From assembly GCA_016787225.1 (NCBI GenBank), contig JAEUUY010000001.1:1-61595 (forward strand): 61,595 bases of DNA, given 5' to 3'. The notes under the pieces are model-generated. The model searched no databases. It was not told the origin of the DNA and saw nothing but the letters and a program-made list of their open reading frames with translations. This DNA comes from Chitinophagales bacterium (GTDB lineage: Bacteria > Bacteroidota > Bacteroidia > Chitinophagales > JADJOU01). Positions 1 to 61,595 of this stretch are shown piece after piece (position 1 is the first letter of the stretch; each line of letters begins with the position of its first letter). The position numbers and the translations under genes are program-made.

Positions 1-78
1 AGGAAAAAGTATGGATTGACTTCTGTCTTTACCTTGTATATATTTCATGGCATCGAAGATCGCATCTTTAGATTCCAT
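1..78 (-). CDS. IS1182-type transposase, N-terminal fragment cut by window edge
   Basis: Reading leftward from an ATG at 78 (or an in-frame ATG at 48) the frame stays open to base 1 and ends with MKYIQGKDRSQSILFP. The pattern KYIQG-DR-Q--LFP is what I know as the N-terminus of IS1182-family DDE transposases. Only 16 to 26 residues are in the window, so this rests on one short motif. No catalytic residue is visible and the element's right end was not identified in 79-250, where I see nothing else of note. Confidence 0.55.
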   Translation of the reverse strand, partial: MESKDAIFDAMKYIQGKDRSQSILFP

Positions 79-250
79 CTCATCTAAAACTTATCATCAT
101 TTCCACAAAAGCATGGGAGTTTTTAGACAGTTTGACGCCCGGCAGCCTTCTGGTGTGGCTTAACCATCCCGAACTTTATACAAAAATACACCATTTCGAT
201 ACCCAGCTGCAAATTATTTAAACTCCTTCACCCACACTTTTAGCAGACTG

Positions 251-988
251 TCAGTTATACGATTCTATTTTTTGCAGTAATTTTAATAGTTTTTCTTCAT
301 CTACATAATCGGTAAATATATTTGAATATACTGTTGTTTCATATCTTTGGAATTTTAATCTAAACTCTCTTTTGGCACTACCTTCATATCTTAAAAGTTT
401 TGCTATAAAAATTTGTTTCGGTTTTATATAGTCTAAATTTCCATCCGTTGAACACTTATAGTTTTTGGAGGTTTCAATATCTATCCATTTTCCATTTTTT
501 GCCTTTACCTGTCTGACCATATACCCAATATCTCTATAGGTTGGAAAACCTATACAAGAATCTTTTAGATTTGTTATAAATATGGGAAATGTGTTGTAAA
601 TAATGTTTTTTTGAACTTTACTTGACTTTTGGCTTATATAATGTTCTTTGTTAATATAGTAAAAAAGTTTAAAATTTGTATCGACAAATATTTTAAGATT
701 AACTTCAGGTTGCTCTGCCCCTGCTGAACCACAATTTTCACTTGTGAAACCACAATCTTCAGTTAGCAGATAAGTGTCTTTAATTTTACCAACATAACAA
801 AGAGGAAAGTAGCTTTGCCTTTTAACAGAGTCCAAAATGTAGAATTCACTATTGCCTTGAACAATACTATCAATTAAGGTTGTATTATTATATGAAACAA
901 TTTTTTCAAGTAGAATAGCATTTTGACCTTGTTCCTTTTGTTGACAACAAGTAAAAAAAATGCTTATTAGAAGTACGCTGATTTTCAT
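251..988 (-). CDS. Hypothetical lipoprotein
   Basis: A 245-residue protein of unknown function. The N-terminus is a short hydrophobic stretch ending in FFTCCQQ, a plausible lipobox with the lipidated cysteine near residue 14 or 15, so the mature protein would be anchored in a membrane. The rest is mostly polar and rich in Tyr and Lys, with a Cys-containing stretch around residues 74-86 (DCGFTSENCGSAG). No domain was recognised. It stands alone between the transposase fragment and a long non-coding stretch. Confidence 0.65.
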   Translation of the reverse strand: MKISVLLISIFFTCCQQKEQGQNAILLEKIVSYNNTTLIDSIVQGNSEFYILDSVKRQSYFPLCYVGKIKDTYLLTEDCGFTSENCGSAGAEQPEVNLKIFVDTNFKLFYYINKEHYISQKSSKVQKNIIYNTFPIFITNLKDSCIGFPTYRDIGYMVRQVKAKNGKWIDIETSKNYKCSTDGNLDYIKPKQIFIAKLLRYEGSAKREFRLKFQRYETTVYSNIFTDYVDEEKLLKLLQKIESYN

Positions 989-1010
989 AATAGTATAGTA
1001 TAACGAGGGG

Positions 1011-1079
1011 GGTGTTGACGTTGTACAAAATTAAGTATAAAATACTTAAAGTCTATCGTTTTTGTATAATGTCAACACC
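1011..1079. repeat. Nested inverted repeat just upstream of the lipoprotein gene
   Basis: Arms at 1011-1030 (GGTGTTGACGTTGTACAAAA) and 1060-1079 pair at 18 of 20 positions. Inside the loop a second palindrome, TTAAGTAT-AAA-ATACTTAA (1031-1049), is perfect. The structure could fold as a two-storey hairpin or cruciform. It lies 23 bp upstream of the lipoprotein start and lacks a T-run after the right arm, so it is not an ordinary terminator. It may be a small mobile palindromic element or a control region. The rest of 989-1389 shows no gene that I can support. Confidence 0.6.
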
Positions 1080-1389
1080 GAGTTGTACGATAGTTCAAGC
1101 GAATGGTGTTTTATGTAGTTTGGATATGCGGTATATTTTTGTGCTTGTCCGTCTCTGGAGGATTGACCGACATCTGGTGGACGCTATAGGGTAAAAAGTA
1201 TTCCGCTTTTCTTTCTTTATTTGCTTTTTTGAGTACTATATAATACCTAAAATAGCGACTATTTGGGTGCTTCGTTTTTCGTTTTTTTTTATGTTATTTT
1301 TTTTCTGAGATAAAAATAGGTCTTTTAGTCTAATTTTTGGTATTTTAATTTTATATATTCATGGCTAAAAACCCTAAGTTTTACCCTCC

Positions 1390-1557
1390 GAGGTGGTTCG
1401 TTTAGCTAAGTCCGTTAAAATTTTATCCATGAGGCTTAAAATTTTAACGAATTTGTCTAAAGCTTTATACATAGTATCTTAAAACTTTGGCGATTTTACC
1501 TAAAGTTTTAAGTCGTTTTCTTAAAGCTTTAGCCTTGGTCGCTAAAACGACCACCTC
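1390..1557. repeat. 168-bp dispersed element with 21-nt internal period, copy 1
   Basis: The element is bounded by an imperfect 17-bp inverted repeat, GAGGTGGTTCGTTTAGC at 1390 and GCTAAAACGACCACCTC at 1541-1557. Between these, a motif like CTTAAAGCTTTA recurs every 21 or 22 bases for about seven units. A second copy lies at 38443-38610 with exactly the same length. One frame gives a heptad-like peptide (EVVRLAK at the start, VAKTTTSAP at the end), but the frame changes once in the middle in both copies. I therefore treat it as non-coding or decayed. The flanks 1558-1689 show nothing else. Confidence 0.75.
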
Positions 1558-1689
1558 TGCACCTAAAGGCTAGGCACGGCTGCTGGGTTTGCTTATGTTA
1601 TCACTAAGTATTTTTAACTATACTAAAATCAAAATAGTTCACGTTATACAATTGATATTAAATTTTATAACCATTTAAACTTTTGGACT

Positions 1690-2165
1690 ATGCCATTAAA
1701 CAATTTAGATAAGATACACATTACCGCTACACAGATTGCAGACTTTGACAAAGCCTTAGACGATCTCATAACCATAGCTACTGCTATTACTCAAACCTCA
1801 CTGACGAAGAACGTGGTCGATATGGTAGTATCAATGAAAAGAACAAGCTATTGGTCAATGGTATCATGGATTTTCATAAAAATCAGCCCTATCTCCAAAG
1901 TTCTGACATCGACTGGGCAGAGTTTGAGGCGGACTATGCCGATCGACAATTCGCCGATACGAGAGCGGATAAAATTCAGAGCCTCATGCGCCTCATTACA
2001 GATTTTAAAATAGTACATGACTATGATAACTATCACGATGCACTGACTGACTATGACTATACGAAATACAAAGCAGGGACGAATACCCCAGGCTTTTCGG
2101 AAAAGCAAAACTACCTCAAACAATTTTTCCCCAATACAGGCAATACTACACCGCCAGCGGAGTAG
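1690..2165 (+). pseudogene. Frameshifted gene for a ~158-residue hypothetical protein
   Basis: The first 37 or so codons (MPLNNLDKIHITATQI, then DDLITIATAITQ) are in one frame. From about 1800 the sequence makes sense only in another frame, reading LTDEERGRYGSINEKNKLLV and running to a stop at 2165. The join falls around CTCAAACCTCACTGAC near 1794-1806. The two halves give one continuous acidic, soluble protein rich in Asp and Tyr, so I read a one-base loss (or two-base gain) in a single gene. A sequencing error or programmed frameshift cannot be excluded. Function unknown. Confidence 0.65.
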
Positions 2166-2197
2166 TTATTATTATAATTTTAAAGGGTTTACAATGG

Positions 2198-2226
2198 AGG
2201 CTGTCTGAAATGACAGTCTTTTTTTT
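2198..2226 (+). terminator. Intrinsic terminator after the frameshifted gene
   Basis: An 8-bp stem (AGGCTGTC / GACAGTCT, one G-T pair) with loop TGAAAT is followed by a run of T at 2219-2226. It sits 33 bp after the stop of the preceding reading frame and before the ABC-type pair. Confidence 0.75.
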
Positions 2227-2278
2227 GTAGAGACAAACTCTGAGCTATTCAATATAAAATCACAACTTTTAAAAACTC

Positions 2279-2566
2279 ATGATGCACAGCCTTTTCCTCC
2301 ATTATTACCGTAGTACCTTTATCTATAATTTTATCTTTTCTGCCTTAGTAGGATTTGTAGGTAATTTTTTTATATGCTTTTGCACCTTTGGTAGTTTGGT
2401 ATCATTTATTGCCTATCAATATCACAAAGGGCATGAATATTATTTCTATTATAACTACGGCTATACAAAAGCAGAACTCATGCTCAAAACGATGCTAGCC
2501 AATGTCCTATTTTCTTTCATCCTATATCTCTTCGTCCAATGCTCCAAATTGATGTTCATAGCCTAA
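2279..2566 (+). CDS. Small membrane protein coupled to an ABC ATPase
   Basis: A 95-residue, strongly hydrophobic protein rich in Phe and Tyr. Two or three membrane segments are likely: one or two within residues 13-46 and one at about 70-93, separated by a polar stretch with HKGHEYYFYYNYGYTKAE. Its end overlaps the following ATPase start by 28 bp, which suggests translational coupling and that the two work together. It is far shorter than a typical ABC permease, so it may be a minimal or truncated membrane partner. I do not recognise a family. Confidence 0.55.
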   Translation: MMHSLFLHYYRSTFIYNFIFSALVGFVGNFFICFCTFGSLVSFIAYQYHKGHEYYFYYNYGYTKAELMLKTMLANVLFSFILYLFVQCSKLMFIA

Positions 2567-3159
2567 GTATAAGCCATGGGAGACGCAGGCTCATTGAAAA
2601 TGGAAGTTTCTCTATTCAGACAGGAGAAGTACTAGCCATGGAAGGTGAAAACGGCTGTGGTAAATCTACCCTGCTGAAATCGCTCTTTGGCACACACAAT
2701 GCCGATAAATTAGACTGGTCTAAAAATGGAGAAAAGCTAAGCAAACTTTCTCCAAAAACGAGTCTGATAGCCATGCTACCTCAGGATAGTTTTCTGCCAC
2801 GCGGCCTCACTCCTAGTGAAATTATCGCTATGATGTATAAAACGCATGAGCAGCAAAAACCGCTTTTCTCCTTGCCTTATGTAGCAGATTATAGCCTCAA
2901 AAAAATGAGCGAGTTGTCACATGGAGCTGCACGATATGTTGAAATTATCGTCATTTTAAATCTATGGCATCCATTTATTCTCCTAGATGAACCTTTCTCA
3001 CTCTTAGCACCTTTACATAAGGACGCAGTCAAAAAATTAATCGTTGAAAAGAGTAAAATGAAAGGAATTGTTATCACCGATCACTATAACGAAGATGTCA
3101 ATGAAATTTCCACGAAGAAAATATGGATAGAAAATGGGGAATTGAAACTAATTTCATAA
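2539..3159 (+). CDS. ABC-type ATP-binding protein
   Basis: A 206-residue ATPase of ABC architecture that would bind and hydrolyse ATP to drive or gate a membrane partner. The Walker A GENGCGKST is at residues 36-44, a Q-loop-like PQDS at about 81, Walker B FILLDEP near 146-152 and an H-loop TDHY near 180-183. The signature segment reads LSHGAARYVEI (126-136) instead of LSGGQ, which is degenerate. It is preceded by the overlapping small membrane protein and nothing follows it in the same direction, so the pair may be the whole system. Substrate unknown. Confidence 0.8.
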   Translation: MLQIDVHSLSISHGRRRLIENGSFSIQTGEVLAMEGENGCGKSTLLKSLFGTHNADKLDWSKNGEKLSKLSPKTSLIAMLPQDSFLPRGLTPSEIIAMMYKTHEQQKPLFSLPYVADYSLKKMSELSHGAARYVEIIVILNLWHPFILLDEPFSLLAPLHKDAVKKLIVEKSKMKGIVITDHYNEDVNEISTKKIWIENGELKLIS

Positions 3160-3240
3160 AATAGAAGCAGAGATTTTTAGCCACTAAGACTCGAAGGAGA
3201 AATCATATTTAAATGACAATTTTTCAAATCGAATCATAAT

Positions 3241-3722
3241 TTTTTTGCCACGAATGTCACGAATTCACACTAATTCTATTTTGTTTCGCCTATGGCGTCG
3301 AATGTTCACGAATTGTGTCCATTTTCAAATCATCACATTTCCACATTAACTCATCTTCACATCAACAATCATTTTCATATTTTCACATCTTCAAATCTAT
3401 TTTTGCCACGAATGTCATGAATTCACACTAATTCTATTTTGTTTCGCCTATGGCGTCGAATGTTTACGAATTGAGTCCATTTTCAAATCATCACATTTCA
3501 ACATTAACTCATCATCGCATCAACAATCATTTTCAAATTTTCACATCTTCAAATCTATTTTTGCCACGAATGACACGAATTCACACTAACTTTATTTATT
3601 TCGCCTACGGCGTCGAATGTTCACGAATTGAGTCCATTTTCAAATCATCACATTTCCACATTAACTCATCTTCACATAAACAATCATTTTCAAATTTTCA
3701 AATTAAACAATTTTCAAATTTA
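3241..3722. repeat. 158-bp tandem repeat array, three units
   Basis: Units begin with TTTGCCACGAATG at 3244, 3402 and 3560, a spacing of exactly 158 bp each time. Each unit has repeated CACGAATT-like words, a small palindrome CGCCTAYGGCG, and an AT-rich tail with many copies of TTTTCAAAT and CACATCTTCA. The array fills the gap between the ABC ATPase and the DUF58 gene, which converge here. A related array with the same unit length lies at 6291-6945. Long frames through the array are by-products of the repeat. Confidence 0.85.
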
Positions 3723-5054
3723 TCATATCAACCCTCTCGTCTTAATCTCCAAATACTTATTGATACTATCCACAGTAAGGTCTTCTGGTCTGGTGAGTAA
3801 GGAATAGATACCATACTTTCGTAGTTCGTTGACTATAAGTTTTTTCTCAAAGATAAATTTCTCTGCTATGGCTTTGTCATAAACTTCCTGCACGTTTTTA
3901 GCTCTTTGATTTACGAGATCGTGCAGCTCTGTATTCTGAAAAAATACAACCACTAAAAGGTGATTTTTGGCTATCCCCTTCAAATAAGGTAGCTGACGAT
4001 AAAGCCCATCCATAGTTTCAAAATTGGTATATAACATGATCAAGCTTCTATGCTGTATATGTTTTTTTATATCTATATATAGGCGACCAAAATCGCTTTC
4101 CTGAAAATTAGTTTCTACGTTATATAATGCTTCTAGTAGTTTATTCATCTGCGAACCTCGTTTCTCTGCCACTACCCTATTCTCCACTTTTTTAGCGAAG
4201 CTAAACATTCCTGCTCTGTCATCTTTTTTCAAAACAATATTACTTAATACCAAGGTAGCATTGATGGCATAATCTAAGAGTGATAAACCATTAAAAGGCA
4301 TTTTCATTACTCTTCCTTTATCTATGACCATATAAATGGTCTGGGATCGCTCTGTCTGATATTGATTGACCATGAGTGCATTTTTCTTGGCAGTAGCTTT
4401 CCAGTTGAGGGTGCGTATATCGTCTCCCTGCACATATTCCTTTATTTGTTCAAATTCCATGGAATATCCGACTCGTCTTACCTTCTTGGTTCCATATTGA
4501 TGTAGATTATTGGAAAAAGCCAGTAAATCATACTTCTTTAATTGAAGAAAAGAGGGATAAGTAGGAATCATCTCCCCGGCAGCGAAGGTAAATCTTCTGG
4601 ATGCCAAACCCAGTGGAGATGAAACATAGACGTTTAAGTTACCGAAAACATACTCTCCGCGCTCTGTAGGACGAAGTTTATAGGTAAAATCAATCGTTTT
4701 TTTTGCTTTTATTTTTTCCTTAATACTAAAGTTGCGCATCTGAAATTGAAAAGGAATTTCATCAATCGTATTCGTAGCGATAGAAAAGGTATAATTATTT
4801 TCTAGTGTCACTAAAATTTCATTTTGATCACCATTGGAAAATTTCTCAGGACAAGTTCGATGTCCGATCAATCCATTTCTTTTTCCAAACAATAATAAAA
4901 TATCTGTAACGACGAAAATCATCAAGGTGGCAAACAAATACCAGATAATCATATAAAGCCCATGAAATATAAAGGAAATAGCAAAGCCTATAATTATCAA
5001 AAGGATAAAACCGAAAAAGAGATGATTTAAATAAAGCTGCTTAAAAAACTTCAT
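3723..5054 (-). CDS. DUF58 domain protein
   Basis: A 443-residue membrane-associated protein. Two membrane helices lie in the first 55 residues, followed by a beta-rich region with the ERGEY/LG-ASR pattern (about 130-155). The hallmark DUF58 segment then follows, with FEQIKEYVQGDDIRTLNWKA around residues 205-225. The C-terminal part looks like a degenerate von Willebrand A fold. In this family the protein works with a MoxR AAA+ ATPase, and here it follows MoxR by 38 bp on the same strand. Its cellular role is inferred as envelope or stress-related chaperoning; no substrate is known. Confidence 0.88.
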   Translation of the reverse strand: MKFFKQLYLNHLFFGFILLIIIGFAISFIFHGLYMIIWYLFATLMIFVVTDILLLFGKRNGLIGHRTCPEKFSNGDQNEILVTLENNYTFSIATNTIDEIPFQFQMRNFSIKEKIKAKKTIDFTYKLRPTERGEYVFGNLNVYVSSPLGLASRRFTFAAGEMIPTYPSFLQLKKYDLLAFSNNLHQYGTKKVRRVGYSMEFEQIKEYVQGDDIRTLNWKATAKKNALMVNQYQTERSQTIYMVIDKGRVMKMPFNGLSLLDYAINATLVLSNIVLKKDDRAGMFSFAKKVENRVVAEKRGSQMNKLLEALYNVETNFQESDFGRLYIDIKKHIQHRSLIMLYTNFETMDGLYRQLPYLKGIAKNHLLVVVFFQNTELHDLVNQRAKNVQEVYDKAIAEKFIFEKKLIVNELRKYGIYSLLTRPEDLTVDSINKYLEIKTRGLI

Positions 5055-5092
5055 GATAACTATCTAAGGAATACCTAGCTGAAAACTGAATA

Positions 5093-6115
5093 CTAACGAG
5101 GTACTTCAATCGTTTCTAAAATTTGAACGATAATTTCCTGACCAGTCATCCCTTCCATTTCACGCTCAGGAGCTACGACCACTCTGTGCTGCAATACTGG
5201 AATAGCTGCCTCTTTAATATCATCTGGTGTCACAAAATCTCTTCCTCTCAGAGCGGCATATCCCTTAGCGGCATTCAATATGGATATCGATGCTCTCGGA
5301 GAAGCGCCTAGATATAAGAACGAATTCTCTCTTGTATTCGACACGATTCTAGCGATGTACTCCATTAGATTTTTTTCAACGACTATTTGTTTCACTATTC
5401 CCTGAAACGCTTTTAGCTGATTACCACTGATAACTTTTACTACTTGATTTAATTTATCCTCACTTTGCAATTCATGTTCGCGCATCAAAATATTTACCTC
5501 TTCTTCTAAGCTAGGATAATCGATATTGATTTTAAATAAAAATCTATCAAGTTGAGCTTCTGGCAGTCGATACGTTCCTTCTTGTTCTATTGGGTTTTGT
5601 GTAGCTATGACTAAGAATGGCTGATCCATAGTATATTTATGACCATCGATACTTATTTGCCTTTCTTCCATGACCTCAAATAGTGCAGCTTGGGTTTTAG
5701 CAGGCGCTCTATTGATTTCGTCTATGAGAATCAGATTGGAGAAAACAGGACCTTTTTTAAATTCAAACTCTGTCGTCTTTAGATTAAATACCGAGGTACC
5801 TAAAATATCCGAAGGCATAAGATCCGGGGTAAACTGAATTCTAGAAAATCCAATATCTATCGTTTTAGATATCAATTTAGCAGTAATCGTTTTAGCCACT
5901 CCAGGGACACCTTCGAGAAGGATATGCCCATTTGCTAGCATAGCGACTAGTATGCGGTCTATCATTTTTTCTTGTCCTACGATGACTTTGCCTACTTCAG
6001 TTTTGATATCGGTTACTGCTCTTTGCAATTCAGATAAGTCAATTCGATTCTTGAAGTTCAAGTCAGTGTTTTGCTCCATATTTTGAGACTGTTCTAGAGA
6101 ATTATTATTTTCCAT
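5093..6115 (-). CDS. MoxR family AAA+ ATPase
   Basis: A 340-residue AAA+ ATPase of normal family length. The Walker A GVPGVAKT is at residues 69-76 and Walker B LILIDEINRA at about 128-137, followed by AKTQAALFEVMEERQ. A sensor-1 region has ATQNPIEQEGTY, and a C-terminal winged-helix-like part follows. MoxR proteins act as cytoplasmic chaperones that assemble or activate von Willebrand A-type partners, here most likely the adjacent DUF58 protein. Its upstream side is an 830-bp non-coding stretch with tandem repeats, so its promoter must lie in or beside the array. Confidence 0.92.
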   Translation of the reverse strand: MENNNSLEQSQNMEQNTDLNFKNRIDLSELQRAVTDIKTEVGKVIVGQEKMIDRILVAMLANGHILLEGVPGVAKTITAKLISKTIDIGFSRIQFTPDLMPSDILGTSVFNLKTTEFEFKKGPVFSNLILIDEINRAPAKTQAALFEVMEERQISIDGHKYTMDQPFLVIATQNPIEQEGTYRLPEAQLDRFLFKINIDYPSLEEEVNILMREHELQSEDKLNQVVKVISGNQLKAFQGIVKQIVVEKNLMEYIARIVSNTRENSFLYLGASPRASISILNAAKGYAALRGRDFVTPDDIKEAAIPVLQHRVVVAPEREMEGMTGQEIIVQILETIEVPR

Positions 6116-6290
6116 ATGTTTATGTTTTAATTTTTATGACATGTAGGTTGTACTGTATGTAATATATTTAGTAGTGAGTTTTTATAGCCATAAGTCAAGA
6201 TTTGGTTAGGAGTTAATTTCATCATTATATATCTTTTTAAATTTTCAAATTTACTATCAATAATCATTTCTGCCCACCATCAAATCCATT

Positions 6291-6945
6291 TTTGCCACGA
6301 ATTGCACGAATGTTCACTAATTTATTTATTCATTTCGCCTACGGCGTCGAATACTCACGAATATCATTAATCTGTGCATTTACTCATTACAAAATATCAC
6401 ATCACAATCATTTTCAAATTATCAAATTATCACATCTTCAAATCTATTTTTGCCACGAATTGCACGAATGTTCACTAATTTATTTATTCAATTCACCTGC
6501 GACGTCGAATACTCACGAATATCACTAATCTGTGCATTTACTCATTACAAAATATCACATCACAATCATTTTCAAATTATCAAATTATCACATCTTCAAA
6601 TCTATTTTTGCCACGAATTGCACGAATGTTCACTAATTTATTTATTCATTTCGCCTACGGCGTCGAATACTAACTAACATTACTTATCTGTGCATTAACT
6701 CATTACAAAATTTCACATCTCAATCATTTTCAAATTTTCATATTTTCAAATTATCACATCTTCACATCTATTTTTGCCACGAATTACACGAATGTTCACT
6801 AATTTATTTATTCATTTCGCCTACGGCGTCGAATACTAACTAACATTACTTATCTGTGCATTAACTCATTAAAAATATCACATCACAATCATTTTCAAAT
6901 TTTCAAATTATCACATCTTCACATTAACACTCATTTTCAAATTCA
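6291..6945. repeat. 158-bp tandem repeat array, four units, upstream of moxR
   Basis: Unit starts (TTTGCCACGAATT) fall at 6291, 6449, 6607 and 6773, giving spacings of 158, 158 and 166 bp. The unit resembles that at 3241-3722, with CGCCTACGGCGTCGAATAC and the same AT-rich tail, but all copies here share their own variants such as GCACGAATGTTCAC. The two arrays have therefore expanded separately. The array lies between the end of the DUF4350 gene and the start of moxR and splits what is usually one operon. Stretch 6116-6290 is AT-rich and I see no clear promoter in it. Confidence 0.85.
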
Positions 6946-8160
6946 CTACTTCCCTATCCAAAATTCTTCGAGCAATCCGTTTAATTCAACCAAGTCATTT
7001 TCTGACAAATATCGATTCATTTTTTTATTCGTTATCTTTTTGACAATTTTCTCTATGAGTTCCTTTGATCTACCTGATTTTAATTGAAGCTTATGTATAA
7101 ACTTCTCATCTAGTTTTTGGGTATCTAAATGGAACTCTGTGCGCACTCTTTCCAGAAAATAGATGACTCGCTTATCTATGACCGTCTTAAAATGACTCTC
7201 CTGAAAATACATATTGGCTATGGTTTTCGTAAAATCTACTGTCGTATTCTGCACCGCAGGTATGATAGGAATTATACGTTGTTTTCGCTTGGCATTAAAG
7301 ATGAGATACAAGATAAATCCTATCAGTAAAAAATACCAAGCCCATCGTAGCGAGTCATGTTCTAAGATTACACGTAGCGGAGTATCTGACTTTTCGCCTC
7401 TTCCGTATTCATTGGTATTCCAGTATATAGGTTTCGAATTTTGAATAAAAGATAATACCGCGGATGTATGCTGATGATTTCTACCTTTTAAAAGCTGATA
7501 ATTAGTGAATATATCAGGCAGACTATGGAGATAAATATAGCCTTCCCCATGCGCTACACGTATAAAATTTATATGATTGGAAACCGTATCTCCCCTGTGG
7601 GCAACTAAATGACCTAATATACTCACCTTACTTGTATCAATCGAATCGAAGTAAGAAACGTAATTGACTTTATTGATAGGATAACTATTCGAATCTACAA
7701 AATTCAAACTAACATGCACCGTATCATTAAATCCATAATCAAAATCCAGCTTAATATTAAGCGAATCCAGCAGCACCTCAGAAAAACTAGTAGCTGATAG
7801 AAAAGCTTCGTTACCTCTCGATACGAAATATAACACCTCTGTAGCAGATTGATCATCTAGTTTGTTCTCATGTTCTACAGAGAAATAAGTCCCTCTGATG
7901 GTATAATTGGATATAGAGGAATCATAATCGAAATGCCTATCAAAAAACTCATATGGAGTCTCATTGAGCTTTTCAATATAAACTCCACCTAATAGGTTTT
8001 TCAGCTCTTTATCGAGAATATAAAGTCCGTAAGGAGATTTTTTATTTGTGGTAAAGTGTGGTCTCCAGTCTATCTCACGGGGCCGATTAAACTCCATAAA
8101 AGCTATTCCGAAAAAAATCAGAATCAAGATAGCAACATATATCTTCAGTCTATTGTCCAT
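6946..8160 (-). CDS. DUF4350 domain membrane protein
   Basis: A 404-residue protein with an N-terminal membrane anchor (about residues 7-24), a long exported region and a second helix near residues 278-294 (YFLLIGFILYLIF), followed by a cytoplasmic tail. The segment after the anchor (RPREIDWRPHFTTNKKSPYG) is typical of DUF4350 proteins, which sit in MoxR/DUF58 clusters. The start overlaps the preceding gene's end by 11 bp, indicating coupled translation. Function is unknown; the context points to a membrane complex served by MoxR. Confidence 0.8.
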   Translation of the reverse strand: MDNRLKIYVAILILIFFGIAFMEFNRPREIDWRPHFTTNKKSPYGLYILDKELKNLLGGVYIEKLNETPYEFFDRHFDYDSSISNYTIRGTYFSVEHENKLDDQSATEVLYFVSRGNEAFLSATSFSEVLLDSLNIKLDFDYGFNDTVHVSLNFVDSNSYPINKVNYVSYFDSIDTSKVSILGHLVAHRGDTVSNHINFIRVAHGEGYIYLHSLPDIFTNYQLLKGRNHQHTSAVLSFIQNSKPIYWNTNEYGRGEKSDTPLRVILEHDSLRWAWYFLLIGFILYLIFNAKRKQRIIPIIPAVQNTTVDFTKTIANMYFQESHFKTVIDKRVIYFLERVRTEFHLDTQKLDEKFIHKLQLKSGRSKELIEKIVKKITNKKMNRYLSENDLVELNGLLEEFWIGK

Positions 8161-8935
8161 CTATGCTTTTAAAAGTTTCATTAAAACTCATTTCTGCTTT
8201 TATAAATTCGGTCTCGCTCATATCAAATTCACCATACCATATATAATCATAAACATAGCAATGATAACTATACCTCTCGCGAAGTGTTTTATTCTTTATC
8301 TCATAGAGATAATCCATATTCGTCTTATTAATATCCCATTGTATGACTTTCTTATCGGATAATTTTCTCAATAACCATAAATAATAAAATCGAATAGCAA
8401 GGCGATAGTCATTCTTTCTTTTAGCATTTGTCAATAGTTCACTAAAATTAGCAAGATGGAGTTTTTCTTCCACATTATGTTGATCAATAGTGTCCGTTTT
8501 ACTATCTCTACCAAAAATCCAACCTCCCTCTTTATTAATAATAGCTTTAATTATAAAAAATGCAACAACTGTGACTAAAAGAAAGGCTAAAAAATATTGC
8601 AAATATTCGAACCACTCCGAGGCAGCATTCTTGTCTTGCAAATCAAAAAACTCACGAAGCCACCGAAAAAACCATTCTTTAAACTGATCCCACTGACTAT
8701 ATTTTTGAACCTTGGGTTCATAGATGAAATGGTCTGTATTATATTTAGCTTTAAAATTTGAATCAAATTTTCTTCGCTCGATGTCACTTGGATAGGTATA
8801 GGAGATAGAACCTACTTCATCATTAGCATCTACGGTATAGGCCGTATCCACTGCCATAGTAGTATCACCTTCCTGTGCGATAAGGGTAAACCCTATTGTA
8901 AAAAAAAGAAAAAATAAGACTATTTTATGATTCAC
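8150..8935 (-). CDS. DUF4129-like membrane protein of the MoxR cluster
   Basis: A 261-residue protein with a signal peptide (MNHKIVLFFLFFTIGFTLIAQ), a periplasmic stretch, one central membrane helix (about 110-132) and a cytoplasmic C-terminus. That tail has the pattern DYRLAIRFYYLWLLRKLSDK and a YDYIWYGEF segment, which I associate with the DUF4129 family. It overlaps both neighbours by 11 bp and sits between the polytopic protein and the DUF4350 protein, the usual order. The family assignment is by pattern memory only. Confidence 0.7.
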   Translation of the reverse strand: MNHKIVLFFLFFTIGFTLIAQEGDTTMAVDTAYTVDANDEVGSISYTYPSDIERRKFDSNFKAKYNTDHFIYEPKVQKYSQWDQFKEWFFRWLREFFDLQDKNAASEWFEYLQYFLAFLLVTVVAFFIIKAIINKEGGWIFGRDSKTDTIDQHNVEEKLHLANFSELLTNAKRKNDYRLAIRFYYLWLLRKLSDKKVIQWDINKTNMDYLYEIKNKTLRERYSYHCYVYDYIWYGEFDMSETEFIKAEMSFNETFKSIDGQ

Positions 8936-9869
8936 TTTCTGTTCCTATGAGGTCTATTTCACTTTTTGAAGAGTGGCTATTATTCGTTTCTTGCATGGTA
9001 TAATATATCATACCATTATTTAGAATGATTAGGTTATGTAGAAAATAAGTGACCAGTATCGATACTGCCATTGTAATACCCATAGCTATAGCAAATCCAG
9101 CAGTTTCAGGCAAGCCTCCAGAAGATCCTTCAAGACTAGTAAATAGTGAAATCATACCTATGATAAGAGGTATGAAAGTAAAAACGGAACCAACTATTTG
9201 AACTAACATAGACATAGCAAAATTAGATCCTACAACAGGCCATAAGTTATTCTTTACAAATTCAAAAGCGGTTTTAAAGGATTCTACAAAACCTGTATTT
9301 CTATCATTAACATATAAAAAAAAGGCAATATTATATACTCCTATCAAAGCATAAATACCGATGAAGACGAATGGAATACCAATAACTGTTATAAATAAGA
9401 TAATCATCATAGCAACCAGCAATAACCCTACCGTGAAAGTTAATAAAATGGTTAAGAATGTAAATTTGACGGTTCTACCGATATCTGCCTTTAATCTGTC
9501 GCCAATAACCTTTGTTTCAAACTCCGCATGTCCATATTCATCGTACAAACGCAGATAAACCATAGGGTAGAGATAACTTAGGAAACTAAAAATGATAATC
9601 ACGATAAAAAAGAAAAATAATATACCTACGAATAAGGCAATGTTTCCTCCAAATAGTTCTTCAATTTTAAAGCTTTGATTAGTAATGCTTCCGAAAATAA
9701 ACGCCATATAGGCTTTACCTAAAATATAGGCTAATATGGTTAGGATAAGAAGTAGCCCTCCACAAAGGATGGTATAGTTTTTAAAATAATGCTTACCAGT
9801 CAGTTTTAAAAACGAAAAGGTATCATTGAGATAGTCACTAAAGGTTCTTTTTCTATATAATTGAAACAT
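8925..9869 (-). CDS. Polytopic membrane protein of the MoxR cluster
   Basis: A 314-residue integral membrane protein with about six hydrophobic helices (near 32-55, 78-103, 135-160, 163-185, 215-240 and 258-285) and a Ser-rich, acidic C-terminal tail. The N-terminus starts with FQLYRKRTFSDYLNDTFSFL, a motif common to DUF4013/DUF975-like proteins of these loci. Its end overlaps the next gene's start by 11 bp, so it is part of the same transcript. Function unknown. Confidence 0.65.
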   Translation of the reverse strand: MFQLYRKRTFSDYLNDTFSFLKLTGKHYFKNYTILCGGLLLILTILAYILGKAYMAFIFGSITNQSFKIEELFGGNIALFVGILFFFFIVIIIFSFLSYLYPMVYLRLYDEYGHAEFETKVIGDRLKADIGRTVKFTFLTILLTFTVGLLLVAMMIILFITVIGIPFVFIGIYALIGVYNIAFFLYVNDRNTGFVESFKTAFEFVKNNLWPVVGSNFAMSMLVQIVGSVFTFIPLIIGMISLFTSLEGSSGGLPETAGFAIAMGITMAVSILVTYFLHNLIILNNGMIYYTMQETNNSHSSKSEIDLIGTESES

Positions 9870-9942
9870 AATATAGTTGAAAGTTAAAAGGTGAAAGATA
9901 TAAGTTTATGAATTGAATTATGCATAGGTCTAGATATAATGT

Positions 9943-10935
9943 TTAGATAAATGGTATCGCTTCTATTGATTGCTGTCTTTCTGCTTTTTTTACTACAAAA
10001 TAGGGATAAACAAGATAGTAAAATGAAATAATGGCTAAGGTACCTAGTATAATCACTAAATTCAGAGCCAAGGGCATATCCAAGGCATATCGAGTAACAA
10101 AACCTTCTAAAAGACCTGCACAAAAGGTAAAAGGCATGGTGCTTAATAAAATTTTAAATGAATTTCGAAACCCTATTTTAAAAGAATTAAATCGAGAAAA
10201 TGTCTTAGGGAAAAGAATACTAGACCCTAAAATAAACCCAGCGGTGGCTTCTATGACTATGGCAAATATTTCCATACTGCCGTGCACCCAGATACCCCTG
10301 ATACTTTCTATAAACACATTATGTTCATAAAAAAAATACTGAAATGACCCTAGCATGATGCAATTAGATAATAAAATATAAAATGTCCCCATTCCTAAAA
10401 AAATACCATTGACATAGCACTGCAGTCCCACATACAAATTATTAAATGTAATGCCAATAAAACTACCCCAGTTCGACCCCTTACCATATACGGCCATAGG
10501 GTTGCCGTTTTCTATATTTTCAAGCGTATCATTTACATATCCATCTCCTAAAATTAACCTTACAAAATCTGGATCGAATTTGGCTGAAATAGCCCCAATA
10601 CCTACAAAAGTAAAAAATAGTATAAATGTGAACAGGGTAATGTATCGATATTGATACATGAGCAGTGGCACTTCGACCTTAAAAAAGTAAACTAATCGAT
10701 TAGATTCCTGTCGCTTGGTCTGATATATTTTCTGGTAAATCTGTGATGCTAAAAAATTTAAGTACTTAGTCGTATTACTTTTGGGATAATAGGTCTGAGC
10801 ATACGATAGGTCATTAACCAAATGAATATAGAGATGAGCCATTTCATCTGGACCCTTAAGTGTCCTGCCCATAATGGCCGCCTCGAATTGCTCCCATTTA
10901 TTTTTGTTTTGTTTTATAAATGCTACTTCTCTCAT
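9943..10935 (-). CDS. Stage II sporulation protein M (SpoIIM)-like membrane protein
   Basis: A 330-residue protein with a soluble N-terminal part (MREVAFIKQNKNKWEQFE) and about six membrane helices. The middle has the pattern NNLYVGLQCYVNGIFLGMGT and HGSMEIFAIVIEATAG, typical of the SpoIIM/DUF95 family. In Bacteroidota such genes lie divergent to an RDD gene and upstream of MoxR partners, as here. The organism need not sporulate; the family is widespread and its role outside sporulation is not established. It leads the minus-strand operon. Confidence 0.82.
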   Translation of the reverse strand: MREVAFIKQNKNKWEQFEAAIMGRTLKGPDEMAHLYIHLVNDLSYAQTYYPKSNTTKYLNFLASQIYQKIYQTKRQESNRLVYFFKVEVPLLMYQYRYITLFTFILFFTFVGIGAISAKFDPDFVRLILGDGYVNDTLENIENGNPMAVYGKGSNWGSFIGITFNNLYVGLQCYVNGIFLGMGTFYILLSNCIMLGSFQYFFYEHNVFIESIRGIWVHGSMEIFAIVIEATAGFILGSSILFPKTFSRFNSFKIGFRNSFKILLSTMPFTFCAGLLEGFVTRYALDMPLALNLVIILGTLAIISFYYLVYPYFVVKKAERQQSIEAIPFI

Positions 10936-10947
10936 CTGGTATTAAGG

Positions 10948-10955
10948 CAAATGTA
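10948..10955 (-). promoter_or_regulatory. Putative -7 box for the SpoIIM/MoxR operon
   Basis: On the minus strand TACATTTG matches the Bacteroidota -7 consensus TAnnTTTG and lies 13 bp before the SpoIIM start codon. No convincing TTG box was found at the usual spacing. The remainder of the divergent gap up to 11218 is AT-rich with no other signal I can support. Confidence 0.5.
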
Positions 10956-11218
10956 TATAAAATTTCTCTTTTTCATAAGCCATATTATTCAAGAGATAGA
11001 AAAATAGAATTATCATATATAGAAAATTGTATTTCATAGACAACTTATCTCAATATCATGATAGAATTAAGCGAACCTTAATGTCAAGCAAGTTGGGGGT
11101 TAAATGTATGACATGAAGAATTCTAAAGCAACATATAAAATTTGTCAATTATATTTACCCTCTAAAAGACAATATAAATATCTAAAGATATTAACCAAAA
11201 AAAATTTATTTAGACACT

Positions 11219-11950
11219 ATGGATCAAGTAGCCATTAACACTACGCAAAACGTAAATATAAATTTTAATCTAGCTTCCTTTGGCGATAGAATGCTTGGCT
11301 ACCTTATCGATGAAATTATCAAATTCTCATATATCTTAACGGTCACCTTTCTTCTATCCTATTTAGACTTTACAGGTGACATGGATAATTGGTCAATCAT
11401 GGCTATTTATGTCGTGTTGTTTCTTCCAGCAATCTTTTATACGTTGTTTCTCGAAAATCTCCTCGAAGGTCAAACTATAGGTAAGCGAGTCATGAAGACC
11501 AAGGTTGTAAAAATTGATGGGTATCAGGCTTCCTTTGGCGATTATGTCATTCGATGGGTTATGAGGTTGATAGATATCTATTCAAATAGTGCCATCGTAG
11601 GTATCATAGCGATTGTAACAAGTAAACGATCTCAAAGGCTGGGAGATATGGCTGCTGGAACCACCGTGATTTCATTAAAGAATAAATATACCATCGATAG
11701 TACTATACTCGAAGATATAGGTGAGGCTTATCAGCCCATATATCATTTGGTGGTGAAACTATCGGATAATGATGCTCGAATTATTAAGAATTCCTATACT
11801 ATAGCCGTAAAGAAAAAAGATATGGAAACCCTACGAAAACTTCGTATAAAAATAGAAGAGGTTACAGGCACTAAGAATGTATCTGGCAATGATACTGACT
11901 TTATCAAAACTGTTTTAAAAGATTATAACTTTTATACTCAGAATATGTAA
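11219..11950 (+). CDS. RDD family membrane protein
   Basis: A 243-residue protein. The RDD domain occupies about residues 15-155. FGDRMLGYLIDEI carries the first conserved Arg and Asp, and further conserved parts are EGQTIGKRVMKTKVV and YVIRWVMRL. A TSKRSQRLGDMAAGT segment closes the domain. Three membrane helices are expected, with a soluble C-terminal tail of about 85 residues. Divergent to the SpoIIM gene, it belongs to the same MoxR-associated locus. RDD proteins are membrane proteins of mostly unknown role. Confidence 0.88.
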   Translation: MDQVAINTTQNVNINFNLASFGDRMLGYLIDEIIKFSYILTVTFLLSYLDFTGDMDNWSIMAIYVVLFLPAIFYTLFLENLLEGQTIGKRVMKTKVVKIDGYQASFGDYVIRWVMRLIDIYSNSAIVGIIAIVTSKRSQRLGDMAAGTTVISLKNKYTIDSTILEDIGEAYQPIYHLVVKLSDNDARIIKNSYTIAVKKKDMETLRKLRIKIEEVTGTKNVSGNDTDFIKTVLKDYNFYTQNM

Positions 11951-12064
11951 CCAAGGAGGGCAACCGGAATGCCCCCGGCGTTGTTTTGCTTACCCCCCCC
12001 TTTCTTGCATACTGCTTAGCCTCAAGCTGTTGAAAAAAGATTAGACCCAGCATAGGAAAAATCG

Positions 12065-12072
12065 TATTTTTG
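12065..12072 (+). promoter_or_regulatory. Putative -7 box for ccmD-like/gdh transcript
   Basis: TATTTTTG matches TAnnTTTG and is 30 bp before the ATG at 12103. A candidate TTG at 12030-12032 is too far upstream for the usual 19-21 bp spacer, so only the -7 element is proposed. Confidence 0.45.
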
Positions 12073-12102
12073 CCCTTTATTCATAGGATATACATTTTTT
12101 AA

Positions 12103-12228
12103 ATGGAAAGTCTCAATCAATGGGTCGTCAGCAGTGACAAATTTGCGGTAGTCGTCATCGTTTTATTTATCATTTTCATAGGCATTAGTGCCACTTTATT
12201 ACATATCTCTAAACAACTAAAAAAATAA
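12103..12228 (+). CDS. CcmD-like single-span microprotein
   Basis: A 41-residue open frame from ATG 12103 to TAA 12226-12228. Residues 1-13 (MESLNQWVVSSDK) are polar, residues 14-34 form one membrane helix, and the tail HISKQLKK is basic. This fits the CcmD family of small membrane proteins used in cytochrome c maturation, in which a short N-terminus is followed by a hydrophobic V/I-rich span and a Lys-rich end. A TAnnTTTG box lies 30 bp upstream and glutamate dehydrogenase begins 12 bp downstream. No ccsA or ccmC is in the window, so the assignment is by shape and memory of similar neighbourhoods. Confidence 0.6.
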   Translation: MESLNQWVVSSDKFAVVVIVLFIIFIGISATLLHISKQLKK

Positions 12229-12240
12229 TTTTTTCAGAAA

Positions 12241-13662
12241 ATGTCAGCAAAAAAGGAACTCAGTTTTTTTGAAGGTGTCGGCTACTATACCGATAAAGCT
12301 TCCAAATTTATTAATATGGAAGAAGGACTATTATCACAAATCAAGGCTTGCAACAATGTACTTCGCTTAAAATTCCCAGTCAAGGGAAATGATGGTAAGG
12401 TAAGAGTATTCGAAGCTTATAGAGTACAACATAGCCACCACAGAATGCCTACGAAAGGGGGTATTCGGTATAGCATGCACGTAGATCAGGAAGAGGTTAT
12501 GGCATTAGCTTCTTTAATGACTTATAAGTGTGCTCTGGTGGACGTGCCCTTTGGAGGCGCGAAGGGAGGCATCAAAATTGATTCAAAAAATGAACCAGCT
12601 GATATCGTAGAAAAAGTTACGAGAAGGTATACGTCAGAATTGATTAAGAAAAACTTTATCGGTCCTGGACTAGATGTACCTGCACCTGACTATGGTTCTG
12701 GAGAGCGAGAAATGGCATGGATAGTGGACACCTATATGGCATTCAATAATGGTGAATTAGATGGTCTCGGTTGTGTGACTGGCAAGCCTGTAAGTTTGGG
12801 TGGAGTAGCAGGTAGAACAGCTGCTACTGGACGTGGTGTATCGTATGCGTTGAAAGAGGTTTTTAGCTATGAAGAAGATATGAAAGAACTAGGCATGACA
12901 GCAGGACTTGAAGGTAAAACAGTTGTGGTTCAAGGTCTAGGGAATGTTGGTTATTATTCGGCATTGTTTATGCAAGAATATGGATGTAAAATCATATCCA
13001 TAGCTGAATATGAGGGCGCTATTTTCAATGAAAATGGATTGGATGTCGATGCAGTATTTCAACACCGAAAGGCTACAGGATCTATTTTAAATTTCCCTGG
13101 TGCTACCAATATGGCAAAGAGTTCTGATGCTTTGGAATTGGCATGTGATATTCTAATTCCAGCTGCTCTCGAAAATCAAATTACTATGGCTAATGTAGAA
13201 AATATCAAGGCCAAAGTTATAGGCGAAGCAGCGAACGGGCCTGTTTCTGCGGAAGCTTCAGAGATATTAGCTAAGAAAGGTGTGCTCATTATTCCTGATA
13301 TGTATATCAATGCAGGTGGGGTAACAGTTTCTTATTTTGAGTGGTTAAAAAATCTTTCACATGTTCGCTTTGGACGTATGCAGAAAAAACACGAAGAAGA
13401 CCATAATGCTGACATAGCTAATCTCTTGGAAAAAATGACTGGCAAGAAAATGGATGAAATGGAACGCAAAATGTTTACCAAAGGACCTGAAGAGGTAGAT
13501 CTCGTCAATTCTGGTTTGGCTGATACCATGGCGAAATCCTATGCGACAATCCGTAAGCAGTGGAAAGAAGGTAAAGGTCAGTACGATATGCGCACCGCTG
13601 CATTTATCGTTGCTTTGAATAAAGTCGGAAGCGACTACGCTCAAATGGGTATTTGGCCATAA
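12241..13662 (+). CDS. gdhA: Glu/Leu/Phe/Val-type dehydrogenase, probable glutamate dehydrogenase
   Basis: A 473-residue enzyme that would interconvert glutamate and 2-oxoglutarate plus ammonia with NAD(P). The substrate site KGGIRY and the catalytic-lysine segment VPFGGAKGGIK are in the first third (near residues 77-115). A Rossmann fold with VVQGLGNVGYYS is in the middle and INAGGVTVSYFEW near residue 355. After this comes a charged insert rich in Lys and Glu before the terminal helix, making it longer than the classical ~420 residues; I believe this form occurs in Bacteroidota. It is followed by ornithine aminotransferase, which makes glutamate. Confidence 0.88.
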   Translation: MSAKKELSFFEGVGYYTDKASKFINMEEGLLSQIKACNNVLRLKFPVKGNDGKVRVFEAYRVQHSHHRMPTKGGIRYSMHVDQEEVMALASLMTYKCALVDVPFGGAKGGIKIDSKNEPADIVEKVTRRYTSELIKKNFIGPGLDVPAPDYGSGEREMAWIVDTYMAFNNGELDGLGCVTGKPVSLGGVAGRTAATGRGVSYALKEVFSYEEDMKELGMTAGLEGKTVVVQGLGNVGYYSALFMQEYGCKIISIAEYEGAIFNENGLDVDAVFQHRKATGSILNFPGATNMAKSSDALELACDILIPAALENQITMANVENIKAKVIGEAANGPVSAEASEILAKKGVLIIPDMYINAGGVTVSYFEWLKNLSHVRFGRMQKKHEEDHNADIANLLEKMTGKKMDEMERKMFTKGPEEVDLVNSGLADTMAKSYATIRKQWKEGKGQYDMRTAAFIVALNKVGSDYAQMGIWP

Positions 13663-13731
13663 AGAGTAGAATTTTAAGTTTTGAATGATAAGTTGTAGAC
13701 AAGTCATTCTTCATTATTATTAGTTAAAAGT

Positions 13732-14964
13732 ATGAATCAAGCTATGACTTTATCAAAACGGTTAATATCTCTGGAAGATAAATACGGTGCGCATAATTAC
13801 CATCCCATACCGGTAGTTATAGAACGAGGTGAAGGTGTGTATGTATGGGATGTCGAGGGTAAAAAATATTTTGACTTTTTATCAGCCTATTCTGCAGTCA
13901 ATCAAGGGCATAGTCATCCTAGAATCATAAAGGCTCTCACGGATCAAGCGAAAAAAATCACCTTAACTTCTCGTGCCTTTTACAATAGTGAATTAGGAAA
14001 ATACGAAGAATTCGTAACCAAATTATTTGGATACGATAAGTTATTGCCAATGAATTCTGGCGCTGAGGCAGTAGAAACTGCTTTGAAGCTATGTAGAAAG
14101 TGGGCATACATGAAAAAGGATATTCCACAAAATGAAGCCGTCATTTTATTCGCCTCAGGAAATTTTCATGGTAGAACGCTAGCCATAATTTCTGCAAGCA
14201 CAGAAGAAAGCAGCCGAAAAGATTTTGGGCCCTATTTACCCAATATCAAAATAGTAGAATATGGAAATTTAGAGGCTTTCAAAACTGAAATTATTCAAAA
14301 TAAAAATATTGCTGGATTTATTTTCGAACCCATTCAAGGGGAAGCTGGAATTATCATTCCTGAAGATGAATATCTAACATCGTGTGCGAAAATATGCCGT
14401 GAAAATAATGTACTTTTCATCGCCGATGAAGTACAAACAGGGATAGCGCGAACTGGGAAAATGTTAGCTTGCGACCATGTAGGTATAAAACCTGATATGT
14501 TAATTCTTGGCAAAGCATTGTCTGGTGGGGTATTGCCTGTTTCAGCTGTATTAGCTAATGATGAAGTAATGCTATGTATAAAACCCGGGGAACATGGTTC
14601 CACTTATGGTGGAAATCCGCTCGCATGTGCGGTAGCTATTGAGGCATTGCAAGTTATCCTAGATGAAAAAATGGCAGAGAACGCAGAGAAAATGGGTGAA
14701 CTGTTTCGCTCTGAATTGAGAAAAATCAATTCGAAATGGATACGAGATATTCGAGGAAGAGGCTTACTGAATGCCTTGGAGATTAATGATACAGAAGATA
14801 GCCAAACAGCCTGGAATATTTGTATCAAAATGGCTGAACTGGGCTTGTTGGCAAAACCTACACATGGGAATATCATTCGCTTTGCTCCACCGTTGGTTAT
14901 TAATGAGGTTCAGATTAAGGAAGCCGTGACTATTATTGAAAAGGCATTAGCAAGTATAGACTAG
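13732..14964 (+). CDS. rocD: Ornithine aminotransferase
   Basis: A 410-residue PLP-dependent class III aminotransferase, normal length for ornithine--oxo-acid transaminase. It converts ornithine and 2-oxoglutarate to glutamate semialdehyde and glutamate. The N-terminus (YGAHNYHPIPVVIERGEGVY) is characteristic of this enzyme. PLP-binding parts include MNSGAEAVETALKL, ASGNFHGRTLA, FIADEVQTGIARTG, and ILGKALSGG with the Schiff-base lysine. With glutamate dehydrogenase upstream it forms a route from ornithine to 2-oxoglutarate. Its stop overlaps the GTG start of the fluoride channel gene by one base. Confidence 0.93.
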   Translation: MNQAMTLSKRLISLEDKYGAHNYHPIPVVIERGEGVYVWDVEGKKYFDFLSAYSAVNQGHSHPRIIKALTDQAKKITLTSRAFYNSELGKYEEFVTKLFGYDKLLPMNSGAEAVETALKLCRKWAYMKKDIPQNEAVILFASGNFHGRTLAIISASTEESSRKDFGPYLPNIKIVEYGNLEAFKTEIIQNKNIAGFIFEPIQGEAGIIIPEDEYLTSCAKICRENNVLFIADEVQTGIARTGKMLACDHVGIKPDMLILGKALSGGVLPVSAVLANDEVMLCIKPGEHGSTYGGNPLACAVAIEALQVILDEKMAENAEKMGELFRSELRKINSKWIRDIRGRGLLNALEINDTEDSQTAWNICIKMAELGLLAKPTHGNIIRFAPPLVINEVQIKEAVTIIEKALASID

Positions 14965-15326
14965 TGCAAAATTTTGTTTATGTTTTCGTAGGCAGTGGTA
15001 TCGGTGGATGTGTACGTTATGGGTTATCATCTATCCTCACAAAATACAATTTTACTCTTCCTATTTATACGCTTGTCGCCAATGTACTAGCCTGTTTCAT
15101 ATTAGGAATGACGATGAATTATCTTAGTCAACAGAATGAAAATAATTCACTAAAATTTCTTATTGCTATTGGTATTTGTGGAGGAATGAGCACCTACTCT
15201 ACATTCAGCTACGAAATTTTACAACAGGTGAATTCAGGTGCTTGGGGACAGTTGATTCTATACACAGTTGGTACTTTTGTTATCTGTTTGTTCGCTATCT
15301 TGTTAGGAACAAAAATTAGTAGCTAA
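14964..15326 (+). CDS. crcB: CrcB/FluC fluoride channel
   Basis: A 120-residue four-helix membrane protein that exports fluoride as a dual-topology dimer. Family marks are GSGIGGCVRYGLS at residues 11-23, the pore Asn in LVANVLACFILG, and GICGGMSTYSTFSYE, which holds the central Na+ site and the Phe/Ser/Thr fluoride track. The start is a GTG at 14964 sharing its G with the TAG of rocD, so translation is coupled. No fluoride riboswitch was seen; its expression seems tied to rocD. Confidence 0.93.
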   Translation: MQNFVYVFVGSGIGGCVRYGLSSILTKYNFTLPIYTLVANVLACFILGMTMNYLSQQNENNSLKFLIAIGICGGMSTYSTFSYEILQQVNSGAWGQLILYTVGTFVICLFAILLGTKISS

Positions 15327-15343
15327 TAACTAGCAGCTAAGCT

Positions 15344-17344
15344 CTACTTATAATTCCTACTCGCTATCTTGATATTCTCATAAATGAGTTCTTCCTTGTG
15401 AAGATTTGGGTCTGAATCGACACCATTAAATTGCCATGCACCTACGAATTTGAAGTTCTCATCATCACGCAAGGTTTCTCCTTCAGCGTCTTGATATTCT
15501 TCACGAAAATGTCCACCACAGCTCTCATTTCTCATCAAGGCATCTCTACACATCAATTCACCTAGTTCGATAAAGTCTGCGACACGCATAGCTTTCTCCA
15601 ATTCTGGGTTCAATTCATCCATCTTTCCTGGCACTTTTACATCAGCCCAAAATTCCTTTCTCAAAGTTTGAATCTCTGCTATGGCTTGTTTCAGCCCAGT
15701 TTCATTTCTAGCCATACCGCATTGATTCCACATGATTTTACCTAGCTTTTTATGGAAATAATCTACGGAATGACTTCCTTTATTATTTATAAACTTTTGA
15801 AGGGTTTCAGTTACGTTCTTCTCTGCTTCTACAAATTCAGGAGCGTCTTCCGATATATGACCAGTTCTAATCTCATTAGATAAATATTCTCCTATTGTAT
15901 ACGGAATAACGAAATAACCATCAGCTAGTCCCTGCATCAAGGCCGAAGCACCTAATCTATTCGCACCATGATCACTAAAGTTTGCCTCTCCTAGAGCATA
16001 GCACCCTGGTATGGTCGTCATCAAATGATAATCCACCCACAAACCTCCCATGGTATAATGTACCGCAGGATAAATCATCATTGGTGTTTCGTATGGATTT
16101 TCATCTACGATTTTTTCATACATCTGGAAAAGATTGCCGTATTTCTCTTCTACCACAGCCTTTCCTAATCTCTTGATTTCTTCTTCAGAAGGATTCTCTA
16201 TGTTCTTTAATTTCGCCTGCGTTTTCCCATATCGTATAATCGCAGCGGAATAGTCTAGATAAACCGCTTCACCCGTTTTGTTGACGCCAAAACCAGCATC
16301 ACATCTCTCTTTTGCAGCTCGTGATGCAATATCTCTTGGTACCAAATTTCCAAATGCTGGATATCTGCGCTCCAAATAATAATCTCTATCTTCTTCTTTG
16401 ATTTGTGTAGGCTTTAGTCGTCCCTCACGAATTGCTTGCGCATCTTCCAGTTTTTTCGGCACCCATATTCTTCCGTCATTTCTCAATGACTCAGACATTA
16501 AGGTCAATTTAGATTGATGATCACCACTTACTGGAATGCAGGTTGGGTGAATCTGGGTATAACAAGGATTAGCAAAATATGCTCCTTTTTTATAGGCTTT
16601 CCATGCTGCAGTCACGTTGCTACCCATGGCGTTGGTTGATAGGAAAAATACATTGCCATAGCCACCTGTGCAGAGCAATACCGCATGCGCCGAATGTCTT
16701 TCTATCTTACCCGTCATTAAATTGCGCGCTATAATTCCTCTCGCTTTGCCATCGATGACCACAAGATCGAGCATTTCATGACGGTTATACATAGTTACCG
16801 TGCCCTTCGCTATCTGTCGTGAAAGCGCAGAGTAGGCACCCAATAGCAATTGTTGTCCTGTTTGTCCTGCGGCATAAAATGTTCGCTGAACCTGCGTACC
16901 TCCAAAAGATCGGTTATCCAATAATCCTCCGTAGTCACGCGCAAATGGAACACCTTGAGCTACACATTGGTCGATAATGCTAGCTGAAACTTCTGCTAGT
17001 CTGTGAACATTGGCTTCGCGAGCTCTATAGTCTCCTCCCTTTATGGTATCATAGAACAATCTGTAGGTACTATCGCCATCATTTTGATAATTTTTTGCGG
17101 CATTGATCCCTCCCTGAGCAGCGATAGAATGCGCACGACGTGGACTATCTTGAAAACAAAAAGCTTTGACATTATAGCCCATCTCTGCTAGGGATGCTGC
17201 GGCAGAGCTGCCAGCTAATCCAGTACCTACCACTATAACATCGATAGAGCGTTTGTTGGAAGGATTTACAAGTTTGCAGCTTGATTTAAAATTGGTCCAT
17301 TTGTCTGCAATATTGCCTGCGGGAATTTTATTATCTAATGACAT
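15344..17344 (-). CDS. sdhA: Succinate dehydrogenase/fumarate reductase flavoprotein subunit
   Basis: A 666-residue FAD subunit. The FAD-binding [18 protein letters not shown] is at about residues 37-54, the flavin-linking stretch [15 protein letters not shown] near 69-83, and HPTCIP and HYTMGGLW further on. Length and sequence fit the long Bacteroidota type. It oxidises succinate (or reduces fumarate) at the inner face of the membrane as part of complex II. It follows the cytochrome b subunit, but a Uma2-type gene lies between them. The iron-sulfur subunit gene sdhB, normally next, is absent: a convergent crcB ends 18 bp away. Confidence 0.95.
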
Positions 17345-17352
17345 ATGCTATG

Positions 17353-17970
17353 TTATTTTTTTACTTTTTTGAATTTATGAATATCTTGAAACACAGTCTC
17401 TACAGGGAATTTTAACTTCGGAAATAAAACACTTTGAAGTTCATCGTCTGTAGTTAATGGCTTCATAGGTACATACTTGTTTTTATGTAAACTGAAAATT
17501 GAAATTGTCTCATGCTCGGGATCGACAATCCAATATTCCAGAACCTCATTCTCCTCGTAGAGCTCATACTTAATTTTCATTTCCTTTTTAGAATTACCCG
17601 GAGAAAGTATTTCAATAATCAAATCCGGGGCTCCATTGCATTTATATTCATCTATCTTAGTTAAATCGCATATTACCCCTAAATCTGGCTGAACAACCGT
17701 TTTGATTTTTTTGCTATCTTTAGTTTTCGATAATACGACATCGAATGGTGCACAGAAAGTCTGACAAGAGTTAGTTGCAAATTGGTTGAGAATAATAAAA
17801 TTCAACCGCTGACTAATTCTCATGTGAGAAGTATTCGGTGCCGGTGACATGGAAAAAATCTTTCCCTTAATCAGCTCCACACGCTCACTAAATTTCCATA
17901 ATAGATAATCTGCATAAGTATAGGACTTATTCAAATCTAAATCAGAAAAATTGAGAACGTAGTTTGCCAT
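17353..17970 (-). CDS. Uma2-family (DUF820) PD-(D/E)XK-like protein
   Basis: A 205-residue protein of Uma2 type. Family signs are the early YADYLLW-FSERVELIKGKI, the catalytic-like QPDLGVICDL (about 115-124), APDLIIEILSPGNSKKEMKI and the late EYWIVDPEHETISIF. The fold is that of Holliday-junction/restriction-type nucleases, yet the cellular role is unproven. It sits 1 bp after the sdhC stop and 8 bp before the sdhA start, fully inside the succinate dehydrogenase operon, so it must be co-transcribed with it. Uma2 genes are common in cyanobacteria and scattered elsewhere, so transfer is possible. Confidence 0.85.
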   Translation of the reverse strand: MANYVLNFSDLDLNKSYTYADYLLWKFSERVELIKGKIFSMSPAPNTSHMRISQRLNFIILNQFATNSCQTFCAPFDVVLSKTKDSKKIKTVVQPDLGVICDLTKIDEYKCNGAPDLIIEILSPGNSKKEMKIKYELYEENEVLEYWIVDPEHETISIFSLHKNKYVPMKPLTTDDELQSVLFPKLKFPVETVFQDIHKFKKVKK

Positions 17971-17971
17971 A

Positions 17972-18634
17972 TTATTTTACCCAACCTAAATAAAAACCTA
18001 TTGGCATCAAAGCGAATAAGGTAGGTACAATGATAGAAAAAGCGATTCCAGATTTTTCTATCATGCCATTGTACTTGTTATGATTCAATCCTAATGATTG
18101 AAAAGCTGATTTAAAGCCATGCAGCAGATGCCAAAACAAAGAGAAGCAAGACGCTACATACAAAAAGACGATAAAAGGATTTGAAAATTCTTCTTTCATC
18201 ATGGCAAACAAGTCTCGCTCTTGACCAGTCGCAAACTGATTGGCTCTATTAGGTATCCAAAAGTCTCCAGCATGTATGATCAGGAACATCAATAAGAGTG
18301 TACCTAGAATACCCATGCTGCGCGAGTACCATGGTGAATTTTTAGAAGCATCTACCTTAGCGTATCCCTGCGGACGAGCCTTTGCATTTTGATACCAAAG
18401 CACAAAACCGTCAATGATATGAACTAAAAATCCAACGACCAATCCTATTTCCAATGTTCTCATTAAAATATTGGTTCCCATAAAATGAGCCGCATGAGTA
18501 AATGTTTGACCGCCATCGTTCAAAAAAACTAGGCAATTTAAGCCACAATGTACAATCAAAAATAAAATCAAGAAAATACCAGAAAGCCCCATGATATACT
18601 TTTTGGTCAGTGAAGAAAGCCCTTTAGTGCTCAT
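17972..18634 (-). CDS. sdhC: Succinate dehydrogenase cytochrome b subunit
   Basis: A 220-residue membrane subunit with five helices, in the Bacteroidota form that combines the roles of SdhC and SdhD. Heme and quinone-site histidines are likely in IVHCGLN (about 27), THAAHFMGTN, VHIIDGFVLW, IHAGDFW and HLLHGFKSAFQ. It anchors complex II in the inner membrane and passes electrons to menaquinone. It is the first gene of a minus-strand operon with the Uma2-type gene and sdhA. Confidence 0.92.
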   Translation of the reverse strand: MSTKGLSSLTKKYIMGLSGIFLILFLIVHCGLNCLVFLNDGGQTFTHAAHFMGTNILMRTLEIGLVVGFLVHIIDGFVLWYQNAKARPQGYAKVDASKNSPWYSRSMGILGTLLLMFLIIHAGDFWIPNRANQFATGQERDLFAMMKEEFSNPFIVFLYVASCFSLFWHLLHGFKSAFQSLGLNHNKYNGMIEKSGIAFSIIVPTLFALMPIGFYLGWVK

Positions 18635-18691
18635 TTATAAATTAATTTTAAAAGAATAAAACGAATAAGTCATATTCAATTTATGACAAGG

Positions 18692-18699
18692 CAAATTTA
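18692..18699 (-). promoter_or_regulatory. Putative -7 box for sdhC
   Basis: On the minus strand TAAATTTG matches TAnnTTTG and stands 57 bp before the sdhC start. No good TTG box at 20 bp spacing was found. Confidence 0.4.
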
Positions 18700-18745
18700 T
18701 AAAAATCTAGCAAGCTAAAATGATAAATAGTGTTATAGGCATTTA

Positions 18746-20056
18746 CTATTTTACCTTTAACCCATATTTCTTCATAAATTTAAGATAAAGATCGGTCTGT
18801 TTATTTCCTAAATCAATGAAACGTCCATCAATAAATGCCTGAGTGACTTTGGATGAACGCATATCAAGTATATCACCTTCGGAAATGACAATACTGGCAT
18901 CTTTGCCTACCTCTAGCGACCCTAATCTATTTGATACTCCTAGTATCTGTGCGGGACAGAGTGAAATTGATTTTAAAGCTTCTTCTTTGCTGAGTCCATA
19001 CGGAACCGTCTGACCAGCTTGAAAAGGAAGATTTCGAACCTGCCAAAAACCTTCGTTGCTGATAGCAAACAGAACTCCCGCTTTTTGCAAGATTGCAGGT
19101 GTTTTATAAGGTTGGTGCACATCCTCATCAGCATAGTTAGGTAATTCATGGGTTCTGCCTAGTATGACAGATATTTTTTTCTGCGCTAAAATATCTGCAA
19201 TTTGATAACAATCAGCAGCTCCTAACAGCGTAATTTGAATCCCGAACTGTTCTGCAAATTCTATAGCATGCAATATTTCTTTGATATGTTGGACTTGGAT
19301 ATAAAGTTTGCGTTTGCCATTGACCACTTCTCGGAGGCTCTCAAATCTCAAATTTTTCTTTTCGTGGGTTACTCCTGAATAACTTTTGGCTTCCATAAAG
19401 TAGTCGATGATTTCTTGGCGCTGCACTTCATAGTCTTTGTTTGGTTCATAACCTTTGGCTTCTGCCCACCAACCCATTTTTCTGTTTAGTGTAGGCCAAT
19501 TCAGAACGACCCCATCTTCCGCTATGACAGCAGCGTCTTCCCAGTTCCAAGCATCGAGCTGCACGAGCGAAGTCGTGCCCGATACGATTCCTCCTCCAGG
19601 AACTATCTGTGCATATAAGACGCCATTGCTGCGCACGGTAGGGGTCACTCGTGAATCGGTATTATAAGAAACTATCGTTCGGACATTCGCATTTTGTTGA
19701 CCTTGCTCAGCGCCATCATTCGTAGCTCGAACAGCTTCTATTTCCGATAAGCCGAGATAGGTATTGAGGGCTATGAGTGCTGGATAAATATGCTGCCCTG
19801 ACACATCTACTTTTTTACAATTTAATTGAGACAAAATCGTGCTGCTGTTGGCACTCACTTGCTGAATTTTTCCATGCTCAAATACGATGATTCCATTCTC
19901 AATAACCTCTCCATTACCTATGTGTATAGTAGCTCCATATAGACATATTCGTTCCGCTTGTTTGGGAGCAGGAGTTGGTATATCTTGGGAAAATAGATAA
20001 GTGGGAATGGTAAATAGTAGGAATAATTTTTTAAAAAATTTCATCACGTTTTTCAT
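18746..20056 (-). CDS. Exported amidohydrolase-fold protein lacking the HxH motif
   Basis: A 436-residue protein with a signal peptide (MKNVMKFFKKLFLLFTIPTYLFSQ). It has the amidohydrolase layout: a small beta-domain around GATIHIGNGEVIENGIIVF, a TIM-barrel and a C-terminal LEVGKDASIVISEGDILDMR. At the place where metal-dependent members have HxH, it reads YPALIALNTYLG, so the first metal ligands are missing. It may be a non-catalytic partner of the larger neighbour, which ends 18 bp upstream. Together they form a likely exported complex; substrate unknown. Confidence 0.8.
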   Translation of the reverse strand: MKNVMKFFKKLFLLFTIPTYLFSQDIPTPAPKQAERICLYGATIHIGNGEVIENGIIVFEHGKIQQVSANSSTILSQLNCKKVDVSGQHIYPALIALNTYLGLSEIEAVRATNDGAEQGQQNANVRTIVSYNTDSRVTPTVRSNGVLYAQIVPGGGIVSGTTSLVQLDAWNWEDAAVIAEDGVVLNWPTLNRKMGWWAEAKGYEPNKDYEVQRQEIIDYFMEAKSYSGVTHEKKNLRFESLREVVNGKRKLYIQVQHIKEILHAIEFAEQFGIQITLLGAADCYQIADILAQKKISVILGRTHELPNYADEDVHQPYKTPAILQKAGVLFAISNEGFWQVRNLPFQAGQTVPYGLSKEEALKSISLCPAQILGVSNRLGSLEVGKDASIVISEGDILDMRSSKVTQAFIDGRFIDLGNKQTDLYLKFMKKYGLKVK

Positions 20057-20074
20057 TTATTTTATTTAGAATAT

Positions 20075-23000
20075 TTAATGCAAACACTCACCTTCATTGC
20101 CGCAGCTAAAAGAGTATTTTTGCTTTTTAGTAGGTTCTTGTGTTTCAGCACCTGCCTTCTTTTCCTCGGTTAGCTTCTGTATTAAGATCGCACGTTCTTT
20201 TAGCATTTTAGATTTACTTATAGCATTCTGCTCTAGTGAATAGAAACAACGACCATCTACATAAGTGCGCTCTGCTACAGCATAAATAGACAGCGGATGG
20301 TCAGACCACAGCACGATATCGGCATCCTTACCTATTTTCAGGCTACCCATTCTATGATCTAAGTGTAGCATTTTGGCTGGGTTTAAGGTGACTAATTTCC
20401 ACGCATCTTCTTCACTCATATTGGCATACTTCACACTTTTAGCTGCTTCTTGATTGAGGCGGCGAGCCATCTCCGCATCATCTGAATTAATAGCAGTGGT
20501 CACTCCCATTTGAGTCAGAATGGCTGCATTTTGAGGTATGGCATCGATAACCTCAAATTTATATGCCCACCAATCTGAGAATGAAGAAGCATGGACACCG
20601 TGCGCTTTCATTTTATCAGCTACTTTATACCCTTCTAGGATATGTGTAAAGGTATTGACTGTAAACCCAAACTTTTCTGCTACTCGCATGAGCATAGTTA
20701 TTTCTGATTGTACATAGGAATGACAGGTAATAAATCGTTTTTTATTCAAAATTTCCGCCATAGTCTCTAATTCTAAATCTCGTCGAGTATTATTGGGATT
20801 GGTTAGCAGATTTTTTAGATATTCCTGTGCCTTGGTAAAATAATTGACATAGGTCTGCTCCACACCCATCCTGGTTTGCGGATAGCGAATATGAAATTGT
20901 GGTCCCCAGTTAGCCTGCTTCACATTCTCACCGAGAGCAAATTTGATAAATCCATCTGCATTTTCTATTTTCATCTGCTCGGCTGTCATACCCCATCGCA
21001 TCTTAATAAGGGCAGATTGTCCGCCTATGGCATTGGCAGAACCATGCAATAACTGTGCTGCAGTAACACCTCCTGATAAATGTCTGTAAATATTAATATC
21101 ATTTGGATTGATAACGTCGCCCATTCGAACTTCTGCACTTATTGATTTCGAACCCTCATTGACTCCACGTAAGGCGATATGATTGTGTTCATCTATAATT
21201 CCAGCGGTTAGATGTTTGCCTCGAGCATCAATTATTTTACAATCTGCACACGAGAGGTTTTTACCAATTTGACTTATCTTTCCATTGCGAATAATGAGGT
21301 CTGTTTGCTGCAAAATGCCTTCAGTTTCATTAGTCCACAGTGTCGTATTTTGAAATAGAATATTTTCTGGTGTTGGCATTTTTTCAAAACCATAACCATG
21401 AAGTGGAAAGGTAATTGGTGTTAATGATTGTAAGGTTATAGTATCATACTTTCGTTTACTGGTATCTGTATATAGACTATCTCGCCGTGCTATCCATTTG
21501 AACTCAGAACCATCTGGAAATATACCTTTACCATTCCAGCTATGACGCTCTGCATCAATGAAACCCGTGAAAAAATATTTTTTATTATCGCCCTTAGGAA
21601 ATGGTATCAAAGAAAAGACAATATCTTTGCCATTTCGCTCTAGCTTGGCATCTAATTTGGTGGTATCGTTTAAGACTAGTTGCATTTTAGGCGATTTCGC
21701 TTCGCCGCTCACTACTATTTTCGACCATGAGATAGATGAACTACTGGCAACAGAATTCAGCTTATAAATACCTCTTATATCATAATCTTCCATTCGGGCA
21801 ATTGGATACTTCTTACCTCCTATCCAGTTTTCTAAGATTTGTGCTCTATCATCAAAGATGTTTTTATCCGAAATGAAAAAATTAGCCCATTTTCCTTTCT
21901 CCAAACTACCATAATCGCTGTAGATATTCATGAACTGTGCTGGTTGGTAGGTCAATGCTTTTAGCAAATTCGATTCTGAAATACCATATTTCAGGGTCGT
22001 TCGTAGATTTTTTAGAAAATCATCCTTTTTCTCTAGCATATCCGATGTGATGGCAAATTCTATTTTATGTTTATCCAAATAAGCACAATTAGCTGGGGCA
22101 TGCTCCCAGTGCTTCATCTCTATGAGATCAACGAACTGACGTTTATAAATATCACTGACATCGTAAGCTTTAGGAAACTGCAATGGCACGATCAATTTCG
22201 CATTCGTCTTTTTTATTTCTTCCAATCGCTGATATTCAGAACCATCTGTTTTAAAGATATATTGCCTACCAAATTCGTCTCCAACCTTATCTGCCCGCAA
22301 AACATTTTCCCAATTTCCAGCATCGAAAATGGATATTAGATTTTTATTCCTATTCCACGCTTCTAAATTGATATTGTATTCGCGCGGCGCTGTAGTTCTG
22401 GAATACCACTGTGCATCGAGCTCCGTCTGGCGCAGCAGCGCTATAGACCCCATGAGGCTATTGGGATATTCCTGGGTCGAACTTCCTTTGTCAAAAGAAA
22501 AGACACTAGCAATATTGTCTTTTTTGAGCATGAGATTTTCTCTCTCACTGCCGAGCATAACCAAAGCGGCCGTACCTCGTGCTATACCATCCTTTCTATG
22601 GGTGACCACCATCCCAAAGCCTTGTTTGCGATAGCTCATAGCCATAGTATCGTGCTTTACAAAATAACGACTCGCCTCGTAGTCACTATGGATAGCTTGA
22701 TTCCATCCATAAGCTCCTTTTCTATTGGACTCATATTGTGCACCTTCTTTGTCGCTCCCCTTAGCTTGCTTAGATAAGCCATAGTCTGAAGATAAGTCTA
22801 TAAATGATGGATAAATAAATTTGCCTTTGAGGTCATAAATGATAGCACCTTGTGATTTCAGAGTGGATGGGGAAATTTCAACCACCTTGCCATTTTTGAT
22901 AAGCAGACTAGCATTGGGTAAAATAGTCTGATAATCTTTGTAAATCGTAGCATTGATGAATAGGACATGACCCTCTCGATAATCATCTGGACCATTGGAC

Positions 23001-23095
23001 TTAAAGGTGGTTTCCTGTGCTGGCATGGATAAATCCAATGCCACAAAAGCTAACAATAGGAAAACTACCTTCCATTTCTTTTTCTTTGAAATCAT
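20075..23095 (-). CDS. Exported two-domain amidohydrolase
   Basis: A 1006-residue protein with a signal peptide. It contains two amidohydrolase-type domains in tandem, roughly residues 40-440 and 590-960, joined by a beta-rich linker. The second domain has metal-binding IIDEHNHIALRG, CHSYVQSE, HILEGYKVADKMKAHGVHAS and NSDDAEM, so it looks active. The first domain has YPSFIDLSSDYGLSK where HxH would be and seems degenerate. A Cys-containing tail ends in FSCGNEGECLH. The family includes imidazolonepropionase-like and peptidase-like enzymes; the substrate cannot be given. The next gene encodes a similar degenerate domain. Confidence 0.85.
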   Translation of the reverse strand: MISKKKKWKVVFLLLAFVALDLSMPAQETTFKSNGPDDYREGHVLFINATIYKDYQTILPNASLLIKNGKVVEISPSTLKSQGAIIYDLKGKFIYPSFIDLSSDYGLSKQAKGSDKEGAQYESNRKGAYGWNQAIHSDYEASRYFVKHDTMAMSYRKQGFGMVVTHRKDGIARGTAALVMLGSERENLMLKKDNIASVFSFDKGSSTQEYPNSLMGSIALLRQTELDAQWYSRTTAPREYNINLEAWNRNKNLISIFDAGNWENVLRADKVGDEFGRQYIFKTDGSEYQRLEEIKKTNAKLIVPLQFPKAYDVSDIYKRQFVDLIEMKHWEHAPANCAYLDKHKIEFAITSDMLEKKDDFLKNLRTTLKYGISESNLLKALTYQPAQFMNIYSDYGSLEKGKWANFFISDKNIFDDRAQILENWIGGKKYPIARMEDYDIRGIYKLNSVASSSSISWSKIVVSGEAKSPKMQLVLNDTTKLDAKLERNGKDIVFSLIPFPKGDNKKYFFTGFIDAERHSWNGKGIFPDGSEFKWIARRDSLYTDTSKRKYDTITLQSLTPITFPLHGYGFEKMPTPENILFQNTTLWTNETEGILQQTDLIIRNGKISQIGKNLSCADCKIIDARGKHLTAGIIDEHNHIALRGVNEGSKSISAEVRMGDVINPNDINIYRHLSGGVTAAQLLHGSANAIGGQSALIKMRWGMTAEQMKIENADGFIKFALGENVKQANWGPQFHIRYPQTRMGVEQTYVNYFTKAQEYLKNLLTNPNNTRRDLELETMAEILNKKRFITCHSYVQSEITMLMRVAEKFGFTVNTFTHILEGYKVADKMKAHGVHASSFSDWWAYKFEVIDAIPQNAAILTQMGVTTAINSDDAEMARRLNQEAAKSVKYANMSEEDAWKLVTLNPAKMLHLDHRMGSLKIGKDADIVLWSDHPLSIYAVAERTYVDGRCFYSLEQNAISKSKMLKERAILIQKLTEEKKAGAETQEPTKKQKYSFSCGNEGECLH

Positions 23096-23115
23096 ATTTT
23101 TAAATCTTAGGTGAG

Positions 23116-23123
23116 CAAAGGTA
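23116..23123 (-). promoter_or_regulatory. Putative -7 box for the amidohydrolase operon
   Basis: On the minus strand TACCTTTG fits TAnnTTTG, 21 bp before the start codon at 23095. No -33 box at normal spacing was found. Confidence 0.45.
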
Positions 23124-23285
23124 ATGGAAAATAATAGATAAGTCTTAATTCCCGTTTGGGCAATTCTAACATACTTTTTGAGAATGATAAAACAAAAATG
23201 TCCTTTGGATTCGAAGCTTTTAACAATACTCTTGCTAACCCCAAATTTTTTGTAAAAAAAATTAACAAAATTAAATTTAAAACTC

Positions 23286-23293
23286 TACTTTTG
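23286..23293 (+). promoter_or_regulatory. Putative -7 box for the DUF1800/DUF1501 operon
   Basis: TACTTTTG fits TAnnTTTG and lies 32 bp before the ATG at 23326, in an AT-rich stretch divergent to the amidohydrolase operon. Confidence 0.5.
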
Positions 23294-23325
23294 TGCTAGA
23301 AGATCGTAAAAAAATTAATTAGCCT

Positions 23326-25050
23326 ATGGCGTCAATAGCCGAAAAGACTACCCCGCTTGGATTTGAAGCAGCTATGCATCTTCTAAGAAGGGCTACATAC
23401 AGGCCTACGAAGGCTCGTGCTTTTGCACTGGCTAGTATGACCCCAGCACAGGCTCTTGATCAGCTCTTTACATTTACTGCCCCAGCCTTACCCAAGCCAA
23501 TAAAAAATACAGACGGCTCTCAATATTTCCCTGATTTCGATAATCCTGGGGTTACTTTTGACACGACTTACAATAATGATTTTTCGTATGAATTTATGAA
23601 TTATTGGCTGTATAATGCTCATAAGTCTGATACGATTCAATGGAAGCTCTCTATGTTCCTTCATAGCATATATATAACCAATTATACTTCGGTCTATATG
23701 CAATGGGACAATATGGCGCTCATTCTGCAATATACCAATAAGAGTCTAAAGGAATTGGCATATAAAATGACGCTAAATCAGCGTATGATATACTATTTAA
23801 GTAATTATCTCAACATTAAAACCAATCCGAATCAAAATTATTCACGAGAGTTTTTGGAGCTTTTCACTATTCTCAAAGGAGAGCAGATAGACGAAGGAAA
23901 TTATACCAACTACACCGAGTTGGATGTGCAGCAAGCAGCTCGTGTGTTAACTGGATTTACTGGGACTTATGGTGGTAATGTGCGAATGAATTATCTGGAT
24001 AAGGGATTGACTGCCAATCTAGCTGGTCATGCTCCCAATCCTACCAATGCAGGATGGACCTATGCCACTACCAATCTACCAACAGGGCTATGTAATCTAG
24101 CACAGCATGATACAGGAAATAAGACATTTAGCGCTGCCTTTGGCGGACAAACGATAACGGGTTCTAATACCCTGACAGGTGCTTATACCGTCTATGACGA
24201 ATTGCAGGCATTTATCAATATGGTGTTTAATCAGGAGGCGACCGCAAAGAATTATGCGCGGAGATTGTATCGCTTTTTTGTTAATTCTCAGATTTCACAA
24301 GAAATAGAAACAGATATTATCACTCCACTGGCAAATCACCTTTTGAGTACTCAAAATGGTATAACTTATAATTTAGAATCAGCTGTAAAAATGCTCCTCA
24401 AGTGCTGGCATTTCTATGACCAAGATGATAGTATAATAGGAGATGACCATATCGGTAGCAAAATAAAATCACCAGTTGATTTGATGCTAAATTTTATGGC
24501 CGAAACGAATATGACCATGGTCAATCCGACTGCGAATCCCTTACATTTCCATAACTATTTCAATACGCTACGCTCACGCATTTGGATTTCTGGTATGCAA
24601 GTATTTAATTCAGTGGATGTCAATGGCTACCCTGGCTACAGTGCCAAACCAGATTATGATAAGAATTGGGTTACTATTGCCACTTTGAATCAACGCTATA
24701 AATGTGGCTGGATAGAAACATGTCTCAATGGGTATACTAACAATGGATTCACTACCAGACTGGATTCGCCAGATTATTTAAGATTATCTGGGTGGTTTAC
24801 AGATCCTGGTAATGCAGATACATTGATTGACGAATTGATGGATTTATTGTTTCCAAGCAAACCGAAGGGATTGCGCTATGGGTATTTTGAGAATGCTTTG
24901 CTCAACGGCTTATCCAAGGCAAACTGGCAAACGACATGGAATACATGGATAGCAGACGTGAATAATGCTACTAAAAAGAATGCTGTGCGTACGGCAGTAA
25001 ATAGATTACTTCTAGCTATGGCTAGGTCTACGGAATATCAAGTGATGTAA
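23326..25050 (+). CDS. DUF1800 domain protein
   Basis: A 574-residue protein of the DUF1800 family. Early parts AAMHLLRRATYRPTKARA and FLHSIYIT, then NYSREFLELFTI and VQQAARVLTGFTG, match the family pattern. Further family-like parts are NYARRLYRFFV and KIKSPVDLMLNF. It has no obvious N-terminal signal peptide, unlike many exported relatives. In Bacteroidota and Planctomycetes it is nearly always paired with a DUF1501 protein, which starts here 10 bp downstream. The biochemical function is unknown. Confidence 0.9.
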   Translation: MASIAEKTTPLGFEAAMHLLRRATYRPTKARAFALASMTPAQALDQLFTFTAPALPKPIKNTDGSQYFPDFDNPGVTFDTTYNNDFSYEFMNYWLYNAHKSDTIQWKLSMFLHSIYITNYTSVYMQWDNMALILQYTNKSLKELAYKMTLNQRMIYYLSNYLNIKTNPNQNYSREFLELFTILKGEQIDEGNYTNYTELDVQQAARVLTGFTGTYGGNVRMNYLDKGLTANLAGHAPNPTNAGWTYATTNLPTGLCNLAQHDTGNKTFSAAFGGQTITGSNTLTGAYTVYDELQAFINMVFNQEATAKNYARRLYRFFVNSQISQEIETDIITPLANHLLSTQNGITYNLESAVKMLLKCWHFYDQDDSIIGDDHIGSKIKSPVDLMLNFMAETNMTMVNPTANPLHFHNYFNTLRSRIWISGMQVFNSVDVNGYPGYSAKPDYDKNWVTIATLNQRYKCGWIETCLNGYTNNGFTTRLDSPDYLRLSGWFTDPGNADTLIDELMDLLFPSKPKGLRYGYFENALLNGLSKANWQTTWNTWIADVNNATKKNAVRTAVNRLLLAMARSTEYQVM

Positions 25051-25060
25051 ACTATAGATT

Positions 25061-27154
25061 ATGGGATTAGGAAGAAGAGGTTTTTTAAAAGTTTCAGGCA
25101 CATTAGGATTATCGAGTCCATTGATTTTAAATAATTCTTATGCTTGGGCATCTGCTGCTCCATTTGCCGATTGTGACCCAGTCTCTGATAGAGTTATCGT
25201 CATGGTCAGAATGGCAGGAGCGAACGATGGTCTCAACACCGTGATTCCGCTCAATGAATATGCACAATATAGTTTCTTGAGACCCGATATTAAGTTAAAT
25301 AATACAGGAGCAAATTCAATTATATCCCTGAATTCTGATATTGGATTGCATCCGAATATGTATGCTTTTTCTGATTTAATGAATGCAGGCAAATTAGCCA
25401 TCATTAACGGTGTAGGGTATCCAAAACCAAACTATTCGCATTTCGATTCTGAGAATATGATGTTTGCTGGTAGAGACGGGAATAACGCTACCAATCTGGT
25501 AGACGGAATGATGGGAAGATACTTAGAATCTGTTTTACCCGGTATGGCTGGTTCTCCGAATAGACTTATGGAAGACCCCGTGGCATTGCATTTTGGCAAT
25601 TCCAATCCATGTCTCATTTTTAATCATACGCATAATAAAAACATTGAATACAATGCTACATCGATGCAAGGCACTTTGTTTGGTATGTTAGCACCTGAGA
25701 TATATCTCCCAGACGAAAGCGATTATGGCAAGATACAGCAATTCCTAAGAGGAGTTGAAAAGAGTATGGACGCCTACTATAATAGAATTATGTCTGTATT
25801 TACTGCTGGCAGCAATAGTTCTGTATCCTATCCAGCCACCAATCTGGGCAGACAACTAAAAACGGTATCACGATTGATTCGTGGAGGATCTAAAACTAAA
25901 ATTTATATGGTTACGATTGGCGGGTTTGATACACATGATACTCAATCCGTGATAGGTAGTTCACATACTGGTGCTCATGCCAATTTACTTCTCGATGTTT
26001 CTAATTCAATCGCTGCTTTTCAAGCTGATTTAGAAGCATTGGGTACAGCTGATAAGGTAATAACTGTGACGTTCAGCGAATTTGGTAGGCAAGTAAAACA
26101 AAATGGTAGTACCGGTACTGATCATGGTAATATAGCACCTTTCTTTGTCATAGGAAAGGGCGTACAAGGAGGCGTACTCGGAGCTCACCCAAGCCTCAAT
26201 GTACCAGCAAATGCTAATCAAAATAGCTCTACTGCATTTTATTATCCAGCTTCTGAGCGAAAGTATGATTATAGGCAAATTTACGGTACATTATTGCAGG
26301 ATTGGTTAGGAGCTAGTAATGCAGTGATTACAGAAACTCAGCTAGATAGTGCTAGTATAGGCACAGAGGGTGCTACGAAATTAAATCTTGTGAAAACTGC
26401 TGACAACGCAAGTCCAGATTGTCTATCCAGTAAACTGATTGATTGTCATAAGTTCCCATACGATGATATTGCCTGTGTGAAGATTTTCGAAACAGGCGGA
26501 TGGTCCTATTATGGTTTACCGGGAACAGTAGATAATAGTTATTACTTCGGGATAGAGCATAATCCAACAGGAGCAGGTGCAAACACACAAGCGTTTACAG
26601 CTCAAGTGAAAATTAGAAAATGTCTTTGTTCTCCGAACGGTCCGAAAATATTTAGTCGCAAAGATGGACAAGATGCAAGTTTTGTCATGGGTATCGTCTG
26701 GACTATCGAACTGACTTCTGGAACTCAAGATGGTTTTGTCAATATTAGATTCTTTCATAATTATGATCTTTTAGCTGATACTTTGTCAGAAGCTACTAAA
26801 TTTAAGAATGCAGTCTCGGCTAATTATATCAGTCCTGAGTTATGGTTTAAAACCCTCTCTCCAGTCAGTATTCCAAATGATTTAAGGGCTCAGGGATTAT
26901 TTGTTCCTATCTATCCCTTAGGTCCAATAGTAACAGGAGCTATCAACGGCGTCTTATATAAAGAGTGGGGAAATCAACAGAATATAGATAGAAATAGTGG
27001 TGGTTGTATGATAAGAGTCACAAATCAAAATGAAGGAAATTTCGTAAAGAAGCCAGCAACACCGCCTTTCCTAGAAGGAACTATGCGATTCAATCAAGTG
27101 AATCAGCATTTTGAGGGATTTGATGGATTTGAGTGGATTATATTAGATAATTAG
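25061..27154 (+). CDS. DUF1501 protein with twin-arginine signal and extra C-terminal region
   Basis: A 697-residue protein. The N-terminus MGLGRRGFLKVSGTLGLSSP has the RRxFLK pattern of a Tat signal peptide, and a cleavage site near ANNSYAWA-type residues is plausible. The DUF1501 part has MVRMAGANDGLNTVIPLNEY, HPNMYAFSDLMNAGKLAII, TIGGFDTHD and VTFSEFGRQVKQNGSTGTDH, a sulfatase/phosphatase-like fold. From about residue 460 a separate Cys-containing region follows, ending in GTMRFNQVNQHFEGFDG. That ending resembles the C-terminus of the next gene product. Function unknown. Confidence 0.88.
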   Translation: MGLGRRGFLKVSGTLGLSSPLILNNSYAWASAAPFADCDPVSDRVIVMVRMAGANDGLNTVIPLNEYAQYSFLRPDIKLNNTGANSIISLNSDIGLHPNMYAFSDLMNAGKLAIINGVGYPKPNYSHFDSENMMFAGRDGNNATNLVDGMMGRYLESVLPGMAGSPNRLMEDPVALHFGNSNPCLIFNHTHNKNIEYNATSMQGTLFGMLAPEIYLPDESDYGKIQQFLRGVEKSMDAYYNRIMSVFTAGSNSSVSYPATNLGRQLKTVSRLIRGGSKTKIYMVTIGGFDTHDTQSVIGSSHTGAHANLLLDVSNSIAAFQADLEALGTADKVITVTFSEFGRQVKQNGSTGTDHGNIAPFFVIGKGVQGGVLGAHPSLNVPANANQNSSTAFYYPASERKYDYRQIYGTLLQDWLGASNAVITETQLDSASIGTEGATKLNLVKTADNASPDCLSSKLIDCHKFPYDDIACVKIFETGGWSYYGLPGTVDNSYYFGIEHNPTGAGANTQAFTAQVKIRKCLCSPNGPKIFSRKDGQDASFVMGIVWTIELTSGTQDGFVNIRFFHNYDLLADTLSEATKFKNAVSANYISPELWFKTLSPVSIPNDLRAQGLFVPIYPLGPIVTGAINGVLYKEWGNQQNIDRNSGGCMIRVTNQNEGNFVKKPATPPFLEGTMRFNQVNQHFEGFDGFEWIILDN

Positions 27155-27210
27155 AAATTAGAAGTTAGATAAAAGAAATTAAAATAATTCAATTTATAAA
27201 CTTAAATAAG

Positions 27211-28014
27211 ATGAAGAAGATATTTTTTACTTTGTTGTTTATAGGTGGTTTAGCCACCATCAAGGCACAAATGCGCTTTGGTACAGGTGATGTTCTTGAT
27301 CCGAACGCTGTCGTGCAAATCGATGCAGGTGATGGTACACGAAAGGGACTTTTGATGCCAAGAGTTCAATTATTAGCCACCAATAACTACGCTCCTCTAG
27401 GTGCTCATGTGGCTGGTATGATTGTATATAACACAGTCACAGCTGGAAGTGACCCGTATAAAGTATATCCAGGCTATTATTACAATGATGGCACAAAATG
27501 GCAAAGGGTACTATCCGAACAGGAAATAAATAAAGTATGGCTAAATGCTTCGAATGGTTCTACTGCGACTTTGGAAAATCAAGATATATATCGAAGTGGA
27601 AAAATGGGCTTAGGAGTTACTACTCCAAGTGAAGCACTTGACGTCAATGGAAATGTCAAAGTAAGTGGAGGAGCCAATACAGGTCAAGTAAATATCAAAC
27701 AGGGAACTGCAAGCAATAGTGGTTCTGTAGAAATTACCAATCCTAATAATCAAATGGTAGGTAAAATAGGGATTATGCCTAATCATATGAACTATCATAC
27801 GGAGGATACCTTGAAGCACCACGTATTTACAGGAGGTAATCTGGCTATAGGTACTACAACAGCCCCCGTTAAGCTCGTAGTCAATGGTGCACTCAAACTA
27901 GGGAATGAAGCAAAAACGAATGATGCTCCTGAAGCAGGTATGATACGATATAATCAATCTTTAGGTAGATTTGAAGGATATAATGGAACTGCGTGGGTTA
28001 GTCTCCATGAATAA
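27211..28014 (+). CDS. Exported protein, tail-fibre-like organisation
   Basis: A 267-residue protein with a signal peptide (MKKIFFTLLFIGGLATIKAQ). The segment GDGTRKGLLMPRVQLLA is typical of a broad family of Bacteroidota surface proteins resembling phage tail-fibre parts, and ALDVNGNVKVSGG is a repeated-unit type stretch. The end, GMIRYNQSLGRFEGYNG followed by AWVSLHE, matches the end of the preceding DUF1501 protein. It lies 56 bp after that gene and 10 bp before the T9SS protein, so it is part of one operon of exported proteins. No precise role known. Confidence 0.7.
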   Translation: MKKIFFTLLFIGGLATIKAQMRFGTGDVLDPNAVVQIDAGDGTRKGLLMPRVQLLATNNYAPLGAHVAGMIVYNTVTAGSDPYKVYPGYYYNDGTKWQRVLSEQEINKVWLNASNGSTATLENQDIYRSGKMGLGVTTPSEALDVNGNVKVSGGANTGQVNIKQGTASNSGSVEITNPNNQMVGKIGIMPNHMNYHTEDTLKHHVFTGGNLAIGTTTAPVKLVVNGALKLGNEAKTNDAPEAGMIRYNQSLGRFEGYNGTAWVSLHE

Positions 28015-28024
28015 AATATAACAA

Positions 28025-29635
28025 TTGATGAAGAATATTATACTATTATTTCTTAGTTGTCAGTTACTGATTTTAGGGTTTGGAGCACAGGCTCAGATAA
28101 AATCTTATGGCAGTACCGTCATAGAGAATAATGGTGATATGAGAGTTTATAAGGATTGGGATTTCAGGACTATTCTAAATAATAATCCTAACTCTGGCAT
28201 TTTGGGTACTGAACGGAGACTGAATAAAAGCTATGTCAGTTTCATGTCAGGTTCTTCATGGTCAGGAGTTACGGACGAAGCATACGTAGATGGCTATGTT
28301 CGTACCTTTATGTCTAATAAATTTATTTTCCCTATTGGTGATAATAATCAGTTTAAACCAGCAGCAGTAGACAAGGCATCTGAGCTAGCACCTACAGAGG
28401 CAGCTTATTTTGCAGTTAGCCCAAATATAGCTATTACTAGTCCATTTTTTGGAAGTGTTAGTCAAGTCTTGCCTCCAGATGGACCATTTCCTACCACTAA
28501 AAAACAAGCCCCTATTTATCAGGTAAGCTCGAAAGAATATTGGGATGTCAATGGAAGTACCTTAACCAGATTGACCTTAAGCTGGAATGATCGAAGCGAT
28601 ATTAAAAAATTGACAAATGGTGGTCTGAAAAATCTGACAATTGTAGGCTGGAACGGAAACGAATGGGAAATTTTACCATCAGCGGTTGATGTATATTCCA
28701 TTTTTGGTTCATCATCAAATTTGATTCAAGGATCTATCACAACATTATCTGAAATAGACCTTAATGCCTATTCAGTATTTACTTTGGCTGGCTTGACTCC
28801 AAGTAAGTTTCAATACTTCTATACAAAATCAGGCAAGAATAAAGTCAAACAATCACAGTCAACTATCGTGCAATTTGACGCAGATATAGACATGTCAAAA
28901 AATTCTGATTTTGACATATCCCTACACCACTCCGAACCGAAATATGGCACTTTGATTAATGTAACGAACGAAGGTTATGCATATAAAGCTAGTAACTTCC
29001 ATATAGGCATTGATACCATAAGGACGATTGCTGTCATTTTTAGCAAACCTACATTTGTGCTTTCCTATGACACATTTTATAATGAAGTTATGGTTCAATA
29101 TCATGGGAAAGATAGTCAATTATCAATGAATAATATGCCGAGTATTAAACTCGGTAAACCTTTAGAGATAGGAAATGAAGTAAAAGTAGTTTATTCTATA
29201 ACCTCACAAAAAGGAAGCCAGCTAGACCTAGGAAAAGGCGTTTACGAATATACCTCAAAATTAAAAAATGAAACGGACAATGTCGTCTTTATCATTAAGG
29301 CTGATTACAATTCACTAGGAATACAAACCATTGACACTTCTCGATATGAGATAAAACTCAATGAGAAGTTTAAAGGCGATAACATTCAATCTTTGATAAC
29401 ACCGAATGGTGACGGTCAGAATGATTTCTGGGTATTGCCCATTTCCATGTTAGAGGATTATCCTCAACTACAGCTCCAAGTCATGAACCTAGAAGGTAAA
29501 ATCGTATATCGTAGTTCTGGAAGCTATCAAAATGATTTCAGTGGTATTGGTCTCGGCACAGGAATCTATCTCTACGAAATTGTTCTGGAAAAAGGAAATA
29601 TTCTGAAAGGAATGTTGAAGATAGAACAACAATAG
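28025..29635 (+). CDS. T9SS type B exported protein with gliding-motility C-terminal domain
   Basis: A 536-residue protein with a signal peptide (residues 1-23). The last ~85 residues begin with SLITPNGDGQNDFWVLP and end with a GTGIYLYEIVLEKG / KGMLKIEQ pattern. This is the gliding-motility-associated (CHU_C, type B) sorting domain recognised by the type IX secretion system. The middle is beta-rich without a domain I know. It is the last gene of the DUF1800 operon. Its presence implies a T9SS elsewhere in the genome. Confidence 0.85.
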   Translation: MMKNIILLFLSCQLLILGFGAQAQIKSYGSTVIENNGDMRVYKDWDFRTILNNNPNSGILGTERRLNKSYVSFMSGSSWSGVTDEAYVDGYVRTFMSNKFIFPIGDNNQFKPAAVDKASELAPTEAAYFAVSPNIAITSPFFGSVSQVLPPDGPFPTTKKQAPIYQVSSKEYWDVNGSTLTRLTLSWNDRSDIKKLTNGGLKNLTIVGWNGNEWEILPSAVDVYSIFGSSSNLIQGSITTLSEIDLNAYSVFTLAGLTPSKFQYFYTKSGKNKVKQSQSTIVQFDADIDMSKNSDFDISLHHSEPKYGTLINVTNEGYAYKASNFHIGIDTIRTIAVIFSKPTFVLSYDTFYNEVMVQYHGKDSQLSMNNMPSIKLGKPLEIGNEVKVVYSITSQKGSQLDLGKGVYEYTSKLKNETDNVVFIIKADYNSLGIQTIDTSRYEIKLNEKFKGDNIQSLITPNGDGQNDFWVLPISMLEDYPQLQLQVMNLEGKIVYRSSGSYQNDFSGIGLGTGIYLYEIVLEKGNILKGMLKIEQQ

Positions 29636-29753
29636 TTAGTAGTTTTTAGTGAATAGTTAATAGTGAACAATTAATAGTTTATCAACTATGTATTTGAGTA
29701 TTTACTTTCATTGCAGCTAGATTAGTTAAACTCAAATCTTTAATTTTAAAACT

Positions 29754-30146
29754 ATGAAGCAAGTAAATTTACTTAATATAAAAATTTTAATAGCAGTTTC
29801 AATACTGGTAATTCTATTCCAATTTTTGATTCTTCTTAAAATCGTACCCTATTCTATAACTTGGGGAGGTAGATTGGAAACAGATGAACAGATGTATACT
29901 TTTGTTTCATTGGGAATTTTAATAAATTGTTTTTTCATATTCACCCTGGTTCAGAAGGGGGAATATATAAAGCAAATTTTTAGTCCTAAAATAATTACCA
30001 TCATACTTTGGATTTTCTATGGATTATTTATCCTCAATACTATAGGCAATTTATTTGCTAAAACTTATTTTGAAAAAGGATTTTCCTTGATTACCGGACT
30101 CTATTCCTTTCTGATTTGGAGAATAAACTATTCTTCAGGAAATTAA
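29754..30146 (+). CDS. Hypothetical four-helix membrane protein
   Basis: A 130-residue hydrophobic protein with four predicted membrane helices (about residues 9-29, 47-66, 80-100 and 108-125). The loop SITWGGRLETDEQM after the first helix is the most polar part. I do not recognise a family. The 118-bp stretch before it holds short direct words such as TAATAGTGAACAATTAATAG. A hairpin 32 bp after the stop can end transcription. Confidence 0.6.
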   Translation: MKQVNLLNIKILIAVSILVILFQFLILLKIVPYSITWGGRLETDEQMYTFVSLGILINCFFIFTLVQKGEYIKQIFSPKIITIILWIFYGLFILNTIGNLFAKTYFEKGFSLITGLYSFLIWRINYSSGN

Positions 30147-30167
30147 AAACACTCTTGGTTAAGGTTA

Positions 30168-30196
30168 CAAAAAAAAACCGGTGTCAATGACACCGG
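30168..30196 (-). terminator. Intrinsic terminator of ndk
   Basis: CCGGTGTCA-A-TGACACCGG at 30178-30196 is a perfect 9-bp inverted repeat. On the minus strand it is followed by about ten T residues (plus-strand A-run 30168-30177). It serves the minus-strand ndk gene ending at 30267 and may also stop readthrough from the plus strand. Confidence 0.85.
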
Positions 30197-30266
30197 CACT
30201 ATACCAAAATATTGTTGGCTAAAACAGTTATGTATTGGTATATAACTGAATTTATATATTTATAAG

Positions 30267-30686
30267 TTAGAAAATCTCGCTAGCAGAGAATAATAAATCT
30301 CCCTCGATTTTCGCATTCTCATCACTATCACTGCCATGAATTGCGTTTCTCTCGATACTCTCAGCATATTTTTTTCTCACAGTTCCTTCTTCTGCATTAG
30401 CAGGATTCGTAGCACCTATTAATTTTCTAAAAGACTCCACAGCATTATCTTTTTCTAAAATAGCCGCTACTATAGGACCAGAAGTCATAAAATTGACTAA
30501 CTCCATATAAAAAGGTCTTTCCTTATGCACTGCATAAAACTCTTTAGCCAATGATTCACTCATATGAGTATATTTCATTGCCTTGATCTTGAAACCATCT
30601 TTAATTATCATGTCTAAAATTCCACCGATGTGACCTTTCGCTACTGCATCGGGTTTAATCATCGTATACGTTCGATTACCTGCCAT
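30267..30686 (-). CDS. ndk: Nucleoside diphosphate kinase
   Basis: A 139-residue enzyme of normal length that transfers the gamma phosphate between nucleoside triphosphates and diphosphates. The start [26 protein letters not shown], and the catalytic histidine H117 in RNAIHGSDS are all present. It is a single-gene unit: a strong terminator lies downstream and its 5' side faces the divergent DHH phosphoesterase gene. Confidence 0.96.
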
Positions 30687-30808
30687 TTTTCTTCTCTTTT
30701 TGGGGATTAGTTATTAAAATTGAGTCACAAAACTAGGCTTTTTGGTCTAAACTAAATTCTAAAACATACTAAAAAAAGGTATAGAATATAATGGATGGTT
30801 GTTTTTGA

Positions 30809-30816
30809 TTATATTT
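30809..30816 (+). promoter_or_regulatory. Putative -7 box for the DHH/EamA/yicC/gmk operon
   Basis: TATATTTG is a full match to TAnnTTTG, 67 bp before the ATG at 30884. It lies in the gap between divergent ndk and the plus-strand operon. Confidence 0.55.
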
Positions 30817-30883
30817 GCAGCGGTTTTAACAACCCATTATTTGCATTGATTTTCAAGCAAATAAGACAAATAATAAGAAAAAT

Positions 30884-31891
30884 ATGGAGCGCTTCCCCCA
30901 GAATGAGATAGATATAATTAGGAAATGGTTAGATTCAAAACCTCCAATAACCATAATTACCCATTTCAATCCCGATGGAGATGCTATAGGTTCATCGATA
31001 GCTCTAAAGTTATACCTTGAAAAACAAGGACTTAAAGTTGATTGCATCTTCCCTTCTGCTTTTCCTTCATATTACAATTGGATTCCTCAAGTATCTGAAG
31101 CCTTGATTTTCAATGAGAAGGAAAAACCTAGCTTCGAAAGCTACTTTACCGAGGATAGAATCATATTCTGTTTGGACTTTAATAGCCCATCAAGGGTCAA
31201 TCAACTCACTGATTTTTTGGGAAATTCGAAAGCCAAAAGAATCCTAATTGATCATCACGAAGAGCCTAGTTCAGATTTTCAACTGAGTTTTAGCTATCCT
31301 GGAACGAGTAGTACTTGTGAGTTGGTCTATGATTTTATGATGAAATGGAATCAGAGTCTTATCGACATAGATATCGCTACTTGCCTTTATACAGGTTTAC
31401 TTACGGATACGGGGGGATTTCAATTTTCATCCACTCAGTCTAGCACCTTAGTTATGGCTGCACGATTGATGGGTATAGGTATCAATGCAACAGAAATTTA
31501 CAATCTCGCATTTAATAATTTCAGTATCAATAGGTTAAAACTATTTGGATACTGTATTTCGAATAATATGACCATAGTAGAGGATAAAAAGCTAGCCTAT
31601 ATGTGGATTGATCGACGTACGAAAGACAAGTTTGACATCCAGGATGGCGATACAGAAGGGCTTGTTAACTATCCTATGAAAGTTTTAAACATCGAAGTTT
31701 CTGTCCTTTTCAAACAGGATTATGATAAAATTAGAATTTCTTTTCGTAGTAAAAACGATACCGATGTCAATAAGATAGCCCGTCAATATTTCAACGGAGG
31801 TGGACATATCAATGCTGCTGGCGGTATGAGTAAAAAGAGCTTAAAAGAAACCTTAGCCTATTTTGAAGAACTTATTCCTCGTATTTTTTGA
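30884..31891 (+). CDS. DHH-family phosphoesterase, NrnA-like
   Basis: A 335-residue protein with DHH and DHHA1 domains. Motifs are THFNPDGDAIGSS (about 27-39), FCLDFNSPSR (about 95), LIDHHEEP (the DHH itself, near 120) and the C-terminal substrate loop GGGHINAAGG. Relatives are bifunctional oligoribonucleases and pAp phosphatases that finish RNA decay. It is the first gene of a plus-strand operon with an EamA transporter, yicC and gmk, which fits a nucleotide/RNA theme. Its TGA overlaps the next ATG (TGATG). Confidence 0.88.
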   Translation: MERFPQNEIDIIRKWLDSKPPITIITHFNPDGDAIGSSIALKLYLEKQGLKVDCIFPSAFPSYYNWIPQVSEALIFNEKEKPSFESYFTEDRIIFCLDFNSPSRVNQLTDFLGNSKAKRILIDHHEEPSSDFQLSFSYPGTSSTCELVYDFMMKWNQSLIDIDIATCLYTGLLTDTGGFQFSSTQSSTLVMAARLMGIGINATEIYNLAFNNFSINRLKLFGYCISNNMTIVEDKKLAYMWIDRRTKDKFDIQDGDTEGLVNYPMKVLNIEVSVLFKQDYDKIRISFRSKNDTDVNKIARQYFNGGGHINAAGGMSKKSLKETLAYFEELIPRIF

Positions 31892-32778
31892 TGACAAAGA
31901 AGGGTTCCACGAAGTTCGCTTATCTTCTTCTGATATTAGTAAACCTTATTTATGGCGCTAATTATTCTATAGCTAAATCTATAATGCCGACCTATATCGG
32001 CCCATTTGGATTCATATTTTATCGTGTTTTTGTATCACTCATATTATTTGCGTGTATCTATTTTCTGTTTCTAAGGGAGCGGATACTTCATTCAGACTGG
32101 TTGCGTTTAATAGGCTGTGGGTTCTTCGGTATTGCGCTCAATCAACTCTTTTTCTTCAAGGGCATTAGTTTGACGAGTTCTATTCACGCAGCACTTCTTA
32201 TGATTACCTCCCCCATTATTACTTATTTAATCTCTCAAATTACCCAAGATAAAAAGATAAAACTTCAGAAAATAATGGGAATAAGTCTAGGCATGGCAGG
32301 AGCATCTATTTTGATTATAAGTTCTGCTAAAGAAAGTCAATCATCATCTGCCTTAGGTGATTTTTTTATTGTCATCAACGCCATATCCTTTTCCATTTAT
32401 CTAATACTCGTCAAGCCCATGATGAGTCGATATCATCCTCTTACGATTACCTTTCTTATGTTTCTCACAGGTAGTGTTTGGGTAGGAATTTTTGGTTTCA
32501 AACAAGCTGTTGAAGTCAATTTTTCGGAATTGCCGACTAGCTTTTATTGGAGCTTTGGTTTCGTGATTCTCTGCGCTACATTTCTTGTCTATTTGTTTAA
32601 TAACATGGCTATGCGTGCGGTATCACCGACCACGGTAAGTAGTTTCATTTATCTTCAACCACTATTTGCCATAATCATAGCTACTGTATTTGCAGGTGAA
32701 GTCATGACAATATATTCGGCAATTGGTGGTATTTTGATTATATTTGGACTTTGGCTCATAAATAGAAAAAAACAATAG
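31891..32778 (+). CDS. EamA/DMT-family transporter
   Basis: A 295-residue inner-membrane protein with ten predicted helices in two repeated EamA halves, the usual length. The N-terminal half has LVNLIYGANYSIAKSIMPTY and SSIHAALLMITSPIITYLIS; the second ends with VSSFIYLQPLFAIIIATVF and GGILIIFGLWLINRKKQ. Substrates of this family are often amino acids or metabolites and cannot be told here. I choose ATG 31891, overlapping the upstream TGA, over a TTG one codon earlier. Confidence 0.88.
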   Translation: MTKKGSTKFAYLLLILVNLIYGANYSIAKSIMPTYIGPFGFIFYRVFVSLILFACIYFLFLRERILHSDWLRLIGCGFFGIALNQLFFFKGISLTSSIHAALLMITSPIITYLISQITQDKKIKLQKIMGISLGMAGASILIISSAKESQSSSALGDFFIVINAISFSIYLILVKPMMSRYHPLTITFLMFLTGSVWVGIFGFKQAVEVNFSELPTSFYWSFGFVILCATFLVYLFNNMAMRAVSPTTVSSFIYLQPLFAIIIATVFAGEVMTIYSAIGGILIIFGLWLINRKKQ

Positions 32779-32785
32779 CGCAGGT

Positions 32786-33649
32786 ATGGTCTGTTCGATG
32801 ACAGGTTTCGCATCCGAAAATCTCCTCTTGAGAGACATAAACTACAGCCTAGAGTTAAAGACACTCAATAGTAAAGGTTTAGATTTTATTTATAAATCCC
32901 CTTCCCTATTCCGCAACCTCGAGATTCAGGTTAAAAATATTATTCAGAAAAATTTAGAACGTGGCAAAGTGGAGCTTTCCATTCAGTCGAAAGACGGCAA
33001 AAAAGGCTTCAACGCAATTAATGAAGATGTATTTACTCAACAATATGATTTCTTAAAAAATCTATCCACTAAGTTAGGCTCTTCAACAGAAGTGTTCTCT
33101 CTCGTCGTTCAGAACTACAATAGTTTAATAGAAATAGAAGATTTGACAGAGGAAGAAGTTAATAGTCTTTTCAGCGTGATAGAAAACCTATGCACCAAAG
33201 TCAATCATTTTCGGATAGAAGAAGGAAATGTGATCAAAAAGGATTTAACAGATTGGGTAAATAAAATAGAAGCGACAAAAAATCAAGTAGCAAATCTTGG
33301 AGATAAGCGTATAGAAAGCCGGAGAGAAAAGCTTTTGCAGGGTATACAGGAAATAACGACTACCAATGAAATCGACTATAATAGGCTAGGTCAAGAAGTG
33401 ATTTACTATATAGAGAAATTGGATATCAGCGAAGAACTCAGCCGACTGCAGCAGCATATACAGCTATTTATCCAGACAGTAAATAGCAAAGAACACGCTG
33501 GAAAAAAACTAGGATTTGTAGCTCAAGAAATGGGAAGAGAAATTAATACTATAGGCTCTAAAGCAAATGACAGCGAGATTCAGCATTTAGTAGTCGATAT
33601 GAAAGATTTACTGGAACGCATAAAAGAACAATTGAATAATGTGGTCTGA
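32786..33649 (+). CDS. yicC: YicC-family endoribonuclease
   Basis: A 287-residue protein of normal family length. The start MVCSMTGFAS is the family signature, and the C-terminal half has VQEMGREINTIGSKANDSE-type residues (here AQEMGREINTIGSKANDSE), matching the conserved DUF1732 end. The family is linked to RNA decay in enterobacteria. It lies 7 bp after the EamA gene and 21 bp before gmk; the yicC-gmk pairing is conserved in many bacteria. Confidence 0.93.
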   Translation: MVCSMTGFASENLLLRDINYSLELKTLNSKGLDFIYKSPSLFRNLEIQVKNIIQKNLERGKVELSIQSKDGKKGFNAINEDVFTQQYDFLKNLSTKLGSSTEVFSLVVQNYNSLIEIEDLTEEEVNSLFSVIENLCTKVNHFRIEEGNVIKKDLTDWVNKIEATKNQVANLGDKRIESRREKLLQGIQEITTTNEIDYNRLGQEVIYYIEKLDISEELSRLQQHIQLFIQTVNSKEHAGKKLGFVAQEMGREINTIGSKANDSEIQHLVVDMKDLLERIKEQLNNVV

Positions 33650-33670
33650 AAAAAATAAAAACATAGCTTT

Positions 33671-34237
33671 ATGAAGAAAAAATCCATACTCATTACAGCT
33701 CCATCGGGCGCAGGTAAGACGACCTTGGTGAAAAAACTACTTCAAGATTTTCCACACTTAGAGTTTTCCATATCCGCAACAACTCGCGAACCTAGAGAGC
33801 ATGAAAAGGACGGTATAGATTATCATTTTATTACCGAAACTGAGTTTAAACATAAAATTGAAAACCAGGAGTTCATTGAGTGGGAAGAGGTTTATAAAGG
33901 TTCCTTTTATGGAACCCCAAAGTCGGAAATAGATAGAATCTATGGTTTGGGAAAAATCCCTATTTTTGATATTGACATTATGGGAGCGATGAGTGTCAAA
34001 AAATTACTTTGTAATGATATCCTGTCCATATTTATAGCAGCACCTAGCCTACAAATTCTGGAAGAAAGACTACGAAAAAGACACACAGAAACTGAAGAAA
34101 AAATTCAAACCCGCCTTAATAAAGCAATTAGTGAGATGAAATTTGCTAATTTCTTTGATAAAAAAATTATCAATGATGAGCTGGAGGTAGCTTATGCAGA
34201 GCTAAAAGGCTTGGTGGATAAGTATTTGAGTGCTTAG
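33671..34237 (+). CDS. gmk: Guanylate kinase
   Basis: A 188-residue kinase converting GMP to GDP. The P-loop APSGAGKTTLVKKLL is at residues 10-24. The GMP-binding part STTREPREHEKDGIDYHF is represented here by ATTREPREHEKDGIDYHF, and EWEEVYKGSFYGTP and the lid region RLRKRHTETEEKIQTRL follow. It is the last gene of its operon. Just downstream, 34238-34290 carries a short GC-richer run (CGCAAAGGGCGCAGAG) of the type scattered between Bacteroidota genes. Confidence 0.95.
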   Translation: MKKKSILITAPSGAGKTTLVKKLLQDFPHLEFSISATTREPREHEKDGIDYHFITETEFKHKIENQEFIEWEEVYKGSFYGTPKSEIDRIYGLGKIPIFDIDIMGAMSVKKLLCNDILSIFIAAPSLQILEERLRKRHTETEEKIQTRLNKAISEMKFANFFDKKIINDELEVAYAELKGLVDKYLSA

Positions 34238-34290
34238 AATTTTTAAACGCAAAGGGCGCAGAGTCTTGCGCAAAGGTGGCAAAGATTGTT

Positions 34291-35088
34291 CTACCTTCTC
34301 CCATTCGCAGTAAATATGGAGTAGCCGAGTCCGATAGATAACCACGGTTTGTTTCTATAGACATAACTATCAAAAATAGGATTGCTACCACTGAGCATAT
34401 CTATACCCGTGAATAGACCTATCTGTGCATTGCCAAACTCCATCATGACTCCGATAGATGGGGTGAAAGCTATGGTTTCTTGACGATTTCTCACTTTGCC
34501 ATTCGTAGAGAAACTATCTAAGGTGACTCCAGACACGCCTATTCCCAAAAGCCCACTAAAACTCACTGGTGCGAAATCACTCTTCGTGTACTTGACCCCA
34601 AAAGTAGAGCCTATCGTAAAATCTTTCGAAAAATCAAAAGGTCCGAATCTTAACTTGATAGGAGTAATCACACTGCCGAGGGTAAAGGCATACTTCTGTG
34701 TATTGGATGGAATAGCCTTATAGTCAAGTTGGGCTTTAGTGATCCTATAATATTTATAATATTCTATGTCGTCATCTTCAAAGTTCATTCGCTTACCTTT
34801 GCGCTTCTTCGATGGTAAGATAAATCGAATAATACAAGTATCCCGCTTCATTTCTATAAGGAGAAATTTAGAGCCTATTTGTGCGGTCAAACGTTCATTG
34901 CTGAGCTTGACTCCTTCTACATCGCAGCGGTACATAGGGCATTCGAGGATAAACTCATACTTGCGATAAAAGTCTCGTGAGTTTACGCTCGTAGTCGCCT
35001 GCGGTGCTGGAGGCATGGGTGGCGTCTGTGCTAATAGATGATGACTAACAATGCAGAAAAAGAATAGTATTCGTTTTATATGATTCAT
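34291..35088 (-). CDS. Exported protein, possible outer-membrane beta-barrel
   Basis: A 265-residue protein with a signal peptide (MNHIKRILFFFCIVSHHLLAQ) followed by a Pro-rich stretch (TPPMPPAPQATT). The last two thirds alternate polar and hydrophobic residues with repeated Gly and aromatic residues, such as IGVSGVTLDSF, TIGSTFGVKYTKSD, AQIGLFTGIDML and WLSIGLGYSIF. This is what short barrels of the outer membrane look like. I do not recognise the family. It starts a block of minus-strand genes for exported proteins. Confidence 0.65.
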   Translation of the reverse strand: MNHIKRILFFFCIVSHHLLAQTPPMPPAPQATTSVNSRDFYRKYEFILECPMYRCDVEGVKLSNERLTAQIGSKFLLIEMKRDTCIIRFILPSKKRKGKRMNFEDDDIEYYKYYRITKAQLDYKAIPSNTQKYAFTLGSVITPIKLRFGPFDFSKDFTIGSTFGVKYTKSDFAPVSFSGLLGIGVSGVTLDSFSTNGKVRNRQETIAFTPSIGVMMEFGNAQIGLFTGIDMLSGSNPIFDSYVYRNKPWLSIGLGYSIFTANGRR

Positions 35089-35108
35089 TTTTGATAAATA
35101 CGTTTGTA

Positions 35109-35220
35109 GTAGGTTATTTCACAGAGGTTCACGAAGAATGAAGAGATTCACAGAGTTTCTTATCACCGCAGGACTTGTCCCGATAATTTCGGGAGGCGCA
35201 GAGTACGCAGAGGTTTTTCT
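35109..35220. repeat. REP-like intergenic words
   Basis: The stretch between two exported-protein genes contains TTCACAGAGGTTCACGAAG, ATTCACAGAGTTTCTTA, CCCGATAATTTCGGGAGG (a short palindrome) and GGCGCAGAGTACGCAGAGG. Such words are commonly scattered between genes in this phylum. I see no gene in 35089-35304. Confidence 0.35.
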
Positions 35221-35304
35221 AATCTTTCTGAGTATTAACTATCTTTAGTGAGTGGCAATATTTCCTTCAAATCAACAGACTATTGACAACTAGCCACCGA
35301 CCAC

Positions 35305-35676
35305 TTACAACTTTATCTTCACCACTATCTTCCCATTTTCTTCATACAATGGATACTTTCCTGCGGCGATAGTAATGCCCTGCGGACATCCTGATGCAGC
35401 AGCTATGTCATCTGGTATAGTGAAATCTTTATCTACTCTGAAATACTCTGTCGTGAAATGCTTGATATAGATATAGTCTTTTATTTTTTTCTGTGAGAAA
35501 TAGAGATAAAGCTCACGGTCTTGATAGCCTAGCTCAGCTTCGAGGCAGTTATCATACTTAGAACAAGTCTCCATTGTCTGCTCCGTGCTCTGCTCCACTA
35601 TGCACATACCGAAGCCATCGCAGTCTGGACTTGTCCCTAGGGTGAGGAGGATGGAAATTATATTGAGTAAAAACAT
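35305..35676 (-). CDS. Small exported protein, paralogue group member 1
   Basis: A 123-residue protein with a hydrophobic N-terminus acting as signal peptide, then a Cys-containing stretch (PDCDGFGMCIVEQ and ETCSKYDNC). A beta-rich second half closes with ITIAAGKYPLYEENGKIVVK. The end pattern (I-x-x-G-x-Y, then K-I-V-V-K-I) is shared with the products of 35824-36231 and 37038-37616, although overall identity is low. Function unknown. Confidence 0.6.
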   Translation of the reverse strand: MFLLNIISILLTLGTSPDCDGFGMCIVEQSTEQTMETCSKYDNCLEAELGYQDRELYLYFSQKKIKDYIYIKHFTTEYFRVDKDFTIPDDIAAASGCPQGITIAAGKYPLYEENGKIVVKIKL

Positions 35677-35754
35677 AGAATGGGTTTTGAATGGTTAAAA
35701 TTTATCCTGAAATAGTTTATTCTTGAATGACAGCAACAAATCGTGTCATAAAAA

Positions 35755-35789
35755 GCACGGATACGACTTTCGTTCATATCCGCGCTATG
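35755..35789. repeat. 35-nt hairpin repeat, copy 1
   Basis: GCACGGATAC ... ATCCGCGCTATG forms a short stem around GGATA/ATCC-type arms. Two relatives of identical length lie at 36306-36340 and 36366-36400, all between genes for small exported proteins. Confidence 0.55.
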
Positions 35790-35823
35790 TAGATACTTGT
35801 GACAGTACATGATTTAAATCACA

Positions 35824-36231
35824 TTAAAACTGAATCTTTACTATATTTTCTTCTCTGGTAAATAAGTAACTCCCATTAAGAAATGTGAAAGATTCCCTTC
35901 CAGAGAGAGTTCTAAGCGATTCATTAAGTGGTACAGTAATACCTTCTTGTGGTAGATTAGTTAATGTAAAACTGGTGTTTTGCTCGAAATATTGTTGAAC
36001 ATCCTCAGCATATGTAGAGAGGTCAAGGCTAAGAATAAAGCGATTATTCTCCCATGAAAAATTAGAGACACTACCCATGCGACACTCCTTTGGAAAGGGT
36101 AAACAAATTCGCCAATCAAAACAACCTAACCAAATGCCTTCTGTATGACCACCTCCACCTGCCGCTTGTGCTTGTGAATAACCGCTTTGAAATAAAACTA
36201 TGCTACAAATAATTATTATAAATTTTTTCAT
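35824..36231 (-). CDS. Small exported protein, paralogue group member 2
   Basis: A 135-residue protein with a signal peptide (MKKFIIIICSIVLFQSGYSQ) followed by AQAAGGGGHTEG. A Cys-containing part (GCFDWRICLPFPKECRMG) comes next, then a beta-rich domain that ends FTFLNGSYLFTREENIVKIQ. It shares with its neighbours the order signal, Cys part, D/N-rich beta part and terminal G-x-Y ... VKI. It may be secreted or surface-bound; no family known. Confidence 0.6.
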   Translation of the reverse strand: MKKFIIIICSIVLFQSGYSQAQAAGGGGHTEGIWLGCFDWRICLPFPKECRMGSVSNFSWENNRFILSLDLSTYAEDVQQYFEQNTSFTLTNLPQEGITVPLNESLRTLSGRESFTFLNGSYLFTREENIVKIQF

Positions 36232-36305
36232 AATGAACTACACGTATTATCTAACCCCGTCGGGCTTTATATGTTTAACTAATAAATGGATTGTTTTAGA
36301 AAAAA

Positions 36306-36340
36306 GCATGGATACCAAGTATTTTAGTATCCAAGCTATG
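36306..36340. repeat. 35-nt hairpin repeat, copy 2
   Basis: GCATGGATACCAAG ... AGTATCCAAGCTATG gives a clean GGATAC/GTATCC stem around AAGTATTTTA. It is 25 bp before copy 3 and belongs to the same set as 35755-35789. Confidence 0.6.
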
Positions 36341-36365
36341 TGAGGGGAATATTGTCTCTAAATAA

Positions 36366-36400
36366 GCACGGATACCGCTATCGCTAATACCCAAACTATA
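36366..36400. repeat. 35-nt hairpin repeat, copy 3
   Basis: GCACGGATACCGCTA ... TAATACCCAAACTATA has the same order and length as the two other copies but a weaker stem. It lies just after the stop of the minus-strand gene 36408-37022. Confidence 0.5.
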
Positions 36401-36407
36401 AAGAATT

Positions 36408-37022
36408 CTAATTCGAAATACTATTGTAAAATAAGTCTAAATTAACATAATACACATCAAATGATTTATTTCTAGAGGTTTCCTTCACTAAATTAAAAAG
36501 TCTTCTCTTTTGCCTTCCCATTGTATTCGAATAAAACACATAAAGTCTTTTACCTTTATGTTTAGTACAATCGTCATTATCTATCCCTAATTTTTTTATA
36601 AATGGTATTCGTTCTTTTAAAGTAAATGTCCACTTATTATTAAATGAATTAACTCTTAGAAACAATGAGTCGTCAAAATTACTATTCTTATTAAAATTAA
36701 TATTTGGGAAACCCTGAAAGTCGCAGTTTACAAAATTATTAACCAGATTGTCATTACTATCAATAATTAATACCTGCAGAGGCTGACCCGATCTTTTAAA
36801 CTTATAATCATCGATTTTATGCAATCTGTAATAACTACTATCAACATAATACACAAAGCTAAGATTTAAACCATCATCATGTACAATACTTTTTATTGCA
36901 TTTATATCGTACTTTTCATTATTAATACCATAACATGATGCTACAAATTGTTTACATGAGACTAATGTTAAGCTATATGCCAAAAATATTGTTCCTAGAA
37001 TTGATTTATTATATTGTTGCAT
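36408..37022 (-). CDS. Hypothetical lipoprotein
   Basis: A 204-residue protein. The N-terminus has a hydrophobic run ending in LTLVSCKQF, a plausible lipobox with the cysteine near residue 23. The mature part is rich in Asn, Asp and Tyr and contains a basic stretch near the end (GRQKRRLFNLVKETSRNKS). No family was recognised. It is 15 bp downstream of the Cys-rich exported protein gene on the same strand and is probably co-transcribed. Confidence 0.6.
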   Translation of the reverse strand: MQQYNKSILGTIFLAYSLTLVSCKQFVASCYGINNEKYDINAIKSIVHDDGLNLSFVYYVDSSYYRLHKIDDYKFKRSGQPLQVLIIDSNDNLVNNFVNCDFQGFPNINFNKNSNFDDSLFLRVNSFNNKWTFTLKERIPFIKKLGIDNDDCTKHKGKRLYVFYSNTMGRQKRRLFNLVKETSRNKSFDVYYVNLDLFYNSISN

Positions 37023-37037
37023 TCGAAATATAAATTA

Positions 37038-37616
37038 TTAATTAATAGAATAATTTACAATTACTTTTCCGTATTGTGACTTTTCGCTTGGTACAACTGT
37101 ATACATACCCTCATTCAGGGTGATTGAGTTCGCGTTAATACCTAGGGCAGCACATTGAGCTTGATCTAACGAAACATTACCAGCAATCAATGACTGCATA
37201 TTTTCATTATAATTTAATCTATCAGTAAATGTAAGTTGAAGTGAATTACCACCTAAACTTTTAACTAAAACTCTGCCTTCACCATTATTATAATCAGGGT
37301 CTTGATAATCAAACTTAAAAACTAAACAAATACCGCAGCAACATGAACATGGTTTACAAGGTCTATCAAACTCGTCTCTGCAACCAGCCGGACATGGTCT
37401 GAAATTAAAGATTATTGGAACTTCACCACTTTCAATAGGTACAGAGTAATTTGGGTCAGGATTATTCCAGTGACTAACTGCATCTTGCCAAGATGTTGGC
37501 TGATAAAGAGGCAATCCAGTTTTCTTATACTTCTTTAGAGCAATAAGACCGCAAACTGAACAGACAATAATAAGTGACAGAACTAATTTTTTCATAACTA
37601 AACAGAAGTTTACCAT
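37038..37616 (-). CDS. Cys-rich exported protein, paralogue group member 3
   Basis: A 192-residue protein with an N-terminal hydrophobic segment. A dense cysteine cluster at about residues 74-98 (PCPAGCRDEFDRPCKPCSCC) could bind a metal or form disulfides. The C-terminal half (SLQLTFTDRLNYNENMQSL, then ITLNEGMYTVVPSEKSQYGK and VIVNYSIN) follows the pattern of the two smaller paralogues nearby. ATG 37616 or an in-frame ATG seven codons later (MKKLVLSLIIVCSVCG) may be the start; the latter gives a cleaner signal peptide. Function unknown. Confidence 0.6.
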   Translation of the reverse strand: MVNFCLVMKKLVLSLIIVCSVCGLIALKKYKKTGLPLYQPTSWQDAVSHWNNPDPNYSVPIESGEVPIIFNFRPCPAGCRDEFDRPCKPCSCCCGICLVFKFDYQDPDYNNGEGRVLVKSLGGNSLQLTFTDRLNYNENMQSLIAGNVSLDQAQCAALGINANSITLNEGMYTVVPSEKSQYGKVIVNYSIN

Positions 37617-37881
37617 TCCACTTCCAAGGTTAAAGTTAAAGATTAAAATTTATTTCATAGACTTTCTTTTCTCTAACCTACAGCAAACCGACAAGTCAAG
37701 GTTTCGTACTCATTGGAAGATGGCCGATAGTACTAAGAACCCCTATAGTCCCCCTATCTATCTTCGTCAACTTCGAGATTTAAAAATCTGATGCAAAGGT
37801 CTGATGGTATCATGGAATAAAAAAGCTAATAATTATTCTATTCTATGGAAATTTATTCTCAATATATTCCTAATAGTTTCC

Positions 37882-37889
37882 TAACTTTG
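37882..37889 (+). promoter_or_regulatory. Putative -7 box for the XRE regulator gene
   Basis: TAACTTTG fits TAnnTTTG and is 26 bp before the ATG at 37916. The rest of 37617-37881 shows no gene. Confidence 0.5.
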
Positions 37890-37915
37890 TCATCAAACTA
37901 AAATACTAAACCAAC

Positions 37916-38362
37916 ATGATAAAAAACGATTGGATATTAAAAAACATCAACCAGTTGATCGATGAAAAAGGAATAAAATTGGAATATATATCAGCCAAGC
38001 TGGGAATATCTCAAGGGGAAGTTTCCAAAATTCTCAAAGGAGAAAGGGAGTGCTATACTAAATACGTCTATCAGTTTAGTCAAATCCTGAATGAACCATA
38101 CCATGATTTAGTAAAAAACGATGAAGTGAATCAATATAACTATGGAGAAATAAAGGATAATGGAATTGGAAATGTGCGCACCTTGAAAAAGTCTATAGAT
38201 ATTGAGGTGTTTGAACAACGAATTCAAGACAAAGATGATTTAATAAACCTAGAAAGAGAACAGAAAATACAGGAACGAGAACAAAAAGAGTATTGGAAAG
38301 AAAAATACTATAGAATCAAAGAAAAATTAGCTTTAGTAGAAGAAAAATTAAAATCTAAATGA
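37916..38362 (+). CDS. XRE-family regulator with coiled-coil tail
   Basis: A 148-residue protein. Residues ~10-65 form a helix-turn-helix of the Cro/CI type, with the recognition part SAKLGISQGEVSKILKGERE, so it should bind DNA as a dimer. Residues ~100-148 are almost entirely charged with heptad character (LINLEREQKIQEREQKEYWK), a likely coiled coil for dimerisation. It stands between exported-protein genes and the 168-bp repeat plus IS element. Its targets are unknown. Confidence 0.82.
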   Translation: MIKNDWILKNINQLIDEKGIKLEYISAKLGISQGEVSKILKGERECYTKYVYQFSQILNEPYHDLVKNDEVNQYNYGEIKDNGIGNVRTLKKSIDIEVFEQRIQDKDDLINLEREQKIQEREQKEYWKEKYYRIKEKLALVEEKLKSK

Positions 38363-38442
38363 AGCTATAGTGCCCAGAGAAGCTGATATAGATAAGCATC
38401 CTCATTATAAATAAATACAAAAACGCCATCGTTTTACCTTCC

Positions 38443-38610
38443 GAGGTGGTTCGTTTAGCCTAATGCATTAAAGTTTTAGCTTTAGAAGCTAAAATCTTAG
38501 CTAATTTGTCTAAAGTTTTATACATAGTATCTATAAACTTTGGCGATTTTACCTAAACTTTTAGGTCGTTTTCTCAAAACTTTAGCCTTGGTCGCTAAAA
38601 CGACCACCTC
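38443..38610. repeat. 168-bp dispersed element with 21-nt internal period, copy 2
   Basis: Ends GAGGTGGTTCGTTTAGC (38443-38459) and GCTAAAACGACCACCTC (38594-38610) are identical to those of copy 1 at 1390-1557. Units such as CTAAAGTTTTATACATAGTAT repeat with a 21-nt step. The inner sequence has diverged in places, yet the total length is still 168. The IS3-family element begins only 6 bp after its right end. Confidence 0.75.
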
Positions 38611-39079
38611 TGCACCTGTCTCGTCCTAAAATTACTTGACAGTTTTTGGTTAAAAAACTGATTTGGATTACATTTTTTTCTCTAAATCCTAAACAAATGT
38701 ACAGTAATATTTTTCATTCCTAATAATTCAATACTTCTGATTATTACTTTTCCTGAGATTATTTACAGGTAAAATACCTATTCCTAAAAACGTTTTACTG
38801 GCGATAAATTTAATCCTGAATTTACCTACACTATTTATTTTATTCCTAGAATAGTATGTCATGGCGGGCGAATATTCCTATAATGAGATATCCTTTTTTT
38901 AATACGTTTGTTTCGTCTATTTGAAGAGGACGTAGGCTCTGCTGGAGAGCAACTTACTAGCAATAGGATAGACCTTATACAAATAAGTTGGAATTGCGTA
39001 TAGTGAAAAAAAATAGTAGCTATACGCATATTTATTTGGTTAGTAGTATGGTCTAAAAAAAACTCAAAACACTTATTTT

Positions 39080-39982
39080 TCATACCACTATTGCTCCATT
39101 TTTAATTTTTTTCTTTACCCAGCTTTGACTTAGAGCACCTTCTCTTTGATGTGCTACTGCGGGAGTTAAGTAATTACAGCTTAAATGAGGTCTAAGCTCA
39201 TTGTATTTTCGTATGGCTTCATCGATAGTGTGCATAGCCTCATTGAAATCTTTGAATGGTTTACTTAATTCAAATTCTGTTTTTAAGATGCCATTGACAC
39301 GCTCTGCAATGGCATTTTCATAAGGGTCTCCATTTTCAGTCATCGATATTTTTATTCTATGGGCATTTAGTTGCTCTACATAGTTGGCAGAACAATATTG
39401 AACGCCTCTATCGGAATGGTGAATTAGGTTGTACAATTCCCTTTTGACGTTTTTACTAGCCATAAGAAAAGCTTGAATCACCCCTTCGCTGTGTAGTGTA
39501 GGGTAAAGGCAATATCCCACAATCTTACGGGAATAGGCATCGGTGATAATACTGAGATATGCAAATTTTCCAGAAAGTTGGATGTAGGTAATATCACTTA
39601 CCCATAGTTGATTCGGTTTAAATAAAACAAGGTCTTTGATTAAGTTTGGATATTTATAATATGGATGATTCGAGTTTGTGGTATAGGGCTTTCTTTTCCT
39701 ATATCTCAACAAATAGCCATGTTCTCCCATTAATTCGTACAATCTGTCCCGTCCAATTGAAATATCATGAACTGCTAAACGCTCTTGAAGCATAAAATGA
39801 ACCTTTCTTGTACCTATGCGAGGTAATTCCGAACGTATTTCTGCTACAATTTTCAATACGATGACTTCTTCTAGTTCCCTATCATTTTTTTCTTTAAATT
39901 GCTCATAATAAGCCTGACGGCTCTTACCAAACAGCTTACATAAAAATCCTATGCTAAAGCTAGGATAGAGTTGTAAGAGCAA
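39080..39982 (-). CDS. IS3-family transposase OrfB (DDE integrase-like)
   Basis: The OrfB part of an IS3 transposase, 300 residues from the TTG at 39982. An HTH_21-like part is near residues 45-95. The rve domain follows with WVSDITYIQL (first Asp), HHSDRGVQYCS (second Asp) and a final Glu in NAIAERVNGILKTE. It is probably made mainly as an OrfA-OrfB fusion: the frame is open upstream through KKVWHQTVKLLLQ to the slippery site in orfA. It cuts and joins the IS ends. Confidence 0.93.
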   Translation of the reverse strand: MLLQLYPSFSIGFLCKLFGKSRQAYYEQFKEKNDRELEEVIVLKIVAEIRSELPRIGTRKVHFMLQERLAVHDISIGRDRLYELMGEHGYLLRYRKRKPYTTNSNHPYYKYPNLIKDLVLFKPNQLWVSDITYIQLSGKFAYLSIITDAYSRKIVGYCLYPTLHSEGVIQAFLMASKNVKRELYNLIHHSDRGVQYCSANYVEQLNAHRIKISMTENGDPYENAIAERVNGILKTEFELSKPFKDFNEAMHTIDEAIRKYNELRPHLSCNYLTPAVAHQREGALSQSWVKKKIKNGAIVV

Positions 39983-39984
39983 TT

Positions 39985-40422
39985 TTACTGTTTGGTGCCA
40001 AACTTTTTTCTGATAGAAATGCTTAATTTGGATTCCGCAATATCAATTAATGTATTCAAGGCAGTAGCTTTCATTTGAGCTTCTTCTAGCTGCTTCTCCA
40101 CTACTTTAATATGTTTCTCTAAGGAAATAACTTTTTGACGCTCTTTTTCTGTCATAATAGGTAAAGATAATGGAATATCTGGTGCGTACATCGTCTGCCA
40201 TTCCTTGATTGTTTGAACTCTATTCGATACCTCGAAATCAAATTCTTCAATGGCTCTTTGAATAGTCATTCGACCACAATGAATCTCCATGACCAGCCAA
40301 CGCCTTAGTGCTATTTGATTTGGATCACTTGTTTTAAATTTAAAATTGATTTTTAAAGGATTATCCTTTCCTAATTGATTTTGATTATTCTTCATACCTA
40401 ATTTGGTTTGAAAAACTGTCAA
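39985..40422 (-). CDS. IS3-family OrfA DNA-binding protein
   Basis: A 145-residue OrfA. The first half has a helix-turn-helix region (NQIALRRWLVMEIHCGRMTI), and the C-terminal half is a leucine-zipper-like coiled coil (ISLEKHIKVVEKQLEEAQMK). It ends IRKKFGTKQ. The codons for KK lie on the slippery run where ribosomes may shift to the orfB frame. The start lies 20 bp inside the right inverted end, as is common in compact elements. Confidence 0.88.
   Translation of the reverse strand: MTVFQTKLGMKNNQNQLGKDNPLKINFKFKTSDPNQIALRRWLVMEIHCGRMTIQRAIEEFDFEVSNRVQTIKEWQTMYAPDIPLSLPIMTEKERQKVISLEKHIKVVEKQLEEAQMKATALNTLIDIAESKLSISIRKKFGTKQ
40003..40009 (-). promoter_or_regulatory. A6G programmed -1 frameshift site
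   Basis: On the minus strand A-AAA-AAG is read as the zero-frame codons AAA AAG of orfA. A one-base backward slip gives AAA AAA GTT TGG, which is exactly the frame that continues into orfB. This is the canonical heptamer of IS3 elements. Confidence 0.85.
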
Positions 40423-40459
40423 GTTTTTTCAGGATAAGACACTTTAGATTTACCCCCTA

Positions 40460-40478
40460 CCAGCTTGTCTTTTCGACG
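40460..40478. repeat. Short direct repeat beside the IS, copy 1
   Basis: CCAGCTTGTCTTTTCGACG is repeated with one change (CCAGCTTGCCTTTTCGACG) at 40594-40612. The pair occupies the 343-bp gap between the IS right end and the AbiJ-like gene, in which I see no gene. Confidence 0.5.
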
Positions 40479-40593
40479 AAGGAGAAAACTAGAAACATTG
40501 CAGGTACTATATGGACACCTCCTACGTCGGTGTGGCAAATTGGAGAAATAGAACTTGAAATAAACAAAGTAGTTAGATTGGCATTTTTCACTT

Positions 40594-40612
40594 CCAGCTT
40601 GCCTTTTCGACG
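40594..40612. repeat. Short direct repeat beside the IS, copy 2
   Basis: CCAGCTTGCCTTTTCGACG, 18 of 19 bases identical to 40460-40478 and in the same direction. Role unknown. Confidence 0.5.
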
Positions 40613-40784
40613 TAATTTCTGGCTATAGGAGGTCTAAATAGTGAGTCCCCTCTATATGATAAAAAAAATTACTAGAAAAAATAGAACGCACTATATTTGG
40701 AACATGATATTCGAAAGTGATATTGAAAAACCTACGGTAAAACTTCGGGGATTACATAGATAGCACCAATTTTAGCGAAACAGA

Positions 40785-41630
40785 ATGAGATTTTCACAGA
40801 GAATAGGACAAAGACCTGCAAGTAAAAAACTTCAATTAGAAGAAATTGATTCTGATTTAAGAAATAGTCTTTGGAATGTTTATACAACAAAAGTAACAGA
40901 ACAACTCGGGTATAAAGAATTTACAAGCTTCAAAAGGCTTTTATGGATAAGTTACTTCAAAAAGCCAGTTGATTATGTGCCCGATAGTGATAGTCAAGCA
41001 AGAGATATTATTAGGGATTACTTTTTCAAATGTGATTGGTACGATGTCTATGATTTTATAGAATTTGTTGCAAACATTGACTCAAGAAATATACCATTTG
41101 ATCAAGATTTATTTAAAGAGTATAGCAACTATATTCTTGAAAGAGAATATTCAGCTTATAGATTTATTGATAATCAAATAGTGCCTATTTCTAATACAGA
41201 AGAAGTAAAAGAGTTAGAGGCAGTAATTAATAATACTGACAAATACTCTGCACTATCGGGAGCAAACATTCATATTAAAAACTCAATAGATAAAATTTCT
41301 GATAAAAAAAATCCAGACTACAGAAATTCAATTAAAGAATCAATCTCTGCAGTAGAAAGCGTTGCAAAATCTATTTCAGATAACAAAAAAGATAGTCTAG
41401 CTGGAGCACTTGATAAAATAAAAAGTAAAACCAATATTCACTCAGCTCTTGAAAGAGGTTTTAAACAAATTTATGGGTACACAAGTGATTCAGAAGGAAT
41501 AAGACACGCTTTAATGGACGAAGATGAGCCTTCATTCGAAGACGCAAAATTTATGCTTGTATCATGTAGTGCTTTTGTAAACTATTTAATAGCAAAAGCA
41601 GAAAAAAATTCTATAACTCTAAACAAATAA
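40785..41630 (+). CDS. AbiJ-like abortive-infection protein
   Basis: A 281-residue protein. The N-terminus MRFSQRIGQRPASKKLQLEE followed by IDSDLRNSLWN is the pattern of the AbiJ N-terminal domain 4 family, found in abortive-infection proteins. The C-terminal third has ESVAKSI, LERGFKQIYGYTSDSEGIRH (the R240-H241 pair) and DEDEPSFEDAKFMLVSCSAF. That is typical of the HEPN-like end of these proteins, which are suspected RNases. It would act in the cytoplasm as an anti-phage suicide factor. Its gene ends 7 bp before an attC-like palindrome. Confidence 0.82.
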   Translation: MRFSQRIGQRPASKKLQLEEIDSDLRNSLWNVYTTKVTEQLGYKEFTSFKRLLWISYFKKPVDYVPDSDSQARDIIRDYFFKCDWYDVYDFIEFVANIDSRNIPFDQDLFKEYSNYILEREYSAYRFIDNQIVPISNTEEVKELEAVINNTDKYSALSGANIHIKNSIDKISDKKNPDYRNSIKESISAVESVAKSISDNKKDSLAGALDKIKSKTNIHSALERGFKQIYGYTSDSEGIRHALMDEDEPSFEDAKFMLVSCSAFVNYLIAKAEKNSITLNK

Positions 41631-41637
41631 AAACTGG

Positions 41638-41769
41638 TGCTAACTGTCGGTTTGGCATAAGGCGGGATGTAGTTATTTATCGAAGTGTCGGAATTTAAAT
41701 TATCTTTGTTATTATGCGAAAAAGTCTTCTTTTAAAACCCGCCCTACGCCAAGCCGACGGGCGTTAGGC
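41638..41769. repeat. attC-like imperfect palindrome, 132 bp
   Basis: Left arm TCGGTTTGGCATAAGGCGGG (41647-41666) pairs with right arm CCCGCCCTACGCCAAGCCGA (41738-41757) at 17 of 20 positions. Outside the arms are TGCTAAC (41638-41644) and GTTAGGC (41763-41769), which correspond to the R'' and R' boxes (RYYYAAC / GTTRRRY) of integron attC sites. The left box has one change. Spacers of 2 and 5 nt separate boxes from arms, giving the asymmetry usual for attC. The loop of 71 nt is AT-rich. Confidence 0.6.
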
Positions 41770-41824
41770 GACACCCAACCAAACCGTTAACGACAGACAT
41801 TATCGTATTGAAAAAAACAATTGA

Positions 41825-42964
41825 ATGGAGAAAATAAATAATTTACTAAATCAAGTAGCAATTATAAATAAAAAGAATGCTGAAATTTTAGATGCGACTG
41901 GTGGTCGGTTTAATATGTTTCGTGTTTGTGGCGTAAACCATTATGAAAACACACATTCGGCAATACTTGCAGAACTATTAAATCCAAATGGAACACACGG
42001 GTTAAAATCTAAATTATTGGAGTGTTTTATTGACACATTGGGAGATTATTTTACCATTGTTAAATTCGACCTTGACAAATCACGAATACATACTGAACAC
42101 TCAACTGAAGAAGGACGAATTGATATTTTGATTGAGGATAATCAAAACAAGGCAATAATTATTGAGAATAAAATTTATGCAAACGACCAACCAGAACAAT
42201 TAAAAAGATACAATAGATATGCTCAAACATATAAAAATGGCTATCAAATATTATATCTTACACTTTTAGGAGATAATGCATCAGAGCAAAGTGGTGGTGG
42301 TGTTTCTTATTTATCAATTTCGTATAAAGAAAATATAATCAATTGGCTTGAAAAATGTGTTGCAATCGCCTCTCGTTTTCCAACAGTCAGAGAGACTATA
42401 ATTCAATATATTAATCACTTAAAGCAATTAACCAATCAAGATATGGATATAAAGAACAAAGAAGAAATAACAGAAGTTCTATCAAAAATTGAGAATTTAA
42501 GAGCTGCTCAAGCAATTTATCAGAATTATTCTGCGACTTACAACTACCTTATTGAAAAGCATTTTAATCCTAAAATGGAAGAGTTTGCAAAACAAAAAGG
42601 ATTAGAATATCATTATGAACGTAGTGAAGAGCAATATGTTAGATTTCACTTGACAAATTCAAATTGGCAAGCGAAATGTTGGATAGGTTTCACTTTTGAA
42701 GGTAATCGTTGTCATTATGGATTATGCAACAATCCAAATGTTTACAGAATATCCGAAGAGAACAGAAAAACTCTTCACGAGAACTTGAACAAGTTAGATA
42801 TATTTTCTCGCAAAGAAAGTAATTGGTGGCCATTTTATGCTCATTATACAAACTTGTCGCTTGACACTTGGGAAAGCGACATTATTAAAAGTGACAACTT
42901 TCTGAATGAGTGCAAAGACAAAATTGAAAAATTACTTATAGCAATGGAAGGAATAAATTTTTAA
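41825..42964 (+). CDS. PD-(D/E)XK nuclease-superfamily protein
   Basis: A 379-residue protein of the PDDEXK_4 type. An N-terminal helical part has GVNHYENTHSAILAELLNPN. The nuclease core is GRIDILIED with D100 and AIIIENKIYANDQPEQLKRY with E114-x-K116, so D-ExK is complete. The C-terminal half includes a long helical region and a beta part. Such proteins are often lone defence genes, and here it stands as a single gene between two attC-like palindromes. It probably cuts DNA; target specificity cannot be told. Confidence 0.82.
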   Translation: MEKINNLLNQVAIINKKNAEILDATGGRFNMFRVCGVNHYENTHSAILAELLNPNGTHGLKSKLLECFIDTLGDYFTIVKFDLDKSRIHTEHSTEEGRIDILIEDNQNKAIIIENKIYANDQPEQLKRYNRYAQTYKNGYQILYLTLLGDNASEQSGGGVSYLSISYKENIINWLEKCVAIASRFPTVRETIIQYINHLKQLTNQDMDIKNKEEITEVLSKIENLRAAQAIYQNYSATYNYLIEKHFNPKMEEFAKQKGLEYHYERSEEQYVRFHLTNSNWQAKCWIGFTFEGNRCHYGLCNNPNVYRISEENRKTLHENLNKLDIFSRKESNWWPFYAHYTNLSLDTWESDIIKSDNFLNECKDKIEKLLIAMEGINF

Positions 42965-42980
42965 AATTAAATGGGCGACC

Positions 42981-43113
42981 GCCTAACAGCAGTATGGCAA
43001 AATGGCGGGTTTAGTGCTAAATTCAACGGCAGTTCTTCGATTAAACTTTTGTGCAAAACTGAACATTTGTACTTCGATTTCCGCCACTTCGCCAAGCTGC
43101 AAAACGGTAGGGC
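42981..43113. repeat. attC-like imperfect palindrome, 133 bp
   Basis: The outer box GCCTAAC (42981-42987) is a perfect RYYYAAC. Arms GCAGTATGGCAAAATGGCGG (42989-43008) and CCGCCACTTCGCCAAGCTGC (43081-43100) pair at 16 of 20 positions. The far box GTAGGGC (43107-43113) has one change from GTTRRRY. Its arms share the GGCAnAAnGGCGGG core with the site at 41638-41769 and its length differs by one base. It starts 17 bp after the nuclease gene, as attC sites do after their cassette gene. Confidence 0.6.
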
Positions 43114-43137
43114 ACATGCTAAATTCCCAGCCGCACA

Positions 43138-43198
43138 AATGGCACATTTGGTTTTACCCAAAGCTCAAGCCAACGCTCAAAAAACCAAAAGAGCCATT
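43138..43198. repeat. Hairpin with conserved loop, copy 1
   Basis: Arms AATGGCACATTTGGTTTT (43138-43155) and AAAACCAAAAGAGCCATT (43181-43198) pair at 16 of 18 positions. The 25-nt loop contains AAGCTCAAGCCAACGCTCAA. A second hairpin at 48937-49003 has a different stem but nearly the same loop core. No terminator T-run follows the first arm set beyond a short T5, and it precedes the 5'-nucleotidase gene by 65 bp. Confidence 0.6.
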
Positions 43199-43263
43199 TT
43201 TTGCCAACGCACGGACAGACGACAAGACATAAAAAGTAAATTTGACAAGAAAATAAAATATAA

Positions 43264-44223
43264 ATGGGATTAGACTTTTCTGAAATATTGGTTGTGGGAG
43301 TTTCTTCAAGGGCATTGTTCAACTTGGAGAAAGAAAATGAAGTATTCGACAAAGAAGGAATTGAAGGTTTCAGAAAGTACCAACTCGAACACGAAAATGA
43401 ACTGCTTGAAAAGGGGACAGCATTTCCACTAATTGAAAGTTTATTAAAGTTAAACTCACTTGCTAAAAAGTCAATCATTGAAGTAGTTGTAATGTCTCGG
43501 AACAGTCCAGAGACAGGTGTACGAGTTTTGAAAGCTATTAAGCATTACAATTTACCATTGACAAGATGGGCTTTCTCAGGTGGAGAACCATTATCTCCTT
43601 TCCTTGACGCTTTTGATGTGGACTTGTTTCTGTCAAAAGACGAGAAAGAAGTTCAAAAAGTAATTGACTCGGCAAATTGTGCAACTGCTTTAATTTACGA
43701 CCCACCAGCAGACTATAAACCTGAAACGGAAAGAGTAAAATTTGCTTTTGATGCTGATGCAGTTGTTTTTTCGGAAGAATCGGAACTGATATATAAAACC
43801 AAAGACTTAGCTGCCTTTCACAAACACGAAGAAGAAAACGAAGATGTGCCTTTGAATGACGGTCCTTTTGCAGAGCTATTACGCAAACTCTCCAAAATTC
43901 AAGAGCATTTGCCAATGACAATTGAATTAACTCCTTTGAGAATTGCGATTGTAACAGCGAGAAACGCACCAAGTCATATGAGAGTTATCAAAACGCTTAG
44001 AAATTGGGGCGTATATGTTGATGAAGCTTATTTTATGGGCGGACTTTCAAAAGACAAAGTTTTGAAAGCTTTTGGAGCACACATATACTTTGACGACCAA
44101 GAAATACATTTAGATGGCTCAAGCAAAGTTGTTCCTTGCGGTAGAGTTTTATATAAATCTGATTCGCCAATGAAACAATTTGAGAAAAAGAAAATCACAG
44201 ATGAAGGAAACGACAATAAATAA
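43264..44223 (+). CDS. Cytosolic-type 5'-nucleotidase in a restriction-type operon
   Basis: A 319-residue protein of the cytosolic 5'-nucleotidase I type. It has ILVVGVSSRALFNLEKENEV (8-27), QLEHENELLEKGTAFPLIES (40-59) and MSRNSPETGVRV. The HAD-like core FDADAVVFSEESE (162-174) contains the DxD pair, and VTARNAPSHMRVI lies further on. The enzyme would release phosphate from nucleoside or deoxynucleoside monophosphates in the cytoplasm. Its end overlaps the methyltransferase gene, so it belongs to the operon running to 48918. It may deplete or signal through nucleotides during infection; that is inference. Confidence 0.8.
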   Translation: MGLDFSEILVVGVSSRALFNLEKENEVFDKEGIEGFRKYQLEHENELLEKGTAFPLIESLLKLNSLAKKSIIEVVVMSRNSPETGVRVLKAIKHYNLPLTRWAFSGGEPLSPFLDAFDVDLFLSKDEKEVQKVIDSANCATALIYDPPADYKPETERVKFAFDADAVVFSEESELIYKTKDLAAFHKHEEENEDVPLNDGPFAELLRKLSKIQEHLPMTIELTPLRIAIVTARNAPSHMRVIKTLRNWGVYVDEAYFMGGLSKDKVLKAFGAHIYFDDQEIHLDGSSKVVPCGRVLYKSDSPMKQFEKKKITDEGNDNK

Positions 44224-44872
44224 CGACAACCAAGTAAAATCCAAAAAGCGGGTTACTGACCACGGGGAAGTGTTTACAAACCAACGTGAAGTAAACGCTA
44301 TGCTTGACTTGGTGAAACACGAAACCGAAAGAATTGACTCCCGATTTTTAGAACCTGCTTGCGGTAACGGCAACTTTTTAGCAGAAGTGTTGAGACGAAA
44401 ATTAGCAGTTGTTGACAGCCGATATAGCACAAGTCAAGTGGAATGGGAACGCTATTCTATTATTGCAGTATCGAGTATTTACGGTGTAGATATTTTGGAA
44501 GACAACGCACAGGAATGCCGAGACCGTTTGCTTGAAATTTATACCGATTGGTATTCTAAAGTATTCAATCAAGTAAAAAATGAATGTATACGTTCTGTTC
44601 GCTTCTTGTTAAGTAGAAACATACTTTGGGGTGATGCATTGGATTTTACAAATCCTGAAACTAAGAAACCAATTGTGTTTTCTGAATGGAGTGCCGTAAA
44701 CGGCTCTATGCTGAAACGCAGAGACTATATGTTTAAATTTTTGGTGGAGAAAACGCACCAGTTTTCACTATTCAATGACGAAGGCAATCCAGCAGCGATT
44801 GACGAACCCGTAAAGGATTTTCCACTTATTCATTTCTTAAAACTTGGCGAAGTTGTTACAAACGAATTATAA
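44201..44872 (+). CDS. DNA adenine methyltransferase-type protein, SAM-binding half
   Basis: A 223-residue protein from ATG 44201; a TTG at 44180 would add seven residues. VTDHGEVFTNQREVNAMLDL is followed by motif I FLEPACGNGNFL (about 50-61), the S-adenosylmethionine pocket, and YGVDILEDNAQECRDRL. No NPPY motif is present; after WGDALDF comes PIVFSEWSAVNG. It overlaps the 5'-nucleotidase gene by 23 bp and the next gene by 29 bp. I see it as one half of a split N6-adenine methyltransferase, a form I recall from related clusters. Confidence 0.78.
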   Translation: MKETTINNDNQVKSKKRVTDHGEVFTNQREVNAMLDLVKHETERIDSRFLEPACGNGNFLAEVLRRKLAVVDSRYSTSQVEWERYSIIAVSSIYGVDILEDNAQECRDRLLEIYTDWYSKVFNQVKNECIRSVRFLLSRNILWGDALDFTNPETKKPIVFSEWSAVNGSMLKRRDYMFKFLVEKTHQFSLFNDEGNPAAIDEPVKDFPLIHFLKLGEVVTNEL

Positions 44873-46373
44873 CCCTGATGTACTCTCCTGTCTTGCCAAT
44901 TTGAGCAATGACGAAGTATTTACGCCACCAAATTTGGTGAACGATATTTTGGACTTGCTCCCAGCCGAGTTGTGGAGCAACCCAAACGCCAAGTTTTTAG
45001 ACCCTGTTTCAAAAAGTGGTGTGTTTCTGCGTGAAATGGCAAAGCGACTAATGGTAGGTTTGGAAACCCAAATTCCCGACAAACAGGAACGCATTAACCA
45101 CATATTTAGCCAACAGTTGTATGGCATTGCTATTACCGATTTAACAGCATTGCTTTCTCGCAGAAGTGTGTATTGCTCCAAAACTGCCAATGGCAAATAC
45201 TCCATTTGCGAAACCTTTAATGACGAGCAAGGAAACATTCGCTACAAACGAATGAAACACACTTGGAACAATGGAAAATGTACCTATTGCGGTGCAAGCC
45301 AAGAAGTGTACGACCGGGAAGATGCATTGGAAACTTACGCTTATCCATTTATACACATTGACAATCCAAAAAATATTTTCAATATGAAATTTGACGTTAT
45401 TGTTGGCAATCCACCTTATCAAATGAGCGATGGCGGTGCAGGTGCAAGTGCTATTCCATTATATCACAAATTTGTTCAACAAGCTAAAAAACTAAATCCA
45501 AGATATTTAACAATGATTATTCCTGCAAGATGGTTTGCTGGAGGAAGAGGTTTAGATAGTTTCCGTGAAGAAATGCTAAAAGATAATAGGATAAGAAAAA
45601 TAGTAGATTTTCATAACGCAGCGGATTGTTTTCCAGGTGTAGAAATAAAAGGAGGGGTATGTTATTTTTTATGGGATAGAGACAATAAGGGAGAATGCGA
45701 AGTAGTACCAGTTGTTAGTTCCCAATTTTTAAAACCAATGTCAAGAAGGTTAGACGCTTATGATGTTTTTGTAAGACTTAACGATTCAATTTCTATATTA
45801 GAAAAAGTACTATCAAAAAAGGAAAAGTCATTTAGTGAGCATATGTCTTCTCAAAAACCATTTGGCTTTAGAACTAATTTTCGAGCATATAAAAAATTAC
45901 ACTTCAAAGGGGGTATCAAAATATTTTCATTTAAAGAAGTTGGTTGGATTGAAAGAGAAAAAGTTATTCAAAATGCACAATGGATAGATGAGTACAAAGT
46001 AATTATTAGTCGTTCGTATAATGGAGGATACACCTATCCACACCAGATAATCAATAAACCTATTGTTGCAGAGAAAGGGAGTTGTTGCACTGAAACTTAT
46101 ATAGTTTGCGATGTTCTTGCAAACGAAAAAAGAGCAAATAATCTTAGAGATTACATTACAACTAAGTTTTTTAGGTTTTTGGTTTTTCTGAGAAAAGTTT
46201 CGCAAGACAATCCAAAAGATAGGTTTTCTTTTGTGCCCATTCAGAATTATGATGAATCTTGGACAGACGAAAAACTTTACAAGAAATACGGTTTAACCGA
46301 AGATGAGATTGCTTTTATAGACTCAATGATTCGTCCAATGGATTTAACTCTAAATGATGACACAGATGAGTAA
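44844..46373 (+). CDS. Eco57I-type methylase/specificity protein with NPPY motif
   Basis: A 509-residue protein. A motif-I-like DPVSKSGVFLREMAKRL lies at 53-69 but lacks the normal glycine pattern. The catalytic motif IV FDVIVGNPPYQMSDGG is near 183-198. A CTYC pair (146-149) may be part of a metal site. The C-terminal ~250 residues resemble target-recognition regions of Eco57I-like enzymes. The start is a TTG at 44844 or 44853, since no ATG is near, and it overlaps the preceding gene by 29 bp. With the upstream half it may form a working methyltransferase. Confidence 0.78.
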   Translation: MAKLLQTNYNPDVLSCLANLSNDEVFTPPNLVNDILDLLPAELWSNPNAKFLDPVSKSGVFLREMAKRLMVGLETQIPDKQERINHIFSQQLYGIAITDLTALLSRRSVYCSKTANGKYSICETFNDEQGNIRYKRMKHTWNNGKCTYCGASQEVYDREDALETYAYPFIHIDNPKNIFNMKFDVIVGNPPYQMSDGGAGASAIPLYHKFVQQAKKLNPRYLTMIIPARWFAGGRGLDSFREEMLKDNRIRKIVDFHNAADCFPGVEIKGGVCYFLWDRDNKGECEVVPVVSSQFLKPMSRRLDAYDVFVRLNDSISILEKVLSKKEKSFSEHMSSQKPFGFRTNFRAYKKLHFKGGIKIFSFKEVGWIEREKVIQNAQWIDEYKVIISRSYNGGYTYPHQIINKPIVAEKGSCCTETYIVCDVLANEKRANNLRDYITTKFFRFLVFLRKVSQDNPKDRFSFVPIQNYDESWTDEKLYKKYGLTEDEIAFIDSMIRPMDLTLNDDTDE

Positions 46374-48918
46374 AAAAGAATTTTTTCCACCCCGACCGTC
46401 CACCAATCCTACCATTTATGCGTATGAATTGGTGGGTGTGGCTACGCACAAGGGTTTGCTCAAAATCGGCTATACCGACCGTGATGCACAAACACGTATC
46501 AAAGAACAGTTGGGCACGGCAGCCATTCAATACAAAATTGTGTTTGAAGAATCGGCAATGAAACGGGACGGCAGTTCGTTTACCGACCACGAAGTACACC
46601 GATTGTTGAGAGAATGGAAAGTAGTCAACGCAAGTGGCGAATGGTATAAATGCACCTTAAACGACTTGCGTAGAGCCATTCACCAAATCAAAACAGGCGA
46701 AAAAACAGAAGAAAACCGTGTGCTCACTTTCGGTATGCGACCCGAACAGGAAGCAGCCGTTGACAAGACCATTGCCTATTTCAAGAGTTTCAAAAAAGAG
46801 AATAAAGACAGAACGCCCCACTTTCTTTGGAACGCCAAAATGCGTTTCGGGAAAACCTTTGCCAGTTATCAATTGGCTAAAAAAATGGGGTGGAAAAAAG
46901 TGTTGGTGCTCACCTTCAAACCAGCCGTTGAAGATGCTTGGAAAGAAGATTTACTTTCTCACGTTGACTTTAAAGGTTGGCAATTCATTTCCAAACACGC
47001 AGATGAACTATCAAGCCAAGATATTGACACCAAAAAACCGTTGGTTTGCTTTGGTTCGTTTCAGGATTTTTTAGGCAAAAACACCAACACGGGTGGTATT
47101 AAAACCAAAAACGAATGGGTACACGCCACCGTGTGGGATTGTATCATTTTTGACGAATACCATTTTGGGGCTTGGCGAGAAAACGCCAAAGATTTATTCG
47201 GTAAAGACTTAGAAGCCGAAAAAGAAATTGAAGCATACAAAAAGATTGAAAAAGAAGGTATTGCCGAAGAAGACAAAGCGGAACACTTAGAGAAGATTAT
47301 CCCAATCAGCACCAATCACTATTTGTATTTGTCAGGCACTCCATTTCGGGCAATCAGTTCAGGCGAATTTATAGAAGAGCAAATTTTCAATTGGACGTAT
47401 TCAGACGAGCAAAGAGCAAAAGAAAATTGGGACGATTCCTTAGGGCCAAATCCTTATGCAGCCTTACCAAGAATGGTAATGCTTACCTATCAATTGCCCG
47501 ATTCCATTCGCCAAATCGCTATGCAAGGCGAGTTTGACGGTTTTGATTTGAACATATTCTTTTCAGCCGAAGGCGAAGGGCGAAAAGCCCGTTTCAAATA
47601 TGAAGATGAAGTACAAAAATGGTTGGATTTAATTCGGGGTTCATTTAGCGAAACCACCGTTGACCATTTGAAGATGGGAGCTAAAAAGCCGCCTTTGCCT
47701 TTTTCACACGCTCCATTGCTCAAAGTGCTAAATCACACTTTTTGGTTTTTGCCGACCGTTGCAGCGTGCAACGCAATGGCATTATTGCTTGAAAGACGAC
47801 AAAATATATTTTACCACGATTACAAAGTGGTAGTTGCAGCAGGAACACAAGCAGGAATTGGAATAGAAGCCTTACCGCCAGTTTTAGATGCAATGACCGA
47901 TAATCCATTGGAATCAAAAACCATTACACTTTCGTGCGGTAAACTCACCACAGGCGTATCGGTAAAACCGTGGACAGGAATTTTTATGTTGCGTAATTCT
48001 TCCAGTCCTGAAACCTATTTTCAAGCGGCATTCCGTGTGCAAACACCTTGGGTGATTAAAAACCCCGACAGCAAATCGCCAAACAAAGAAGAAATTTTAA
48101 AAGAAGAATGTTATGTTTTTGACTTTGCCCCCGACCGTGCATTAAGGCAAATTGCCGATTACAGTTGCCGACTAAATGTAAACGAATCGAATCCCGAAGC
48201 AAAAGTTGCAGAGTTTATCAACTTCCTGCCTGTATTGGCTTATGATGGAAGTTCAATGAAACAAGTTGATGCCGCAGGAATTTTAGATATGGCAATGAGT
48301 GGCACAACCGCAACGCTTTTAGCAAGACGTTGGGAAAGTGCTTTACTCGTAAATGTTGACAACAACACACTTGCCCGATTGATGGCAAATGAAGAAGCAA
48401 TGAAAGCTTTAATGAGCATTGAAGGTTTCAGAAACTTGAATCAGGACATTGAAACTATCATTAACAAATCGGAAGCTGTTAAAAAAGCAAAGAAAGAAGC
48501 CAACGACCGAGAACTAAACAAGAAAGAGAAAAAAGAACTTTCAGACGAAGAAAAGGAATACAAGAGCCTGAGAAAGCAAATCCAAGAAAAGCTAATCAAG
48601 TTCGCAACTCGTGTGCCTGTGTTTATGTACCTGACAGACTACCGAGAAAGAAGTTTGAGAGACGTAATCACGCAATTAGAGCCGGGACTTTTCAAAAAGG
48701 TAACAGGACTTTCGGTAAAGGACTTTGAATTATTGGTAAGTCTTGGGGTGTTTAACTCTGCCTTAATGAATGATGCCGTTTACAAATTCAAACGCTATGA
48801 AGATGCAAGTTTGGAATATATCGGAATCAACAGACACGAAGGCGAAGATGTTGGTCTATTTGACACTGTTTTAAGCCGACAAGATTATGAAGCAAGTTTT
48901 GTAAACGAACCAGAATAG
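46354..48918 (+). CDS. GIY-YIG nuclease fused to SF2 helicase (restriction subunit)
   Basis: An 854-residue protein. Residues ~20-110 look like a GIY-YIG/T5orf172 nuclease: YAYELVGVATHKGLLKIGYT, DRDAQTRIKEQLG, SSFTDHEVHRLL. A helicase follows with motif I AKMRFGKTFAS (161-171), motif II FDEYH (266-270), motif III-like YLSGTPFRA (325-333) and a C-terminal RecA-like part containing SCGKLTTGVSVKPW and YFQAAFRVQTPW. A long charged, helical stretch (KKAKKEANDRELNKKEKKEL) lies near residue 710. ATG 46354 and ATG 46366 are both possible; either overlaps the methylase gene. It should cut or translocate unmodified DNA. Confidence 0.82.
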   Translation: MMTQMSKKEFFPPRPSTNPTIYAYELVGVATHKGLLKIGYTDRDAQTRIKEQLGTAAIQYKIVFEESAMKRDGSSFTDHEVHRLLREWKVVNASGEWYKCTLNDLRRAIHQIKTGEKTEENRVLTFGMRPEQEAAVDKTIAYFKSFKKENKDRTPHFLWNAKMRFGKTFASYQLAKKMGWKKVLVLTFKPAVEDAWKEDLLSHVDFKGWQFISKHADELSSQDIDTKKPLVCFGSFQDFLGKNTNTGGIKTKNEWVHATVWDCIIFDEYHFGAWRENAKDLFGKDLEAEKEIEAYKKIEKEGIAEEDKAEHLEKIIPISTNHYLYLSGTPFRAISSGEFIEEQIFNWTYSDEQRAKENWDDSLGPNPYAALPRMVMLTYQLPDSIRQIAMQGEFDGFDLNIFFSAEGEGRKARFKYEDEVQKWLDLIRGSFSETTVDHLKMGAKKPPLPFSHAPLLKVLNHTFWFLPTVAACNAMALLLERRQNIFYHDYKVVVAAGTQAGIGIEALPPVLDAMTDNPLESKTITLSCGKLTTGVSVKPWTGIFMLRNSSSPETYFQAAFRVQTPWVIKNPDSKSPNKEEILKEECYVFDFAPDRALRQIADYSCRLNVNESNPEAKVAEFINFLPVLAYDGSSMKQVDAAGILDMAMSGTTATLLARRWESALLVNVDNNTLARLMANEEAMKALMSIEGFRNLNQDIETIINKSEAVKKAKKEANDRELNKKEKKELSDEEKEYKSLRKQIQEKLIKFATRVPVFMYLTDYRERSLRDVITQLEPGLFKKVTGLSVKDFELLVSLGVFNSALMNDAVYKFKRYEDASLEYIGINRHEGEDVGLFDTVLSRQDYEASFVNEPE

Positions 48919-48936
48919 ACAAATGCCAACGCTCAA

Positions 48937-49003
48937 CAGCCACACACATTGCCAAGCCGCACAAGCCCACGCTAAAACCCAAGCTTGGCAAAGAGTGTGT
49001 CTG
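48937..49003. repeat. Hairpin with conserved loop, copy 2
   Basis: Arms CAGCCACACACATTGCCAAGC (one base trimmed: 48938-48957) and GCTTGGCAAAGAGTGTGTCT pair over most of their length. The loop holds ACAAGCCCACGCTAAAAC, close to the loop core at 43162-43180 (CAAGCCAACGCTCAAAA), while the stems differ. It begins 18 bp after the helicase gene stop. Confidence 0.6.
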
Positions 49004-49058
49004 TCCAACCGCACGACCAAAACGACCTACAAACCAGCGGACGAAAAGAACACCGAAG

Positions 49059-49087
49059 CGATAACAGCGGTTTTGCAATAGTGGCGG
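49059..49087. repeat. Left half of a third attC-like site
   Basis: CGATAAC followed by AGCGGTTTTGCAATAGTGGC has the order of the left halves at 41638 and 42981 (box, then GGnnTTTGCAnnAnTGGCGG). I could not find the matching right half in the following 150 bases, so it may be truncated. Nothing else is supported in 49088-49226. Confidence 0.45.
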
Positions 49088-49226
49088 TTCAGTGCTTCGT
49101 ATGACAGTGAAGTAATTAGGAAGTTTAAGCCAACGAAATTATATTTAGAACAATTTTGCCACAGAATTTACATTTGAAATTTAACCCATAATAAAAATGA
49201 AACTTGAAAATAATAGGAGAAGCTAG

Positions 49227-49393
49227 TTTATCCCAAATTCCGCATTAGAAAATGCAGAATCGATTAAGAATTTGTATTTCAATATTTTGCAATCCCGTAC
49301 GTACGGGATTGAAACAAATTCTAAATCGGGATAAACCCAACTAAATCATATAGTTCGCCACTCAGTGGCTTCTAATGATTAATTTGGGTTTAT
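49227..49393. repeat. Inverted-repeat element with central palindrome, copy A
   Basis: Ends TTTATCCCAAATTCCGCATT (from 49227) and TAATGATTAATTTGGGTTTA (to 49393) pair at about 16 of 21 positions. The centre CAATCCCGTACGTACGGGAT plus TG (49290-49311) is a perfect 22-bp palindrome. A relative lies at 54985-55161. The right end supplies the stop codon of the membrane-protein gene 49390-50616. I read it as a small non-autonomous mobile element. Confidence 0.7.
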
Positions 49394-50616
49394 AGTCTCC
49401 CAGCAATTTTCAAAACCCTCGACCTAGAATCTAAGTTAAGAATCAATCCGAACATAAATAAAATTAATAATGGTGAGCGATAGCGAATCAAGGCCATATA
49501 ATTGGGCACAAATAATGATATAATCAAAATAAAAGCGGCAAAATTTATTGAAGTAAATAAACTGAGTTTATGCCACAACTTTGATTGATTTAGTAAAAGT
49601 ATGATGATGAAGCAAATCGTGATAGCACCAGATAGGTTAACTATCCATAAATAATCAAGATTGGTAAATAAAGTAAATATGGCTTGTTTCCATCGGTTTA
49701 ACACTTGAACAAAAAGCACATCATAACTCGTAGTCCAATCGATTAGGTCAAAGTGTGTATTTCCCATTTTTAACTTTGAGTATCTGGTGAGCTTTCGCAA
49801 TACATAATCACTATATGGAGATAAGTATAAACAGATTATACCTATCAATGGTAAGATAAATGCAAGAACGTATCTCTTCCATTCTAGTTCTTTAAATTCT
49901 GTTAGAAGGTAGATACCTATCCCTGTTAGCATCATAATTACCATAGTATCTAGCCGAATAAAAACAGCATGGATAAAGCAAAGAAATGCCAAGATATACT
50001 TCCAAGTTTTAGGCTTGGTAAACAAAGAAAATAAAATGAAACTAACAAATAGAAATAATAGATTTTCTTTATATACTCCTGACACGAAATATAATTCCAA
50101 ACCACCAAACATTAGAAAAAAACAAAGTAGTTTAAGCTTGACTGGGTTCTTATCGAGGTGGAATAAGGTTTTAAGAAGTAGAGTTTTGCTAAAAAATGAC
50201 AATGTCCCAAAAAACAAGGATATATTGTATAAATTAGGTTTAGAGATAAGTGCAAAAAAAAGATAGAATTTCTCTATTGTATAGCTTGTATAGTTTGACC
50301 AAGTATTAGAGGCTATGAGCATAGGGAAATAGGATTGAGGATAAAGACCATTGCCACCAGTCAAAAAAAATAACCCATAGAGACTTGAATCTTTGTCTAG
50401 AAAAGAAGTAAGCAATATAGCGTCTTTGAGATATTTTCTCGAATCGAGTTCTGCCACCTTAGCACTGAGCATGGCTAGAACTATACTACCTACTAGCAGT
50501 GAAAGTGATAGAAATATGGAAATGGGTAGAAACCTATACTTCTTTTCGAAATAAACAAAGCCAAATACAATGACTACAAGTTGAATACAGTAAACGAAAA
50601 ATTCACTGTTATTCAT
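49390..50616 (-). CDS. Polytopic membrane protein, EpsG/Wzy-like
   Basis: A 408-residue protein with about ten to twelve hydrophobic helices and only short loops. Features such as ELDSRKYLKDAILL near the first loop, SYFPMLIASNTWSNYTSY, FVSGVYKENLLFLFVSFILF and RLDTMVIMMLTGIGIYLL recall EpsG- or Wzy-type polysaccharide polymerases. The match is of style, not of a defined motif. Its stop lies inside the inverted-repeat element, so the C-terminus may have been altered. It follows the DUF5689 lipoprotein gene by 3 bp. Confidence 0.6.
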   Translation of the reverse strand: MNNSEFFVYCIQLVVIVFGFVYFEKKYRFLPISIFLSLSLLVGSIVLAMLSAKVAELDSRKYLKDAILLTSFLDKDSSLYGLFFLTGGNGLYPQSYFPMLIASNTWSNYTSYTIEKFYLFFALISKPNLYNISLFFGTLSFFSKTLLLKTLFHLDKNPVKLKLLCFFLMFGGLELYFVSGVYKENLLFLFVSFILFSLFTKPKTWKYILAFLCFIHAVFIRLDTMVIMMLTGIGIYLLTEFKELEWKRYVLAFILPLIGIICLYLSPYSDYVLRKLTRYSKLKMGNTHFDLIDWTTSYDVLFVQVLNRWKQAIFTLFTNLDYLWIVNLSGAITICFIIILLLNQSKLWHKLSLFTSINFAAFILIISLFVPNYMALIRYRSPLLILFMFGLILNLDSRSRVLKIAGRL

Positions 50617-50619
50617 AAG

Positions 50620-52092
50620 CTACTGCACGTCAGAAGTGTTGCGAATAGTAATCTGTCTTGTACTATTAAATTTACCGACAATAGCCGTGACGGTTTTGGG
50701 ACCAGAAGGTAAAGGGTCACTTTTAAATGTAGCTGCAGACATGGTATAATGATCTATTTGAGTACCATCGTTTAACTTGGTAGTGCCACTCGTACCATTA
50801 TAGGTAGTTCCTCCGCTAAAGGTTGCATTGACGATTCTGACCAAAGTAGATTCATATTGATCCATATTCGCTATGATAGTGGCAATAGTAACCGTAGCCG
50901 GAGTGATGGAATTTCCTGAACTAATTAGACTAGCATCTGATGCCAGAATTCCCGCTGAGCCTCCAATTTGCAATACACCAGCAAAGGTACTCAAGGAGTC
51001 ATTGGTAATATTCACCTTGATTTTATCACCTAAACTGTAAGAATGATTCGCTCCAAATCTTACGATGATACCACGATTACTAGCATCTTGAATCACTACA
51101 TTTCTAGAATTGATATTTGCATTCACTCTATCAGAAATCACGGTTCCTTCTATGGTATATCCATTAATAAGAGTACCTGTCCCAGTAAACATGGCTCGAA
51201 TCTCTGCAATTGTCTTGGCAGTAAAGGTGCCACCGCCACCACCACCGCCACCGCCGCCAGATGAACCTCCGCATGGAGTTGTTCTATTGGTGTCAGTGAG
51301 TTTCACGTCGTTGAGGTCACGAAGTTTCATTTGCAAGTCACTTCGATAAACTGTAAAGATTCCTGTTAATTCTCCTTTACCAGCTGCTACCTTGGTGCCA
51401 GCGAAATTGGCATAGCCACTGGTTCGCACGATCACATCATTTCCATTTTTATCCAAAAGGGTTCTATTGGCGTCTCGCAGATTGATATTATCGGCATAGG
51501 TTACTTTGGTATCCTCACATTTAAATTCCACATCCTTGAATCGAACCAATTTATAGTGATAAGCCTCCGATAATTGATTTAATCCAATTTGATCTATTTT
51601 CACTTCATTGCCTATAGAGCCCTTGAATAAGGTCTTATCAATAGCTGTAGCAGGCAATTCTGCAAGGCTCTTAGCACCAGGTATCGTCGTAGTATCAATA
51701 TATCCTCCAAGAACTATCAAATTATTCTGATTAGCCATGGCCATTCCTTTGATTTTTAGGAAAACTTTTCTTCCAACAGGGAAATCATTGTATAAGTTGG
51801 AGCGATTGATAAGCACACCTATCGCAGCTCTATTGTCAAGGTCTTGTATGACTATTTCTTTGTAGAAATTTCCTCCCACGTCATTAGCGCTCACTATTGC
51901 TGCTATGGTTTTGTCTAAATTAATTGTCCATATCGTCTGACCACTAGCTTTAAAGTCCTGCTTCAAGTCATAAATAGTATAGTCTGCAGTCATGTTTGGA
52001 TCCTTAGGATTCGCTGGCGGATCGATATCGCTTTTCATGCAACCAGAAAGCACTGCTAAAGGTAAAATTAAACTTAAAATTAATTTTTTCAT
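50620..52092 (-). CDS. DUF5689 lipoprotein with OB-fold-like domains
   Basis: A 490-residue lipoprotein: the signal ends VLSGCMKSD, so Cys18 would be lipidated. Two similar domains follow, about residues 35-270 and 295-490. Each has an IxAxVxSxD-type strand (IAAIVSANDVGGNFYKEIVI, and EGTVISDRVNANINSRNVVI) of the DUF5689/OB-fold kind. A run of ten or more glycines (about 277-290) links them. It probably sits on the outer membrane with the TonB-dependent receptor encoded 11 bp upstream and could bind a ligand or nucleic acid at the surface. Confidence 0.82.
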   Translation of the reverse strand: MKKLILSLILPLAVLSGCMKSDIDPPANPKDPNMTADYTIYDLKQDFKASGQTIWTINLDKTIAAIVSANDVGGNFYKEIVIQDLDNRAAIGVLINRSNLYNDFPVGRKVFLKIKGMAMANQNNLIVLGGYIDTTTIPGAKSLAELPATAIDKTLFKGSIGNEVKIDQIGLNQLSEAYHYKLVRFKDVEFKCEDTKVTYADNINLRDANRTLLDKNGNDVIVRTSGYANFAGTKVAAGKGELTGIFTVYRSDLQMKLRDLNDVKLTDTNRTTPCGGSSGGGGGGGGGGTFTAKTIAEIRAMFTGTGTLINGYTIEGTVISDRVNANINSRNVVIQDASNRGIIVRFGANHSYSLGDKIKVNITNDSLSTFAGVLQIGGSAGILASDASLISSGNSITPATVTIATIIANMDQYESTLVRIVNATFSGGTTYNGTSGTTKLNDGTQIDHYTMSAATFKSDPLPSGPKTVTAIVGKFNSTRQITIRNTSDVQ

Positions 52093-52103
52093 ACTAGAAT
52101 TTA

Positions 52104-54860
52104 TTATAATCTATAAATAAAGTTGATATAAAACGAACGCCCCATCATATAGGAAAAGGTGTTTGGAAACTTATCAGGGTCTCGATCACGAAAATCAAAA
52201 CGCAATTGTTCTCGACCAGAAATAGCAAAGTTTTTATTGTCTAGCAAGTTAGAAAAATTAGCGGACACATCAAAATACATTCTTTTCTTCAAACTCTTAA
52301 TAAACTTATTGAGCATAAAAGACTTTCTGAAATATGCATCTACCGTAAATGCAGAAGGCATACGATCTTGAGTCAAAATTTTATTATATTGCTCTGAGCC
52401 TGGAGCTACTCCAATAACTGCTTCTGTCGAACGGCGCTGCGGACTAGGATCTACATAAATTTTATCAAAATAATTCAAACTGATGGAAGCTGACCAAAAC
52501 TGCTTAGAGTTGTAATTCAACTTGAGCATACCTGCCAATTGGGGTCCAGTAGCTAAATGCAGTCCTTGAAAATATATGGTTTCGGGATTTGTATTTTGGC
52601 TCGTATTGTCGTAATAAAAGGTTGCATTCGGCCTATTGTCATAGATATAATCACCTATATTTGCTAGGGCGGTAGCTGTAAGGCCTGTATTGGCTATTTT
52701 AGTTTCTACTGCAGCTTCTACACCCATATAGCGTTTATTCATATCGCGTATGAGTAATGAACCAAAACTATTCGTCAATTCAGTAAAAAATCTTCTAATC
52801 TCCGTTTCATTTTGTGATAAGGTATAGAATCCTGTGATATTAACCTTGGTACGAGCACCTCTATGATAGTAAGATGCTTCTCCGCTCATGATATTCATAC
52901 TTTTGGCATTCTTGTCCATGATATTGGCTACTCGAGCTAGCATATATACCTGCTCATACTGTGGAGCATAGGCCCAGCGGGCTGCACCGAATGAAAAATA
53001 ATTTTTACCATCTAGTTTATATGTCAATCCACCTTTCACGTCAATATTGAGAAAACTAATGCCATCTGCTTTTCCAAAACTATTATTGGCATAGGCGCCA
53101 TTTCTAAATAAACCTTCACGACCATAACTCGTATGCTCCAGACGCAGTGCTCCAAAAAAATCGATTTTATCAAGTGTAATTACAGACTGCCCCCACACTG
53201 TATTATTCATCACCGTTGCTCGGTAGTTAAATCCGTATTTATCGCCTACTCTAACTATTCCATAGGGATTATTCAAATCATTGTGTATAGCATCTGGATT
53301 GTCAGGATTGGCTCGCTGCGCAAATTGATTCACATTGACGAAGAAGTCTGCACCTAATAAGTCGGAAAGTTGGCGATAACTCTCTGTACTATTGATCTGA
53401 GACATAAGACCACCGCTAAGCGCTACTCTATTATTTAGCTGATGCTTCACAACTAAATTCGCCGAAAAACTCTTGACATCTGATACTTCCTTATTCATAA
53501 TGTATCGAGCCCAGTTACCAGTCTCTCCCTTAGTCGGTACGGTTTCTCGGTTCGTTCTATTGGCTTCGTAGAGTCGCTCCCAATCTACTTGCAGCAATTC
53601 AGGATTGGTTTTCAGTGCAGTAAAAACCGCATTAAATGCCACAGGGTCATCGTGGTAGAAACTCGGAGCATTTCTATAATAGGTAGGAGAAGGGTTGTAG
53701 GAATTGTACCAATCGAGTCGTTCCTGATAGCGTTTACCTATCTGAAACCCAAGGCTACCGTTGATGTGGGTAGAGTTATTGGGCTTAAAATCACCTGATA
53801 GGGTGATTAGAGGTACATTATCTCTGCGAATATTCGAACTTCGCTTCTCTCCATTTTGATATCCCCAATGCGGATTGTAATAATTAGAGCCTGCCAAATC
53901 ATAAAACTCACGAATAACATTTCCAGCCACAGCTCTCTTATTATCTACATAAAAGGCGGATAAAGTGGTATTGAACTTCGAACTCCATAATTTAGAAACT
54001 GATAAAAAAGCCGAATATGCACTCATGGCTGTGCCTGGGATATAGCCTTCTTTGGCACCACGATAATTTACTGAACCAGAAAAAGCAAAATTGTTTTTTA
54101 ATAATCCGGTACTAAACGTGGCCGAAGTTCTTGTAGTGAAATTTCGATTGGAAAACCATTGGGAAATTCGCAGACCTTTGCGCTGATTGAGGGCTTCGGC
54201 GTCGATATCTATGTTGTTGGTTTGCTCTCCAAAGGTAAAAGGAATAGCTTTGATTCCATAATAGTTATTTCGAGAACGAAGGACATCATTCAATCCCGAA
54301 AAATCATTAAAAGTTATGCTATTACCTTGTACGATGTTTTCAAGAGGAATACCATTAATAAATAAAGTCTGATCTTGAAATCTCATTCCTCTATTTCGAT
54401 ATCCTCCCTGTCCCAGCCCGAACATGGCATTCGAGACGAAAATATCTCGTGAAGAATTCAATAAGCTAGCTACCGAATTACTAGCATCATCCTCTGTCTG
54501 CTCTGTGACAGGGATTTCGTTATTCATGTCCTTGCCTTGTTGCTGTTTTTCTATCAGTAAATCTTCGACTGATTTGGTCTCACCACCTACATAATCAATA
54601 TCTATACTCGCTTCGAAATAACCTGGCTCTGATACTACAATAGTGAAGATACCTGTATTCAAATTTTCAAATACATAATTACCAAATTCATCTGTTGTGG
54701 TAAAACGCTCAAACGTAGGCGCAACTAATTTAACCTGAACATGCTTTATGGCTGCTTTCGTTTCAGCTTCCAAGACTCTACCCTCAATTCGACCTTGTGA
54801 CCAACCGGAAAGGCTTAAAAACGTACTTAATAGTAATATAAAATTCTTCATTCTGCTCAT
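52104..54860 (-). CDS. TonB-dependent receptor
   Basis: A 918-residue outer-membrane receptor. After the signal peptide comes a carboxypeptidase-regulatory-like domain (GRIEGRVLEAETKAAIKHVQ and TTDEFGNYVFENLNTG). A plug domain follows around FINGIPLENIVQGNSITFND, then a large beta-barrel that ends GRSFYINFIYRL with a terminal Leu after aromatic residues. It would import a bound compound using the TonB/ExbBD motor. With the DUF5689 lipoprotein it forms a receptor-lipoprotein pair. ATG 54860 or 54851 (MKNFILLLS) may be the start; the latter fits a signal peptide better. Confidence 0.88.
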   Translation of the reverse strand: MSRMKNFILLLSTFLSLSGWSQGRIEGRVLEAETKAAIKHVQVKLVAPTFERFTTTDEFGNYVFENLNTGIFTIVVSEPGYFEASIDIDYVGGETKSVEDLLIEKQQQGKDMNNEIPVTEQTEDDASNSVASLLNSSRDIFVSNAMFGLGQGGYRNRGMRFQDQTLFINGIPLENIVQGNSITFNDFSGLNDVLRSRNNYYGIKAIPFTFGEQTNNIDIDAEALNQRKGLRISQWFSNRNFTTRTSATFSTGLLKNNFAFSGSVNYRGAKEGYIPGTAMSAYSAFLSVSKLWSSKFNTTLSAFYVDNKRAVAGNVIREFYDLAGSNYYNPHWGYQNGEKRSSNIRRDNVPLITLSGDFKPNNSTHINGSLGFQIGKRYQERLDWYNSYNPSPTYYRNAPSFYHDDPVAFNAVFTALKTNPELLQVDWERLYEANRTNRETVPTKGETGNWARYIMNKEVSDVKSFSANLVVKHQLNNRVALSGGLMSQINSTESYRQLSDLLGADFFVNVNQFAQRANPDNPDAIHNDLNNPYGIVRVGDKYGFNYRATVMNNTVWGQSVITLDKIDFFGALRLEHTSYGREGLFRNGAYANNSFGKADGISFLNIDVKGGLTYKLDGKNYFSFGAARWAYAPQYEQVYMLARVANIMDKNAKSMNIMSGEASYYHRGARTKVNITGFYTLSQNETEIRRFFTELTNSFGSLLIRDMNKRYMGVEAAVETKIANTGLTATALANIGDYIYDNRPNATFYYDNTSQNTNPETIYFQGLHLATGPQLAGMLKLNYNSKQFWSASISLNYFDKIYVDPSPQRRSTEAVIGVAPGSEQYNKILTQDRMPSAFTVDAYFRKSFMLNKFIKSLKKRMYFDVSANFSNLLDNKNFAISGREQLRFDFRDRDPDKFPNTFSYMMGRSFYINFIYRL

Positions 54861-54984
54861 TCAGAAAGGCAAATCTAGAAACATTCCAATAATTGAGAGT
54901 TATGAAAAAATTAATTTTCAACAAAGTGTTGGTAAAAGTCCCCTGTCTGGTTTTTAATTCTCATTGAAATCTTACCATCTACCT

Positions 54985-55161
54985 TCATCCCAAATTCCGC
55001 ATTAAGAAATGCATAATCGATTAAGTATATGTATTTCAATCCCGAACGTACGGGATTGAAACAAATTCTAAACCACAGATTCTCGTGACAGGTCGGAATA
55101 ACCCCAATTAAATCATATAATTCACTGCGTTGTAACTTTTAATGATTAATTCGGGATAAAC
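54985..55161. repeat. Inverted-repeat element with central palindrome, copy B
   Basis: Starts TCATCCCAAATTCCGCATTA and ends TAATGATTAATTCGGGATAA, as copy A at 49227-49393. The central hairpin is TTTCAATCCCG-AACGTA-CGGGATTGAAA (55034-55061). The two copies bracket the three-gene TonB operon. Outside it, 54861-54984 and 55162-55353 are AT-rich with no gene seen. Confidence 0.7.
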
Positions 55162-55353
55162 GAATAATAAGGAAGCTAATGCATTCAATTACATTAAAAC
55201 TATACTAAAGAATTTCAACCTGATTTGGATAATTATTTTTATATTTACAAAGTTATTTTTTATTAAAAGGAACTTTTTTAATAATTTATAAGTTATATAG
55301 ACAATAATTCACAGAAAAATAAGTTAACTAAAGTATAAAACATTTAGTCCATC

Positions 55354-55713
55354 ATGAAAACTACCTTTATATTCTTAATTATTTTATCGTATAGCCTCAA
55401 TGCTAATACGGACAATAAAAAACCGATTAATATTCCTCCTATTTCAGCTAAAAAAATTGACTACACCCCATTAGTCAAGGTTAAGTATAGTTTGAGTTTA
55501 TCCAAAAGATATGACTTGAAATACTCTTTAGTCATGCCGATGAAGAAAGAAAATTTATCTATTCTGAGCAATACCATCAAAAAAAATAGATTTGAAGCTA
55601 AGCCCTTATTGCAACCACGCTTCAGAAATACCGAAAACATTGATTTAGCAAGTATTGTAGAAAGAAACAAAATGTATAATCTATCCAAAACTATTCAAAT
55701 TAGAACCTATTAA
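55354..55713 (+). CDS. Small exported basic protein
   Basis: A 119-residue protein with a signal peptide (MKTTFIFLIILSYSLNA). The mature part is very basic and rich in Lys, Ser and Leu (SLSLSKRYDLKYSLVMPMKK), with no cysteine and no domain that I know. It is 12 bp upstream of recO and in the same direction, so both may be on one transcript. Function unknown. Confidence 0.55.
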   Translation: MKTTFIFLIILSYSLNANTDNKKPINIPPISAKKIDYTPLVKVKYSLSLSKRYDLKYSLVMPMKKENLSILSNTIKKNRFEAKPLLQPRFRNTENIDLASIVERNKMYNLSKTIQIRTY

Positions 55714-55725
55714 GGTTAGCCCTCT

Positions 55726-56358
55726 ATGCTGGTAAGCACAGAAGGAATAGTTTTACGTCAATACCCCTTTTCAGATACTAGTCTTATCGTTAAAGTTTTT
55801 ACGAGAGATTATGGTATGGTTAGTTTCATAGTAAAAGGCGCTAAATCAAAAAAAAATGCCAAGGCTAATCTTTATAAGCCCATCAATCTTTTATCTTTAT
55901 CCTTTTATAACAAAGCAAACCAAGGGTTAAAACAGATTAAGGAAACACAACTACTATTTGCGCCTGATGCACAGAACTTTGGTGTTTATAAGTCTGCCAT
56001 TACTATGTTCATGATAGAACTTATAAATCATACCATCCCTGAAGATAGCAGTCAACCTGATTTGGATAAATTTTGCTTTATAATGAATAGTATTCATTAT
56101 CTTCGAGACAATCCTTTAAATTCCCATTTTTATCTTTCGTTTATGTATCAATATTCCTATTTTCTAGGTATAGAAATTCCGTGTAATGATCAGAAACTCT
56201 TAGTAAATCTATCAGACTATTCCAATCTAAAAAATTTATCCTTAACAAAAGAAGAACGAAATCGGTTGTTTCAGAATTTTGAAAGACATTATTTTGAAAA
56301 TTTAACGAACTATAAATCCTTGAAATCCATTGATATACTTGATGAAATATTGAAATAA
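55726..56358 (+). CDS. recO: DNA repair protein RecO
   Basis: A 210-residue protein with the N-terminal OB-fold of RecO: STEGIVLRQYPFSDTSLIVK, DYGMVSFIVKGAKSKKNAKA, LYKPINLLSLSFYNK and LKQIKETQLL. The C-terminal helical part lacks the zinc-binding cysteine set of many RecO proteins, which I believe is common in this phylum; it is shorter than the usual ~240. It helps RecR load RecA on single-stranded DNA. Confidence 0.9.
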   Translation: MLVSTEGIVLRQYPFSDTSLIVKVFTRDYGMVSFIVKGAKSKKNAKANLYKPINLLSLSFYNKANQGLKQIKETQLLFAPDAQNFGVYKSAITMFMIELINHTIPEDSSQPDLDKFCFIMNSIHYLRDNPLNSHFYLSFMYQYSYFLGIEIPCNDQKLLVNLSDYSNLKNLSLTKEERNRLFQNFERHYFENLTNYKSLKSIDILDEILK

Positions 56359-56414
56359 ATATCAAAACGATAAACTTTTTTAGTTATTCAATATCTTAGA
56401 TTCAAAACTTAAAT

Positions 56415-57422
56415 ATGAAGAAATTATTTATTTTAATGTTCATTTTATTATCTAGGGTAGAGTTCAATTCTCAGTGCCAATTTATGCCAGAGAGAGACTT
56501 TGAAGCTGCAAAATATCGATTGAGCGGTAATAGAGGTAATATCAATACATTTCAGGCTGCAATGGATCTCACCAGAACCTATTGCCTATCGAGCAATCAG
56601 GCTAGAGAAATAGCCAATTACTTAGCAAATGACCGAGATAAATTTGACTTTTTAAAGTCGAGCTATCCCAATATCACGGATAAAGAAAACTATACGAATG
56701 TCATGGATGTATTCAGGCTATTTTCTTCTGCCATTCGCCTATATCACGAGACTATGGGAGCATCTCGTATTATACAACCATTTCCACAAACTATTTCTAC
56801 CAATCCAAATTGCCCCAGAGCTATGGAGCAGCATAGTTATAATCAGCTTCGCAGTCAAATAACTAATCTGGGCGATGATAGACAAAAAGCCTCGATTATA
56901 CTCAACGCTGCCAATCAATGCATGCACACACAGCAAATTGAAAACTTAGTTTCGAGCATTAGTGATGAAAATATTCGATTAGATGTATTGAAGCGACTTC
57001 ACCCATTTGTGTTTGATATTGAGAATTATGGTCAGTCATCTAGTATATTAAGCTCGACTTATCGAACACAATTCTTGGCTTTTCTAGTTAACCCCAAATC
57101 CCCTTCGGAACCAAGTATTCAGCTACAGTCTGCAGCATTATCAGAGATAGACTTTACTAGTTTTTTAAATTCAATTCGAAAACAAAGCTTTGAAAAGGAT
57201 AAGGATAATTATATAAAAACCTATATGAAAAATGCTTATTTGAATGTAGCACAAGTCAAACAAGTACTAAAACTGCTTAACTTTGATGCTACTAAGCTAG
57301 ATATCGCTAAATTTTTATATAATCGATGTACAGACAAACAAAATTATTTTCAGGTGAGCAACGAGTTACAATTCAGCAGTAGTAAAACAGAATTAAATGA
57401 TTATGTAAAGTCCCATCAATAA
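56415..57422 (+). CDS. Exported DUF4476 protein
   Basis: A 335-residue protein with a signal peptide ending near NSQC. It contains at least three copies of a helical unit with the pattern F-x-x-A-x-x-x-L ... L-x-x-x-Q-x-x-x-I-x-x-x-L (such as FEAAKYRLSGNRGNINTFQA and YNQLRSQITNLGDDRQKASI). Each is followed by DKLDFLKSSYP- or D-x-x-L-x-x-L-x-P-type ends. These repeats are the DUF4476 type. Role unknown; Bacteroidota often have several such proteins. Confidence 0.82.
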   Translation: MKKLFILMFILLSRVEFNSQCQFMPERDFEAAKYRLSGNRGNINTFQAAMDLTRTYCLSSNQAREIANYLANDRDKFDFLKSSYPNITDKENYTNVMDVFRLFSSAIRLYHETMGASRIIQPFPQTISTNPNCPRAMEQHSYNQLRSQITNLGDDRQKASIILNAANQCMHTQQIENLVSSISDENIRLDVLKRLHPFVFDIENYGQSSSILSSTYRTQFLAFLVNPKSPSEPSIQLQSAALSEIDFTSFLNSIRKQSFEKDKDNYIKTYMKNAYLNVAQVKQVLKLLNFDATKLDIAKFLYNRCTDKQNYFQVSNELQFSSSKTELNDYVKSHQ

Positions 57423-57488
57423 AGCGATATAAGAGATTTCCACAGAGCTCAAAAGCTGTTAAAATAATGTTAAATATTTAGCAATGTA

Positions 57489-57519
57489 TTGCAAATACTA
57501 CATATTGTGGGTACATTTG
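57489..57519 (+). promoter_or_regulatory. Bacteroidota-type promoter of the bactofilin gene
   Basis: TTG at 57489-57491 and TACATTTG at 57512-57519 are separated by exactly 20 bp, matching the -33 TTG / N19-21 / -7 TAnnTTTG consensus. The ATG at 57536 follows 16 bp after the -7 box. Confidence 0.75.
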
Positions 57520-57535
57520 TGGAAAATTTGAGAAT

Positions 57536-57964
57536 ATGTTAAGTTTCATGAATCAAAAGTCAACAGACGCAGGAGATCTAGGTGTCATAAACCTTGTAGG
57601 AAAAGGTACTGAAATTATTGGAAATCTAGTGTGTAATGGCGACATAAGGATTGATGGTAGCTTAAAGGGTAATATCAAAACACCTCATAAAATCGTAACT
57701 GGACCTAGCTCCGAAATTATCGGGGACATTCAAATAGGAAGCGGCATCATTGGGGGTATTGTTAGGGGAAATATTTATTCGACAGGTACTTTAGAAATAG
57801 AAAAGACCGCTAGTTTGGAAGGAATTATAGAATCCAATGGTCTAATTATTCATGAAGGAGCCGATTTAAGAGCAGAGATTAATTCAAAAAACAAAACTTT
57901 ACCTAAGTCTCTGGAAAATCAAAATAAAAAAGTTACCGATTTCTCAAGAGCAGCAGTCCTATAG
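57536..57964 (+). CDS. Bactofilin (polymer-forming cytoskeletal protein)
   Basis: A 142-residue protein. The core (about residues 20-120) is a right-handed beta-helix made of short Gly-containing turns: NLVGKGTEIIGNLVCNGDIR, IDGSLKGNIKT, GDIQIGSGIIGGIVRGNIY and LEIEKTASLEGIIESNGLII. Bactofilins polymerise without nucleotide into filaments under the membrane. The tails are short and polar as usual. Given the promoter position, an in-frame ATG at 57548 is an alternative start leaving a longer leader. Confidence 0.92.
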   Translation: MLSFMNQKSTDAGDLGVINLVGKGTEIIGNLVCNGDIRIDGSLKGNIKTPHKIVTGPSSEIIGDIQIGSGIIGGIVRGNIYSTGTLEIEKTASLEGIIESNGLIIHEGADLRAEINSKNKTLPKSLENQNKKVTDFSRAAVL

Positions 57965-57993
57965 GTCAAATTTTTAAAATAGGGCTAATGTCA

Positions 57994-59469
57994 TCATGCC
58001 CAAGACTTACTTCTTTCAATAGCCTCCAACCACTTAGCATATAGCAAATTAGCGTTATCAGGCGTCATTTTCGGTTGGATTATTTGAGAATTATTTAAAT
58101 TTATATTGTCTAAAGTCATTCCAATTCCTTCTGCTGCCATCATGGCAACCCCAAGAGCTGTGCATTCTTCACTAGCACTTGGTATTATGTTCTTTTGTAA
58201 AATATCCGCTAGAAATTGTCTTAAAAAAGGACTTTTACTCACACCTCCATCTATTTGAAGTGATTGAATAGCTACGCCAGAATCCTTTGCCAGTGTATCT
58301 ATTATATCTCTGCATTGGTATGCAAGTGATTCAAAGGTAGCTCTGATTATGTGAGCTTTATTGGTATTTCTATTTAATCCTAAAATGGTAGCACGTGCGC
58401 GCATATCCCAGTAAGGTGCACCTAAGCCTGTGAAAGCTGGAACGACATAAACATTATCAGTGCTAGGTATTGAATTTGCTAACGCATCAGCTTCCGTATA
58501 TTCGTCAAACAAATTTAAATTTTCTTTTAACCATTTCAAAGCAGAACCAGCATTAAATACACTTCCTTCTAAGGCATACGCCAGTTCTTCTCCTTTTTTC
58601 CAAGCAATAGTAGTTAAAAGCTGATTTGCCGACAGTTTAAACTCATTTCCTATATGCTGTAGCAAAAAACAACCTGTCCCAAAGGTATTTTTCATCATCC
58701 CTTTTGTAAAACACCGATGTCCAAATAAAGCAGCCTGCTGATCTCCAGCTATTCCTGCGATAGGAATGCTAGCGCCGAAAATCTCATAGTTAACATCTGC
58801 TATTATTCCTATACTATCTTTCACATGAGGTAAGATAGATCGAGGGATATGATAATAATCCAATAAATCACTATCCCAATCTAAGGTCTGAATATTGTAT
58901 AAATTGGTTCGGGATGCATTGGATACATCTGTAACAAATGATTGACCTTTGGTCATATTCCAGATAATCCATGTATCGATTGTACCTACACACAGATTGT
59001 CATACTTTAATAGTTGCAATGCTTTAGGGATATTCTTAAGTATCCATCGTATTTTAGGGGCAGAAAAATAAGCATCTAGATTTAAACCTGTTTTAATTCT
59101 ATTCTGCTCTATTCCAATACTATCCTGATCCTTCAAGCAATCTGCTGCCGTGCGTCTATCCTGCCATACGATAGCATTGCTAATTGGTTTACCTGTTTCC
59201 TTATCCCAAGCCACAATTGTCTCACGCTGATTTGTAATACCCATTGCCTTAATTTGATTCGGAAGAATTTTTGAATTCAAAATAACCTCTTTACAACATA
59301 TTAATTGACTTTCCCATATTTCAATAGGGTTATGCTCAACCCAGCCATCTCTTGGATAAACTTGCTTAATATCTTTTTGCGAATTTGAAACTATTTGAAA
59401 ATTCAAGTCATACAAAATGGCTCTGCTAGAAGTCGTACCTTGATCTAATGCTAAAATAAATTGCTCCAT
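57994..59469 (-). CDS. glpK: Glycerol kinase
   Basis: A 491-residue FGGY-family kinase that phosphorylates glycerol to glycerol 3-phosphate. The N-terminus MEQFILALDQGTTSSRAILY is the canonical start, so ATG 59469 is preferred to one ten codons upstream at 59499. Other marks are WVEHNPIEIW, GITNQRETIVAWDK, the substrate site FTGLGAPYWDMRARA and LQIDGGVSKSPFLRQF. It is a lone minus-strand gene converging with bactofilin. No glpF or glpD is nearby. Confidence 0.95.
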   Translation of the reverse strand: MEQFILALDQGTTSSRAILYDLNFQIVSNSQKDIKQVYPRDGWVEHNPIEIWESQLICCKEVILNSKILPNQIKAMGITNQRETIVAWDKETGKPISNAIVWQDRRTAADCLKDQDSIGIEQNRIKTGLNLDAYFSAPKIRWILKNIPKALQLLKYDNLCVGTIDTWIIWNMTKGQSFVTDVSNASRTNLYNIQTLDWDSDLLDYYHIPRSILPHVKDSIGIIADVNYEIFGASIPIAGIAGDQQAALFGHRCFTKGMMKNTFGTGCFLLQHIGNEFKLSANQLLTTIAWKKGEELAYALEGSVFNAGSALKWLKENLNLFDEYTEADALANSIPSTDNVYVVPAFTGLGAPYWDMRARATILGLNRNTNKAHIIRATFESLAYQCRDIIDTLAKDSGVAIQSLQIDGGVSKSPFLRQFLADILQKNIIPSASEECTALGVAMMAAEGIGMTLDNINLNNSQIIQPKMTPDNANLLYAKWLEAIERSKSWA

Positions 59470-59652
59470 CTTATTTCTCTTGAAATGATATATCTTCAAT
59501 TCTTTACTGTGGTAAAATTAGCGAATCCATATTATCGCCTCATTTTTTCTTTTTATAAAATCTACTACCTATTCTAAAAAGGAATTCTTGTCATTCTATT
59601 CTAAATACCTAATAATTATGAAGTTTGATAAATAAAAAAAATAAAATAAAAG

Positions 59653-59660
59653 TATATTTG
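59653..59660 (+). promoter_or_regulatory. Putative -7 box for lysS
   Basis: TATATTTG fits TAnnTTTG, 21 bp before the ATG at 59682. A TTTG at 59624-59627 is 25 bp upstream, slightly more than the usual spacing. The box's position argues against a longer reading frame from a TTG at 59625. Confidence 0.6.
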
Positions 59661-59681
59661 CACCCATTTTCAATATCAGAC

Positions 59682-61202
59682 ATGGACCAAGGTAATTTGA
59701 ATGAATTAGAGATTCAGCGACGTAAAAATTTACAATCTATCATAGAGATGGGCATAGAACCATTTCCTGCGGAGGAGTTTGTAGTATCCAATCACGCACA
59801 TCAGATATTGGATGAGTATAAGGAAGAAACGAATAACTTTCAAAATATTACTATAGCAGGAAGACTCATGCAAAAGCGAATCATGGGTAAGGCTTCATTT
59901 GCAGAGATTCAAGATAGTACTGGAAGAATTCAGGTGTACATCAATCGAGATGATTTATGCCCAGGCGAGGATAAATCTCTTTATAATGAACTCTTTAAAA
60001 AGCATATGGATATAGGCGATTTTGTTGGATTCCATGGAAATGTATTTAAGACTCAAACAGGCCACATAAGTTTGCATGCCTATTCTATGAAATTTCTTTC
60101 CAAGTCACTACGCCCGTTTCCAGTAGTAAAAACGGATGCTGAAGGTCATGTACATGATGCATTTTCCGATATTGAACTTAGACATCGACAGCGTTATGTT
60201 GACCTTGTCGTCAATAAAGGTGTCAAAGAAACATTTGTTTTAAGAGCCAAGATTTTTCAGGCCATGCGCCAATTTTTTCTTGATAAAGGCTATGTCGAAG
60301 TAGATACTCCTGTTCTTCAATCGATACCTGGTGGAGCTGCTGCTAGACCTTTCGTCACCCATCACAATGCCCTAGATATCCCACTTTACCTTCGTATTGC
60401 AAATGAGCTTTTTCTAAAGAGACTTATTGTAGGGGGGTTTGAAGGAGTTTTTGAATTTTCTAGAAATTTTAGAAACGAAGGTATTGACCGCACGCATAAT
60501 CCAGAATTCACAGCTATGGAGATCTACATTGCTTACAAGGATTATCATTGGATGATGAATTTTACCGAAGCTATGCTATCGTATATAGTCAAAACAGTTC
60601 ATAATAGAACTGAGATAGAATTTGATGGAACAATGATTCAATATGCTGGTCCTTATGAGAGAATTACGATGTATGATGTTATAAAGAAATATACAGGCAC
60701 TGATATTACAAATATGAATGAGGATGAACTTAAATCATATTGTAAAACACAGGGAGTAGAAGTCGATGAAACAATGGGTAGAGGAAAACTCATCGATGAA
60801 CTCTTTAGCGCAAAATGTGAAAAACATTTGATCCAGCCTACCTTTATTATAGATTATCCTATAGAAATGTCTCCGCTTTGTAAAAAGCATAGGAATGATC
60901 CACAATTGACAGAGCGATTTGAATTATTTATTAATGGTAAAGAGATAGCGAATGCATATAGTGAATTAAATGATCCTATCGATCAATTAGAGCGTTTTCA
61001 AGAACAGGTAAAACTAGCTGAAAAAGGCGATGATGAGGCTATGATGATTGATATGGATTTTGTTCGTTCCTTAGAATATGGAATGCCTCCTACATCAGGA
61101 ATGGGAATAGGCATGGATAGACTTTGTATGTTTCTAACAAACAAAACTACTATTCAAGAAGTATTGCTTTTCCCTCAAATGAGACCAGAAAAACACAGCT
61201 AG
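59682..61202 (+). CDS. lysS: Lysyl-tRNA synthetase, class II
   Basis: A 506-residue enzyme starting MDQGNLNELEIQRRKNLQSI, the usual N-terminus. An OB-fold anticodon-binding domain has ITIAGRLMQKRIMGKASFAE and IQDSTGRIQVYIN. The catalytic class II core has motif 2 FRNEGIDRTHNPEFT and motif 3 GMGIGMDRLCMF. It charges tRNA-Lys. A TAnnTTTG box lies just before the ATG and a strong terminator lies 26 bp after the stop. Confidence 0.97.
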   Translation: MDQGNLNELEIQRRKNLQSIIEMGIEPFPAEEFVVSNHAHQILDEYKEETNNFQNITIAGRLMQKRIMGKASFAEIQDSTGRIQVYINRDDLCPGEDKSLYNELFKKHMDIGDFVGFHGNVFKTQTGHISLHAYSMKFLSKSLRPFPVVKTDAEGHVHDAFSDIELRHRQRYVDLVVNKGVKETFVLRAKIFQAMRQFFLDKGYVEVDTPVLQSIPGGAAARPFVTHHNALDIPLYLRIANELFLKRLIVGGFEGVFEFSRNFRNEGIDRTHNPEFTAMEIYIAYKDYHWMMNFTEAMLSYIVKTVHNRTEIEFDGTMIQYAGPYERITMYDVIKKYTGTDITNMNEDELKSYCKTQGVEVDETMGRGKLIDELFSAKCEKHLIQPTFIIDYPIEMSPLCKKHRNDPQLTERFELFINGKEIANAYSELNDPIDQLERFQEQVKLAEKGDDEAMMIDMDFVRSLEYGMPPTSGMGIGMDRLCMFLTNKTTIQEVLLFPQMRPEKHS

Positions 61203-61227
61203 ATTTATTCCTTTCCTTGTTATATAA

Positions 61228-61257
61228 AAAATGGTCTCGCTTCTGCGAGACCATTTT
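61228..61257. terminator. Bidirectional terminator between lysS and a T9SS gene
   Basis: AAAATGGTCTCGC (61228-61240), loop TTCT and GCGAGACCATTTT (61245-61257) form a perfect 13-bp stem with A-rich and T-rich ends, so it can work on both strands. The genes on either side converge here. Confidence 0.9.
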
Positions 61258-61279
61258 AATTTTAAGAATGATTAGTTAT

Positions 61280-61595
61280 CTACTTCGATATCGTAAATCT
61301 ACCTACCGCAGATTCCTCATCGTTCGATATCATCAACTGATAGTTACCATTGGCTAGTTGACTAAAGTCAAAGGCATGTGAACTTTCGAGGCTCGTATGC
61401 TTCTCGTTGAAGACAGCTACTACTCTACCCGTCATATCCGTCACGGTAAAGGTGATTGGCTTCAGACGCTTGCTGCTGACATCTACCGTCACTTTACCAT
61501 CTGTCGAAGGTACAGGATAGAGATTGAATCCAAATCCATTCTTATCTACCTGTGTGATACCTGAACTCGATTTCAATTTATAATCCATATAAATC
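61280..61595 (-). CDS. T9SS type A C-terminal sorting domain, partial gene
   Basis: The C-terminal ~100 residues of an exported protein. It shows NLYPVPSTDGKVTVDVSSKR, a typical type A T9SS sorting domain opening, then TFTVTDMTGRVV and FDFSQLANGNYQLMISND, and the final FTISK. The frame remains open to the window edge at 61595, so the ATG at 61588 is unlikely to be the true start. The N-terminal cargo domain lies outside. Confidence 0.85.
   Translation of the reverse strand, partial: IYMDYKLKSSSGITQVDKNGFGFNLYPVPSTDGKVTVDVSSKRLKPITFTVTDMTGRVVAVFNEKHTSLESSHAFDFSQLANGNYQLMISNDEESAVGRFTISK

Follow-up and report, generated by a model that had tools for sequence, protein, structure and literature searches.

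Extragenic palindromic repeats that occur both alone and in clusters, in distant bacteria and with one linked gene, are familiar from the REP/BIME and REPIN-RAYT systems. Plasmid centromeres and iterons (ParR/parC, Rep) present phased sites that face one side of the DNA and adjoin the gene of a small protein, with sequences that vary between systems and a spacing that is kept, and type III toxin-antitoxin pairs such as ToxIN place tandem repeats beside a gene for a protein of about 160 aa. Nearest of all is BrickBuilt of Porphyromonas gingivalis, a Bacteroidetes element which is intergenic, consists of tandem units of about 20 nt within inverted-end flanks, and has dispersed copies whose unit number varies between strains (PMC4596501). 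A search of open-access papers for phased 21-bp or 42-bp arrays yielded only BrickBuilt as a near match, and an earlier description elsewhere is possible. The window, the whole stretch of 61,595 nucleotides from a Chitinophagales bacterium that was analysed, holds an element that resembles these systems in the respects just named.

Four copies of the element and a relocated module

The element was searched for in its own genome (G000) and in 60 relatives. Three copies were found in its own genome, two of them (A and B) in the window, and one in the sister genome G001 (Table 1); the other 59 relatives gave none. A first-pass annotation had reported two window copies of equal length, with 17-bp inverted ends and a diverged interior of 21-nt period, and this was confirmed, with two corrections given below. 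All four copies are 168 bp long and align over 168 columns without a gap, at pairwise identities of 131-159/168. The 44 variable columns all fall in the interior (44/134, against 0/34 in the two ends; Fisher p = 1.3e-5). The inverted ends are real and invariant across the four copies, but imperfect, GAGGTGGTTCGTTTAGC and GAGGTGGTCGTTTTAGC matching at 14 of 17 positions ungapped; within the element's own genome, the exact 13-base end word is confined to the three copies. Matches at lag 21 number 72/147, whereas 5000 shuffles averaged 40.5 and never exceeded 60, and elements A and B give the two strongest 21/42-lag signals of the window (z at least 6). The constant length, from which the annotation had argued, holds for these four homologous copies only, as arrays at related loci vary in unit number; across the array class, the conserved property is period, not length.

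Table 1. Locations of the elements, genes and associated features (window positions unless a contig or locus is given)
Feature	Location	Strand	Description
Element A	1390-1557	.	eight 21-bp phased units, imperfect 17-bp inverted ends; 5' half of module A
Element B	38443-38610	.	solo array copy, no adjoining family gene
Element C (third copy)	G000:C30:66894-67076	minus	no family gene
Fourth copy	G001:C100:42731-42913		sister genome (Sphingobacteriales MAG)
Block common to A and gene-less C (G000:C30)	about 1361-1596	.	94% identity
Module A	about 1379-2225		extent of homology between A and the G001 copy, gene included
Family-1 gene	1690..2165	+	~158-aa helical protein (predicted), no known family; one frameshift near 1791-1797
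Intact family-1 orthologue	G001:C100:43036-43509		
Terminator-like hairpin	2199..2226	+	GGCTGTCtgaaatGACAGTC then T8; right end of block common to G001:C100
IS3-type element	about 38617-40441		two transposase-like ORFs, ends TGTCTCGTCC / GGATAAGACA; inserted directly right of element B
G-rich array ends (gene-oriented)	L035:2530-2600; L067:914-950; L044:2291-2350; L046:2244-2285		

Homology extends past the 168 bp, over blocks that differ in extent between copies (Table 1). Element A belongs to a compact module in which the array is followed by a gene, termed family 1, and a terminator; copies B and C carry the array without the gene. The module and the G001 copy have 851 bp in common at 83% identity, spanning array and gene. 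The genes to the right of module A (window 2282 onwards) lie on G001:C108 and G003:C3 without the module, which is itself on G001:C100, and the module of about 850 bp has therefore changed place. Within it the gene has a dN/dS of 0.03 over 1791-2162, and the frameshift of copy A could be an assembly error. These data show that array and gene form a module that sits at a non-orthologous site in the sister genome. The earlier suggestion of a mobile element is supported in a broader form, in that the array moved with its gene and that solo copies exist; no transposase was found within the module, and no target-site duplication was recognisable by eye at the copies.

These observations bear on the possibility that the element is a MITE-like minisatellite of the BrickBuilt type, moved in trans by some transposase, with a gene link that is hitchhiking in the same accessory regions. 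All four copies have terminal inverted repeats, as MITEs and BrickBuilt-type elements do, and these are more conserved than the interior. The three copies in one genome are dispersed, B and C without a gene, and a Bacteroidetes MITE with tandem 23-nt units has been published (PMC4596501). The breadth of the gene link described below counts against this origin, as may the lack of a recognisable target duplication and of a transposase within the module.

No empty sites were found for copies B and C, whose flanks are insufficiently conserved; the IS3-type element abuts B, so part of the right flank of B may be lost. Beyond the IS3-type element lies a TTTTCGACGAAGGAGAAAAC-type dispersed repeat (40470-40489 and 40604-40619), which is seen again between gene and array at G000:C29 (L035, gene-oriented, near 2180-2230). 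The window also holds an intergenic 158-bp tandem repeat at 3242-3700 and 6280-6921 (2.9 and 4.0 copies, 91-93% match), the two arrays flanking two genes and fragments recurring in sister genomes. Short stretches left of module A (1163-1354, 1000-1129 and 132-258) are repeated on several G001 contigs.

Arrays beside two protein families

Family-1 homologues were present in 8/120 genomes of the order and 18/198 of the phylum, many of the genomes sampled being MAGs, and also in MAGs filed under Planctomycetaceae and others reached through genome G305; a single-protein scan of genome contigs gave five loci. The gene is under purifying selection (dN/dS 0.03-0.09). Its product is predicted, with low confidence, to be all-helical, and family-1 proteins such as that of L035 appear acidic by inspection. 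No DNA-binding domain was recognised in the family, Pfam, NCBIfam and PHROGs gave no significant match, a profile search against the PDB returned nothing significant, and PADLOC gave one weak match. AlphaFold models of the family protein (pLDDT 56 and 47) were too poor to use, and the Foldseek list derived from them was discarded as meaningless. A phage or plasmid origin was considered and rejected: there was no phage match, no viral contig, and one weak gammaproteobacterial plasmid match without an array.

Across Bacteroidota and the Planctomycetaceae-filed MAGs, family-1 genes adjoin arrays with a dominant lag of 21 or 42, most of which cannot be recognised as related in sequence, either to the window element or among themselves. 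Tandem Repeats Finder called an array at 39/51 family-1 loci, with a period within 1 bp of 21, 42 or 63 in 38, and detected none at about a quarter of the loci. Random anchors in 800 kb taken from these genomes for comparison had an array nearby 4.5% of the time, a conservative control in that its repeat calls were lenient. The binomial probability for 38/51 loci against this rate is ~2e-40; the loci are not fully independent and the true probability is therefore less extreme, although the loci span widely different sequences and phyla. Relatives from the order were the first in which the association was noticed, and it then held in the genomes reached later through G305, which provided a fresh test of the pairing: L134-L137 and L139 gave 21/42 signals with z 12-15, and L076, also reached through G305, one with z 12, while L138, on a contig with little flank, gave none. 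Gene and array thus co-occur across phyla although the array sequences usually do not align, a pairing far beyond chance that points to an undescribed two-part mobile module.

Of 28 loci whose 21-bp profile is strong, 23 have the array 3' of the gene and the others have it 5', and many of the 3' arrays sit beyond the gene's terminator-like hairpin. Such placement argues against a simple operator, and we therefore take the array to be a probable cis site of the module. Gene-free arrays exist elsewhere in the sampled sequence. Solo arrays of 21/42/63 bp without a family gene lie in the own genome at L098:14063-14314, L101:6754-7115 and L087:17689-17862, and L098 and L101 have TCATCATG words in common. 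These three fold no better than shuffles and so may be a separate class.

An array in G274 that looked gene-free lies immediately 5' of the gene of an unrelated protein of 231 aa, helix-rich by inspection and here termed family 2. Arrays were found at 9/13 family-2 loci, all with 41-43-bp units (binomial 5e-10 against the random-anchor rate) and with palindromes such as TCCAGAGCTCTGGA and GGGACGTACGTCCC. Profile comparison gave no homology of family 1 to family 2. Two unrelated families accompanied by arrays of one geometry give the strongest indication that the geometry matters. A MITE-like minisatellite, by comparison, has to accommodate a gene link that spans phyla and arrays without homology (75% of loci, with a chance rate of 4.5%), and one exact period that recurs in unrelated sequences; we consider it unlikely, though not negligible.

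Defence genes adjoin family-1 modules at L170, L175, L181, L182, L106, L116 and L113. Restriction neighbours include a type IIG enzyme (G301:C42 and G088:C45) and type I HsdR and HsdS (C29 of the own genome); Cas1 and Cas7b flank the module on G150:C18, one on each side, and a Pycsar-kind cytidylate cyclase (G055:C41), a Shedu protein (G248:C10) and a PtuB-like nuclease (G190:C1) were also seen. The module is often found near defence systems, but a control set of random genes had defence-like matches as well, so the link is a lead whose excess over background is not established.

Symmetry, turnover and coding capacity of the arrays

The dyad symmetry of array units, scored against column-permuted units, was significant, with a mean z of 2.0 and 23/42 values above 2. 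Any dyad in a sequence of period 21 implies another 10.5 bp away, so that a symmetry centre recurs every helical turn. The words ACCTCNGAGGT and CTAAAAG are common to otherwise unrelated arrays (z 6-9, null maximum 4.7), GAGGTGG also recurs in such arrays, and the window element ends CCCTCCGAGGTGG and CCACCTCTG agree with these shared words. The annotation had proposed a protein-binding array on one DNA face; the dyad symmetry of the units supports that proposal of putative binding, as does a 21/42-bp spacing that persists where sequences are unrelated.

At the orthologous loci G000:C29 and G001:C118, the genes have 82% nucleotide identity and a dN/dS of 0.06, while the array units are unalignable but 21-phased, and only the last unit and the G-rich end of the arrays still align. 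Arrays turn over far quicker than the gene. A G-rich block (GGGGTGGGGG, GAGGTGGGG) is often next to the last unit and is conserved where the units are not (Table 1). It is also possible that tandem duplication and hairpin-templated correction keep making palindromic repeats, without selection on the array. Such a mutational satellite would fit the very rapid unit turnover and the gain of 43-bp units between L048 and L049, two sister-genome loci whose unit numbers differ, but it leaves unexplained both the unit lengths at multiples of two turns in unrelated sequences and the attraction of two protein families, and we think it quite improbable.

The annotation had read a heptad-like peptide with a frame change common to both copies, and had raised the possibility of a repeat-peptide relic. 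Heptad-like peptides can indeed be read in pieces of both strands, as 21 nt would be seven codons. However, stops interrupt all six frames of each of the four copies (2-8 per frame), so the frame change does not belong to a coding frame. A codon-type substitution pattern, sought in the four copies, was absent (17/16/11 variable columns by codon position), and 8-unit profiles of related arrays likewise varied without codon phase. The L021 array, with units about 97% identical, nevertheless has 8-9 stops per frame, and related arrays have 22-, 41- and 43-bp units, which are not multiples of three. On these grounds a relic of a heptad-repeat peptide gene was rejected as scarcely credible. These data show that the array is non-coding, 21-phased and dyad-symmetric.

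A transcribed array might instead work as a structured RNA, for example as a repeat antitoxin to the small protein in a type-III-like toxin pair. Arrays do fold better than shuffles (mean z -4.0, below -2 in 26/38; element A z -6.5), but folding follows from dyad symmetry anyway, and arrays L101, L087 and L135 do not fold better. Covariation analysis of the four copies gave one compensatory pair in 48 (covariation term +0.5), and no Rfam family reached its gathering score for the element; sub-threshold miRNA hits at 1402-1532 were dismissed as chance hairpins. Given also the many arrays past a terminator-like hairpin behind the gene, and that an RNA function gives no reason for the 21/42-bp spacing, we see little chance of it.

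A proposed two-part module and known systems

With moderate confidence, we regard the element as one half, the cis-acting DNA, of a compact mobile module in two parts. This half would be the non-coding array, whose dyad-symmetric units recur at intervals of two helical turns (21 bp, or 42 bp where every other unit is different), and the other the gene for a small, conserved, probably all-helical protein, with its own terminator. A two-fold-symmetric or oligomeric protein, either the module product or a recruited host DNA-binding partner, would bind these sites on one face of the DNA, and side-by-side occupancy may then give a regular nucleoprotein array. Binding of this kind, at the level of DNA, would explain spacing, symmetry and freedom of sequence together. 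In accessory and defence regions, the array may thereby provide the module with a cis site of its own, through which it is maintained, moved or controlled. Several findings count against this reading: the seemingly acidic family-1 proteins with no recognised DNA-binding domain, the variable side of the gene on which the array lies, the gene-free arrays, the quarter or so of family-1 loci at which no array was called, and the lack of a recognisable target-site duplication or of a transposase. More tentatively, and with somewhat more doubt than belief, we propose an undescribed and widespread class of modules. Each would pair a small helical protein, from one of at least two unrelated families, with a rapidly evolving two-turn dyad array, which would act as a sequence-flexible but spacing-strict protein scaffold for module mobility or a defence-related function. 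If this is true, a DNA array conserved in spacing and not in sequence would be the physical partner of an unnamed protein family. It would open a direct route to what two orphan families do, allow a clean test of whether helical phase is selected in bacterial DNA and, perhaps, reveal mobile passengers of a new kind in defence islands.

Comparison with known systems separates the modules from each. BrickBuilt is one 23-nt sequence in one species, with leader and tail segments, and the available part of its description reports no linked protein gene, two-helical-turn phase or unit dyad symmetry (PMC4596501).

Type III toxin-antitoxin loci have RNA repeats 5' of the toxin and cotranscribed with it, whereas most arrays here are 3' of the gene, often beyond its terminator, and consist of 21/42-bp dyad units; the linked protein is predicted to be all-helical and matches no known toxin family, with no ToxN-type endoribonuclease among the linked proteins by family match. 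Partition and iteron systems have a ParM/ParA motor or a Rep protein, neither of which was seen beside the arrays (Pfam scan of ten proteins neighbouring six modules); the modules here are chromosomal loners, several per genome, with a product that lacks a recognised DNA-binding domain. REPIN-RAYT systems encode an HUH/Y1 tyrosine transposase, of which Pfam, NCBIfam and PHROGs gave no sign among the linked proteins, and the linked gene here, predicted all-helical, has no recognised catalytic motif. Unlike the REP/BIME and REPIN-RAYT repeats, the arrays described here vary in unit sequence from locus to locus and keep their spacing fixed.
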